Below are positions 1-43,131 of a DNA stretch of 43,131 nucleotides, in pieces. A program made the position numbers and the translations under genes. The DNA lies in the NCBI GenBank assembly GCA_016842085.1, contig JAEVEX010000025.1:1-43131 (forward strand). Reading direction: 5' to 3'. The DNA is from Candidatus Thermoflexus tengchongensis (GTDB lineage Bacteria > Chloroflexota > Anaerolineae > Thermoflexales > Thermoflexaceae). The notes under the pieces were generated by a model. The model saw only the letters and a program-made list of their open reading frames with translations. It did no database searches and was not told where the DNA came from. Numbering within the stretch: the first letter of the stretch is position 1; each line of letters opens with the position of its first letter.

Positions 1-161
1 AGGATGTGCTTAAGATGCACCGCCTGGCAGAGGATGGGGAAGCACTCAGACGCCGTGTCGATGCTTTCCTGGATCAATTCGCCTCCGGCTCTCAGGAGTT
101 GCTCCGGTATGTGGGACTGTTGGGCGATGGCAAACTGGCCCAGGCAATCCATGGCCCATGA
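1..161 (+). CDS. IS630-like transposase, C-terminal fragment (cut by window edge)
   Basis: An open frame runs from the window edge (codon phase begins at base 3) to a TGA at 159-161 and encodes about 52 residues ending LLRYVGLLGDGKLAQAIHGP. Its stop codon abuts a 27-bp sequence that recurs in inverted orientation at 42991-43017, just before the start of a transposase-like gene. I therefore read this as the last part of the IS transposase. The C-terminal segment has no catalytic motif visible, so the family is inferred from the linked repeat and from the N-terminus of the copy at the other end. An unrelated hypothetical protein remains possible. Confidence 0.6.
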   Translation, partial: DVLKMHRLAEDGEALRRRVDAFLDQFASGSQELLRYVGLLGDGKLAQAIHGP

Positions 162-188
162 TTACCGAACTTGATCGTCAAAACTCAT
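162..188. repeat. IS terminal inverted repeat (right end)
   Basis: Read on the minus strand it begins ATGAGTTTTGAC and ends CGGTAA. The partner at 42991-43017 differs at two internal positions. It is translated as the last eight codons and stop of the arginase gene on the minus strand. Confidence 0.8.
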
Positions 189-1085
189 CAGGATCTGCTG
201 CCCCAGCAGGGAGGCCAGCAGCTCCACCGCCAGCTCCGCCGTTCGATTCCGCTCGTCCAGGATCGGGTTGATCTCCACCACATCCACTGATCCTACGCGG
301 CCGCTATCGGCCAGCAGCTCCATCATCAGGTGTGCCTCTCGATACGTCAGCCCGCCGGGCACCGGCGTGCCCACCCCGGGGGCGACCTGGGGGTCCAGGA
401 CATCCAGATCCAGGCTGACGTGGAGGCGGGGCCATGCCCTCAGGCGGGTGAGGGCCTGACGCACCACCGTCGCGATCCCCAGCTCATCGATCTCCCGCAT
501 GGTGAAGACCAGCGCCCCGCTTCCAGCCAGGGCCTGCCGCTCCTCCGGATCCAGGGAGCGAACGCCCACCAGCACCACCTGCTCCGGACGCAGGGTGGGC
601 TCCGGCCCGCCGATCCGAATGAGGCGAGGATGGCCGTGGCCCACCAGATGCGCCAGGGGCATCCCGTGGATGTTCCCTGAAGGCGAGGTCTCCGGGGTGT
701 TGAAATCGCCGTGGGCATCGATCCATAACACGCCGATCGGGCCGGCGGCGGCCACCACCCCAGCGATGCTCCCCATCGCAATGGAATGATCGCCGCCCAG
801 GATGATGGGGAACCGATCAGCGGCCACTGCCTCCCGCACGGCCTCGAAGACCCGCTCGCAGGCCTCGGCCACGGCCTCCAGATGGCGCATGCCGCCCGGG
901 CCGGCGGCCCGCACCTCCTCCGGAACCGGGACCGCAATGTTGCCCCCATCCTCCACCGGATAGCCCAGCCCCTCGAGGCGGGCTTGCAGCCCGGCGTAGC
1001 GAACGGCGCTGGGGCCCATATCCACACCGCGCCGGCTCTGCCCCAGATCCATCGGCACCCCGATGATGCGAATGGGACGTCGCAT
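162..1085 (-). CDS. rocF: Arginase (ureohydrolase family), C-terminus altered by IS
   Basis: Hydrolyses L-arginine to ornithine and urea in the cytoplasm, using a binuclear Mn centre. The 307-residue product carries GGDHS (97-101), [19 protein letters not shown] (123-141) and SLDLDVLDP (224-232), which supply the metal-binding His and Asp residues; the second motif is the Bacillus RocF type rather than agmatinase. The start at 1085 has AGGAGG five bases upstream; a longer in-frame start at 1184 adds 33 residues unlike the family and overlaps the HAD gene. Bacillus arginases end near AVELVESLLGKKLL, matching [14 protein letters not shown] here, so the final MSFDDQVR and the TAA stop come from the IS inverted repeat. 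The metal ligands are intact, so the enzyme is probably still active. Confidence 0.9.
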
Positions 1086-1159
1086 CCATCCCTCCTGGTT
1101 TCCTCCTTCAGGATCCTTCCAGGAACAACCCGTCGATGCTCGAGGGGCGAGCAACCTTC

Positions 1160-1819
1160 TCAGTAAAAGCGTTCGATCGGCCATCCGCGCCGCCGCGCCA
1201 GCCGGCGCAGGCGGGGATCCGGGTTCACCGCGACCGGATGGCCCACTCGTAGCAGGAGATAGCGATCCGTGTAGCTATCGGAATAAAAGTAGCTCCGGGC
1301 CAGGTCGATCCCGTTCTCGGCCGCATAGCGCTCCACCCAGTAGACCTTCCCCGGGCCATAGCATGGGGGCTCCACCACCCGCCCGGTGAGACGTCCATTC
1401 ACGACCTCCAGACGGGTGCACAGGTAATCCGGGATCCCCAGGGCCTCGGCCAGGGGACGCACCACGTATTCCGTGGCCGCGGAAACCAGGGCGACCCGAT
1501 GCCCCTGGGCGCGATGCCAGGCGATCCGCTCCACCGCCCCCGGGGCGATATGGGGACGCACCCACTCTTCAAACCACCGGCGGGTTTCCTCCCGGAACGC
1601 CCCCTCATCAGCCCCAGCGATCATCGCGGTCAGCCTGGCGCTCGCCCGGGGGAACTCCAGCAGCCCCAGATAGTAGCGCAGGGCCAGCCAGAGGAACGTC
1701 CCCCACATCGCCCAGGTCATCCGACCGCTCCGGCGGAGATAGCGGATCCATTGCCTCCCCGAGCTCACCGAAAGCACCGTGTAATCCACATCGAAAAAGG
1801 CAGCGACGGCCGCCCCCAT
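1160..1819 (-). CDS. HAD-superfamily phosphatase (subclass IB, SerB-like)
   Basis: A 219-residue haloacid dehalogenase-fold hydrolase that probably dephosphorylates a small metabolite; substrate unknown. Motif I is FFDVDYTVL (residues 8-16, nucleophile Asp and the Asp two residues on). Motif II is the Ser in LVSAATEY, the motif III Lys lies in GPGKVYW, and motif IV is YFYSDSYTD. The spacing with a helical cap after motif I matches the HAD-IB group that includes phosphoserine phosphatase. It lies between the PLP enzyme (33 bases upstream) and arginase (74 bases downstream) on the same strand, so co-transcription is likely. A phosphoserine phosphatase role is possible but the hydrophobic cap region ([17 protein letters not shown]) differs from SerB. 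Confidence 0.8.
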
Positions 1820-1852
1820 AGATGCCGCTCCGATCCAGGAATTCCCACCCGG

Positions 1853-3238
1853 TTAAAATCCCCGCGCCTCGCGCCACATGCGATCCAGCTCCGGGATGCG
1901 GGCCTGCTCCCGCTCCCACCACTCCGGATCCAGCTGGGCGTCCAGCTCCTCCACCGTCTTCCCCTGCTGCTCCACCCAGGTGAAGTATTTGAGATTGTGC
2001 CACCGGCGCCGGTTCTCCTGTGTCCCCTCCTGGATCCAGTCCAGCCCCTGGCCGTGGAAGATGTGAACCAAGCGCACCGTGGCTTCTGTCTCATCCATCG
2101 GACCGCACTGCTGCGTGAGCTCCGCCATCACCGATCGATAGCGCTCGATGTTATCCGTGGCGACGGTGACGATGAGGTCCTTCGGACCGAACCGGTAGAA
2201 CTTCGCCGTCTTGATGGCCCCCAGCACATTGGCGACCCCGCTGATGCCGAAGATCCGGGAAAGGCGCTGGATCTGATCCTCAGGGATTCCCCAGCGGGCG
2301 AGCACCCTCCAGCCCGGCTCCTCCGTCAGAAGCTGCAGGCCCTTCTTGCAGGAGAGATCATCGATGCACATCAGGGCATCCATGTTCATCACATGATGGA
2401 TCCAGGTGACATGCTTGTCGCCGATGCCCTGGATGTCGTGGACGCCATAGCCGTTCATATAAAGCGTGGGGCACTGGATCGGCTCCAGGCCGACGATCCG
2501 GCACGTCGGCCACACCTGCTTCAGGCGATCGCCCGCGCCGATGGTCCCCGCCGAGCCCATCGCCGAGACGAAGGCGGCAACCCGGCCGTTCCCGATCCCC
2601 TGCTGGTGGAGCTGAGCCGCTAATTCGACAATGGTGTTCCCGGTCACGTAATAATGAAAGCGATAGTTCCCGAGCTCGCTGAACTGGTTCAGGATCCGCA
2701 CCCGCGGATCCGCTGCCGCCAGCTCCTTGCATTTGTCGTAGATCTCCTTCACATTGCTCTCAGAGCCAGGGGTTTTGATCACCCGGGCCCCGTAGGCAGC
2801 GATCCGCTCGAACCGCTCCCGGCTCATCCCCTCGGGGAGGATGACAATCCCCTCAAACCCCATCCGGCCGCCGACCCAGGCCCCGCCGATGCCATAGTTC
2901 CCGGTCGAGGGCCAGACCAGGATATGGCTCCCCGGCCGCAGGCCCTCCAGAAGCACCTTCTCAATCAGAATCGAGTAGGCCGCTCCCACCTTGTGGGAGC
3001 CGGTGGGGAAATCTTTGGAATACAGGACCACGATGGGCGCCTCCACGCCCGTGAGGGCGGAGGGCAGGACCTCGTAATAAATCCGGCCGGCTGGATCGCG
3101 CCAGGTGATGTTGAAGAGGTTGTAGGGATCCAGGGGATCGCGCTCCCGGACCTCGAGGGCGCGCGCGCGGACCTCCGCCGGCTGATGCGATGGATCTCGC
3201 ATCTCCTCAAAGGTGGGACCAAAGAAAGGCAAGCGCAT
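1853..3238 (-). CDS. PLP-dependent enzyme of the tryptophan synthase beta superfamily
   Basis: A 461-residue fold-type II PLP enzyme. Lys83 in PTGSHKVGAAY is the likely Schiff-base lysine, STGNYGIGG (111-119) the substrate-carboxylate loop, and the glycine-rich SAMGSAGTIGAG the phosphate-binding loop. It is longer than CysK (about 310 residues), with an N-terminal extension of about 60 residues and a charged C-terminal tail of about 70 rich in Trp and Glu. The sequence is cysteine-synthase or threonine-dehydratase-like, but none of these substrates can be assigned. GGAGG precedes the ATG by seven bases. It is first in a probable operon with a HAD phosphatase and arginase, which hints at amino-acid metabolism. 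Confidence 0.8.
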   Translation of the reverse strand: MRLPFFGPTFEEMRDPSHQPAEVRARALEVRERDPLDPYNLFNITWRDPAGRIYYEVLPSALTGVEAPIVVLYSKDFPTGSHKVGAAYSILIEKVLLEGLRPGSHILVWPSTGNYGIGGAWVGGRMGFEGIVILPEGMSRERFERIAAYGARVIKTPGSESNVKEIYDKCKELAAADPRVRILNQFSELGNYRFHYYVTGNTIVELAAQLHQQGIGNGRVAAFVSAMGSAGTIGAGDRLKQVWPTCRIVGLEPIQCPTLYMNGYGVHDIQGIGDKHVTWIHHVMNMDALMCIDDLSCKKGLQLLTEEPGWRVLARWGIPEDQIQRLSRIFGISGVANVLGAIKTAKFYRFGPKDLIVTVATDNIERYRSVMAELTQQCGPMDETEATVRLVHIFHGQGLDWIQEGTQENRRRWHNLKYFTWVEQQGKTVEELDAQLDPEWWEREQARIPELDRMWREARGF

Positions 3239-3597
3239 GGGGAACCTCCGGATATGAGTTCAGGATACAGGCCGCGCAGATCCCGGGAGAAGCCGATGGC
3301 CCTCCCACCGCGCATGGAGCGGGGGGCCGCCAGAAGCGACGCCCGCCCTGAAAATCCCATGGACGGATCCAGCCAAGTATAAGCAGAAAATACACGCGGA
3401 TGGCAAGTTGCGTTATCATAACCATCCAGGGCGGTTGATTTTCCTTCCCCTCTCCATGAGGCTTCTCCGAGTGCAACGAGTAAAGAAGGGGGAAGGGCCA
3501 GGCCGGCCCCCTGAAGCCCCTGGAGAAGCCCAGCGGCTCATCGGATCACCCTGCGCGCGAGATGATCGCGATAGATACCCGGAGGGAGGCCCTCGAG
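3239..3597. other. Divergent intergenic region
   Basis: This gap lies between the minus-strand PLP enzyme and the plus-strand DUF2085-like gene. It holds the candidate minus promoter, a short palindrome GTTATCATAAC near 3412-3422, and the GGAGGGAGG ribosome binding site at 3580-3588. I see no coding sequence or structured RNA in it. Confidence 0.6.
3376..3406 (-). promoter_or_regulatory. Putative sigma-70 promoter for the PLP enzyme-HAD-arginase unit
   Basis: On the minus strand TTGCCA (3401-3406) and TATACT (3376-3381) are separated by 19 bases, about 140 bases upstream of the ATG at 3238. The spacer is longer than optimal, so this is tentative. Confidence 0.35.
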
Positions 3598-4377
3598 ATG
3601 AGTTCTTTCCCGGCAGGAGGAATTCGGGCGAATCCCGAGGCCCAGGCCTCGAGCGGCGGCTGGCAGAACATCCCTTCGGAGGCCCGGCGTCCGGTCTCCG
3701 AGCGCATCAGCCGATGGCTTCTGCGCGAATGGATCTGGGTCTTCCTGATGGGATATGGCGTGTTCGTGGGCCTGCCGTGGCTTGCGCCAGCCTTCATGCA
3801 CCTGGGGTGGGAGACACCCGCCCGATGGCTTTACGGATTCTACAGCCTCTTCTGCCATCAGCTGCCCCAGCGTTCCCTTTTCCTCTTCGGGCTCAAGCCG
3901 ATGTATTCGCTGAGCGAGATCCGCCAGGTCTGGCCTTATGAGGATCCCCTTCTGCTGCGGGCGTTCACCGGCAATCCGATCTTCGGGTATAAGGTCGCCT
4001 GGTCGGACCGCATGATCTCCATGTATACCAGCCTCTGGGCGATGGCCTTCCTCTATGCTTTGAGCGGCCGTCGCTGGCGGCCGCTTCCCGTATGGGTTTT
4101 CTTCCTGATGGCCCTCCCTATGGCTCTGGATGGCACCACGCATTTCATCAATGACCTCCTCTATGGGATCGGAGAACGCGGCTTTCGCTATGATAACGCC
4201 TGGCTTGTGCTGCTGACCGGAGGGCGCCTGCCCACGTGGTTCTACGTTGGAGACGCTCTGGGCTCCTTCAACTCATGGATGCGGTGGATCACCGGCGTGC
4301 TTTTCGGGATCGGGCTGGGCGGTCTGGCGCTGCCTTACATCGAGACCGCCGTCCGGGCCGCCCTGGAGGAGCCGTAG
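3598..4377 (+). CDS. DUF2085-like polytopic membrane protein
   Basis: A 259-residue membrane protein of unknown function. Segments rich in hydrophobic residues lie near 44-64, 75-97, 155-175, 178-195 and 230-250. The motif CHQLPQRSLFLFG (86-98) is the hallmark of DUF2085. Family members usually have further cysteines after this motif; here the equivalent region (LKPMYSLSEIRQVW, later KVAWSDRMISMY) has none, so any metal site built from them is lost. The start at 3598 follows GGAGGGAGG with suitable spacing; a longer frame from 3562 lacks a ribosome binding site. The hydrophilic N-terminus of about 40 residues is unusual for the family. Confidence 0.75.
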   Translation: MSSFPAGGIRANPEAQASSGGWQNIPSEARRPVSERISRWLLREWIWVFLMGYGVFVGLPWLAPAFMHLGWETPARWLYGFYSLFCHQLPQRSLFLFGLKPMYSLSEIRQVWPYEDPLLLRAFTGNPIFGYKVAWSDRMISMYTSLWAMAFLYALSGRRWRPLPVWVFFLMALPMALDGTTHFINDLLYGIGERGFRYDNAWLVLLTGGRLPTWFYVGDALGSFNSWMRWITGVLFGIGLGGLALPYIETAVRAALEEP

Positions 4378-4496
4378 GGTGAACCCTGGAGTTCGTCCAG
4401 CGATCGTGGGGTCTCGCTCCGTCCATAGCAGGCATTGCCCGGTCATGGCTGTTCCATGTTCCTGCGCTTCGATCTCTCTCTTCAGGGAGGCACAGC

Positions 4497-5150
4497 ATGT
4501 CCCGCCAGCCCTCCTCGGATCGCATGCGCTTGCGGATCCTGACGGTTGGCCCTCTCGCCACCAATTGCTACATCGCCGCCTGCCCGGAGACCCGGGAGGC
4601 GGTGATCATTGATCCGGGCTGGGATCCCGACCAGATCCTGGCGGTGGTCCGGGCTCTGGAGTTGAGGGTGCGCTATGTGATCAACACCCACGCGCACTGG
4701 GATCACATCGGCGCCAACGGGGCGGTGGTTTCCGCCACCGGCGCCCCGCTGGCGCTGCATCCCGCGGATCTCCCGCTCCTGCAGGCCAAAGGGGGCGCGG
4801 ACTGGTGGGCGATCCCGATGCCTCCCAGCCCCCTTCCCGATCTGGAGCTGCAGGATGGGGATGTCCTGGAAGTGGGGACGTTGCGGTTTCAGGTGCTGTT
4901 CACACCCGGGCACACGCCAGGACACATCTCGCTTTACGAGCCGGAGGCCGGCGTGGTGTTCGACGGCGACGTTCTCTTCGCCCGAGGCATCGGCCGCACC
5001 GATCTGCCGGGAGGGGATTACGAGACCCTGATGCGCAGCATCCGGGAGAAGCTGCTCTCGCTACCCGATGAAACGCGGGTCTACCCCGGCCACGGATCGT
5101 GGACTACCATCGGCGAGGAACGGGTGGCGAATCCGTTCCTGGCCATGTAG
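4497..5150 (+). CDS. Metallo-beta-lactamase-fold hydrolase (glyoxalase II-like)
   Basis: A 217-residue cytoplasmic metallohydrolase. THAHWDH (64-70) supplies the HxHxDH metal ligands; His139 in FTPGHTPGH, Asp158 in FDGDVLF and His199 in VYPGHG complete a binuclear zinc site. The length and the GRTDLPGGDYETL segment fit the short YcbL-type glyoxalase II group, which lacks the C-terminal substrate domain of classical GloB. The likely substrate is a thioester such as an acyl-thiol, but this is not shown by the sequence. GGGAGG lies about seven bases before the ATG. It ends 68 bases from a convergent gene, with a strong hairpin between them. Confidence 0.88.
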   Translation: MSRQPSSDRMRLRILTVGPLATNCYIAACPETREAVIIDPGWDPDQILAVVRALELRVRYVINTHAHWDHIGANGAVVSATGAPLALHPADLPLLQAKGGADWWAIPMPPSPLPDLELQDGDVLEVGTLRFQVLFTPGHTPGHISLYEPEAGVVFDGDVLFARGIGRTDLPGGDYETLMRSIREKLLSLPDETRVYPGHGSWTTIGEERVANPFLAM

Positions 5151-5166
5151 GGGGGAAGGAGGAATC

Positions 5167-5198
5167 GGGCCGGAGGCACCTCGGGCGGCCTCCGGCCC
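5167..5198. terminator. Bidirectional hairpin between convergent genes
   Basis: Arms GGGCCGGAGGC (5167-5177) and GCCTCCGGCCC (5188-5198) form a perfect 11-bp stem with a 10-base loop, between the stops at 5150 (plus) and 5219 (minus). There is no U-tract on either side. Confidence 0.65.
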
Positions 5199-5218
5199 AG
5201 GCATGCATCCCGAGCGGA

Positions 5219-5827
5219 TCATGGGGACTCCAGCACGATGATGCTGTCCGCGATGATCGAGCCATCCGGCTGCTCGAAGCCTGAAAGGTAAACATACTGG
5301 CCAGGCTCAGGGTTTCCTATCATCGCTGTGGTGGGCAACACCAGCACGCGATGCCCATCCACCCGGTATCCATGGGAGAGCACCTCCTGAATCGTTCCCT
5401 CCCATTCCCCCTCCGACTCCGGCCGCCGCAACACCTCCAGGGCCTCCGCGATCACCGCCCCATCCGGCGCGCGCGTCCCGATCACTGTCACGTAGATCCC
5501 GGGAGGCAGGGGGCCTTCCGAATCGATCTCCGGGGAGACCCGCACCGGATATCCAGCGACCCGATACCCTCCGGGGATCACGGCCTCGATAGGGCCTTCC
5601 AGCGTGAGAACCGCCTCCCCGGGCACGGGGCTGGCCTCACCCGGAGCGGGCGAGGGGGGCTTGAAGGCGTCGCGAGGGCTGCCCACGGTCGGAGAGGGGA
5701 AGGCCGGGGCAGCCCGGAGAGGTTCTGGAGAGCCCCCCTCATGGGTCTTCCGGGCGCATCCGAGAACAGATCCCAGGATAGCGGCCTCAACGAACAGGAA
5801 GCCCAAAAAGATCCGCTGGAGAGGCAT
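5219..5827 (-). CDS. Lipoprotein with two DUF5666-like modules
   Basis: A 202-residue exported protein. The signal peptide MPLQRIFLGFLFVEAAILGS ends in a lipobox-like VLGC with Cys24 as the lipidated residue. A Pro/Ser-rich linker of about 45 residues follows. Two related beta-rich modules of about 60 residues then occur (one from LEGPIEAVIPGGYRV, the other from WEGTIQEVLSHGYRV), each with YRV(A/D)G(Y/H) near its start and a closing PDG(A/S)(V/I)IA(E/D). This is the DUF5666 or OB-like pattern. Function is unknown; envelope anchoring is inferred. The ATG at 5827 has AGAGGA five bases upstream; an adjacent ATG at 5830 is also possible. It follows another DUF5666 protein 132 bases upstream. Confidence 0.75.
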   Translation of the reverse strand: MPLQRIFLGFLFVEAAILGSVLGCARKTHEGGSPEPLRAAPAFPSPTVGSPRDAFKPPSPAPGEASPVPGEAVLTLEGPIEAVIPGGYRVAGYPVRVSPEIDSEGPLPPGIYVTVIGTRAPDGAVIAEALEVLRRPESEGEWEGTIQEVLSHGYRVDGHRVLVLPTTAMIGNPEPGQYVYLSGFEQPDGSIIADSIIVLESP

Positions 5828-5959
5828 CATGTTCCTCTGGTTCCTGTGATATGGGAGAGGGAAGCCGCTCTGAGCCGATCCCGCGTGAGGGGCGGTGCGT
5901 TTCCACCCCTCAGGCGGATTCGCCGAACCCCGGATGGACGAGGGGCATCCTCCCACGGC

Positions 5960-6829
5960 CTACGGCCGCCGGGTGGGCGGAGGCCCCTGTCGAGGGCCTG
6001 GGGAGGCCGGCCGCGGGGCCTTCGGCGAGCGAGCGATCACCGTGCGAGCCAGCCAGGTTCCATCCGGATTGCCGATCGCCCGCGCGGCCACCGTATCCCC
6101 TGCCCGGAGATCGGCGAGGGTGGCGTTCGGATGACCCGGGATCCGAATGCGGGTCTGCGCATCGGTCTGCAGCCGCACCACCTCTCCCGAACGGGTCTGG
6201 ATCACCAGCGTCGTTCCCTCCACGCCCTGCAGGACCCCGAGAAACAGCCGATGGGGACGATGGGAGATCACCCGGCCGGCCAGGAAAGTTCCCTCAACGA
6301 AATGCCCGATGACGGTGACCGGATAGCCGGCGCCGAGATCCGACCAGGTCGGCGAGATCACCCCCGTGATATGCAAACGCGTATGCTCTGTCCATTCTAT
6401 CGGGATCCTCTCGCCCGCGCGGGTTTTCACCTCCATCCGCCGGGCCGCGACATCGATCCGCTCCACCGTCCCACGACGGACCTGAACCGGGCCCTGGACG
6501 ATCACCCACTGGGCCTCCAGAGATCGGCCCTCTTCCAGCCAGCGCCCGTGGACGGTCGCCCGATCCCCCACCCGCACCTCACCCAGGCTCGCTTGCACGA
6601 AGCCGGGGACATGGAAGCGGGTCCCCTCCCGGATCTGAACCTCCAGGGTTCCCCAGCGTTCCGTGCTCAGCGTAAGCGTGTGATCCCCGATCGCGGTGAT
6701 ATTCCCCCTCACCAGAGCGGGGCGGCCTGGAGCGGGCGTCGCCGTGGGGGAAGGCTCCTGGGCCCATACCGTTCCCACCTGGAGAAACACCCAGCCAAGG
6801 ATCAGCAGCCAGAGACCCATCCGACGCAT
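5960..6829 (-). CDS. Secreted protein with three DUF5666-like modules
   Basis: A 289-residue exported protein with a classical signal peptide (hydrophobic core LWLLILGWVFLQVG, probable cleavage after VWA before Q24) and no lipobox. After a short Pro/Thr linker, three related beta modules of about 75 residues follow (ALVRGNITAIGDHTLTLS, VQVRRGTVERIDVAARRMEV, LFLGVLQGVEGTTLVIQ), each with the 'T R h x (V/I) x G ... x L x x L/V x x G' pattern of DUF5666. The C-terminal 25 residues are Pro/Arg-rich. AGGAGG stands six bases before the ATG. With the two-module lipoprotein downstream it probably forms a transcription unit. Function is unknown; a structural or ligand-binding envelope role is a guess. 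Confidence 0.75.
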   Translation of the reverse strand: MRRMGLWLLILGWVFLQVGTVWAQEPSPTATPAPGRPALVRGNITAIGDHTLTLSTERWGTLEVQIREGTRFHVPGFVQASLGEVRVGDRATVHGRWLEEGRSLEAQWVIVQGPVQVRRGTVERIDVAARRMEVKTRAGERIPIEWTEHTRLHITGVISPTWSDLGAGYPVTVIGHFVEGTFLAGRVISHRPHRLFLGVLQGVEGTTLVIQTRSGEVVRLQTDAQTRIRIPGHPNATLADLRAGDTVAARAIGNPDGTWLARTVIARSPKAPRPASPGPRQGPPPTRRP

Positions 6830-7196
6830 GTTGCACCTCCTGTGGAAATCCCTTCCCCGTGGGGTTCGAATCCCATCATGAATAACGGGCTTGTCGGGCT
6901 CAGGTTATGGGTCTCCGACCTTTCGCGGAAGGGCCTTCCCTTTCGATGGCAATAGGGGGCGTTGAGGGCGGGGAATGTCGCAAAGCATGCTCTCTGGAGA
7001 CAATCGGGGAAGGTGAAGAGGCTCTCTTCCATTTGAGCCCAGCGGTATGAGCTCCATCTTCGCTGGACCTCCGGACAGGGGAAGACCGCACCGCTGGAAG
7101 AGCTTCCCCCGCTCCATACCCATATGAGGCAGTGGGGAAGATATTTTCCGGCGCGAGGGAGCGCACCCGCACCTGAAGGCCAGAGAGGGGAGATCG
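6830..7196. other. Intergenic region, no gene seen
   Basis: This stretch of 367 bases lies between the Flp pilin stop and the DUF5666 start, both on the minus strand. It contains a T-loop-like GGGGTTCGAATCCC at 6861-6874 that does not belong to a foldable tRNA. I see no convincing coding frame or terminator. Confidence 0.5.
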
Positions 7197-7346
7197 CTAA
7201 GGCCAGCTGGATACGACCTGAGAATAAAGACTCGATATCGTTTGCCCGAACACGGTAAGGGCAATGAGAACGATCAGCGCAATGAACAAAACCAGCAACG
7301 CATATTCGACCAGCCCCTGACCCTCTTCACGCCTGAAGTGCGACAT
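7197..7346 (-). CDS. Flp/Fap-type class IVb pilin
   Basis: A 49-residue type IVb prepilin. The motif EEGQGLVEYALL fits prepilin peptidase processing between Gly9 and Gln10, with Glu at +5 and Tyr at +6 of the mature form. It is followed by an unbroken hydrophobic helix (ALLVLFIALIVLIALTVFG). The start at 7346 has GGGAG five bases upstream; the longer frame to 7469 adds residues foreign to the family. No tad/cpa assembly genes, second pilin or prepilin peptidase are in the window, so assembly must depend on genes elsewhere. It is expected to sit in the inner membrane and polymerise into thin pili. Confidence 0.85.
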   Translation of the reverse strand: MSHFRREEGQGLVEYALLVLFIALIVLIALTVFGQTISSLYSQVVSSWP

Positions 7347-7741
7347 GTGGGCTCCCTGATCTGGAGTTGCGCGGCTGGTCTCCTCATCAGGGTTCTGGAG
7401 GCCAGGCCGCCGGAAGTGAGCGGGTCTCCAGGACCACTTTCCCTCTCCTTCCCATGGCCCCAGCGCCACGGAAGGGCGGAGAGAGCAGCCAGCCCCGGAG
7501 AAGACAAGCCATGTTTATTTTAAAGGAAAGCCATACTGCTCGCTCCTGGGACTTTAGTCCCATGGGGGGTAGGGTCATCGGAAGTGCCCTGCCCGGCCTT
7601 CCAGGCCCTCATTCGGGAGCGGCACCGTTGCTTCCCGATAAGGGGGCCTCTGGGGTTAGACCGCCACCTTCGACGGCTGGCCCGGTCCCAAAGGATCCTT
7701 CTCTCCTCACCCCCTGTGGCCCTCCGGGCTACAGGGAGAGA
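7347..7741. other. Intergenic region with two inverted repeats
   Basis: This region separates the pilin gene from the eIF2B-like gene. It contains a perfect inverted repeat TGGGACT-TT-AGTCCCA (7547-7562), which would lie in the leader of the pilin transcript, and the terminator-like hairpin at 7712-7736. No gene is apparent. Confidence 0.5.
7712..7736 (-). terminator. Hairpin downstream of the eIF2B-like gene
   Basis: Arms CCCTGTGGCCC (7712-7722) and GGGCTACAGGG (7726-7736) pair over 11 positions with one wobble or mismatch and a 3-base loop, directly after the stop at 7742. No U-tract follows on the minus strand. Confidence 0.5.
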
Positions 7742-8584
7742 CTATGCCATCAGACAGAATCCGTCCTCCAGGATCAGGCCGGTGAGATACGATCGCGGAA
7801 CGAATTCGAACCAGGGGATCTCCTCGCTGGCAAGGGGCGGAGCGCGCAGGGCACGAGCTGGATGGGGACCGACCCCAGCGGGCCATCGCTTCTCCGAAGT
7901 CGCCACCACGAAGAAGGGGCGCTGGAACGCCCGGGCCAGGATCGCCAGAGCCAGCGTCCCGATCTTGTTCACGATCCCTTCTTCGTCCCATGCATCGGCC
8001 CCGACCAGGACCAGATCCACCTGCGGAAGCCAGTGCGTCGCGGCGAGATCGGGAAGGAGGATCGCGGTGTGGCCCATCGCGGCCACCTCCTCAGCCATCC
8101 GCCGGCCCTCCCCTCCGGGCTCCGCCACCGGGCAGATGACCTGAAGATAGCGTCCTTTCTCCGCAGCGAAGGCCAGAGCCCGGGCAACCAGGCCGCTTCG
8201 GGAATGGGTCAGGATCGTTCGGGCTGAGCGAAGCAATGAGGCGGCATGCCGGGCAGCGGCCCGTTCATGGACCTCCAGCCGGCGCCGGAACTTCCCCAGC
8301 GCAGCGATCAGAGCCGCTCGAGCCGCTGATAAACTGGAAGCCTCCCGGATGGCCTGACGGGCGGCTTCCGCCAGATGTCGGGGAGGCGCCATGTCGGGAT
8401 GCGCCTGGATGAGGGCGTGCAGCAATCCTTCCAGCTCCGAGCGAAAATCCTCCACCCGATCCACCGGAGCGATGCGGGCCCATTCCTCCACAATCTGAGC
8501 CGCCCGAACAGCCAGCGCCATCGCTCCGGAAGTCCGATCCTCCTGATAGGCCTTCCATGCCTCCTGCCAGTCGAAGCGCTCCAC
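7742..8584 (-). CDS. eIF2B/MtnA-family protein (sugar-phosphate isomerase-like)
   Basis: A 280-residue protein of the fold shared by eIF2B alpha/beta/delta subunits, 5-methylthioribose-1-phosphate isomerase and ribose-1,5-bisphosphate isomerase. The diagnostic segment is VLVGADAWDEEGIVNKIGTLALAILA near residues 190-216, followed by PFFVVATSEKRW. The helical N-terminal half (1-110) also fits. Catalytic residues of MtnA (a Cys after GxDR and the canonical NTGxLAT) are not visible, so the substrate cannot be assigned and a regulatory or novel isomerase role is open. It starts with GTG preceded by AAAGGAGG at five bases. Its neighbour is a divergent methyltransferase gene. Confidence 0.75.
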   Translation of the reverse strand: MERFDWQEAWKAYQEDRTSGAMALAVRAAQIVEEWARIAPVDRVEDFRSELEGLLHALIQAHPDMAPPRHLAEAARQAIREASSLSAARAALIAALGKFRRRLEVHERAAARHAASLLRSARTILTHSRSGLVARALAFAAEKGRYLQVICPVAEPGGEGRRMAEEVAAMGHTAILLPDLAATHWLPQVDLVLVGADAWDEEGIVNKIGTLALAILARAFQRPFFVVATSEKRWPAGVGPHPARALRAPPLASEEIPWFEFVPRSYLTGLILEDGFCLMA

Positions 8585-8865
8585 AAAAGCCTCCTTTCAG
8601 AATCGGATCGGGAATTGTCCAGCTGAGAAGGGCCACCGATGGAGCGATAGGACAGACAGCAGGCCGCCCACCTCAGACGTCAAGTGGGATGCCTGCAGCG
8701 CCCCGCTCGACTTCCCAAGCCTCCCGGGGGAAAATCCACAGCGAAACCCCTGCAGGAGTTGCGCGGGCGGTTCCCTTCCGGGGGCTCCGGGAACCACCCG
8801 GACCCCTTCATGGAAAACCCGACTGCGCAAGTCTTATCCTAATACAGGGGAGGAACAGAATCGCA

Positions 8866-9450
8866 ATGGGCTCCAACTGGCTTTTCGAGCGGATCGCCCC
8901 TTTCTACGATGCGGCCATCCGGTTCCTGGATCCCGAACCGCTTCGGGATTATCTGGATCTTCCGACCGAGGGACGGCTGCTGGATCTCGGCGGAGGGACC
9001 GGGCGGGTGGCCTTCGCCTTCCGGGGGATGGCCGGTTCGACGGTCGTGGCCGATGCGGCCTGGGGGATGCTGCGGGTCGCCCGGCGACGGTCGAACCTGC
9101 TCCCGGTCCAGGCCCTCGCCGAGCACCTCCCGTTTGTGGATGAGGCCTTTGACCGGATCATCATCGTCGATGCCCTGCATCATTTTATCGATGCAGCCGC
9201 GGCTATCCGGGAGGCCGCTCGGGTGCTTCGACGGGGAGGCCGGCTGGTGATCGAAGAGCCGGATATCCGTCGCTGGCCGGTCCGGGGGATCGCACTGCTC
9301 GAACGGCTGATCGGACTGCGCAGCCGGTTCCTGCCCGGAGAGCACATCCGGGAACTCATGGAGGCGGCTGGCTTGCAGGCGCGGGAATACGTGGATCCGC
9401 GATCCTTCCGCCTCTGGGTGGTCGGGCACAAGGAGGAGATCGCCCGGTAG
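8866..9450 (+). CDS. Class I SAM-dependent methyltransferase
   Basis: A 194-residue methyltransferase with motif I LLDLGGGTGRVAF, an acidic motif II region (VVADAAWGML), LAEHLPF as motif III, IIIVDALHHF as motif IV and ARVLRRGGRLVIEEPD as motif V. The fold resembles the UbiE/COQ5 family of quinone C-methyltransferases but the protein is shorter, so the substrate is uncertain. The ATG at 8866 follows GGGGAGG with a rather long spacing of about 12 bases. The open frame extends far upstream without family similarity, so this start is preferred. It is divergent from the eIF2B-like gene; the 281 bases between them may hold both promoters. Confidence 0.82.
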   Translation: MGSNWLFERIAPFYDAAIRFLDPEPLRDYLDLPTEGRLLDLGGGTGRVAFAFRGMAGSTVVADAAWGMLRVARRRSNLLPVQALAEHLPFVDEAFDRIIIVDALHHFIDAAAAIREAARVLRRGGRLVIEEPDIRRWPVRGIALLERLIGLRSRFLPGEHIRELMEAAGLQAREYVDPRSFRLWVVGHKEEIAR

Positions 9451-9462
9451 GGGATTCCCTCG

Positions 9463-9503
9463 GGTAGGAGAGGCTTCCGCCGTCGCCGCTCAAGCGGCTC
9501 CTG
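9463..9503. repeat. GTAGG-type imperfect hairpin repeat, copy 1
   Basis: An imperfect inverted repeat starting GTAGGAGAGGCTTCCGCC and ending AGCGGCTCCTGC. Arms agree at about 16 of 23 positions. It resembles the element at 9539-9591 and, at its ends, the perfect hairpin at 21600-21627. Confidence 0.5.
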
Positions 9504-9538
9504 CCGGTTGCGATTGACCGCCCGGCGAGACCATCCTG

Positions 9539-9591
9539 GTAGGAAAGGGCTTTCGCCCCGACCTTTCTGGCGCCGCTGAAGTGGCTCCTAC
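9539..9591. repeat. GTAGG-type imperfect hairpin repeat, copy 2
   Basis: The element begins GTAGGAAAGGGCTTTCGCC and ends GAAGTGGCTCCTAC, so it is bounded by GTAGGA and TCCTAC. Together with copy 1 it fills the gap between the methyltransferase and the tRNA gene. Confidence 0.5.
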
Positions 9592-9691
9592 AAGCGGCAG
9601 CTGGTCGGTTGGCCTTCAACCTCGACCGATGAAAGCTCCATCCCTGCATAAACGGGAAATGACTGCCCACAGGAACCCAGCCGAAACAAGC

Positions 9692-9717
9692 AGGGCCGGC
9701 GCGATCGCGCCGGCCCT
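9692..9717 (-). terminator. Palindromic terminator of tRNA-Arg
   Basis: A 26-bp perfect palindrome with arms AGGGCCGGCGCGA / TCGCGCCGGCCCT begins two bases past the encoded CCA end of the tRNA. The following minus-strand sequence is only mildly T-rich (GCTTGTTTCGG). Confidence 0.6.
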
Positions 9718-9718
9718 C

Positions 9719-9795
9719 TGGCGCCCCCTCCGGGATTCGAACCCGGATCCCGCCGCTTAGAAGGCGGCTGCTCTTTCCCTTTGAGCTAAGGGGGC
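9719..9795 (-). tRNA. tRNA-Arg (UCU)
   Basis: The minus strand folds as a complete cloverleaf: acceptor GCCCCCT pairs with AGGGGGC; the D arm contains TAGCTCAAAGGGAAAGAGC; the anticodon stem GCCGC/GCGGC closes the loop CTTCTAA with anticodon TCT; the T arm is CCGGG-TTCGAAT-CCCGG. The discriminator is G and CCA is encoded (9719-9721). It reads AGA codons for arginine, which are rare in this GC-rich sequence. Confidence 0.95.
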
Positions 9796-10118
9796 AAGTG
9801 TTATCAGCCCTAATGATAAGAAAGGCGCAACGATCAGGATTAGGAAAAAAGTCACAGGGGGAAAAGCTCAGGCTGCTGATGAAAAGTCGAATCGAGATTA
9901 GAGTGTTCTCAGAAGAGAAACCGTGGAAGCCAGGGGAAAGGATGTGCTCGACCTTCGGGCGAAGCTCGAGCGCGCCGGGAGATGGATCGAGAAGGAACAC
10001 TCCGGACCGGTCATGGGATACGCCTGTCGTAAAATGAGCTGGGAAGCAACAGGCTATTCAGAGAACCGGCCATACAATAACATAATCTGGCAGAGCTGTC
10101 AAGGCAGGAGATCCATCG
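9796..10118. other. Intergenic region upstream of mfd
   Basis: This region is AT-richer than its surroundings, lies between tRNA-Arg (minus) and mfd (plus), and probably holds both promoters (TATCAT-like and TACAAT-like boxes are present, without clear -35 partners). The short open frames across it look random. Confidence 0.5.
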
Positions 10119-13100
10119 GTGAACATGGGACCGCTGAGCGGTTTGCTGGAATTTCTGGAAGCAGAGCCCACGCTCTCTCAGACCGTTGAAGCCCTGGAAA
10201 CGGGAAGGCGCATTCCGATAGCCCTTCCCCGTCCGGGATGGTCCTTCTGGATCGCCGGGCTGGCCCGGCGGGCTTCACGGCCGATGCTGATCGTGGCGGG
10301 GACGGCGGAACAGGCCCAGCGGATGGCCCAGGACCTGGCCCTCTGGCTGGGGGCGGAGCGGATCCACCGGCTGCCGGAACCCCCTGCCCTCCCGTACGAG
10401 CGGGCGCCGTGGCCCCCGGAGATCCGTGCGGAGCGCCTGGCCGCCCTGGCCGCGCTGGCGGGCCTGGATGGGGACCCTGCGCCGGTGGTGGTGGCCTCCA
10501 CCCGCGCCCTGCTCCTCCGCACGCTTCCGCCCCGGCTGTTCCATCGTCTGCGCCGGATCCTGCGGGCCGGCCAGGAGCTTCCGATGGAGAGCTTCCTCCG
10601 CTATCTTCTGGAGGCCGGGTATGAACCGGTCACCATGGTGACCCATCCCGGGCAGTTCGCCCGCCGCGGGGGGATCCTGGATCTTTTCCCCCCGACGGTT
10701 TCGGAGCCGATCCGGATCGAGTGGGAGGCGGATCGCATCGCCAGCATGCGCGCCTTCGATCCCACCACCCAGCGGACGCTCCGGCCGATCGAGCAGGTTC
10801 GCATCCTGCCGGCCCGGGAGGCGCTGCCGGCCTACGGCCCGGCGATCGCGGAGCGGCTGGCTGCCTGGCAACCATCGGGGGAGGCCCCTGCGGAGGCGGA
10901 AGCCCTGGAGCGGGAACGCCAGGCGCTGGCCCATGGGGCTCCCTTCCCGATGCTGGAGTTCTATCTTCCCTATCTCTATGCCGACTCCACCACACCCCTC
11001 GCGTATCTTCCCGAGGATGGATGGGTGCTCCTCCTGGACGAGGCGGAGATCCAGGCGGCGTGGGACGAGCTGATGGAGGAAGCGGCCGCGCTACGGGCCC
11101 GCGCGGAGAGCGCGGGGTTCCTTCCCCCGGATTATCCTGATCCCTTTGTCGACCGGAGGATCTGGGAGGCTCATCTGAACCGACGCCCACATCTTCAGAT
11201 CAGGGCGATCCCGGAGGGGGGCGGGTTCCCCTCTCTGCCCATCGAAGCTCCGCCCCGCTTCGGCGGGCAGCTCCAGCGCATCCTGGAAGACCTGGCCCGG
11301 CGCGTGCATCTGGGTGAGGCCGTTGTGGTGGTCAGCCGCCAGGCCGCCCGGCTGGCGCAGGTCTGGTCCGATCACGCGCATGGACTGGAGGAAGTCGCCT
11401 GCAGCATCCCGGCCCTGGAAGCCCCACTCCTTCCCCGGCGGATCTACTTCCTCAACGGAGCGCTGAGCGGAGGTTTGCTGTTCCGATCCCGGGACGGGCA
11501 ACGCCTCACCCTGCTCACCGATGCGGAGCTCTTCGGGGTGCTTCGCCCGTTCCCCTGGCGTCGGCGCGCCCGGCGAGGCCCGCCCCCCGAATGGATCCGG
11601 GAGCTCCGGGAAGGCGATTATGTCGTCCACGAGGATTTCGGCATCGGCATCTTCGAGGGCCTGGTCCGCCTGAACCTGGATGGGGTGGAACGGGAGTATC
11701 TGGTGGTGCGCTATGCCGGCAACGACCGGCTGTATGTGCCGGTGGATCAGGCGGATCGGGTGAGCCGGTATGTGGGGCCAACGGACCAGCCCCCCGAGAT
11801 CCACCCGCTGGGGAGTGGGGACTGGGCTCAGGCGCGGGCGCGGGCCCGACAGGCCGCGGCCGAGGTGGCCCGCGAATTGCTGGAGCTTTACGCCCGCCGG
11901 GAGGTGGCCCGGGGCCACGCCTTCTCGCCGGATACGCCATGGCAGCGGGAGCTGGAGGCTTCCTTCCCCTTTATCGAGACAGAGGATCAGCTGCGGGCCA
12001 TCGAGGAGGTCAAGGCGGATATGGAGCGGCCGCGGCCGATGGATCGTCTGCTGTGCGGGGATGCGGGATTTGGGAAAACCGAGGTGGCCCTGCGGGCGGC
12101 CTTCAAGGCGGTGATGGACGGCAAGCAGGTGGCTCTGCTGGCCCCCACGACCATCCTGGCTCACCAGCACTACGAGACCTTCCGCACGCGCCTGGCCCCC
12201 TTCCCGGTGGTGGTGGAGGTCCTCACCCGGCTGCGCTCGCCGAAGGAGCAGGCGGAGATCCTGCGCCGGCTCCGGGAGGGAGAGATCGACATCCTCATCG
12301 GCACCCATCGTCTGCTCCAGCCCGACGTGGTCTTCAAGGATCTGGGGCTGGTGATCATCGATGAGGAGCAGCGCTTCGGCGTGATGCACAAGGAGCACTT
12401 CAAGCGCCTCCGGGCGGAAGTGGATGTGCTCACTCTCACGGCCACACCGATCCCCCGCACCCTGTATCTGGCCCTGAGCGGGCTACGGGACATCAGCCTG
12501 ATCCAGACGCCGCCGGAGGAGCGGCTGCCGGTGCAGGTCTATGTGGGGCCCTACGATGATCGCCTGGTCCGCTCGGCGATCATGCGGGAGCTGGATCGCG
12601 GAGGGCAGGTCTTCGTGGTCTACAACCGGGTGCACGGCCTGGAGGCCTGGAAAGAGCGACTGGAGGCCCTGGCCCCGGGGGCCCGCTTCGGCATGGCCCA
12701 CGGCCAGATGCCGCCCCGGCAGCTGGAGAAGACCATGATGGCCTTCACGCGGGGGGAGATCGATGTGCTGGTAGCCACCGATATCATCAGCAGCGGCCTG
12801 GACATCCCCAACGCCAACACGATGATCGTGATCCGGGCGGACCTCTTCGGGCTGGCCCAGCTCTACCAGCTGCGCGGGCGGGTGGGCCGGAGCGTGCTCC
12901 AGGGCTATGCCTACTTCCTCTATGATCCGAAGATCCCGCTTACCGCGGAGGCCCGGGAGCGGCTGGCAGCTATCTACGAGATCCCCGGGCTGGGAGGCGG
13001 ATTCCAGCTGGCGATGCGGGATCTGGAGGTGCGGGGTGCGGGGGAGATCCTGGGCACCCGCCAGCACGGGCACATCGCGGCGGTGGGGTTTGATCTTTAC

Positions 13101-13598
13101 ATGAAGATGCTGAGCCGGGCGATCGCGGAACTGCGGGCGGAGCGGGAGGGCCTGCCGCCGCCTCCGACTCCTCCCGAAGGGGTCACCATTAACCTCCCCT
13201 GGCCCATCGGCCTGCCGGAGGATTATGTCCCGGATCCTGCGCTGCGGTTGCAGCTCTACCGGCGCATGGCGGGGATCACCACCTTAGAGGGGGTGGAAGA
13301 GATGGCCCGGGAGCTGGAAGACCGGTTCGGCCCGTTGCCCGAGGAGACCCGCAACCTGCTCCAGCAGCTACGCTTCAAGATCCTGGCCGCCCGGGCAGGG
13401 ATCGAGCGGATCTATGCCGAGGGGCGGACGTTAGTCCTTCGCCCGGCCCCTGCCCGGGGGGATGGCCTGGTGCGGGAGCTGGGCGGCTGGATCGCCGACG
13501 GCGCGGTGCGCCTTCCCCGTCGCCCCTCCTGGCCCCAGGATCTGGAACGAGCCCTCCGGCGCTGGGCGGGGTTGTCCGAAGCCGCCGGGGGTCGGTAA
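10119..13598 (+). CDS. mfd: Transcription-repair coupling factor Mfd
   Basis: An SF2 DNA translocase that releases RNA polymerase stalled at lesions and recruits UvrA. At 1159 residues it matches the normal family length. In order: the UvrB-homology module (about 1-330, including RRGGILDLFPP), the CarD-like RNA polymerase interaction domain (about 499-570, LREGDYVVHEDFGIGIFEGL), and the translocase with Walker A GDAGFGKT (647-654), Walker B DEEQRFG (748-754), TATPIPRTLY and the motif VI region QLRGRVGRS. Last comes the C-terminal TRCF domain (about 1010-1120). A GTG at 10119 follows AGGAG by eight bases; an in-frame ATG two codons on is spaced too far. The gene stands alone and ends five bases from the convergent YceI gene. 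Confidence 0.97.
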   Translation: MNMGPLSGLLEFLEAEPTLSQTVEALETGRRIPIALPRPGWSFWIAGLARRASRPMLIVAGTAEQAQRMAQDLALWLGAERIHRLPEPPALPYERAPWPPEIRAERLAALAALAGLDGDPAPVVVASTRALLLRTLPPRLFHRLRRILRAGQELPMESFLRYLLEAGYEPVTMVTHPGQFARRGGILDLFPPTVSEPIRIEWEADRIASMRAFDPTTQRTLRPIEQVRILPAREALPAYGPAIAERLAAWQPSGEAPAEAEALERERQALAHGAPFPMLEFYLPYLYADSTTPLAYLPEDGWVLLLDEAEIQAAWDELMEEAAALRARAESAGFLPPDYPDPFVDRRIWEAHLNRRPHLQIRAIPEGGGFPSLPIEAPPRFGGQLQRILEDLARRVHLGEAVVVVSRQAARLAQVWSDHAHGLEEVACSIPALEAPLLPRRIYFLNGALSGGLLFRSRDGQRLTLLTDAELFGVLRPFPWRRRARRGPPPEWIRELREGDYVVHEDFGIGIFEGLVRLNLDGVEREYLVVRYAGNDRLYVPVDQADRVSRYVGPTDQPPEIHPLGSGDWAQARARARQAAAEVARELLELYARREVARGHAFSPDTPWQRELEASFPFIETEDQLRAIEEVKADMERPRPMDRLLCGDAGFGKTEVALRAAFKAVMDGKQVALLAPTTILAHQHYETFRTRLAPFPVVVEVLTRLRSPKEQAEILRRLREGEIDILIGTHRLLQPDVVFKDLGLVIIDEEQRFGVMHKEHFKRLRAEVDVLTLTATPIPRTLYLALSGLRDISLIQTPPEERLPVQVYVGPYDDRLVRSAIMRELDRGGQVFVVYNRVHGLEAWKERLEALAPGARFGMAHGQMPPRQLEKTMMAFTRGEIDVLVATDIISSGLDIPNANTMIVIRADLFGLAQLYQLRGRVGRSVLQGYAYFLYDPKIPLTAEARERLAAIYEIPGLGGGFQLAMRDLEVRGAGEILGTRQHGHIAAVGFDLYMKMLSRAIAELRAEREGLPPPPTPPEGVTINLPWPIGLPEDYVPDPALRLQLYRRMAGITTLEGVEEMARELEDRFGPLPEETRNLLQQLRFKILAARAGIERIYAEGRTLVLRPAPARGDGLVRELGGWIADGAVRLPRRPSWPQDLERALRRWAGLSEAAGGR

Positions 13599-13603
13599 AC
13601 AAT

Positions 13604-14335
13604 TTATGGCTGCCTTTGAAGCACGGCATCCACTTCCAGGCGAATGGTCTCATCGACGCTCAGCACCACCGGGACCCGGGGCGGCTCCAGGTTGAAATCC
13701 GCGAAGGTGAACTGGGTTCGGGCCTGGATGGCCACGCGATCCCCTTCGACCCGCGCGGTCACTTCCCATGTCACCGGCCGGGTCACCTCCCGGATGGTGA
13801 GATCGCCGATCAGCTGGAAGGCATGCTCCCCGGAGGTCGGCAGCGGCGAAGGGAGGCCCCGTGCCTCCCGGGGAATGAACACCGCATAGGGATAGCGATC
13901 CGCCTGCAAGGTGTTGCGCCGGATGAAATTGTCCCGCCGCGCCTGATCGCTGGTCAGCGTGCGCAGGTCCACCTGGAAGCGGGAGGCCTCGGGGACGATC
14001 CGATCGCCCTCCAGGACCAGGACGCCGGTGATGGTCCGGGTGGTCCCCACGGCATCGCTGGGCAGGTCCACCCCCACCAGCTGCTCGCGCACCCGGTAAC
14101 GGGCTTCGCTTTCTTCCGGGACCACAATATACGTGAGGCGATCGCCCTGTGTATCAGTGGAGGGAGCCTGAGTCGGGGTCATGGCCGGGGTAGCCGGCGC
14201 ACCCGCTTCAGCGGGGACAACGGTGGGCGTGACCGTTGGGGGCGGCTCGGGCGAGGCCGGGGCGGCACAGGCGGCCATCCCGCCCACGATCCAGAGGAGC
14301 AGAAACCTCTTCCAGAGGCGATGCGCTGGAAACAT
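13604..14335 (-). CDS. YceI-domain lipoprotein
   Basis: A 243-residue exported lipoprotein. The signal peptide ends in GMAAC with Cys23 as the lipidation site. A Thr/Pro/Ala-rich linker of about 45 residues follows, then a YceI-like lipocalin fold (about 75-243). That domain shows the family features [37 protein letters not shown] and [20 protein letters not shown]. YceI proteins bind long isoprenoid or amphiphilic ligands in the envelope; the ligand here is unknown. GGAGGAGG precedes the ATG at 14335. It is the last gene of the long minus-strand cluster, 82 bases after the methyltransferase. Confidence 0.87.
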
Positions 14336-14417
14336 GGATTCCCCTCCTCCTGCAATAGGATGGTTTATGCTTATCGGTTGTTGCGAGCTGAGCCAACAGC
14401 AACAGCGAGCCGTTGTC

Positions 14418-15002
14418 CTACGGGGAAGGGCGAAGGGCCTGGATGAGATAGGCATCCTCATGCTGCCATCCCGTTGGGAGGATATGGAAGCCAGCAGCCT
14501 CCAGGGCCTGACGGACGACCTCGGGGGCCACGCGATGGGATCGGGGCGGGCCCTCCTCGCTCACGGCATCCGGCCGCCAGTCCAGCAGGCCCACCCGTCC
14601 CCCGGGCCGCAGGACCCGATGGATCTCCCGCATGAGGGCATCCAGGGGCTCCACCTCATGGACCACGAACGCCCCCCATACGGCATCGACAGAAGCATCG
14701 GGCAGATCGATGTGGGGAAGTTCGGAACGCAATGGGCGCACCTGACGCGGAGGATGACGAGCGGCCAGCGCCTCCAGCATCTCCGGGCTCACATCCAGCG
14801 CCCACACCACGCCCTCCGGGCCGACGATCTCCGCCAGAGGGAAAGTCCAGAAGCCGGGCCCGCACCCGAGATCCACCACAGACTCCCCGGGATGGAGGTC
14901 GAGGGTCGCCAGCAACCGGGGCGGATCCCATTTCGCCCAGCGGGCGGGATCCAGCAGCAGTTCTCGATGGTGAGGGTCGAAACGCCGTTCATGGGCCGCC
15001 AT
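14418..15002 (-). CDS. SAM-dependent methyltransferase
   Basis: A 194-residue class I methyltransferase: motif [14 protein letters not shown], motif [14 protein letters not shown], motif [15 protein letters not shown] and motif [17 protein letters not shown]. It is similar to the UbiE/ArsM-like small-molecule group; the substrate is unknown. The ATG at 15002 has AAGGAGG five bases upstream; a GTG at 15017 would overlap the preceding stop without a better site. It begins 11 bases after the ABC ATPase stop, so it is translated from the same message, but no functional tie to efflux is evident. Confidence 0.83.
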
Positions 15003-15013
15003 GGCGTCCTCCT

Positions 15014-15730
15014 TCACGCTCCATCCTCGAGGATGCGCTCCTCGGGCGGCACCGGCTCATCGCCCACGATGAGGCCGTCCTGGATGCGGACGATGCGCTC
15101 GGCGTGGCGAGCTACGAAGGGATCATGGGTCACCACCACAAGGGTGATCCCCCGCTCCCGGTTCAGGCGCTGGAAGAGGGCCAGGATCTCCCGACCGGTC
15201 TTCGAATCCAGGTTACCGGTGGGCTCGTCGGCCAGGATCACCGCCGGCTCCGTCACCAGGGCCCGGGCGATGGCTACGCGCTGCTGCTGACCCCCGGAGA
15301 GCTCGTTAGGACGATGGTGGAGCCGATCCCCCAGGCCGACCAGCTCCAGCATCTGCCGGGCCCGGGCCCGCCGATCCCGCGCCCCCCGATAGATCAGCGG
15401 CAGCTCCACGTTCTGCAAGGCCGTGGCCCGGGGGAGCAGATTGAACTGCTGGAACACGAAGCCGATCTTCCGATTCCGGATCTCCGCCAGCTGGTCATCG
15501 GAGAGCCGGGAGACGTCCTGGCCCTCCAGGATATAGCGGCCCCGGGTGGGCGTGTCCAGACAGCCCAGCAGGTTCATCAGCGTGGACTTCCCGGAGCCGG
15601 ACGGCCCCATGATGGCCACGAACTCCCCACGCCGGATCACCAGATCGATCCCGCGCAGGGCCGGGACCTCCACTTTTCCCAGCCGGTAGATTTTTTCCAC
15701 CTTCTCCATCACCATCACCGGATCTCCCAT
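15014..15730 (-). CDS. MacB/LolD-type ABC transporter ATPase
   Basis: A 238-residue ATPase with Walker A GPSGSGKS (42-49), Q-loop FQQFNLLP, signature LSGGQQQR (144-151), Walker B plus ADEPTGNLD (167-175) and the H-loop [14 protein letters not shown] is characteristic of the MacB/LolD/FtsE branch. It powers the permease encoded immediately upstream, and with the adaptor would make a tripartite-like export or mechanotransmission complex at the inner membrane. Start 15730 has GGGAGG seven bases before it. In E. coli MacB the ATPase and permease are fused; here they are separate genes, as in many Gram-positive and Chloroflexota systems. Confidence 0.93.
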
Positions 15731-15853
15731 CCTGTATCCTCCCGTTCGCATGGAATGACGAAGAACGGCAGCGATCGCGGTCCGCCTTCCGCACGCCTTC
15801 CATTTTGCCCTGGAATTCGAGCAGGCGCAGCGATCTTCGGGATCCCTCCCCGC

Positions 15854-17095
15854 TCACTCGTATCGCAAGGCCTCGATAGGATTCAGGGCGGCAGCCCGGA
15901 AGGCCGGGTAGATGCCGAAGAAGACACCCACCGCCACGGCGAAGAGCAGGGCCAGGGCGATGACATCCCCGGCGACCACCGGGCGGAGCGTCCCGGTCCC
16001 GACCTGGATGCCGCGGATCAGGTTCGCCATGCCGATCCCCAGGCCCACGCCGATCAGCCCGCCCAGGCCGCTCAGGGTGACGGCCTCGGTCAGGAACTGC
16101 AGCAGGATGTCCCGCCGCCGTGCCCCCACCGCCTTGCGCAGGCCGATCTCCCGCGTCCGCTCCGTCACCGAGACCAGCATGATGTTCATGATCCCGATGC
16201 CGCCCACGATCAGGGAGATGGCCGCAATAGCCCCCAGGAAGATCGTGAGAGTCCCGGTGATCTGAGCAGAGGTCTGGATCAGATCCTGCTGGCTGATCAG
16301 CGTGAAGTCATCGTCATCGCCATCCAGAAGGCGATGGCGCTCCCGGAGCGTCGCGCGGATCGCCTCCATCACCGCCGGCATCTGATCGGCTCCGTTCGCC
16401 TGGACCAGGATCTGGGAAACCACCTCGCTGCCCCGGAACTGGCCACCCCGGGCCAGCCGCTGAACCGCCGTGGGCAGCGGGACGAAGATCTGGTTGTCCG
16501 GGCTGCCGAACCCGGTGCCGCCCACCGGGGCGAGGACGCCGATCACCCGGAACGGAATGTTGTTGAGGCGGACAAAGCCCCCAATGGGATCCCCATCGGG
16601 AAAGAGCTGGGCCGCCACGTTCGCCCCCAGGATGGCCACGGGAGCTCCGGTCTCCACGTGGGAGGGCGCGATGGGATCGCCGCTGGCGACCTGCAGATTT
16701 CGGGCGATGAAGAACTCCGGCGTCACGCCCTGGACCGAGACGCGCAGGTTGGTCCGCCCGTAAATCACCTGGGCGCTGGTCTGGAACACCGGTGCCACGG
16801 ATGCCACACCCGGGAGATCAACCAGGGCGCGGGCATCGTCATACGTTAAGGTGGGAGCGGATCCCTGGGCCTGGGCGATGCCCCCTACCCGAATCGACCC
16901 GGGCGTGACGAAGATCAGATTGGTCCCGATGCGCTCGATCTGGGCGCGCACAGCCTCCTGGGTTCCCCGGCCGATGCTCATCAGGGCGATCACCGAGGCC
17001 ACCCCAATGATCACCCCCAGCATGGTCAGGAAGGAACGCATCTTGTTCGCCATCAGGCTCGTGATCGCGATCCGGAATCCTTCCACCGGATTCAT
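15854..17095 (-). CDS. MacB-type ABC permease
   Basis: A 413-residue permease. One N-terminal membrane helix (about 20-41) is followed by the conserved SIGRGTQEAV and a large extracytoplasmic MacB_PCD domain (about 45-280). Three C-terminal helices (about 290-400) carry the FtsX motif TERTREIGLRKAVGARRRDI, ending in NPIEALRYE. The topology is diagnostic for MacB/FtsX transporters, which move substrates presented outside the membrane rather than through it. The ATG at 17095 is preceded by a GGGGGGTGAGG purine run. It lies 156 bases after the adaptor gene and 123 before the ATPase gene, both same strand. The substrate is unknown. Confidence 0.92.
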   Translation of the reverse strand: MNPVEGFRIAITSLMANKMRSFLTMLGVIIGVASVIALMSIGRGTQEAVRAQIERIGTNLIFVTPGSIRVGGIAQAQGSAPTLTYDDARALVDLPGVASVAPVFQTSAQVIYGRTNLRVSVQGVTPEFFIARNLQVASGDPIAPSHVETGAPVAILGANVAAQLFPDGDPIGGFVRLNNIPFRVIGVLAPVGGTGFGSPDNQIFVPLPTAVQRLARGGQFRGSEVVSQILVQANGADQMPAVMEAIRATLRERHRLLDGDDDDFTLISQQDLIQTSAQITGTLTIFLGAIAAISLIVGGIGIMNIMLVSVTERTREIGLRKAVGARRRDILLQFLTEAVTLSGLGGLIGVGLGIGMANLIRGIQVGTGTLRPVVAGDVIALALLFAVAVGVFFGIYPAFRAAALNPIEALRYE

Positions 17096-17251
17096 CCTCA
17101 CCCCCCTTCGCTCCGGCAAGCAAAGCGCTGCAGGGCTTCGTCGAGTTATGGGTTCAGAACGCGGGCTGCCCGCATCCTCAGAGCGTATGGGAAAAGCTCA
17201 GGAAGCTGGCCCTTTTCTTCCTCGAGCCACCGCATCTCCATCATTACATCC

Positions 17252-18655
17252 TCACCGGAAGATCCCGGGGCCGAAGAACCCGGGCCCCGGAACCCGGGTG
17301 CTGGAGGCCCCGACCTGAGCGGCCGGCAGCACCACCACATCCCCTTCCTGCAGCCCCTCCAGGACCTCCGCCATCGTGTCCCCGCGCATCCCGATGCGCA
17401 CCGGGATCATCTCCGTCTGATCGCCCCGCACAACGTTTACGAACATCTGTCCGCCCCGGGTGATCAGGGCCCGCCGCGGGACGAGCAGGGCGTTCTCCCG
17501 GCGGGCGACGGTGATCTGGACCTGCACCGTCATCCCGGCGCGCACCGCCGGCGTGTTCTCCTCCAGCGCAATGGTCACCGGGAAGTTCACCACCCCCTGG
17601 ACCTGGGTTCCCATCGGCGATACCGAGAGGACCTTCCCCTTGAGGCGGGTGTCCGGCATGGCCTCCGGGATGATCACGGCTTCCTGCCCCGGAGCGACCT
17701 GGGCGACATCGACCTCCGGGAGGTTCACCACCACCTCCAGACGGCTCAGGTCCCCAATGGTAACCGCCGGCATCCCGGTGGGCGCCGGACTTCCCTCCAC
17801 CAGATTCACCGCCGTCACCACCCCATCGATGGGCGCCACCAGACGGGCCTGCTCCAGGCGAAGCTCCAGCTGCTGCACCGCGATCTCCGCCTGCTGCACC
17901 TGATACTGGGCCAGCTGGACGTCCAGGCTGGGATCCTGGGCCTGCAGGCGGGTCAGGTTCGCCCGGGCCTGCGCCAGGGAGGCCTCGGCCGCCTTCAGCT
18001 GCTGCTCCGTGGGTCCGGACTGGGCCTTCTCATACTGAAGGCGGGCGATCTCCTTTTGCAAATCGGATTGCCCGACCCGCGCCTGAGCCAGTTCCAGATC
18101 GACGGAAGAAGCGCCGGGTGAACCGGCCGTTTTATCCCGGCTGAGCTGGGCCTGCCAGAGGGCGTTTTTGGCCACCTCATAGTTCAGCCGGGCGATCTCC
18201 AGATCCCGCGGATCCGGCCCGGACTTCAGGGCTTCGAGACTGGCCTGGGCGCTGGCCAGGGCCGCCTGCGCTGCCGCGAGATCCGCCGGGCGGGTGCGCG
18301 CCGTGGCCTGGGCCTGGGCGAGGCGGATCCGGGCGATCTCCAGATTGACGCGGGCGTTCTGCAGCTGGAGCTCCAGATCCCGCGTGTCCAGCTCCGCCAG
18401 CACCTGGCCGGCCTTCACCGCATCCCCTACCCCAACGTAGACTTTGCGCACAATGCCGGACTGCGTGAAGGCCAAGTTCACCAGGGTGTGCGGCTGCAGG
18501 TTGCCGGACCCGCTGACCGTGACCTCCAGGGTGCCCCGGCGCACCCGGGCCACCGTGTTCTGGCCCTGGGGGGACTGAGCGGTGGAAGCCCCCGCGCAGG
18601 CGGTGATCAGCGCAAGGGCTAACAGGACGGGAATCCCCCGCCATCCTTTCCGCAT
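17252..18655 (-). CDS. MacA/HlyD-type periplasmic adaptor lipoprotein
   Basis: A 467-residue membrane-fusion protein. The signal peptide ends in LITAC with Cys20 lipidated. The lipoyl-like half motifs flank a long coiled coil (about 90-285, many Ala/Gln/Leu heptads): first SGIVRKVYVGVGDAVKAGQVLAELD, later ARLVAPIDGVVTAVNLVEGS. Beta-barrel and membrane-proximal domains follow. The extreme C-terminus is Pro/Gly/Phe-rich (VPGPGFFGPGIFR), an odd tail for the family. AGGAGG precedes the ATG by five bases. It starts 23 bases after the haem-domain gene and works with the downstream permease and ATPase. Confidence 0.9.
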   Translation of the reverse strand: MRKGWRGIPVLLALALITACAGASTAQSPQGQNTVARVRRGTLEVTVSGSGNLQPHTLVNLAFTQSGIVRKVYVGVGDAVKAGQVLAELDTRDLELQLQNARVNLEIARIRLAQAQATARTRPADLAAAQAALASAQASLEALKSGPDPRDLEIARLNYEVAKNALWQAQLSRDKTAGSPGASSVDLELAQARVGQSDLQKEIARLQYEKAQSGPTEQQLKAAEASLAQARANLTRLQAQDPSLDVQLAQYQVQQAEIAVQQLELRLEQARLVAPIDGVVTAVNLVEGSPAPTGMPAVTIGDLSRLEVVVNLPEVDVAQVAPGQEAVIIPEAMPDTRLKGKVLSVSPMGTQVQGVVNFPVTIALEENTPAVRAGMTVQVQITVARRENALLVPRRALITRGGQMFVNVVRGDQTEMIPVRIGMRGDTMAEVLEGLQEGDVVVLPAAQVGASSTRVPGPGFFGPGIFR

Positions 18656-18678
18656 CGCAACCTCCTATCCTGTGGGAT

Positions 18679-19968
18679 CTACCGCGAAAGCGTCTCCTGT
18701 ATGCCCTGGATCAGCCGTTCCTTCTCCAGATCGGTGAGGCGCGCCTCCGGGTGAGTCAGCAGATAATCCGCCGGCGGCATGGTCCCGTTGCGGATCACCT
18801 GAGCGATCTCCTCCGCCAGCCGGGCCTTGCGGGCCGGGGACAACCCGGCCAGATCCAGCTCCGAGAGGTTCAGCGCCTGCCGGCCCTCGTTGACATGCAG
18901 GGCGGTCAGCCAGGAGGCTGGCGCGATGGCGGTATACCAGGGCCAGCGCGTCTCGTTGCTGTGACAATCCGCGCAGGCCCGCTGCCAGAGGGCCTGGGTC
19001 TGGGGTGAATCCCAGGAGACCACAGCCCGGACCGGCGGGTTGGTGCGGGGAACCGGGATCAGCTGCGCGATCAGCAACGCGGCCAGGGTGAGGGCCCCAC
19101 CGGCCCCCAGCGCCCGGGGCACCTCCCGGGCCGGATCTGTGTCTTCACCGGCCTCCGAAGCTCCTGCCCACCGGCGCCGGGCCCAGAGGATCGCCCCCAG
19201 AGCGAGGAGGGACAGGACGCTCAGAATCCCACCCCCAACGGCCATGGTGGAAGGGGCCACCCGCACCAGGGCCAGTCTCTCCGGAGGCCGTCCCCCAGCG
19301 AACGGCTCCCGGCGGAATCCCTCCCCCGGCACCCCAGCGGGTGGAAAGGCGCGAGGACCTTCCCCAGATGTCTCTGGAGGTCCCAGGAAGCCTGGCGATG
19401 CACCGCTGGGCCCAAAGGATCCGCGAAATCCTGCGAAAACAGGGGCAGGCCCCCGGGCTATCGCGAGCAAGAAGGCTGCGAGGAACAGAAGACCGGCGAT
19501 CACCCCGCTTCCCCCCGCGATGCCCAGAAGCCCCTGGACCCATCCACGAACGCGGGAGGGGGGATCCATTTGAAGCCCCACGAGGCTGACCGCGATCAGC
19601 GCCACGAGGGCGCTCCCAGCCGTCCACAGAGCGGCGAAGGGTCCTACTGTGCCGATCTGAAGGAGGAACATCCCGAGGCCCAGGACCGTCAGGAGCAGAA
19701 ACCAGGCCGGCATGACGAGCAGGATCTTCCGGGACCACGGGGCGGGCCGGAGCGCCGCGACGCCGGCCACCAGGGCCGCGGCGGCCAGGGCCGTCAGGGC
19801 GCTGACCCCGATGGCCAGGCGGGACGCCTGTTGCAGCGCCGTGAAACCGGCCACGTTGCGGTAGAGGAAGTTAAAGCGGGCGCCCAGGAACGCCAGGGCG
19901 CCGTAGAGCAGGATCCCCATCGCGACCCCCCAGAGGGGGATCAGGATGCCAATCCATCGTCGGCCCAT
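18679..19968 (-). CDS. Polytopic membrane protein with C-terminal haem-binding (CxxCH) domain
   Basis: A 429-residue protein. Roughly seven hydrophobic helices are visible (about 5-30, 51-73, 82-106, 114-134, 146-171, 240-265 and 291-308). A Gly/Pro/Phe-rich soluble stretch of about 65 residues lies between the fifth and sixth. The C-terminal 110 residues contain CADCHSNETRWPWY (332-345) and later NGTMPPADYLLTHPEA, the pattern of the single-haem 'haem-binding domain' family (PF14376-like). These are normally small stand-alone proteins; fusion to a multi-helix module is unusual. The haem domain should face outside, where c-type haem is attached. It lies 18 bases after the kinase gene and 23 before the adaptor gene. 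Confidence 0.8.
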   Translation of the reverse strand: MGRRWIGILIPLWGVAMGILLYGALAFLGARFNFLYRNVAGFTALQQASRLAIGVSALTALAAAALVAGVAALRPAPWSRKILLVMPAWFLLLTVLGLGMFLLQIGTVGPFAALWTAGSALVALIAVSLVGLQMDPPSRVRGWVQGLLGIAGGSGVIAGLLFLAAFLLAIARGPAPVFAGFRGSFGPSGASPGFLGPPETSGEGPRAFPPAGVPGEGFRREPFAGGRPPERLALVRVAPSTMAVGGGILSVLSLLALGAILWARRRWAGASEAGEDTDPAREVPRALGAGGALTLAALLIAQLIPVPRTNPPVRAVVSWDSPQTQALWQRACADCHSNETRWPWYTAIAPASWLTALHVNEGRQALNLSELDLAGLSPARKARLAEEIAQVIRNGTMPPADYLLTHPEARLTDLEKERLIQGIQETLSR

Positions 19969-19986
19969 CGTGGACCCTCCAGAGTG

Positions 19987-21588
19987 TCAGGATGAAGGTG
20001 CCCCGCCATGCAGCGGGAGGATGAGCTCAAAGCGGCTGCCCTGGCCGGGCTGGCTGTGCACTTCCACCCGCCCACCATGGGCTTCCGCGATCCAGCGCAC
20101 GATGGCTAAGCCCAGGCCGCTTCCCGCCGCGGCGGCATTCCGCCCACGATAGAAGCGCTCGAAGATGTGGGGAAGATCCTCCGGATCGATCCCCGGGCCG
20201 GTGTCCTCCACCCAGATCCGAACCATGCTCTCCTCCCGACGCGCCCCGACGATGATCCGCCCGCCGGCCGGGGTGAACTTCACGGCATTGTCCAGCAGAT
20301 TCGAAAGGGCCATCTCAACCCGCCATCGGTCGCATAGGATCTCCCCCAATCCATCGGACAATTCCAGCTCTACCGTCAATCCCTTGCGCGCCGCTGCCTC
20401 CCGGAATATGGAGACTGCTGAGCGGACGATATCCGCCAGGGGATGCTCGGCCCACTCCAGCTGGATCAGCCCACCTTCCAGGCGGGAGAGATCCAGCAGG
20501 TTCTGGGTGATCCACGCGAGCCGATCCACCTGGGCCTGGCTTTCGGCAAGGAAGGCAACCCGGGCCTCGGGATCCTCCGCTGCTGGCCCCTGCAGCAATT
20601 CCAGGAAGGTTCGGAGGGCGGTCAGGGGCGTGCGGAGCTGATGGGAGGCATCGGCGATGAAGTGGCGCAGGGCGTCCCGCTCCCGGGCCAGGGCCTCGAA
20701 GCTCGCCTGCAGGCGCTCCGCCATCCGGTTGAGCTCGGCGGCGAGGTGCCGCAGCTCCACCGGCCCGGCCTCCGGCGCACGAACTTTCAGATCCCCCTCC
20801 CCCATCTGCACCGCCGCGCGGGCCAGCTGGCGAATCGGCCGGCTCAGGGCCTCGCTCACGGCCAGCCCCAGCAGCCCCGCAAGAAACGCCGCGCCCAGCC
20901 CGGCGAGGGTGAAGGCGCGGGTCGTCGCAGCGATCACCTCCAGGCTGGGCTCCACTCCAGCCTGCAACTCCACATAGCCGATGGGCGCCTGGGGATCTCC
21001 GATGGGGGCCCGCGCGGTGAGGGGGAGGACGAACTCCGTCGCTTCCTCCCCAGCCTCCGGCGATCCGGCAGGGCTCTCGAAATGGAAACGGCTCCCCCAT
21101 GGGCTGCGGAACTGACGGATGCGCATCCAGCGCAGGCCCCGAGGTCCCCACCCCGGTTCCGATGGGCTCTCCGGACCCGGTAGATAGAGCGATACCCAGG
21201 GCGGCGCTTCGATGGAGCCCGCGCCTGGCGCGGCCGGAGGGGCCGGCGCGGCCCACAGCACGTTGCCGCCTCCCACCGGCGGGCCGGAATCCGCCAGCAC
21301 CCGGCCCTGGGCGTCCAGGATACGGACCCGGGCGTTCCCCAGGAAGGCGGTGGCATAGGCCAGGCGGGTTAACCCTTCCGGCCACGGTGCCGGCTCCATG
21401 AACGCCCGGGCCTGCCGGGCCACTGACTCCGCGTTCGCCCGCAACACGGCTTCCTCCTGCCGGATCCCATAGGCGCGCAGCAGGCTCACCGTCAGCACCC
21501 CGGTGATCCCCACGGCCACTACGCTCAGGAGCAGGTAGCTTCCGATCAGCCACCCGCGAATGGAACGGATTCGCCAGAACCTCCGCAT
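19987..21588 (-). CDS. Sensor histidine kinase
   Basis: A 533-residue two-component kinase. A membrane helix (about 12-37), an extracytoplasmic sensor region of about 180 residues with a Pro/Gly-rich part (110-180) and a second helix (about 226-246) precede a HAMP domain (about 247-299). Then come the H-box DASHQLRTPL with phospho-acceptor His316, the N-box with Asn434, the G1 box DTGPGI (462-467), the F-box (HIFERFYRG) and the G2 box SGLGLAIV. The expected response regulator is not adjacent; the nearest is at 24554-25252, beyond the PDZ gene and two toxin-antitoxin modules. Its GGGGAGG ribosome site sits just 3' of a perfect hairpin. Confidence 0.93.
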   Translation of the reverse strand: MRRFWRIRSIRGWLIGSYLLLSVVAVGITGVLTVSLLRAYGIRQEEAVLRANAESVARQARAFMEPAPWPEGLTRLAYATAFLGNARVRILDAQGRVLADSGPPVGGGNVLWAAPAPPAAPGAGSIEAPPWVSLYLPGPESPSEPGWGPRGLRWMRIRQFRSPWGSRFHFESPAGSPEAGEEATEFVLPLTARAPIGDPQAPIGYVELQAGVEPSLEVIAATTRAFTLAGLGAAFLAGLLGLAVSEALSRPIRQLARAAVQMGEGDLKVRAPEAGPVELRHLAAELNRMAERLQASFEALARERDALRHFIADASHQLRTPLTALRTFLELLQGPAAEDPEARVAFLAESQAQVDRLAWITQNLLDLSRLEGGLIQLEWAEHPLADIVRSAVSIFREAAARKGLTVELELSDGLGEILCDRWRVEMALSNLLDNAVKFTPAGGRIIVGARREESMVRIWVEDTGPGIDPEDLPHIFERFYRGRNAAAAGSGLGLAIVRWIAEAHGGRVEVHSQPGQGSRFELILPLHGGAPSS

Positions 21589-21599
21589 GGCGCCTCCCC

Positions 21600-21627
21600 G
21601 TAGGGCAACTGCTTGCAGTTGCCCTAC
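21600..21627. repeat. Perfect hairpin between PDZ and kinase genes
   Basis: Arms GTAGGGCAACTGC (21600-21612) and GCAGTTGCCCTAC (21615-21627) form a 13-bp stem around TT. On the minus-strand transcript it directly precedes the GGGGAGG of the kinase, so it may modulate translation or processing, or be a member of the GTAGG...CCTAC repeat family. Confidence 0.7.
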
Positions 21628-21642
21628 TCCTCCAGGTTAGGA

Positions 21643-22470
21643 TTACGCCCCACCGGAAGGCGTCGGTGTGGGCCGACGGAGGGGGCCAAAGCCCCACGGG
21701 CGATACCGGATCCCCAGGTACGCATGGCCCGGCTGTTGCGGATGCTCGCCCAGGATCACCTCCACCACCCGCTCGCCTTCCCCCGGCCGCCAGATCGTCA
21801 CCGCAATGTGATCCCCGGGGCGATGGGCAGCGATCCGGGCGGCCAGATCCGCATCCGGACCCAGTGCCTGCCCATCCACGGCGGTGATCCAGTCCCCGGC
21901 CCGCAGGCCCGCCCGCTCCGCCGGGCTGTTCGGCTCCACCGAAAGGATCAGGGCTGCCGGCGCGGAGGGCCCGAAACGCCCCCAGGGCCCACCCCACCAG
22001 CGCCCACCCCAGCCACGGAATCCCCTTCCATCCCAGGGGAAGACCCCCCCAGGCTCTGGGGCGATCACCACCCCCAGATAAGCCTGCCCGTTCCGGTCCC
22101 CCAGGGTTACCGTCCGCGTGAGCCGCTCATCCCCATGCTGCACCGTCACCGACACCGTATCCCCGGGCCGATGACGACCCAGGATGGCTCGCAGATCCGC
22201 CAGGGAACGGACCAGCTCGCCGTCCACCTCCAGCAGGAGATCCCCCCGGACCAACCCCGCCCGATCGGCTGGACCGCCGGGCTCCACCTCCAGGATGAGG
22301 AGGCCGGTCGTCCGGGTGGGAGCCGGCGTGGGAGAGGCCGCTGGAGCCGGGGCCGCCAGAACCCCGGAAAGCACCCCTCCCCGGGCGAGCAGGAACAGCG
22401 CCCCCGCGACGACGCCGATCAGCCCCACGATTCCCAGAACACCCAGGCCGATCCATATCCACCGGCGCAT
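21643..22470 (-). CDS. Membrane-anchored protein with two PDZ domains
   Basis: A 275-residue protein. One N-terminal helix (about 5-27) anchors it, followed by a short Pro/Ala linker. PDZ1 (about 55-130) contains EVEPGGPADRAGLVRGDLLL, and PDZ2 (about 165-250) contains SVEPNSPAERAGLRAGDWI. Between them is a Gly/Trp-rich stretch (RGFRGWGGRWWGGPWGRFG). There is no HtrA or RseP-type protease domain, so it is a peptide-binding scaffold or sensor rather than a protease. It is the first gene of the cluster with the histidine kinase (54-base gap), which suggests a role in envelope sensing. GGTGGAG lies five bases before the ATG. Confidence 0.83.
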   Translation of the reverse strand: MRRWIWIGLGVLGIVGLIGVVAGALFLLARGGVLSGVLAAPAPAASPTPAPTRTTGLLILEVEPGGPADRAGLVRGDLLLEVDGELVRSLADLRAILGRHRPGDTVSVTVQHGDERLTRTVTLGDRNGQAYLGVVIAPEPGGVFPWDGRGFRGWGGRWWGGPWGRFGPSAPAALILSVEPNSPAERAGLRAGDWITAVDGQALGPDADLAARIAAHRPGDHIAVTIWRPGEGERVVEVILGEHPQQPGHAYLGIRYRPWGFGPLRRPTPTPSGGA

Positions 22471-22547
22471 GGGTTCTCCACCCTCTCACCAGATCTGTCC
22501 GTGAGGAACATGCTATGCCTGGAGCATTGTGCCCCGGTTGTCCCTCC

Positions 22548-22563
22548 GTTAAGGTTTCTTAAC
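22548..22563. promoter_or_regulatory. Candidate response-regulator operator
   Basis: A perfect 16-bp inverted repeat GTTAAG-GTTT-CTTAAC, which on the minus strand also reads as TTAA-N6-TTAA. It lies about 80 bases upstream of the PDZ gene, where an OmpR/PhoB-type regulator would bind. That it is bound by the regulator at 24554 is inference. Confidence 0.4.
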
Positions 22564-22855
22564 AGGATGGCTGGATTCGCGATTGGGCCGTGAACCATGG
22601 GGAGAAACCTGGACGGGGCTTGCGGGGTTCTCGAAGCCTTTTCTGAGGCCAGCCCTGGAGGAGGTGACGCCACGTCTTCAGGTCGGCCAGGGCCTGCTCC
22701 TTTCCCGATTGCCCAGGAAATGACCTCAGCCGGGAGCGTGGAGGCCGCCCTCGCCTCCGGCCCCGGGATGTTCATTCAGAACGTGGTTCAGTTAGAGGAG
22801 AAGCTCCTGTTCCAGGTGCGAGGCGGCGGCAGAACCATCTAAAGGAAGAAGGAGA

Positions 22856-22874
22856 GCCTCAGTCGCTTTGAGGC
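22856..22874 (-). terminator. Terminator after the PIN toxin gene
   Basis: On the minus strand GCCTCA and TGAGGC pair around a 7-base loop immediately after the stop, followed by pyrimidine-rich TCTCCTTCTTCCTTT. It is the most canonical terminator in the window. Confidence 0.65.
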
Positions 22875-23351
22875 CTACAGGATTTCTTCCAGTCTTGCAA
22901 TGGGCGAGCGATATCCCAGGTCCATCATGCTCCGCAGCAAATCGTTGGCTTCAATGACCGAAAGGGATCCCCTGTCCACCAGACGGACAAGCAGGCCGAT
23001 CGTGTCCGAAATTGGGATGCGCATCTGGCGGGCGATTTCTCGAGCGTCGCGGTCGTCGGTAAATACTCGATAGCCTCGTGTATAGGCCATAGCCAGACAT
23101 GCCGCTTCCCCCTCGTTGAGACGTTCATATAACGGACGCTCTGCGTCGGTGAGGTGGAGAACAGGGAGCCAGGACCAATCCGATGGGGGTAGCCGCTTCA
23201 AACGAATGCCCGCCTGGAGTTCCGCGAAGACTTGCTCAACCGTAGCCGCCTGATTGCCCAAAGCCAGACGGACCAGGTCCGGTCGTCTTACCGCGGAGAA
23301 GTTGGAAAGAACGGTGTTATCGAGAAGGGCAATCATGAGGAGGGTGCTCAT
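22875..23351 (-). CDS. PIN-domain toxin (DUF3368-type)
   Basis: A 158-residue PIN-fold ribonuclease. The acidic catalytic residues are visible: Asp11 in ALLDNTVLS, Glu44 in VFAEL, Glu82 in NEGEAACLA and Asp99/100/102 in FTDDRDARE, with SDTIGLL downstream as in DUF3368 proteins. It probably cleaves RNA when freed from its partner. Its ATG overlaps the antitoxin stop by four bases (ATGA), so the two are translationally coupled. UPF0175-DUF3368 pairs are a recognised toxin-antitoxin arrangement. No truncation is seen, so this module is probably functional. Confidence 0.87.
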   Translation of the reverse strand: MSTLLMIALLDNTVLSNFSAVRRPDLVRLALGNQAATVEQVFAELQAGIRLKRLPPSDWSWLPVLHLTDAERPLYERLNEGEAACLAMAYTRGYRVFTDDRDAREIARQMRIPISDTIGLLVRLVDRGSLSVIEANDLLRSMMDLGYRSPIARLEEIL

Positions 23352-23677
23352 TCGTCCTCTTCGCGGAACCAGCTGCGCACGGCCTCAACTTCTGCCCGAG
23401 CCTCTGCCACATCAACCGGGCCGATGCGCAAGGGAACCCCGAGGGCCTGAAAGCGCTCCCGCAGTTCCAGCTCGTGCATGCCCAGCAGTTCGGCGGCCTT
23501 TCCCAGGTTGATGCGCTTGTCCAGATAGGCGCGCACGACCACGGCCCAGCGCAATTCCTCGTCCTCCGCCAACGCGCGCTCCAGGGCGCCCCGGACCCGT
23601 TCCGGATATTGGCGATAGAGGTGCATCAGTTCCTCAAGAAGCCACTCCTGAGTGGCCAGTGCACTCCCGCCGCTCAC
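23348..23677 (-). CDS. UPF0175-family antitoxin
   Basis: A protein of about 109 residues with the UPF0175 core WAVVVRAYLDKRINLGKAAELLGMHELELRERF, a helix-turn-helix-like segment, and a variable acidic C-terminus that would contact the toxin. The GTG at 23677 has GGGAGGG at proper spacing. An ATG six codons upstream (23695) has no good ribosome site and would leave only about ten bases after the predicted transcription start. It precedes and overlaps the PIN gene. As in similar modules, the protein should repress its own promoter. Confidence 0.83.
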   Translation of the reverse strand: MSGGSALATQEWLLEELMHLYRQYPERVRGALERALAEDEELRWAVVVRAYLDKRINLGKAAELLGMHELELRERFQALGVPLRIGPVDVAEARAEVEAVRSWFREEDE

Positions 23678-24005
23678 CTTGCCCTCCCTGCGCATGTAGA
23701 CGCCTTACGCTCAGTATATCACGCCCTGTCCTTGAGCCCAAGCCCCTTTCGCGCCCGTTGTCACACTCCGGTGCTGGCCCTGGGAGCGGATGCTGGCCTT
23801 CCTGTTCGCGAATGCGTGCTAACAGCAAGCGGTAAAACAGCTCATCCAGGACAGGAACCCCTACCAGGGCGGCAATCTCTCCCTTAATGACGCGCTCCAG
23901 GAAAGAGCGAACAACCGCCAGATATCGTTGGTCGGAACGGAGATACATGTACCACACATTGGTGTCCACATAGACAGGGCCGGGAGGGACCTCATCGAGC
24001 CTCAT
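23634..24005 (-). pseudogene. Truncated VapC-like PIN toxin
   Basis: The frame starts as a normal PIN toxin: VYVDTNVWYMYL (11-22) with the first catalytic Asp, then SFLERVIKGEIAALVGVPVLDELFYRLLLARIREQEGQ. After about residue 72 (near 23790) the translation becomes low-complexity Gly/Arg-rich sequence with no PIN motifs (HPLPGPAPECDNGRERG...), and it runs through the next module's promoter into the antitoxin gene out of frame. The second half of the PIN domain, with its later acidic residues, is missing, so it should be inactive. The ATG at 24005 overlaps the antitoxin gene by 14 bases, as in an intact pair. A deletion joining it to the neighbouring module is the simplest explanation. Confidence 0.75.
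23713..23741 (-). promoter_or_regulatory. Sigma-70 promoter of the UPF0175-PIN module
   Basis: On the minus strand TTGGGC (23736-23741) and TATACT (23713-23718) are separated by exactly 17 bases. The start of transcription would fall near 23706, giving a leader of about 28 bases to the GTG start. Confidence 0.65.
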
Positions 24006-24237
24006 AAAAGCCTCCAACTTCCAGGTCGAAGTCATAAAACTCAAAAGGTTCTTCCCCCAGACATCCGGCCAGTTCATCCAGCGTCTGATAAGGATCAGTC
24101 GGTTCTTCCGGAAGGATGGAAATCTCCCCTTTCCGCACAACGAGACGCACCCGTTTGCCCAGGAGGGCTTCGTCCAGCAGCTCTCGAGGCAATATAAGCG
24201 CCCCTTCCGCCTCCACCGTCATCTCCCGCTCTGTCAT
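23992..24237 (-). CDS. AbrB/MazE-like antitoxin of the broken module
   Basis: An 81-residue protein whose N-terminal half (MTEREMTVEAEGALILPRELLDEALLGKRVRLVVRKGEISILP) has the swapped-hairpin AbrB pattern, followed by an acidic tail (EEPFEFYDFDLEVGG) of the sort that masks PIN toxins. GGAGG lies eight bases before the ATG at 24237. It remains intact although its partner toxin is truncated, so it may persist as an orphan antitoxin or a regulator. Confidence 0.72.
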   Translation of the reverse strand: MTEREMTVEAEGALILPRELLDEALLGKRVRLVVRKGEISILPEEPTDPYQTLDELAGCLGEEPFEFYDFDLEVGGFYEAR

Positions 24238-24553
24238 AGGAATCACCTCCCGGCCCATTTCCGCCTGCATGGTTTTCTGATTTCGACGTTTCCCTCATCA
24301 CGCCCGCATGATGGTTTTTACCACGGATGCTCAGGCCTTACAATCCCCACCCCTCATCTCTGCTGCACACGCCTCGTCCGAATAGAGATTGAACGGGGCA
24401 CATCGGGTTCTCCCCCTCGGACGGCGCCCCCGTCAGGCCGCCAGCGCCCTGCGCACCACCGACGTCAGCGGCAACCGTCGATATCGCCCATGATTCCCCC
24501 GTCCTGTAAGCCCACCGACCGCCTGCACCCCCTTACCGGGAGACTGCCCTCTT
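24238..24553. other. Intergenic region between antitoxin and response regulator
   Basis: This gap contains no clear gene. A minus-strand stretch (24433-24535) would encode GLTGRGNHGRYRRLPLTSVV-type residues that could be the tail of a decayed mobile-element gene, but it is too short to identify. A phrase AGAGATTGAAC near 24384-24394 recalls CRISPR repeat ends but occurs once. Confidence 0.4.
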
Positions 24554-25252
24554 CTACGGCTGGAACTTATAGCCCACGCCCCGTATAGTGACGATCCAGC
24601 GGGGGGCGGAGGGGTTTTCCTCCAGCTTCTCCCGCAGGTGGCGGATGTGGACATCCACCGTGCGATCGTCCAGCACCTCGCGGGTATAGCCCCAGACGGC
24701 TTCCAGGAGCTCCTCGCGGGAGAAAGGGCGGTTCGGATGGGTCACTAGGAACCGGAGCAATCGGAACTCCGTGGGGGTCAGGGGGACCAGCTGGCCGGCC
24801 CGGGTCACCTGGAGCCGCTCCAGGTCCACCTCGATGTCCCCGAAGCGGATCCGTTCCCCGGGAGCGGCCATGGCCAGCTCGCCGTAGGCCCGGCGGAGCA
24901 ACGCCCGCACCCGGGCGATCAGCTCCCGCAACCGGTAGGGCTTCACCACATAATCATCGGCCCCCACTTCCAGGCCCACCACGCGATCCACCTCCTCGTC
25001 CAGGGCGGTGAGCATCAGGATCGGCTGGCGGAGGCCCTCGCTGCGCATCCGACGGCAGACCTCAAAGCCATTGAGGTCCGGCAGCCGGATGTCCAGGATG
25101 ATCAGATGGGGATCCCGCTGGCGGGCCATCTCCAGGGCCTTCTGCCCCGTATCCGCCCAGAGGACCTCATACCCTTCCTTCTTGAGGGCATATTCCAGGC
25201 CCCGGGCGACCGCCGCCTCATCTTCCACGATCAGGATCCGTTCCCCAGCCAT
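24554..25252 (-). CDS. OmpR/PhoB-type response regulator
   Basis: A 232-residue regulator. The receiver domain (1-120) has the acidic pocket (Glu10, Asp11), phospho-acceptor Asp54 in IILDIRLPD, the switch Thr in MLTALDEE and Lys in VVKPYRL. The winged-helix DNA-binding domain (about 135-232) shows LTPTEFRLLRFL, VDVHIRHLREKLEENP and IRGVGYKF. It has no adjacent kinase gene; the nearest, on the same strand, is at 19987-21588. I propose they are a pair separated by later arrival of the toxin-antitoxin modules, but this is inference. The ribosome site is weak. Confidence 0.92.
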   Translation of the reverse strand: MAGERILIVEDEAAVARGLEYALKKEGYEVLWADTGQKALEMARQRDPHLIILDIRLPDLNGFEVCRRMRSEGLRQPILMLTALDEEVDRVVGLEVGADDYVVKPYRLRELIARVRALLRRAYGELAMAAPGERIRFGDIEVDLERLQVTRAGQLVPLTPTEFRLLRFLVTHPNRPFSREELLEAVWGYTREVLDDRTVDVHIRHLREKLEENPSAPRWIVTIRGVGYKFQP

Positions 25253-25307
25253 AACGTCCGAGCTCTTCGCTCACAATCTATAGAGGATCGGCAGAGCGCG
25301 CTTCCCC

Positions 25308-26156
25308 TCACGCCCGGGATGATCCCCAGACGATCTGCAGGAGCCGGACCGTCAGGAAAACCACGGTGGCGGTGAGCACAATGGCGGCCCCGGAGGCCAC
25401 ACCGGCGTAGTAAGACGCATACAGCCCGACAACGGCCGAAAGGGCGGCCAGGGCGACAGACAGGGCCATCATCGCCGGCAGGCGCCGGGTCAGCAGATAC
25501 GCCGTCGCCGCGGGGGTCACCAGCATGGCCACCATCAGCGCCACCCCCACCGTCTGCAACGCCACCACCACCGTTACGGCGATCAGGATCAGCAACAGGT
25601 TCTCAAACAATCGGGTGGGAAGCCGCAGGGTGACCGCCAGGATGGGATCGAAGGAGATCACCAGGAACTCTTTATAAAAGAGGACGATGAGGATGACGAT
25701 GAGCGCGGCGAAGATGCCCAGGCGGATCAGATCCCTCTCCCCTACTCCCAGCACATCCCCGAAGAGCAGATGGGTGAGGTCAACGGCGTAGCTTCGAGAG
25801 GTGGAGATCAGGACGACCCCCAGGGCCATCGCCCCGGCGAACAGCACCCCGATGGCGGTATCCTCCTTTAACCGCCCTCCCCGGCTGAGGGCCCCAATCC
25901 CCAGCGCGGCCAGGATCGCCGTGCCCAGACCCCACCCGAACAGCGCGTCCCGGGAGCCGCCCCCCAGCAGGTACCCCAGCGCGAGGCCGGGCAGGATCGA
26001 GTGGGCCAGGGCATCGCCGAAGAACGCCATCCCCCGCAACACCACATATGTTCCCACCAGCGCGCAAAGCCCGCCGGTCACCACCGCGGCGATCAACCCC
26101 CGCACCATAAAGGCGTATTGGAGGGGATCCAGCAAAATGCGCAGCGCCTCCCCCAT
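25308..26156 (-). CDS. znuB: Zinc/manganese ABC transporter permease
   Basis: A 282-residue permease of the ZnuB/MntB family with eight or nine hydrophobic helices spread along the sequence. Family segments include YAFMVRGLIAAVVTGGLCALVG, RGMAFFGDALAHSILPGLALGYL, and VGVALMVAMLVTPAATAYLL. It forms the membrane channel for the ATPase encoded three bases upstream. GGAGG lies seven bases before the ATG, inside the end of the ATPase gene. It is the last gene of the zur operon. Zinc rather than manganese is favoured by the histidine-rich binding protein and the Zur-like regulator. Confidence 0.9.
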   Translation of the reverse strand: MGEALRILLDPLQYAFMVRGLIAAVVTGGLCALVGTYVVLRGMAFFGDALAHSILPGLALGYLLGGGSRDALFGWGLGTAILAALGIGALSRGGRLKEDTAIGVLFAGAMALGVVLISTSRSYAVDLTHLLFGDVLGVGERDLIRLGIFAALIVILIVLFYKEFLVISFDPILAVTLRLPTRLFENLLLILIAVTVVVALQTVGVALMVAMLVTPAATAYLLTRRLPAMMALSVALAALSAVVGLYASYYAGVASGAAIVLTATVVFLTVRLLQIVWGSSRA

Positions 26157-26159
26157 GGC

Positions 26160-26993
26160 TCATCCTCCCTCGCAACAGGTGTCCCCGACGGCGACCAGCT
26201 CCCCCTCCACGGGGATCAGACGCAGGTGTCCGCCATAAGCCGCCCGCAGGGCCCCGGGGGTGAGGACCGCATCGGGAGGCCCGAAGGCGATGAGGCGCCG
26301 GTTCAACAACAACACACGATCGAAATGGGAGGCGGCCTGCTCCAGATCATGGGTGGCGAGGAGGATGGTGACCCCCTGCCGGCGGAGGTGTTCCAGGATC
26401 TCCAGGATGCCTTCCTGGGCCGGCCGATCCAGACCGGTGAACGGCTCATCCATCAGCAACAGCTCCGCCTCCTGGGCCAGAGCCCGGGCGATGAACATGC
26501 GCTGCTGCTGCCCGCCCGAAAGCGCCCGGATCGGGCGATCCGCCAGATCTGCGATGCCCACCTGTTCCAGGGCGCGGCGCACGATCGCCCAGTCCCGGGG
26601 TCCAGGGTGGCGCAGCAGGCCCATCTTCCCGATCCGGCCCATCATCACCACATCGGCAACCGTCAGCGGGAAATTCCAGTCGACCTGGTTCCGCTGGGGG
26701 ATGTAAGCGATGCAGAGATGCCCCCCGGGGCCGCGGCCATAGATCCGCACCGAGCCCGTCGTCGGCGTCAGGACCCCCGCGATGATCTTGAGGAGCGTGC
26801 TTTTGCCAGCCCCGTTGGGGCCCACAATCGCGATCCGCTCCCCCGTCTCCACGGTGAACGAAACATCCTCCAGCGCCACCACGCGATCATAGCGCATGGA
26901 AACACGGGAGACCTCCACGATCGGCTCGCCCGATGGATGAGCTCGGTCCCGTTCCCGTAAGGTGACCTTCCGCCACAAATTCACCAGTGCCAT
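26160..26993 (-). CDS. znuC: Zinc/manganese ABC transporter ATPase
   Basis: A 277-residue ATPase with Walker A GPNGAGKS (58-65), Q-loop PQRNQVDWNFP, signature LSGGQQQR (158-165), Walker B LLLMDEP (178-184) and H-loop THDLEQA. The PQRxxVDWxFP segment is typical of metal-uptake ATPases of the ZnuC/MntA type. A 25-residue N-terminal extension precedes the fold. The C-terminus has an extra segment ending DTCCEGG, whose two cysteines could bind metal. It starts 33 bases after the binding-protein gene and energises the permease encoded next. Confidence 0.92.
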   Translation of the reverse strand: MALVNLWRKVTLRERDRAHPSGEPIVEVSRVSMRYDRVVALEDVSFTVETGERIAIVGPNGAGKSTLLKIIAGVLTPTTGSVRIYGRGPGGHLCIAYIPQRNQVDWNFPLTVADVVMMGRIGKMGLLRHPGPRDWAIVRRALEQVGIADLADRPIRALSGGQQQRMFIARALAQEAELLLMDEPFTGLDRPAQEGILEILEHLRRQGVTILLATHDLEQAASHFDRVLLLNRRLIAFGPPDAVLTPGALRAAYGGHLRLIPVEGELVAVGDTCCEGG

Positions 26994-27026
26994 CTCCCCC
27001 TCCTCCCCATACGGATGCCGGCCGGT

Positions 27027-27980
27027 TCAGCGCAACGCCTCCACCATCTGCTGCACGTTATAGCGCATCATCCGAATGTAAGAATCCGCTTCCCCCCCAG
27101 GCTCGCTCAGCGAATCGACATACACCCGGACGAGGCGCGCTCCGGTATCCTCCGCGATCCGACGGGCCAGCGCGGGATCCACGGTGCTGCTCACGAAAAT
27201 CGCCCGAACCCCGAGGGCGCGGATGGTTTCCTCCAGGACGGCGATCTCCTGGGCCGACGGCTGGGCGACTGTGCTCACGCCGGGGAGGATGACCCCCACC
27301 TGCTCGAATCCATACCGGTGGGCGAAGTAGCCGAAGACCTGATGCTCCGTGACCAGCTTCCGACGCTCGGGGGGGATCTGCGATACCTGCTCCCGGATCC
27401 AGGCGTCGAGCTCCCGGAGCTGCGCCCGATAGGCCTCCGCGTTGCGGCGATACCGATCCGCCCGTGCCGGATCCAGCTGGCTCAGGGTCGCCTCGATGGT
27501 GTGGGTCCAGGTGATCACGTTGATTGGATCCAGCCAGACGTGGGGATCCCATTCCCCGTGCTCGTGATGCGCTGCCTCTCCTTCTGCATGCTCCTCGGAA
27601 TGGGCCATCGCCTCGAAGGGGCGCAGCGGGATCCCCTCCGCCAGCTCCACCCGCACAGCCTTTCCCTCCGCCTGCTGAAGCACCGGATCCAGGAACCGTT
27701 CCAGGCCCGCTCCGGCAGCGAAGATCACGTCGGCTTCCGCCACCCGGGCCACATCCTGCGGGCTGGGCTCAAACGCATGAGGATCCGCCCCGACCGGGAG
27801 CAGCACGGTCAGGGCGATGGCATCGCCTCCGATCTGGCGCACCACATCCCCCACGATCGACGTCGTGGCCACCACCCGAAGCCGCGAGGGCCCTTCCGCA
27901 CCCCTCCCTGCATCGACCGGCCGGCACGCTGCCAGCCCGATGATCCCTGCCATCAGGATCCACCGGAGCCATGGACGCAT
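27027..27980 (-). CDS. znuA: Zinc-binding lipoprotein of the ABC transporter (cluster A-I)
   Basis: A 317-residue solute-binding lipoprotein. The signal peptide ends in LAAC with Cys19 lipidated. Metal ligands fit the family: His in GADPHAFEPSP, His in WDPHVWLDP, His in VTEHQVFGYFAHRYG and a late Asp (YVDSLSEPGGEADSY). A His/Glu-rich loop (HSEEHAEGEAAHHEHGEW) before WDPHVW is characteristic of zinc rather than manganese binding proteins. The start at 27980 has GGAGG six bases ahead; the longer frame upstream overlaps the Fur-type gene and is not a signal peptide. It lies 64 bases after the Fur-type gene. Confidence 0.92.
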   Translation of the reverse strand: MRPWLRWILMAGIIGLAACRPVDAGRGAEGPSRLRVVATTSIVGDVVRQIGGDAIALTVLLPVGADPHAFEPSPQDVARVAEADVIFAAGAGLERFLDPVLQQAEGKAVRVELAEGIPLRPFEAMAHSEEHAEGEAAHHEHGEWDPHVWLDPINVITWTHTIEATLSQLDPARADRYRRNAEAYRAQLRELDAWIREQVSQIPPERRKLVTEHQVFGYFAHRYGFEQVGVILPGVSTVAQPSAQEIAVLEETIRALGVRAIFVSSTVDPALARRIAEDTGARLVRVYVDSLSEPGGEADSYIRMMRYNVQQMVEALR

Positions 27981-28044
27981 CCTCTGCCTCCGCGCATGAC
28001 AAACCGACGGTTCCCCCGCGATCGCGCCTCCCCTATCTCCCGCC

Positions 28045-28470
28045 TCATGCCGGACCGGATCCCCGGCATGGGGCACAGAGACCGATGAGCTGAAGCAGGT
28101 GATCCTCCACGCGGAACCCGGTCCGCCGCTCCACCTGATCGATCAGGCCGCTCAGGTCCTCCGCGCCGGGGAACTCCACGGCGCGCCCGCAGCGGCGGCA
28201 GATCAGGACGTGATGGTGGCCTGGCGAGGCCAGGATGTAGCCGTCACAGCGCGCCTCCCGGTGAACCCGGCGCACCAGCCCGGCCTGCTCCAGCACCTCC
28301 AGCGCCCGGTAGACGCTCACCAGCCCCAGCGAGGGGTGAATCCGCCGCCCCCGGGCGTGGATCTCCTGAGGGGAAAGCGGACGCCGGGCCTGTTGCAGGA
28401 CCCGAAGCACCACCCGCCGGGGCATCGTGACGCGCCATCCGGCCTGATTCAATCGCTCCTCCCAGCTCAC
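28045..28470 (-). CDS. zur: Fur-family metalloregulator, probably Zur
   Basis: A 141-residue Fur-family repressor. The winged helix (1-80) includes PLSPQEIHARGRRIHPSLGLVSVYRALEVLEQAGLV. The dimerisation part has a His cluster (HHH, 85-87) for the regulatory site and two CxxC pairs (Cys91/Cys94 and Cys132/Cys135) for the structural zinc. Heading a znuACB operon makes Zur the best assignment over Fur or PerR. It starts with GTG behind AGAGGATAGG. A perfect palindrome 12 bases upstream suggests autoregulation. All four operon genes would be repressed when zinc is plentiful. Confidence 0.88.
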   Translation of the reverse strand: MSWEERLNQAGWRVTMPRRVVLRVLQQARRPLSPQEIHARGRRIHPSLGLVSVYRALEVLEQAGLVRRVHREARCDGYILASPGHHHVLICRRCGRAVEFPGAEDLSGLIDQVERRTGFRVEDHLLQLIGLCAPCRGSGPA

Positions 28471-28481
28471 CCTATCCTCTC

Positions 28482-28504
28482 TTACTGAAAAAATTTTTCA
28501 GTAA
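28482..28504. promoter_or_regulatory. Perfect 23-bp palindrome, probable Zur box
   Basis: Half-site TTACTGAAAAA is repeated in inverse around a single central A. The inner TGAAAAA-A-TTTTTCA is a 7-1-7 arrangement as expected for Fur-family dimers. It covers the likely transcription start, downstream of the -10 box, so binding would block initiation. Confidence 0.75.
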
Positions 28505-28505
28505 T

Positions 28506-28534
28506 ATCTTAGCGGGGGGATGCCTCTCCGTCAA
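28506..28534 (-). promoter_or_regulatory. Sigma-70 promoter of the zur-znuACB operon
   Basis: On the minus strand TTGACG (28529-28534) and TAAGAT (28506-28511) are separated by 17 bases and lie immediately upstream of the palindrome. Confidence 0.65.
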
Positions 28535-28710
28535 AAATCCGGGGCAGCGCCTCGGGGCGTTTTATCCAGGGCACCTTCGGGATCAGGCAGCGGCCTTCCT
28601 GACAGAAGGGGCTGTTCCGCCTTCCGGATGGGAGCCGAACGACGGAGGTCCTCAGAAAACGGGGTTCGGGGGAACCGAGCCCGCGTGCCTTCCGCGCGCC
28701 CGCCCGTCCC

Positions 28711-28737
28711 CGAAGAGGGAGCCCGATCGGGTCTTCG
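28711..28737 (-). terminator. Hairpin downstream of recN
   Basis: CGAAGA (28711-28716) and TCTTCG (28732-28737) can pair just past the recN stop at 28741, enclosing the palindrome CCCGATCGGG. It is a weak call without a U-tract. Confidence 0.3.
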
Positions 28738-28740
28738 CAT

Positions 28741-30501
28741 TCACCGGCGGCGGGAAGCGGAACGGGCGGTCTCCCCGGTTTTCACCCGCGCCACATATTC
28801 CAGGATCTCCCGGGCGCTCTGCACCGCCGCCCGGCCGGTTCCTCCCAGCATCTGCGCCAGCTCCGCCACCCGCTCTTCCCCCTCCACCCGGGCCACCCGG
28901 GCCACCGTGCGATCGCCGATCACATGCTTTTCCACCTTGAAATGGGTGTCCCCGAACCCGGCCAGCTGAGGGAGATGCGTGACGCAGAGGACCTGATGGT
29001 GGCGGGCCAGGCGCCAGAGTTTTTCCCCGACCACCGCCCCAACCCGCCCGCCGATCCCCTGATCGATCTCATCGAAGATGAGGGTGGGAACGGGGTCCGC
29101 CTGGGCCAGGGCCACTTTCAGGGCCAGCATCAGTCGGGAGGTCTCGCCCCCCGAGGCGATACGGGCCAGGGGGCGCAATCCCTCCCCGATGTTCGGGGCG
29201 ATCAGAAAGGTGACGCGATCCAATCCGGTGGCATCGAACGCCCAGCGCGCGCCATCGGCGTAAGCCCCTTCCGGATCCGGCACACGCTCCAGGGCCACGG
29301 CGAAACGGGCTCCGGCCATCCGCAGATCCGCGAGCTGGGCTTCCACCTCCCGGGCCAGCCGCTCTGCGGCCTCCTGGCGCTGGCGGGAGAGCCGCAGCCC
29401 CAGCTCCCCGATCTCCCGCAGCAGGCCCTCGGCCTCCTCCTCCAGCGCCGTGAGCCGTTCCTCCGCGTGCACCAGGGTCTCCAGCTCCTGTTTCGCCCGC
29501 CGCGCATAGGCCAGGATCTCCGGGATCGTATCCCCGTATTTCCGCTGGAGCCGCCGGATGAGGTCAAGCCGCTCCTCGATCTGAGCCAGCCGCCGGGGGT
29601 TGAATTCGATCCCCTCCCGGTAATCCCGGACCGCGCGGGCCAGATCCTCCACCTGGGCGACCAGGCTCTCCATGGTCTCGACATAGGGCTGGAAGAGGGG
29701 ATCGATGCGCGCCAGGGCCTGAAGAAATCGCGCCGCCTCGCTCAGACGATCCAGGGCGGAGGGCGCGTCATCTTCCCCCTCGTAAAGCGCCTGATAGAGG
29801 GCATCCGTGAGATGGGCCAGCTGTTCCGCATTCGCCAGACGATTCCGCTCCTGGAGGAGGGCCTCCTCCTCGCCCTCCCGGAGCCGGGCTGCCTCGATCT
29901 CCTCGATCTGGAACCGCAGCAGATCGATGCGCCGGGCCTTCTCCCGCTCGTCCTGGCGCAGCTGTTCGATCTCCCGGCGCACCGCCCGCCAGCGGGCAAC
30001 CCGCTCCGCCAGCGCGGCCCGCAGCTCCCCGGCCCCGGCGTATCGATCCAGCAGCTCCAGCTGCTCCCGGGCGCGCAGCAGCGAGAGGTGCTCCGTCTGC
30101 CCGTGGATGTCCACAAGGATCTGCCCGATCTCTTTTAAAACATGAAGGGGAACCAGCCGGCCGTTCACCCGCGCCACATGGCGGCCGCCCTGACGGATCT
30201 CCCGGCTCAGCACCAGCTCCCCGGGGGGCTCCTCATCCAGCAGGCCATGTTGCTCCAGGATCGGGGCGAGCGACGCAGCCACCGAAGCATCCACCTGGAA
30301 AAGCCCCTCGATCAGAGCTCGTTCCGCCCCGGCCCGGATCATCTCCACATCCGCCCGGCCACCCACCAGCACCGCCACGGCGTCCACCAGGATGGACTTC
30401 CCGGCCCCGGTTTCCCCGGTGAGCACATTCAACCCGGGCTCCAGCCGGAGGGTGACCTCATCGATGATGGCGAAATCCCGAACGTGCAACTCGATCAGCA
30501 T
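28741..30501 (-). CDS. recN: DNA repair protein RecN
   Basis: A 586-residue SMC-like ATPase acting in double-strand break repair. Walker A is GETGAGKS (29-36). DIHGQTEHLSLL follows, then two coiled-coil arms (about 155-370) rich in Glu/Arg/Leu. The C-terminal head carries the signature ASGGETSRLMLALK, Walker B TLIFDEIDQGIGG and the CVTHLPQLAGFGD segment. Length and order match the family. AGGAG lies five bases before the ATG. It is followed on the same strand by the zinc operon, but a 270-base gap with that operon's own promoter separates them. Confidence 0.96.
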   Translation of the reverse strand: MLIELHVRDFAIIDEVTLRLEPGLNVLTGETGAGKSILVDAVAVLVGGRADVEMIRAGAERALIEGLFQVDASVAASLAPILEQHGLLDEEPPGELVLSREIRQGGRHVARVNGRLVPLHVLKEIGQILVDIHGQTEHLSLLRAREQLELLDRYAGAGELRAALAERVARWRAVRREIEQLRQDEREKARRIDLLRFQIEEIEAARLREGEEEALLQERNRLANAEQLAHLTDALYQALYEGEDDAPSALDRLSEAARFLQALARIDPLFQPYVETMESLVAQVEDLARAVRDYREGIEFNPRRLAQIEERLDLIRRLQRKYGDTIPEILAYARRAKQELETLVHAEERLTALEEEAEGLLREIGELGLRLSRQRQEAAERLAREVEAQLADLRMAGARFAVALERVPDPEGAYADGARWAFDATGLDRVTFLIAPNIGEGLRPLARIASGGETSRLMLALKVALAQADPVPTLIFDEIDQGIGGRVGAVVGEKLWRLARHHQVLCVTHLPQLAGFGDTHFKVEKHVIGDRTVARVARVEGEERVAELAQMLGGTGRAAVQSAREILEYVARVKTGETARSASRRR

Positions 30502-30543
30502 CCCGTCTCCTGTATCGATAGACTCCCGGCCCCTCGACCCTTC

Positions 30544-31041
30544 TCAACGCCAGAACCGAAGATAGCCGATCACCGTGCTGATGGCCAGAGCCAGGTAGAT
30601 CCCATCCCACAGGAGGCGTGGAAGAAACAGCGGAGCGGCCAGCAGGAGCGGCAGGCGCACCGACGCCAGCCCCGCCGCCAGCCCCCCGCTGACCACGAGC
30701 CAGATCCAGCGGCCCCGACGTCGCCCGATGAGCCGGTGCACGATCTCCGAGGTGAGACTGCCGATCAGCGGACCGATGAAGATCACCCAGAAGCCCAGGG
30801 CGGCGACGATGGGAGCCGTCAGCAAGCCGATGGCCACCGCCACAAGGGCGGCCAGGCCGTAATCCAGGGGGCGGGCGTTGAAGAAAACCGCCTGCTGGCC
30901 GGCCACGCATTCCCGGCAGCGGTACCCCACCGGCGTCTGAACCGCGCATCGGATGCAGATCGGCCGCCCGCACCGGTTGCAACGCAGCACGGTGGGGGTG
31001 CCGGGATGAAAGGTGCAGAACAGGGTCTCCTCCCCGGCCAT
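30544..31041 (-). CDS. B-box zinc-finger membrane protein
   Basis: A 165-residue protein with an N-terminal zinc-binding module: Cys9, His12, Cys21, Cys24, Cys29, Cys32, Cys42 and Cys45 (core LRCNRCGRPICIRCAVQTPV), the pattern of bacterial B-box or rhomboid-associated zinc fingers. It is followed by three or four hydrophobic helices (about 60-82, 84-100, 118-135 and 137-160). Proteins of this shape are common in Chloroflexota and Actinobacteria and have no known function; the finger probably sits in the cytoplasm. GGGAGG lies six bases before the ATG. It ends 42 bases before recN. Confidence 0.8.
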   Translation of the reverse strand: MAGEETLFCTFHPGTPTVLRCNRCGRPICIRCAVQTPVGYRCRECVAGQQAVFFNARPLDYGLAALVAVAIGLLTAPIVAALGFWVIFIGPLIGSLTSEIVHRLIGRRRGRWIWLVVSGGLAAGLASVRLPLLLAAPLFLPRLLWDGIYLALAISTVIGYLRFWR

Positions 31042-31119
31042 CCATGGCCTCCCTTAATCATGATATGACTTGCGCCGCTGATCTCCGAGGGGGAAGACAG
31101 GTGCCCCCAGCCTAACGGA

Positions 31120-31947
31120 TTATCCCCGGACGATCATCCACAGGCCCATCGAAAGGGCTCCGGCGAGAGCGGCCAGGGCGTTGACGCCATCATTGTTCAG
31201 TCCCTTCCATCCCCGCAGCGGCCGGGCCGGCTGGCCGCAGTGATGGATCGAGCGCTCGGTTTCTTTCCCGCACCGATCGCACCAGTAGATCCGCTGCACC
31301 GTCGCACCCAGAAGGCTGTCCAGCAGCATCCCGAGGAAGCCGGCCAGCCCCACCGGCAGGGCCATCCCAAGGGACCCGCCCACCGGGCTCAGCCCGACCG
31401 CCAGGAGCCCGATCCCCAGCGCCCCCAGCCCGCCGGCGATCGTCCCCTCCCGCGTGATCGCCCCGGAGGTTCCTGGAGGAACCCGCCTTCCCCTCCAGAG
31501 ATCCCACGGGGGACGTTCGCTGAGCAGCCCGACCTCCGTCGCCCAGGTATCCGCCGTGACGGCGGCCAGGCTCCCGGCGAACATCCACCAGAATACCGGA
31601 TGGGGGAAGAATCCCCAGAGGATCGCCAGCATCGCCCCGATCCCGCCGTTCGCCAGCGCCTGCCCCAGGTCCCGACGCCCGCCCTTGGCGAAGCCCAGGG
31701 CCGCTTCCGCTTTCCGCCGGGATCCATAGCGGGTCAGCGCCGAGGCGGAGACGAAAAAAGCCATCAGCATCACCGCCCACGGCCATCCTCCGAAACCGAA
31801 GACCGCCGTGCCCACCAGCACCGCTCCCAGCCATCCGCTCCCGTCCAGCAGGCCCAGCTGGAAGGCGATGCCTCCTGCAAGCGTGCTGAGCGCCAGGCCC
31901 AGGATCAGGCGCTGGACGATCTGCCCGTTCTCGATTCCGGACGCCAT
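31120..31947 (-). CDS. DUF92-family membrane protein
   Basis: A 275-residue polytopic protein with about seven hydrophobic segments. DUF92/TMEM19 features are present: RYGSRRKAEAALGFAKGGRRDLGQALANGG, AAVTADTWATEVGLLS, RRVPPGTSGAITREGT and LLDSLLGATVQ, then a Cys pair (WCDRCGKETERSIHHCG) and GLNNDGVNALA. Plant and cyanobacterial homologues (VTE6) phosphorylate phytyl phosphate, so a CTP- or NTP-dependent prenyl-phosphate kinase activity is plausible but unproven here. It is divergent from the molybdoenzyme gene and precedes the B-box gene by 78 bases. Confidence 0.82.
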   Translation of the reverse strand: MASGIENGQIVQRLILGLALSTLAGGIAFQLGLLDGSGWLGAVLVGTAVFGFGGWPWAVMLMAFFVSASALTRYGSRRKAEAALGFAKGGRRDLGQALANGGIGAMLAILWGFFPHPVFWWMFAGSLAAVTADTWATEVGLLSERPPWDLWRGRRVPPGTSGAITREGTIAGGLGALGIGLLAVGLSPVGGSLGMALPVGLAGFLGMLLDSLLGATVQRIYWCDRCGKETERSIHHCGQPARPLRGWKGLNNDGVNALAALAGALSMGLWMIVRG

Positions 31948-32010
31948 TCCGTGTAGAATCTCCAGTAACCGGGCCGCACGGCATCCGGCCCGGGGATATC
32001 GCGGGACTGC

Positions 32011-32054
32011 GTGGTTTCCATTATCCTTACTCTCGTGGCGATCCGGGAAACCAC
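32011..32054. repeat. 9-bp inverted repeat in the divergent promoter region
   Basis: GTGGTTTCC (32011-32019) and GGAAACCAC (32046-32054) flank 26 bases, upstream of the molybdoenzyme start at 32080. It may be an operator or a leader stem-loop. Confidence 0.5.
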
Positions 32055-32079
32055 AGCCTGATCATCCATGGAGGGAGCG

Positions 32080-32676
32080 ATGCGGTTCGAACGAAAGGCT
32101 CAGGAAGAAGCGGCCCGATTCGCCCGACGCCTGCCGCCCGGGCAGGTCCTGACGGAGAAATTCCCGGTGCTGCATTACGGGCCGATTCCGAAATTCGATC
32201 CGACGACCTGGGACTTCCGGGTCTTCGGGCTGGTGGAAGAGGAGAAGCGCTGGACCTGGGAGGAGTTCCAGCAGCTCCCCCGGACCACGATCACCATCGA
32301 TGTCCATTGTGTCACCGGGTGGAGCAAACTGGATACCACCTGGACCGGGGTGGCCTTTCGGGATCTGCTGCAGTTTGTTCGGGTGAAACCCGAGGCGCGT
32401 TACGTGATGGCCCATTGCGAATATGGGTTCACAACCAACATCCCGATGGAATACATGGAAGACGCCCTGCTGGCCACCCACTACAATGGGGAGCCGCTGA
32501 CGCCTGAGCACGGTTACCCCCTCCGCCTGATCGTGCCCCGCCTGTATTTCTGGAAGAGCGCGAAATGGCTCCGGGCGCTGGAGTTTATGGCCGAGGATCG
32601 GCCGGGCTTCTGGGAGCAGGCGGGCTACCATATGCGGGGGGACCCATGGCGGGAGGAACGGTATCGGGAGTGGTAG
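32080..32676 (+). CDS. Sulfite-oxidase-fold molybdopterin oxidoreductase
   Basis: A 198-residue protein with the molybdopterin-binding fold of the sulfite oxidase/YedY superfamily. Cys77 in [17 protein letters not shown] is the expected Mo ligand, and [20 protein letters not shown] is the typical second cofactor segment. It has no twin-arginine signal, no haem domain and no dimerisation domain, like the short YuiH-type cytoplasmic members whose substrates are unknown. The ATG at 32080 is preceded by GGAGG five bases away; the ATG at 32068 overlaps that site. No molybdenum cofactor synthesis genes are near. Confidence 0.88.
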
Positions 32677-32744
32677 GAGGCGACGGAGCGCCCTCGGGGG
32701 ATCAGCGGCCGCTGGCGCCCCCCGGGCGTGCGACGCCGGTGATG

Positions 32745-32750
32745 TATAAT
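32745..32750 (+). promoter_or_regulatory. Putative -10 element of the coiled-coil gene
   Basis: A perfect TATAAT 29 bases before the start codon, preceded by TG. No -35 match is visible at the right distance. Confidence 0.4.
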
Positions 32751-32779
32751 TCCCTCCAGAACTTCCCTTGAGGACGCCG

Positions 32780-34075
32780 ATGGCCTTCACTGTTCGGGAT
32801 TTTGAAGATCTCACGCGCTTGCTGGATCAGCATCCGGAGTGGCTGGAGGCCCTGCGCCAGCGCATCCTCACCAAGGAGCTGCTCCAATCCCCTCGGACCC
32901 TTCGCACGCTCTCCACCCGGGTGGGCAGGGTGGAGAAAGGACTGGATCGCCTGAATGAGGCCTTGGGGACCCTTACCCGGACGGTGAAGGCGCTCGCCAA
33001 GGCCCAACAGCGCACCGAGGAAGAGGTGAAGCAGCTGGCGGAGGCCCAGCGGCGGTATCACGAGGAATTCGCCGCCTACCGGGCGGAAACGGAGCGCCGC
33101 TTCGCTGAACAGGCGGCCCGCCAGGAGGAGGTCGAGCGTCGCCTGGCCCGGCTTGAGGAAGAGGTAGCCGCCGCGCGGGCGGCGGCCGACCGCCGCTTCG
33201 CCGAACTGGCCGAAGCCCAGCGCCGCACCGAGGAACAGGTGCGACAGCTGGCCGAGGCCCAACGCCGCACCGAGGAGCGCCTCGAACAGCTGGCCGAAGC
33301 CCAACGTCGAACGGAGGAGCGCCTCGAACAACTGGCCCAAGCCCAGCGCCGCACCGAGGAGCGCCTCGAACAGCTGGCCGAAGCCCAGCGCCGCACCGAG
33401 GAGCGCCTCGAACAGCTGGCCGAAGCCCAACGTCGAACGGAGGAGCGCCTCGAACAACTGGCCCAAGCCCAGCGCCGCACCGAGGAGCGCCTCGAACAGC
33501 TGGCCGAGGCCCAGCGCCGCACCGAGGAGCGCCTCGAACAGCTGGCCGAAGCCCAGCGCCGCACCGAGGAACAGGTGGCCCAGCTCACCGAGGTGGTCCA
33601 CCGCCTGACGGAGCGGATGAGCCGCATCGAGGGAAGGCTACGGGGGGACGAGATGGAAACAGAATACCGCACCCTTCGGCGTCGGTATCGTCATCTGGTT
33701 CGCGAACCCCATATCCTCTCTGCGGAAGAGCGAGAGGCCTTGTTGGAGGCGGCTGAAGCGCGCGGGGTCATCGGACCGGAGGAGGCGGATGCCCTGGAGG
33801 TGGTGGATGTGATCGTTCGAGGGCACCGGCTGGAGGGTGAAGGGGAGACCTACCTGGTGGTGGAGGTGTCGGCGATCGTGCACACCGAGGATGTGGAGCG
33901 GGCGGCGGAGCGGGCCGCGGTGCTGCGCAAGGTGTTCCCCGAAGCCGAAGTGCGGGCCGTGGTGGCCGGGTCGGACATCCATCCGCTGGCGGCCCGGATG
34001 GCCCGGGACCGAGGGGTGTGGTGGCTGAAGGAGGGTCGCCCCTTCCCCCCATCGGAGATCCCGATCCCATCGTAG
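32780..34075 (+). CDS. Coiled-coil repeat protein with C-terminal nuclease-like domain
   Basis: A 431-residue protein in three parts. Residues 1-75 are helical. Residues about 75-285 form a long coiled coil containing nine 14-residue repeats, mostly RRTEERLEQLAEAQ. The C-terminal 140 residues include DALEVVDVIVRGHR and TYLVVEVSAIVHTEDVERA, with AVVAGSDIHPLAARMARDRGV: the layout of the DUF3782/PD-(D/E)XK nuclease-like family found with coiled coils in thermophiles. The catalytic E-x-K is E-x-S here, so nuclease activity is doubtful. GAGGA lies five bases before the ATG at 32780. Function is unknown; oligomerisation through the coil is likely. Confidence 0.78.
   Translation: MAFTVRDFEDLTRLLDQHPEWLEALRQRILTKELLQSPRTLRTLSTRVGRVEKGLDRLNEALGTLTRTVKALAKAQQRTEEEVKQLAEAQRRYHEEFAAYRAETERRFAEQAARQEEVERRLARLEEEVAAARAAADRRFAELAEAQRRTEEQVRQLAEAQRRTEERLEQLAEAQRRTEERLEQLAQAQRRTEERLEQLAEAQRRTEERLEQLAEAQRRTEERLEQLAQAQRRTEERLEQLAEAQRRTEERLEQLAEAQRRTEEQVAQLTEVVHRLTERMSRIEGRLRGDEMETEYRTLRRRYRHLVREPHILSAEEREALLEAAEARGVIGPEEADALEVVDVIVRGHRLEGEGETYLVVEVSAIVHTEDVERAAERAAVLRKVFPEAEVRAVVAGSDIHPLAARMARDRGVWWLKEGRPFPPSEIPIPS
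33221..33598 (+). repeat. Nine tandem 42-bp repeats in the coiled-coil gene
   Basis: Nine in-frame units of 42 bp each encode RRTEE(R/Q)(L/V)xQL(A/T)... A unit beginning CAACGTCGAACGGAGG recurs exactly 126 bp apart (33302 and 33428), showing that a block of three units was duplicated recently. Confidence 0.9.
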
Positions 34076-34093
34076 GCCTGGAGCCTTCCGAAG

Positions 34094-34127
34094 GGCGGGC
34101 GAGGCGTCCGGAGCGGCCTCGCCCGCC
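34094..34127 (+). terminator. Strong hairpin after the coiled-coil gene
   Basis: GGCGGGCGAGGC (34094-34105) and GCCTCGCCCGCC (34116-34127) form a perfect 12-bp stem with a 10-base loop, 18 bases past the stop. It lacks a U-tract. Confidence 0.65.
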
Positions 34128-34186
34128 TGTGGTTATCCGGCGGATCCCTCCCGTGTGAGCCCACCTTTTGATACAAGGGGGAACCG

Positions 34187-36412
34187 ATGCAGACCTACGC
34201 GTATGGCTACCCGCGCCTGGGGCGAAAGCGGGAATACAAGACCCTGATCGAGGGCTTCTGGGCGGGGAAGATCCAGGAGGCGGAGCTGGTCGCCGGCCTG
34301 GAGGCCCTGGAGGCGGAGCGCCTCGAGACCTATCGGCGCTTTGTGGATCGCTTCCCGGTCGGCGAGCTGTCCCTGTATGACCCGATGCTGGACACCGCCC
34401 TGATCCTGGGGCTTTACCCGAACGGCGGGCGGCTGGAGGATTACTTCGCGCTGGCGCGGGGCGAGAAGGCCCTGGAGCTCACCAAATGGTTTAACACCAA
34501 CTATCATTACCTGGTCCCGGAGATCCCCTTTGCCGGGGGGCAACCTCCGACCTTCCGGGTGGCCTGGAACAAACCCCTCGAAGCGTTCCAGAAGTTCCCG
34601 GATGGCCTCCCCTATGTGATCGGCCCCTACACGTTCCTCCGGCTCAGCAAGGGATATCCCCCGGAGGCCTTCGGGGTGCTATTCCGGGCGCTGATCCCGG
34701 CCTATGCCGAGCTTTTCCGGGCCCTGAAAGCGGCCGGCGCCCCGATGATCCACGTCGATGAACCCGCATGGGTGACCGATGTGCCGCCCGAGCATGTCGC
34801 GCTGATCCGGGAGGCCTACACTGCCCTGGGCCGGGAAGCGGAGCTCCTGGTGTTCACCTATTACGACAGCGTGGATTTCCTCGAGCAGCTCTACGATCTG
34901 CCCCTGCGGGGCATCGGGCTGGATCTCATCCACGGTGCGGAGAATCTGGAGACGCTTCGGCGGGCCGGCTTCCCCTCCGACAAGATCCTGATCGCCGGGA
35001 TCGTGGATGGTCGCAATGTCTGGAAGACGGATCTCCGGAAGGCCGCGCGGCAGGTCGAGGCGCTCCGCCAGTGGACTTCCGCCGGGATCTGGATCTCCAA
35101 CGCCGGGCCGCTCTACCATCTCCCCGTGACCGTAGAGGTGGAAACCCGTCTCGATCCGGCCCTTCAGGAGCGCATCGCCTTCGCCGCGGAACGCCTGAAG
35201 GAACTGAGCCTCCTCAAAACGCTGCTGACCGAGGGGGAAACCGAAGCGGTGCGGCGATGGAATGCCCCGGTCCACCCCATCGACCACTGGCATCGCCCCG
35301 AGGTCCAGGAGCGGGTGCGCCGCTTGAGGCCGGAGGATTTCTCCCGCGAACTTCCCTACGCCGCGCGATCCCGGCAGCAACGGGAACGGCTCTCCCTCCC
35401 CCTCTTCCCCACCACCACCATCGGGAGCTTCCCCCAGACGGAGGATCTGCGGCGGGCCCGCACCGCCTATCGCGCGGGGAAGCTTCCGGAGGCGGAATAC
35501 GAAGCCCTTATCCGGGAGCGGATCCGGTATGTCATCCAGATCCAGGAAGAGCTGGGCCTGGATGTGCTGGTCCATGGGGAGTTCGAGCGTTCGGACATGG
35601 TGGAATTCTTCGCTGAGCTCCTGGAGGGCTTCGCCATCACCCAGCACGGCTGGATCCTCTCCTACGGCACCCGCGTGTATCGGCCGCCGATCCTGTATGG
35701 GGATGTCCATCGGCCCCGGCCGATGACCCTGAAGGAGATCACCTATGCCCAATCCCTCACGGCGAAGCCCGTGAAGGGGATGCTCACCGGGCCGGTGACG
35801 ATGCTGGCCTGGAGCTATATCCGGGAGGACATCCCGGTGCATGAGGTGGCGTTCCAGCTGGCCCTGGCCATTCAGGACGAGGTGCGGGATCTGGAGGCGG
35901 CGGGGATCCGGGTGATCCAGATCGACGAGCCGGCCTTCCGGGAGCGGGCGCCCCTCAAGCGGCGGCGATGGCCCGAATACTTCGACTGGGCGGTGAAGGC
36001 CTTCCGCCTGGCCTCGCGGGCCCGGCCGGAGACCCAGATCCACACCCATATGTGCTACTCGGAGTTCAACGAGATCATCGAATACATTGACGCCCTGGAC
36101 GCCGATGTGATCAGCATCGAGGCCACGCGGAGCCGGGGCGAGGTCATCCACGCTTTCGAGCACCATCGCTACGAACGCCAGATCGGCCCGGGCGTCTACG
36201 ATGTGCATTCCCCGGCCGTCCCGACGCCGGAATCCATGGAGGCGATTATCGAACGGGCCATCCGGGTGATCCCTCCGGAGAACATCTGGGTGAACCCGGA
36301 CTGCGGGCTCAAGACCCGACGGTGGGAGGAGGTGATCCCTTCCCTGCGCAATATGGTGTCCGCGGCCCGGCGCCTCCGTGAGCGCCATGGGGCGGCCGTG
36401 CCGACGCCGTGA
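34187..36412 (+). CDS. metE: Cobalamin-independent methionine synthase
   Basis: Transfers a methyl group from 5-methyltetrahydropteroyl-polyglutamate to homocysteine, without B12. The 741-residue protein has the duplicated (beta/alpha)8 barrels of MetE. The N-terminal half starts YGYPRLGRKREYKTLIEGFW. The catalytic half has FPTTTIGSFPQT, the zinc ligands His621 and Cys623 (HTHMCYSEF), Glu645 (ISIEATRS) and Cys706 (NPDCGLKTR), and MLTGPVTML for substrate binding. AAGGGGG precedes the ATG. No MetR-like regulator or recognisable riboswitch is seen in the 111-base upstream gap, which is mostly the preceding hairpin. Confidence 0.96.
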   Translation: MQTYAYGYPRLGRKREYKTLIEGFWAGKIQEAELVAGLEALEAERLETYRRFVDRFPVGELSLYDPMLDTALILGLYPNGGRLEDYFALARGEKALELTKWFNTNYHYLVPEIPFAGGQPPTFRVAWNKPLEAFQKFPDGLPYVIGPYTFLRLSKGYPPEAFGVLFRALIPAYAELFRALKAAGAPMIHVDEPAWVTDVPPEHVALIREAYTALGREAELLVFTYYDSVDFLEQLYDLPLRGIGLDLIHGAENLETLRRAGFPSDKILIAGIVDGRNVWKTDLRKAARQVEALRQWTSAGIWISNAGPLYHLPVTVEVETRLDPALQERIAFAAERLKELSLLKTLLTEGETEAVRRWNAPVHPIDHWHRPEVQERVRRLRPEDFSRELPYAARSRQQRERLSLPLFPTTTIGSFPQTEDLRRARTAYRAGKLPEAEYEALIRERIRYVIQIQEELGLDVLVHGEFERSDMVEFFAELLEGFAITQHGWILSYGTRVYRPPILYGDVHRPRPMTLKEITYAQSLTAKPVKGMLTGPVTMLAWSYIREDIPVHEVAFQLALAIQDEVRDLEAAGIRVIQIDEPAFRERAPLKRRRWPEYFDWAVKAFRLASRARPETQIHTHMCYSEFNEIIEYIDALDADVISIEATRSRGEVIHAFEHHRYERQIGPGVYDVHSPAVPTPESMEAIIERAIRVIPPENIWVNPDCGLKTRRWEEVIPSLRNMVSAARRLRERHGAAVPTP

Positions 36413-36503
36413 AACATAAAAATGGGGGTAGAGTTTGTATCCCGGCCCGCTTTCGTGTTAGGATGAACGCGGCATCCGCTAACCTCAGGAAAGAGGTGAA
36501 CGA

Positions 36504-37472
36504 ATGGCTTCCACGATCCGTGAGCCCATCCCCCTGGAAGCGGCCCCTGTCTCCCCACCCGGGCTCTCGCGGCGCCCGGAGTGGTTAAAAGTTCGGGCCC
36601 CCCATGGGGAGACCTATGAGTTCGTGCTCCGGCTGATGCGGAGCAAGCGCCTCCACACGGTCTGTGAGGAGGCCCATTGCCCGAACATCGGGGAGTGCTG
36701 GGGGCGCGGCACAGCGACGTTTATGATCCTGGGGGACGTCTGCACGCGTTCCTGCCGGTTCTGCGCGGTCAAAACCGGCCGCCCGCTCACGGTGGATTGG
36801 GATGAGCCGAACCGCGTGGCGGAGGCCGTCCGGGCGATGGGGCTTTCCCATGTGGTGATCACCTCGGTCAACCGGGACGAGCTGCCGGATGGAGGGGCCA
36901 CGCTTTTCGCGATGACCATCCGCCGGATCCGGGAGCTGGTTCCGGGCTGCACGGTGGAGGTGCTCACGCCGGACTTCAAGGGCTCGATCGACGCCCTGCG
37001 CATCGTCATCGAGGCGCGGCCGGACATCTTCAACCACAATGTGGAGACAGTGCCGCGGCTTTTCAAGAAGGTGCAACCCCAGGATCGCTACGAATGGGCG
37101 ATGGCCACGCTTTCTAACGCCAAGAAGCTGTGGCCGGAATGCGTCACCAAGTCCGGGATCATGGTCGGGCTGGGGGAGACGTGGGAGGAGATCATCGACG
37201 TGATGAAGGACCTGCGGGCGGTGGGCGTGGATATCCTCACCATCGGCCAGTATCTCCAGCCATCCCGGAACCATCTTCCGGTGGAGCGGTTCTACCGCCC
37301 GGAGGAATTTGAGGAGCTGAAGCGGATCGGCTACGAGCTGGGGTTCCGGTGGGTGGAGAGCGGCCCGCTGGTGCGCAGCAGCTACCGGGCGGAAGCCCAG
37401 GCCCGGGCCCTCTCCCGGGTGCCCCGGCCGGCCGAACGGGAGGCCGCGCCAGCCCCCCAGATCCGATCGTGA
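36504..37472 (+). CDS. lipA: Lipoyl synthase
   Basis: A radical SAM enzyme that inserts two sulfurs into octanoyl groups on lipoyl domains. The 322-residue protein has the auxiliary-cluster cysteines Cys54, Cys59 and Cys65 ([14 protein letters not shown]) and the radical SAM motif CTRSCRFC (80-87). It also has the family segments [30 protein letters not shown] and [13 protein letters not shown], and the C-terminal RSSYRAE supplying the serine ligand to the auxiliary cluster. AGAGGTGA lies just upstream of the ATG. LipB or LplA is not in the window. A terminator hairpin follows. Confidence 0.97.
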
Positions 37473-37568
37473 TGCGGGCGGGTTTCCCCTGGGGGCTTTC
37501 CCCCAAACCGGGTTTTCTCCTGACGTCCGATCCAGGTCCCGTTGCGGCCGTTCCCCCATAAAAAGCGA

Positions 37569-37596
37569 AGCGCCGGGGGCCGCCATCCCCGGCGCT
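37569..37596 (+). terminator. Terminator of lipA
   Basis: AGCGCCGGGG (37569-37578) and CCCCGGCGCT (37587-37596) form a perfect 10-bp stem with an 8-base loop, about 100 bases past the lipA stop. A-runs flank it on both sides. Confidence 0.6.
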
Positions 37597-37678
37597 CGGC
37601 TAAAAGGAGGAGAAGAGGTTCCGCCCGCTGCTCGCTTTACAGGATAAGCCATGGCGGGCTTCTTTGCTGGACGGAAAT

Positions 37679-37700
37679 CTGACGTTTCCCTGACGTTTCC
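37679..37700 (+). repeat. Tandem 11-bp direct repeat, possible operator
   Basis: CTGACGTTTCC occurs twice without a gap, and a partial TCCTGACGTCC lies at about 37519. Tandem 11-bp spacing equals one DNA turn, as for PhoB-type regulators. No promoter boxes are obvious. Confidence 0.4.
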
Positions 37701-38128
37701 TCGACGCCGGAGACGATCCCCTGAGCCGGGCCTCCGGGAGGAGCCCCCGGGCCCTTCCCCCAGCGCCATCCCCATCCGGACCGGATCGGCGTTCCGCAAT
37801 CCGTTTCCTTCGGGGGTTTTCGGGGCTGGGCCGGCCGCCTCTGACGACCTCGCTTTAAAACGCAGGGGAAAGGGCCATCCCATCCCTCCGCATTCCAGCT
37901 CCGCTGCGTAAGCCCGCCAGGAGCTGGACGGCGGGTTGGCCCGTGGGGCCCGGAGGACTGGTGGAGTACGGACCGCTGGGATCTTCTCCCGGCGGCCCTT
38001 TCCGCCGAGGGGAAGAAGAGGAAAAATACATCTGGGGTGGACAAGCGGGGGTCAGAGGTCCCCTGCGGGCCCTCGGGATTCCCTTTATCAGTCCACAGGC
38101 AGGACGCGAACCCACAAGGAGCGATCGC

Positions 38129-39142
38129 ATGACGGGAGAAATCTGGGCGGTGCGCACCGAGCGACTGACCCGGGTCTATCGGGTGGCCCGGAAACGGGGG
38201 CAGCCGCCCCAGGAGCGGATCGCCTTGCAGGAGGTGGATCTGGAGATCCGCCCCGGCGAGCTGTTCGGCCTGCTGGGGCCGAACGGAGCAGGGAAGACCA
38301 CGCTGATCAAGATCCTCACCACCCTGCTCCTGCCGACCTCCGGCCGGGCCTGGGTCGCCGGCTATGATGTGGTCACCCAGCCGGAGGCCATCCGACGTCG
38401 CATCAATATGGTGGCGGGCGGCGAATCCTGCGGTTACGGGTTGCTTACAGTGCGCGAGAACCTGTGGATGTTCTCCCAGTTCTACGGCCTGGATAACCGG
38501 ACGGCCCGCCGTCGCATCGAGGAGCTGCTTGAGCGCTTCGAGCTGCGGGATCGCGGGGATTCCAAAATGTCGGATCTCTCCACCGGGTTGCGGCAGAAGG
38601 TGAACATCATCCGGGGCTTTCTCACCGACCCGGAGATCCTGTTCCTGGACGAGCCCACCCTCGGGCTGGATGTGAACGCCGCACGGCAGATCCGCTCGTT
38701 CATCCGCGCGTGGATCCAGGAGCGGCCAGGGCGGACGATCCTTCTGACCACCCATTACATGCTGGAAGCGGAGGAGCTGTGCGATCGGGTGGCGATCATC
38801 GATCGAGGGCGCATCCTGGCCTGCGACACCCCTCAGGAGCTGAAGCGGCGCCTTCAGCGGGATGCCATCTTCTCCATCGAGGTGACCGAGTTCCCGCACC
38901 ACGCCCAACTCCTGGGGGAGATCCCCGGGGTGCGTCAGGTCCATCATCGCCATCACAATGGGCATCTGGAGCTGGATCTCATCCTGGAGGAGGAGGGAGT
39001 GATCGGTCCGGTGATCTCGGTTCTGACGGCGAACGGCGCCCATATCCTGGCCCTCCGCAAACGGGAGCCCACTCTGGAGGACGTGTTTGTTAGCCTGGTG
39101 GGGCGAGGGCTGTCGGAAGCCGGCGAGGAGGAGCCGGGATGA
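38129..39142 (+). CDS. ABC-2 type exporter ATPase
   Basis: A 337-residue ATPase of the DrrA/NatA group. It has Walker A GPNGAGKT (50-57), the signature LSTGLRQKV, Walker B and D-loop LFLDEPTLGLDV, the H-loop TTHYMLEAEELCDR, and a C-terminal regulatory domain of about 90 residues containing a His-rich stretch (PGVRQVHHRHHNGHLE). The ATG at 38129 has AGGAG seven bases upstream. Its stop overlaps the first permease start by four bases (ATGA). Such systems export drugs, lipids or polysaccharides; the cargo is not evident. Confidence 0.92.
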   Translation: MTGEIWAVRTERLTRVYRVARKRGQPPQERIALQEVDLEIRPGELFGLLGPNGAGKTTLIKILTTLLLPTSGRAWVAGYDVVTQPEAIRRRINMVAGGESCGYGLLTVRENLWMFSQFYGLDNRTARRRIEELLERFELRDRGDSKMSDLSTGLRQKVNIIRGFLTDPEILFLDEPTLGLDVNAARQIRSFIRAWIQERPGRTILLTTHYMLEAEELCDRVAIIDRGRILACDTPQELKRRLQRDAIFSIEVTEFPHHAQLLGEIPGVRQVHHRHHNGHLELDLILEEEGVIGPVISVLTANGAHILALRKREPTLEDVFVSLVGRGLSEAGEEEPG

Positions 39143-39957
39143 GCCGGGAAGCCGTGGCCCTCTTTTTGCGAACGATGATCGCGCGGGCTTACCCGCGGAT
39201 CATCGGCCAGAACCGGGAGCCCAGCTGGGTTCTGATCGATATTGGATTGCCGCTGCTGGGCACCTCCGCCTATGTGTTCATCTATCGGGCCCTCCAGGCC
39301 CCCGAGGAATACATCGGCTTCGTGATCCTGGGCGGGGCCATGACCGCCTTCTGGCTCAACGTCCTGTGGTCGATGTCCAGCCAGCTTTACTGGGAAAAAG
39401 AATCGGGGAACCTCCCCCTGTTCATCATCGCCCCCGGACCGATGATGGGGATCCTGGCCGGGATGGCGCTGGGCGGGATGCTGGCGACCACCCTGCGGGC
39501 ATCGGTGATCGTCCTGGCCGGCTCTCTGCTCTTCGGGGTGCGTTACGCGCCGGCGAATCCTCTGGCGCTGGTGGGGACCTTCCTGCTGACCCTGCTGGCC
39601 CTTTATGGGTTGGGGATGCTGCTGGCCTCTCTCTTCCTGATGTGGGGCCGGGAGGCCTGGCATCTCTCGAACCTCTTACAGGAGCCGATCTACCTGCTCT
39701 CCGGGTTCTACTTCCCGATCCGGGCGCTGGGGTTCTGGATCGGCGCGCTGGCGTCCCTGATTCCCCTCACCCTGGGCCTGGATGCGATGCGGCAGCTCCT
39801 CTTCCCGAGGGCCGCCAGCGGCCTGTTCCCGGTTGGCTGGGAGATCGGGGGCCTGGCCGTGCTGAGCGCCGTCTTCCTCATTGCGGCGAAGCGGGCTCTG
39901 GATGCTCTCGAATGGCTGGCCCGACGGGAAGGTCGGCTCACGGAACGGAGGCGCTGA
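39139..39957 (+). CDS. ABC-2 type permease, first subunit
   Basis: A 272-residue permease with six hydrophobic helices (about 34-53, 58-79, 100-135, 140-168, 180-205 and 225-248). The PIYLLSGFYFPIRALG segment before the fifth helix is typical of ABC-2 transporters. Translation is coupled to the ATPase through the ATGA overlap, and its TGA overlaps the ATG of the second permease by one base. The two permeases are dissimilar enough to form a heterodimer. The C-terminal tail is basic and cytoplasmic. Confidence 0.9.
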   Translation: MSREAVALFLRTMIARAYPRIIGQNREPSWVLIDIGLPLLGTSAYVFIYRALQAPEEYIGFVILGGAMTAFWLNVLWSMSSQLYWEKESGNLPLFIIAPGPMMGILAGMALGGMLATTLRASVIVLAGSLLFGVRYAPANPLALVGTFLLTLLALYGLGMLLASLFLMWGREAWHLSNLLQEPIYLLSGFYFPIRALGFWIGALASLIPLTLGLDAMRQLLFPRAASGLFPVGWEIGGLAVLSAVFLIAAKRALDALEWLARREGRLTERRR

Positions 39958-40805
39958 TGCGAACCCTCTGGCGAACCCTGCGGACCGCCGCCTGGCTGGG
40001 CTGGCAGATCGAATCGAACTGGACGGATCCATTCCTGTTTATGATCTACTCGGTCGCCAAGCCCATCGCCAGCGTCCTCATCCTGATCCTGATGTATAAG
40101 GTGGTGGCCCGGGCGGATTTCAGCCACCCTCTCTTCGCTTATCTCTACCTGGGCAACGCGTTCTATATCTATGTGGGCGCCGTCCTCACGGGGATCAGCC
40201 AGGTTTTGATCATCGACCGGGAGGAATATGGGATCCTGAAATACTTCTACATCGCGCCCATCCCCTCCGAAGCCTACCTGGTGGGGCGAGGGGTTGCCCG
40301 CATGGCCACCGGCACGATCGCTGTGGCGATCACGCTCCTGTTCGGGCTCCTGGTTTTCCGGCTGCCGTTACAGATCTCCGGGGCGGGCGGGGTGTTTTTC
40401 CTCCTCGCGATGATGCTGGGGATGCTGGCCATGATCGGTCTGGGGGTGGGGCTGGCGGGAGCCACCCTTCTCGCAGCCCGCCATGTCTGGGTGATCGGGG
40501 AAGCGGTGGCCGGCGCCCTCTATCTGTTCTGCGGCGCCGTGTTCCCCCTGGAGGTCCTCCCGCCCTTCCTGCGCCCGATCGGATATGTGCTTCCCCTGAC
40601 CTACTGGCTGGAAAGTGTCCGTCGGGCCCTGCTGGGTCCCTCCGCCGTCCGCTTCCCGACCTTCGCCGGATGGTCGGATGGACAGCTGCTATTGCTCCTG
40701 GGAGGGATGACCGCGCTCTCCATGGGTATGGGGTTTGGGCTGTATCGGCTGGCGGAGCGGAAAGCCCGAGCGCAGGGGGCGATCGATCGGGAGACCGGGT
40801 ATTAA
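39957..40805 (+). CDS. ABC-2 type permease, second subunit
   Basis: A 282-residue permease with six hydrophobic helices and the ABC-2 segment LYLFCGAVFPLEVLPPFLRPIGYVLPLTYWLESVR. The ATG shares its A with the preceding TGA stop, and GGAGG lies five bases upstream inside the first permease gene. The open frame runs far upstream in the same phase but there it is only the shadow of the first permease. It ends the operon; the repeat array begins eight bases later with no recognisable terminator other than the array's own hairpins. Confidence 0.9.
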   Translation: MRTLWRTLRTAAWLGWQIESNWTDPFLFMIYSVAKPIASVLILILMYKVVARADFSHPLFAYLYLGNAFYIYVGAVLTGISQVLIIDREEYGILKYFYIAPIPSEAYLVGRGVARMATGTIAVAITLLFGLLVFRLPLQISGAGGVFFLLAMMLGMLAMIGLGVGLAGATLLAARHVWVIGEAVAGALYLFCGAVFPLEVLPPFLRPIGYVLPLTYWLESVRRALLGPSAVRFPTFAGWSDGQLLLLLGGMTALSMGMGFGLYRLAERKARAQGAIDRETGY

Positions 40806-40812
40806 GAGACGC

Positions 40813-41433
40813 GTCGAATGAATTCGACCTCAAGAGGCCTTCGGCCGGCCTTCGCCGGCCGGGAGAAGAGTTTCGTGCCGGCGAAGGCTGGCATCCGGCG
40901 CGGAGAGGGTGTCGAATGAATTCGACCTTAAAGGCCTTCGGCCACCGGCCGGCCTGCGCCGGCCGAAAGGCGGTTTTCATGCCGGCGAAGACCGGCACCC
41001 GGCGCGAAGCGCCCAACCAGGCCGATTTCAATCGGCGCACAAGCCCACGCCCGGCGCGGAGAGCGTCGAATGAATTCGACCTTAAAGGCCTTTGGCCACC
41101 GGCCGGCCTGCGCCGGCTGTTACGTCGGCGCAGGCCGACGCTTGGCGCGAAGCGCCTCGCGAGGCCGATTTCCAATCGGCGTGAGAGGCCAACGGCCGGC
41201 GCGGGTGTCGGAGGAATTCGACCTCAAGAGGCCGTCGCCGGCTGTCGTGTCGAATGAATTCGACCTCATAGGCCTTCGGCCGATGGCCGGCCTGCGCCGG
41301 CCAAAAATGCCTTCCGCGTCGGCGCAGGCCGACGCCCGGCGCGGAGCGCCTATGGAGGCCGATTTCCAATCGGCGTGAGAGGCCGACACCTGACGCAAAG
41401 CGCCTCGCGAGGCCGATTTCCATCGGCGCACGG
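40813..41433. repeat. Array of nested palindromic intergenic repeats
   Basis: The core GTCGAA-TGAA-TTCGAC (6-bp stem, TGAA loop) starts at 40813, 40911, 41065 and 41249, with a variant (GTCGGAGGAATTCGAC) at 41207. A second hairpin GCCGATTTCCAATCGGC, with small variants, lies at 41021, 41164, 41358 and 41412. Between them are GGCCTGCGCCGGCC-like and CGTCGGCGCAGGCCGACG palindromes and GGCGCGAAGCGCC. Three near-complete monomers of about 142-154 bp and several partial ones can be seen. All six frames give repetitive peptides without family features, so this is not a gene. Spacing (98, 154, 142, 42) is too irregular for CRISPR. Confidence 0.88.
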
Positions 41434-41605
41434 CAGGGCTTTCACAAAGTGCGGACCGCCGCTATAATAACTGCTCTGGAAGAGCGGCTCCGCCTCAGAT
41501 GCTCCCGCAGGTCGCGCCGTTGAACGCCCTTCAGCTTGGGGCCGGATAAATGCTTTCGATGCTTCTCGCGGCCCCAAACGGTGGGGTTGCAGCCAGGGAT
41601 CCGCG
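41434..41605 (+). other. Promoter and structured leader upstream of the CNNM-type gene
   Basis: Beyond the repeat array there is a promoter and about 130 bases of transcribed leader. The leader contains a 9-bp stem TTGGGGCCG (41536-41544) / CGGCCCCAA (41569-41577) enclosing 24 bases. It does not match the M-box or yybP-ykoY riboswitch consensus as I know them. Confidence 0.45.
41441..41468 (+). promoter_or_regulatory. Sigma-70 promoter of the CNNM-type gene
   Basis: TTCACA (41441-41446) and a perfect TATAAT (41463-41468) are 16 bases apart, eight bases past the end of the repeat array. Transcription would start near 41475. Confidence 0.7.
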
Positions 41606-42925
41606 ATGGACGACAGTTCTCTGTTATTGCAATGGGTGGTGGTTTTCGGGTTAATCGGCCTGAACGCTTTCTTCGCCGCAGTGGAGTATGCGGTGGTGTC
41701 AGCCCGCCGGAGCCGGATTGCGGTGCTGGCCGAGTCGGGTTCCCCGGCCGCTCGGATCGCGCTGCGCTGGCTGGAGGATGCGCGGCATCGGGATGAGATC
41801 CTGGCCACCGTGCAGGTGGGGATTACCATGGTGGGGCTGGCGCTGGGATGGCTGGGGGAACGCACCCTATCGGCGACCCTGGATCGTTTGCTGGCCCTCC
41901 CTCCACCCACCCCGCTGGTTCGAAGGGTCCTGCAGATCCTCCCCCTGGGGCTCAACCTGACCTTCATCCTCGGCCTCCAGATCGTGCTGGGGGAACAGGT
42001 TCCCAAGATCGCCACCCTGCGGGCCTCCGAACGGGTATTGCTGGCCACCCTGGGCCCGATGCGGGCGATCTACTGGCTCCTGCGCCCCCTGGTCTGGGTG
42101 CTCCACCGGGCGACCGATTTCACCCTGCGGGCTCTCCGGATCTCGGCGGACGGCTACGGGATGATGTATACCATTGAGGAACTCAAGCGGATCGTGGATG
42201 AGACCGGGGAAGCGGGGATCCTGGAGCCGGAGGCCCGGGAGATCCTGGAAGCGGTCTTCGACCTGGGGCAGATCCCGGCCCGCCAGATCATGGTGCCCCG
42301 GACGGAGATCGTGGCGGTGGAAGCCGACGCCCCCGTGGAGCGGATCCTCGACGCGGCTATCCAGACCGGCTACGATAAGTTCCCGGTTTATGAGGGCGAC
42401 CTGGATCATATCATCGGGGTGGTGCATCTCCGCGAGGCGCTGCGCGCATGGCGGGAGGGACGCCCGGCCCGGGCGCGGGATCTGTGCCGCGAGGTGATGG
42501 TGGTGCCGGACTCCATCCGGGTGGATGACCTGTTGCGCCAGTTCCAGGAGCGGGAAGAACACCTGGCGATCCTGGTGGATGAATTCGGCGGCACATCCGG
42601 TCTGGTCACGCTCCGGGATGTGCTGGAGCAGCTGGTGGGGGAGCTCCACGAGCGGATGGAGCCCACGGAGCCGGATGTGGTCGCTATGCCCGATGGTTCC
42701 TATCTGATCAGCGGGCTGCTTCCGATCCAGGAGGTCAATGAACGGTTCCAGCTGGATCTGCGGGATCCTTACTATGAGACGATCGCCGGGTTTGTGCTGG
42801 GCCGCCTGGGGCGCATCGCCCGGGTGGGCGATGAGGTGGACGCCGGGGGGGTTCGTCTGCGGGTGGAGGCGATGGATGGCCTGCGCATCGCCCGCCTTCG
42901 TTTGATCCCCCAGGCAGGGCGCTGA
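41606..42925 (+). CDS. CNNM/CorC-type membrane protein (DUF21-CBS-CorC/HlyC)
   Basis: A 439-residue protein of the family loosely called 'haemolysin'. The N-terminal DUF21 domain (about 1-190) has helices at about 8-30, 66-85, 105-130 and 145-165, with the family motifs NAFFAAVEYAVVSARRSRI and GEQVPKIATLRASE. Two CBS domains follow (about 210-340, MVPRTEIVAVE, YDKFPVYEGDLDHIIGVVHL and LAILVDEFGGTSGLVTLRDVLEQLVGE). The C-terminal CorC/HlyC domain (about 350-437) ends the protein. Homologues are Mg2+ or other divalent-cation exporters, with CBS domains binding ATP-Mg. AGGGAT lies before the ATG. Confidence 0.92.
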   Translation: MDDSSLLLQWVVVFGLIGLNAFFAAVEYAVVSARRSRIAVLAESGSPAARIALRWLEDARHRDEILATVQVGITMVGLALGWLGERTLSATLDRLLALPPPTPLVRRVLQILPLGLNLTFILGLQIVLGEQVPKIATLRASERVLLATLGPMRAIYWLLRPLVWVLHRATDFTLRALRISADGYGMMYTIEELKRIVDETGEAGILEPEAREILEAVFDLGQIPARQIMVPRTEIVAVEADAPVERILDAAIQTGYDKFPVYEGDLDHIIGVVHLREALRAWREGRPARARDLCREVMVVPDSIRVDDLLRQFQEREEHLAILVDEFGGTSGLVTLRDVLEQLVGELHERMEPTEPDVVAMPDGSYLISGLLPIQEVNERFQLDLRDPYYETIAGFVLGRLGRIARVGDEVDAGGVRLRVEAMDGLRIARLRLIPQAGR

Positions 42926-42990
42926 GCTCCCCGGCGGGAGCGCCCTGGAAGCCGCACGGCCTCGAAATCTCCGGAGGAGACCACCCCCTT

Positions 42991-43017
42991 ATGAGTTTTG
43001 ACAATCAAGATCGGTAA
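42991..43017. repeat. IS terminal inverted repeat (left end)
   Basis: It begins ATGAGTTTTGAC and ends CGGTAA, matching the inverse of 162-188 at 25 of 27 positions. A TA dinucleotide (42990-42991) overlaps its outer end, as expected for IS630 targets. Confidence 0.8.
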
Positions 43018-43055
43018 AGGCATACTCGGGTCATCACGCATGAAAGGAGCGAAAG

Positions 43056-43131
43056 ATGGCCCGACGTAGAACAGTAACATTGACGGAAGAGGAACGCCAA
43101 CAACTGATTAACCATCGAGATCACGATCCTC
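43056..43131 (+). CDS. IS630-like transposase, N-terminal fragment (cut by window edge)
   Basis: Twenty-five codons are present, beginning MARRRTVTLTEEERQQL and continuing INHRDHDP. This resembles the N-terminal helix-turn-helix segment of IS630-family transposases, which often start with a basic-TL(T/S)xEE(R/Q)xxL phrase. AAAGGAG lies about seven bases before the ATG. The DDE catalytic domain is outside the window, so the assignment depends on this start and the adjacent inverted repeat. Confidence 0.65.
   Translation, partial: MARRRTVTLTEEERQQLINHRDHDP

Follow-up and report, generated by a model that had tools for sequence, protein, structure and literature searches.

The array of nested palindromes at positions 40813 to 41429 of the window (the whole stretch of DNA analysed, 43,131 nucleotides) is probably a cluster of non-autonomous mobile elements of the REP/BIME (REPIN) type. 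The elements appear to belong to a REPtron-like system with a TnpA_Y1 enzyme of subclass 1.2, through which they would be transposed. The system is best described as REPIN-like compound repeats of three hairpins, paired with a TnpA_Y1 of subclass 1.2, and is REPtron-like in its anatomy.

Anatomy of the array and its units

The array lies between genes for an ABC-2 permease and a CNNM/CBS/CorC_HlyC protein. Its parts, and these neighbors, are as follows (h1, h2 and h3 are the hairpins of the left half of a unit; h1', h2' and h3' are those of the right half).

39957 to 40805, + strand: ABC-2 permease gene, upstream neighbor; the array begins 7 nt past its stop
40813 to 41429, + strand: whole array of full and partial units, from the first h1 to the GC past the last h1'
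40813 to 40910, + strand: unit 1, truncated; left half h1-h2-h3, spacer, right-half h3' and part of h2'
40911 to 41036, + strand: unit 2, full inverted doublet h1-h2-h3 / h3'-h2'-h1'
41037 to 41064, + strand: right-half remnant separating units 2 and 3 (read from the sequence)
41065 to 41180, + strand: unit 3, full inverted doublet with a short spacer
41207 to 41248, + strand: unit 4, fragment with an h1 variant and h2
41249 to 41374, + strand: unit 5, full inverted doublet
41380 to 41427, + strand: additional right half, with partial h3', then h2' and h1' (41412 to 41427); end of the array
41606 to 42925, + strand: CNNM/CBS/CorC_HlyC gene, downstream neighbor, about 180 nt past the array

The palindromic modules listed in a preliminary description of this DNA were found where it had placed them: h1 (GTCGAA-TGAA-TTCGAC) starts at 40813, 40911, 41065, 41207 and 41249, and h1' (GCCGATT..AATCGGC) at 41021, 41164, 41358 and 41412. 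The h1-to-h1 spacings of 154 and 142 nt agree with the monomer length of 142 to 154 bp given there, and the alternation of full and partial monomers is confirmed from the sequence. The units are arranged head-to-tail. The array opens spurious long reading frames at 40670 to 41257 (+) and 40330 to 41175 (-), which encode repeated peptides (e.g., SNEFDL); false gene calls by automatic annotation are therefore possible at this locus. Just past the array, upstream of the CNNM/CorC gene, is a sigma-70-like promoter match (TTCACA-16-TATAAT, 11/12; 41441 to 41468, +).

The repeat unit, about 126 nt long, is an inverted pair of homologous half-units joined by a short spacer. Each half-unit has three hairpins, in the order h1 (6-bp stem, TGAA-type loop), a CTC linker, h2 (loop TTC or TCC) and h3 (7 to 8 bp stem, loop CTNC). 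Read in both directions, the left and right halves prove to be homologous, with the right one reverse-complemented; the whole unit is quasi-palindromic and the monomer is thus an inverted doublet. Alignment of half against half in the three full window units gave 39 to 45 identities over 60 to 67 columns, with scores of 57, 51 and 60.5 compared to 41.5, 36.5 and 40 for the best of 300 shuffles. The modules of the preliminary description stand, but the monomer is more than the row of at least four different hairpins in fixed order given there; the geometry is BIME/REPIN-like.

The start of nearly all arrays coincides exactly with h1 (GTCGAATGAATTCGAC), and most have their end at h1' (GGCCGATTTCC..AATCGGC). 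Of 73 left half-units, 60 have the dinucleotide CT directly after h1, as have 61 of 68 right half-units; the bases preceding h1 show a weak G-rich, G-pyrimidine preference. The repeat varies with species, h1 being mostly GCCGAA-TGAA-TTCGGC in the complete congener G004 and GCCGAC-TAAA-GTCGTC in Thermoflexus sp. SKYG36 (G002).

Folded as single-stranded DNA, a single unit reaches -42.8 kcal/mol, compared to -27.9 (sd 2.7) for dinucleotide shuffles (z -5.5). We aligned 56 diverse half-units, taken from Thermoflexus and two relatives. The motif patterns used to find them tolerate substitutions but favor a paired h1 (and weakly h2 and h3). Across the three stems of this alignment, standard pairs occupy 96.1% of cells. 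Eight rows were excluded because their longer h1 loop caused misalignment. Double-sided changes occur at 11 of the 19 stem pairs, none of 500 shuffles matched the observed pairing and covariation, and pairing falls to 41% or less when the partners are slid out of register. Stem pairing in the half-units is under selection, and the stems are maintained. The loops vary less than the stems. The aligned stems contain similar numbers of G-U and A-C cells; thus, RNA of one strand is not favored.

Distribution of the arrays and their absence at orthologous sites

The preliminary description held that its proposal of a new repeat family would fail if the monomer occurred nowhere else in this or a related genome. 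This is not the case: we identified about 36 arrays in the window's genome (G000), which is that of a hot-spring bacterium, with 91 matches to the whole array as query and 150 to a single unit. The family is present in most congeners, including G004 (216 unit matches in about 35 arrays), and there are weaker matches elsewhere in the class.

At the window locus, the array is absent from the orthologous intergenic regions of Candidatus Thermoflexus japonica HRbin22 (G008), G005 and G002. Other arrays of G000 are similarly absent at orthologous sites in G005 and G002 (L035), in five congeners (L020) and in at least G008 and G005 (L024). Since the array is absent from at least two congeners at all four loci compared closely, the repeat family is gained and lost at individual sites. 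The intergenic flanks at the compared loci are too diverged for a target duplication or the exact insertion site to be readable.

Many G000 arrays start less than 30 nt from a stop codon, and 25 of 34 have the upstream gene facing them (p = 0.009; neighbor genes assigned by a simple ORF rule). In the complete G004 genome the GC skew is weak and mixed, and a replication-strand bias of the arrays is not evident. The position close to stop codons and the maintained stems are consistent with structured RNA or DNA elements at gene 3' ends (mRNA stabilizer, terminator, gyrase or nucleoid site) that are kept for host benefit, with only a secondary link to the transposase; such side roles are known for REPs (PMC3733652, PMC6006769). 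We consider this explanation unlikely, as arrays are missing at orthologous sites beside the same genes. In addition, a terminator scan gave no terminator-like site inside the array, Rfam covariance models at a permissive threshold gave no family (best 22.3 bits, compared to a gathering score of 88), and the G-U and A-C counts favor neither strand. The structured RNA considered in the preliminary description finds no positive support in these same results, as there is no clear excess of G-U over A-C.

A Y1 transposase gene within the arrays of related species

In a genus-wide search for Y1 genes whose flanks were read, we identified a gene for a protein of 142 to 157 aa that lies between array units and is oriented like them in G008, G002 and G004. 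The gene neighborhoods are different in the three genomes, and the gene is single copy in each Thermoflexus genome that has it. The arrangement characteristic of REPtrons, a single-copy Y1 gene with multicopy repeats on both sides, is therefore present in G002, G004 and G008. That no transposase is adjacent, as noted in the preliminary description, is true at the window locus but not in these related species.

The gene was not found in G000 (95% complete, 100 contigs) or in the array-bearing genomes G003 and G006. It may have been lost from the window's genome, or may be missing from the assembly because repeat-flanked genes assemble poorly. Thus, the window array may represent what is left of a system that sister species retain in full. 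The flanks of the gene-bearing array in G008 (L059) correspond to two separate arrays in G000, L029 (C79) and L042 (C10), so that a synteny break coincides with these arrays. This suggests a rearrangement or loss at the C79 and C10 arrays.

The embedded protein matches PF01797 and the NCBIfam IS200 model above cut-off, and scores well below cut-off (25 of 80 bits) with the NCBIfam REP_Tyr model. By sequence and fold comparison (structure model with pLDDT 69.9), TnpA of IS608/ISDra2 is nearest; the REP-bound TnpA_REP structure 4er8 was also matched. The TnpA_Y1 proteins of subclass 1.2 are described as having the motifs DHxH, WQ and Y---Q--HH, a length of about 148 aa and a specific C-terminal domain of about 30 aa; they are mostly from Cyanobacteria and Bacteroidetes, and are listed without REPs or IS ends (Quentin et al., 2018, PMC6006769). 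The Thermoflexus proteins (142 to 157 aa) carry DHLH, WQ and Y-x3-Q-x2-HH, where the subclass has DH[IV]H, WQ and Y---Q--HH. Their C-terminal tail, GxLIPELESVSEE, is conserved, and its structure is predicted with low confidence. Judged by its sequence, the embedded enzyme carries the motifs of subclass 1.2, a type not previously linked to such repeats. The presence of Y---Q--HH in all 38 genes is no independent test, since the motif was used to locate them, but its absence from all eight TnpB-linked IS200 controls is. The TnpB-type IS200 controls cluster separately in a tree, as a supported group.

Beyond Thermoflexus, a genome scan identified the gene in four more Chloroflexota (L074, L075, L077, L078), one Thermomicrobiales (L079) and one MAG labelled Proteobacteria (L080). 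At the four Chloroflexota loci, palindromic modules occur in similar order on both sides of the gene; at L079 and L080 there are palindromes beside the gene in a different arrangement. The L080 protein (Centralia_MAG_377) is identical to that of L089 in the Chloroflexota genome G156, and the Proteobacteria label or the binning of this MAG is therefore doubtful. The proteins resemble subclass 1.2 as described in their motifs, length (about 140 to 157 aa) and low copy number. However, the described subclass has neither REPs nor IS ends, whereas here the gene is within repeat arrays, and relatives of the enzyme (E <= 1e-20) occur in 37 of 400 sampled Chloroflexota genomes.

Perfect hairpins number 2.44 in the 300 nt beside the gene and 0.53 further out at 34 non-Thermoflexus loci (Wilcoxon p = 8e-6), an imperfect control because the outer windows are mostly coding. 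At least one perfect hairpin is present on both sides at 26 of the 34 loci, and eight are without one on one side. The flank repeats are multicopy in G418 and G218; those of G034 are local only in a DNA-level search. The sample of subclass 1.2 genes covers Chloroflexota and two Bacteroidota. In the Bacteroidota, the flanking repeat of Persicobacter is found at nine places on the same plasmid, and Bernardetia has matching repeats on both sides of the gene. Two matches on cyanobacterial plasmids are ordinary IS200 types. The flank repeats differ between lineages, yet they agree with the local genome-wide family.

An ordinary insertion sequence could have landed in pre-existing palindromic repeats that spread otherwise, by template switching or recombination. 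REPs are known targets of IS elements (PMC1525189), and growth of the arrays by tandem exchange is plain from the near-identical neighboring units. Nevertheless, we regard this account as quite improbable. The gene is single copy, occurs in different neighborhoods, is always between units and was never found alone in the genus, and lineage-specific flank repeats still match the genome-wide family of their host. Neither IS200 end signals nor TnpB were observed beside the gene.

The REP-associated transposase sought in the preliminary description has counterparts in the window's genome, as two RAYT-like genes, L036 (C97) and L051 (C77), exceed the NCBIfam REP_Tyr_transpos cut-off. Neither has the repeat within 1 kb, and the enzyme embedded in the congener arrays is instead IS200-like, of subclass 1.2. 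Mobilization of the arrays by these canonical RAYTs is very unlikely, although both pass the cut-off and one is 4.2 kb from an array, because there is no h1 within 1 kb of any of the six other Y1 genes of the genus (both in G000 and four in congeners), and because the GTAG foot recognized by class 2 enzymes is absent. Not being flanked by the repeat, the G000 RAYTs were rejected as its drivers.

Relation to known systems and candidate mode of spread

Compared with REP/BIME (REPIN) sequences and their TnpA_REP (RAYT), the REPtron, the Thermoflexus system is alike in its many-copy intergenic palindromes, its inverted-pair units in tandem arrays, its single-copy Y1 HUH gene flanked by repeats and the CT beside the hairpin; TnpA_REP cleaves at CT (PMC8266576). 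It differs in having three hairpins per half-unit (about 55 to 60 nt) rather than one, and an enzyme of class 1 (IS200-like, Y---Q--HH) rather than class 2 (Y--NP). We found GT[AG]G at the foot of h1 in none of 141 half-units and no class 2 TnpA_REP gene flanked by repeats, the genuine RAYTs of the genus being unflanked. By foot and by enzyme class, the repeat thus lies outside the canonical GTAG REP family.

With IS200/IS605 the system shares its nearest solved structures, the NCBIfam model and hairpins beside the gene. Here, however, TnpB was not seen, repeats far outnumber the gene, and the ends are inverted rather than direct. Several near-identical tnpA copies, as in IS200/IS605, were not found, each Thermoflexus genome with the subclass 1.2 gene having one. 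CGTC-tagged REPs are also short intergenic palindromic repeats, often inverted dimers, and their published description includes no dedicated transposase (Di Nocera et al., 2013, PMC3733652). Their constant unpaired CGTC tag is absent here: the base before the GTC of h1 may be C, T, G or A, and h1 begins with GCC in G004 and G002.

The preliminary suggestion of a REP/BIME-like array mobilized in trans is supported by the genome-wide copies, inverted pairs, covariation, presence and absence at orthologous sites and the Y1 gene in three congeners; the RAYT that it expected is not the enzyme found. In the REPtron-like system favored here, the enzyme would recognize the hairpins in single-stranded DNA (e.g., the lagging-strand template), and would cut and rejoin beside the hairpin foot. 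In this way, units would be spread in trans to intergenic sites, frequently directly downstream of stop codons, and arrays may then lengthen and shuffle through exchange between units.

There is perhaps an even chance that compound multi-hairpin palindromes of Chloroflexota and Bacteroidota form a third REP superfamily, distinct from the GTAG and CGTC types, with subclass 1.2 TnpA_Y1 as its dedicated partner. If so, REP-spreading enzymes arose from IS200-type transposases for a second time, separately from the RAYTs. Subclass 1.2, hitherto an orphan (IS200-like, not behaving as an insertion sequence, and with no substrate assigned), gains a candidate substrate, and the widespread unexplained palindromic repeats of Chloroflexota and Bacteroidota gain a candidate enzyme. 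How an insertion sequence turns into a repeat-spreading system is a question raised previously (PMC6006769, PMC8266576); it becomes directly testable here, as the enzyme is IS200-like and the geometry REPIN-like.

We found no account of this family in the open-access literature on Thermoflexus or Chloroflexi palindromic repeats. A second palindromic repeat family (GGTAGGAGCGGCTTTAGCCGCGACC, GGGGCTGAAGCCCCTCCTAC) was identified in the panC-coaX intergenic region of G004 (L124) and G003 (L123), where G000 has an array, and in the flanks of the G000 arrays L019 and L020.
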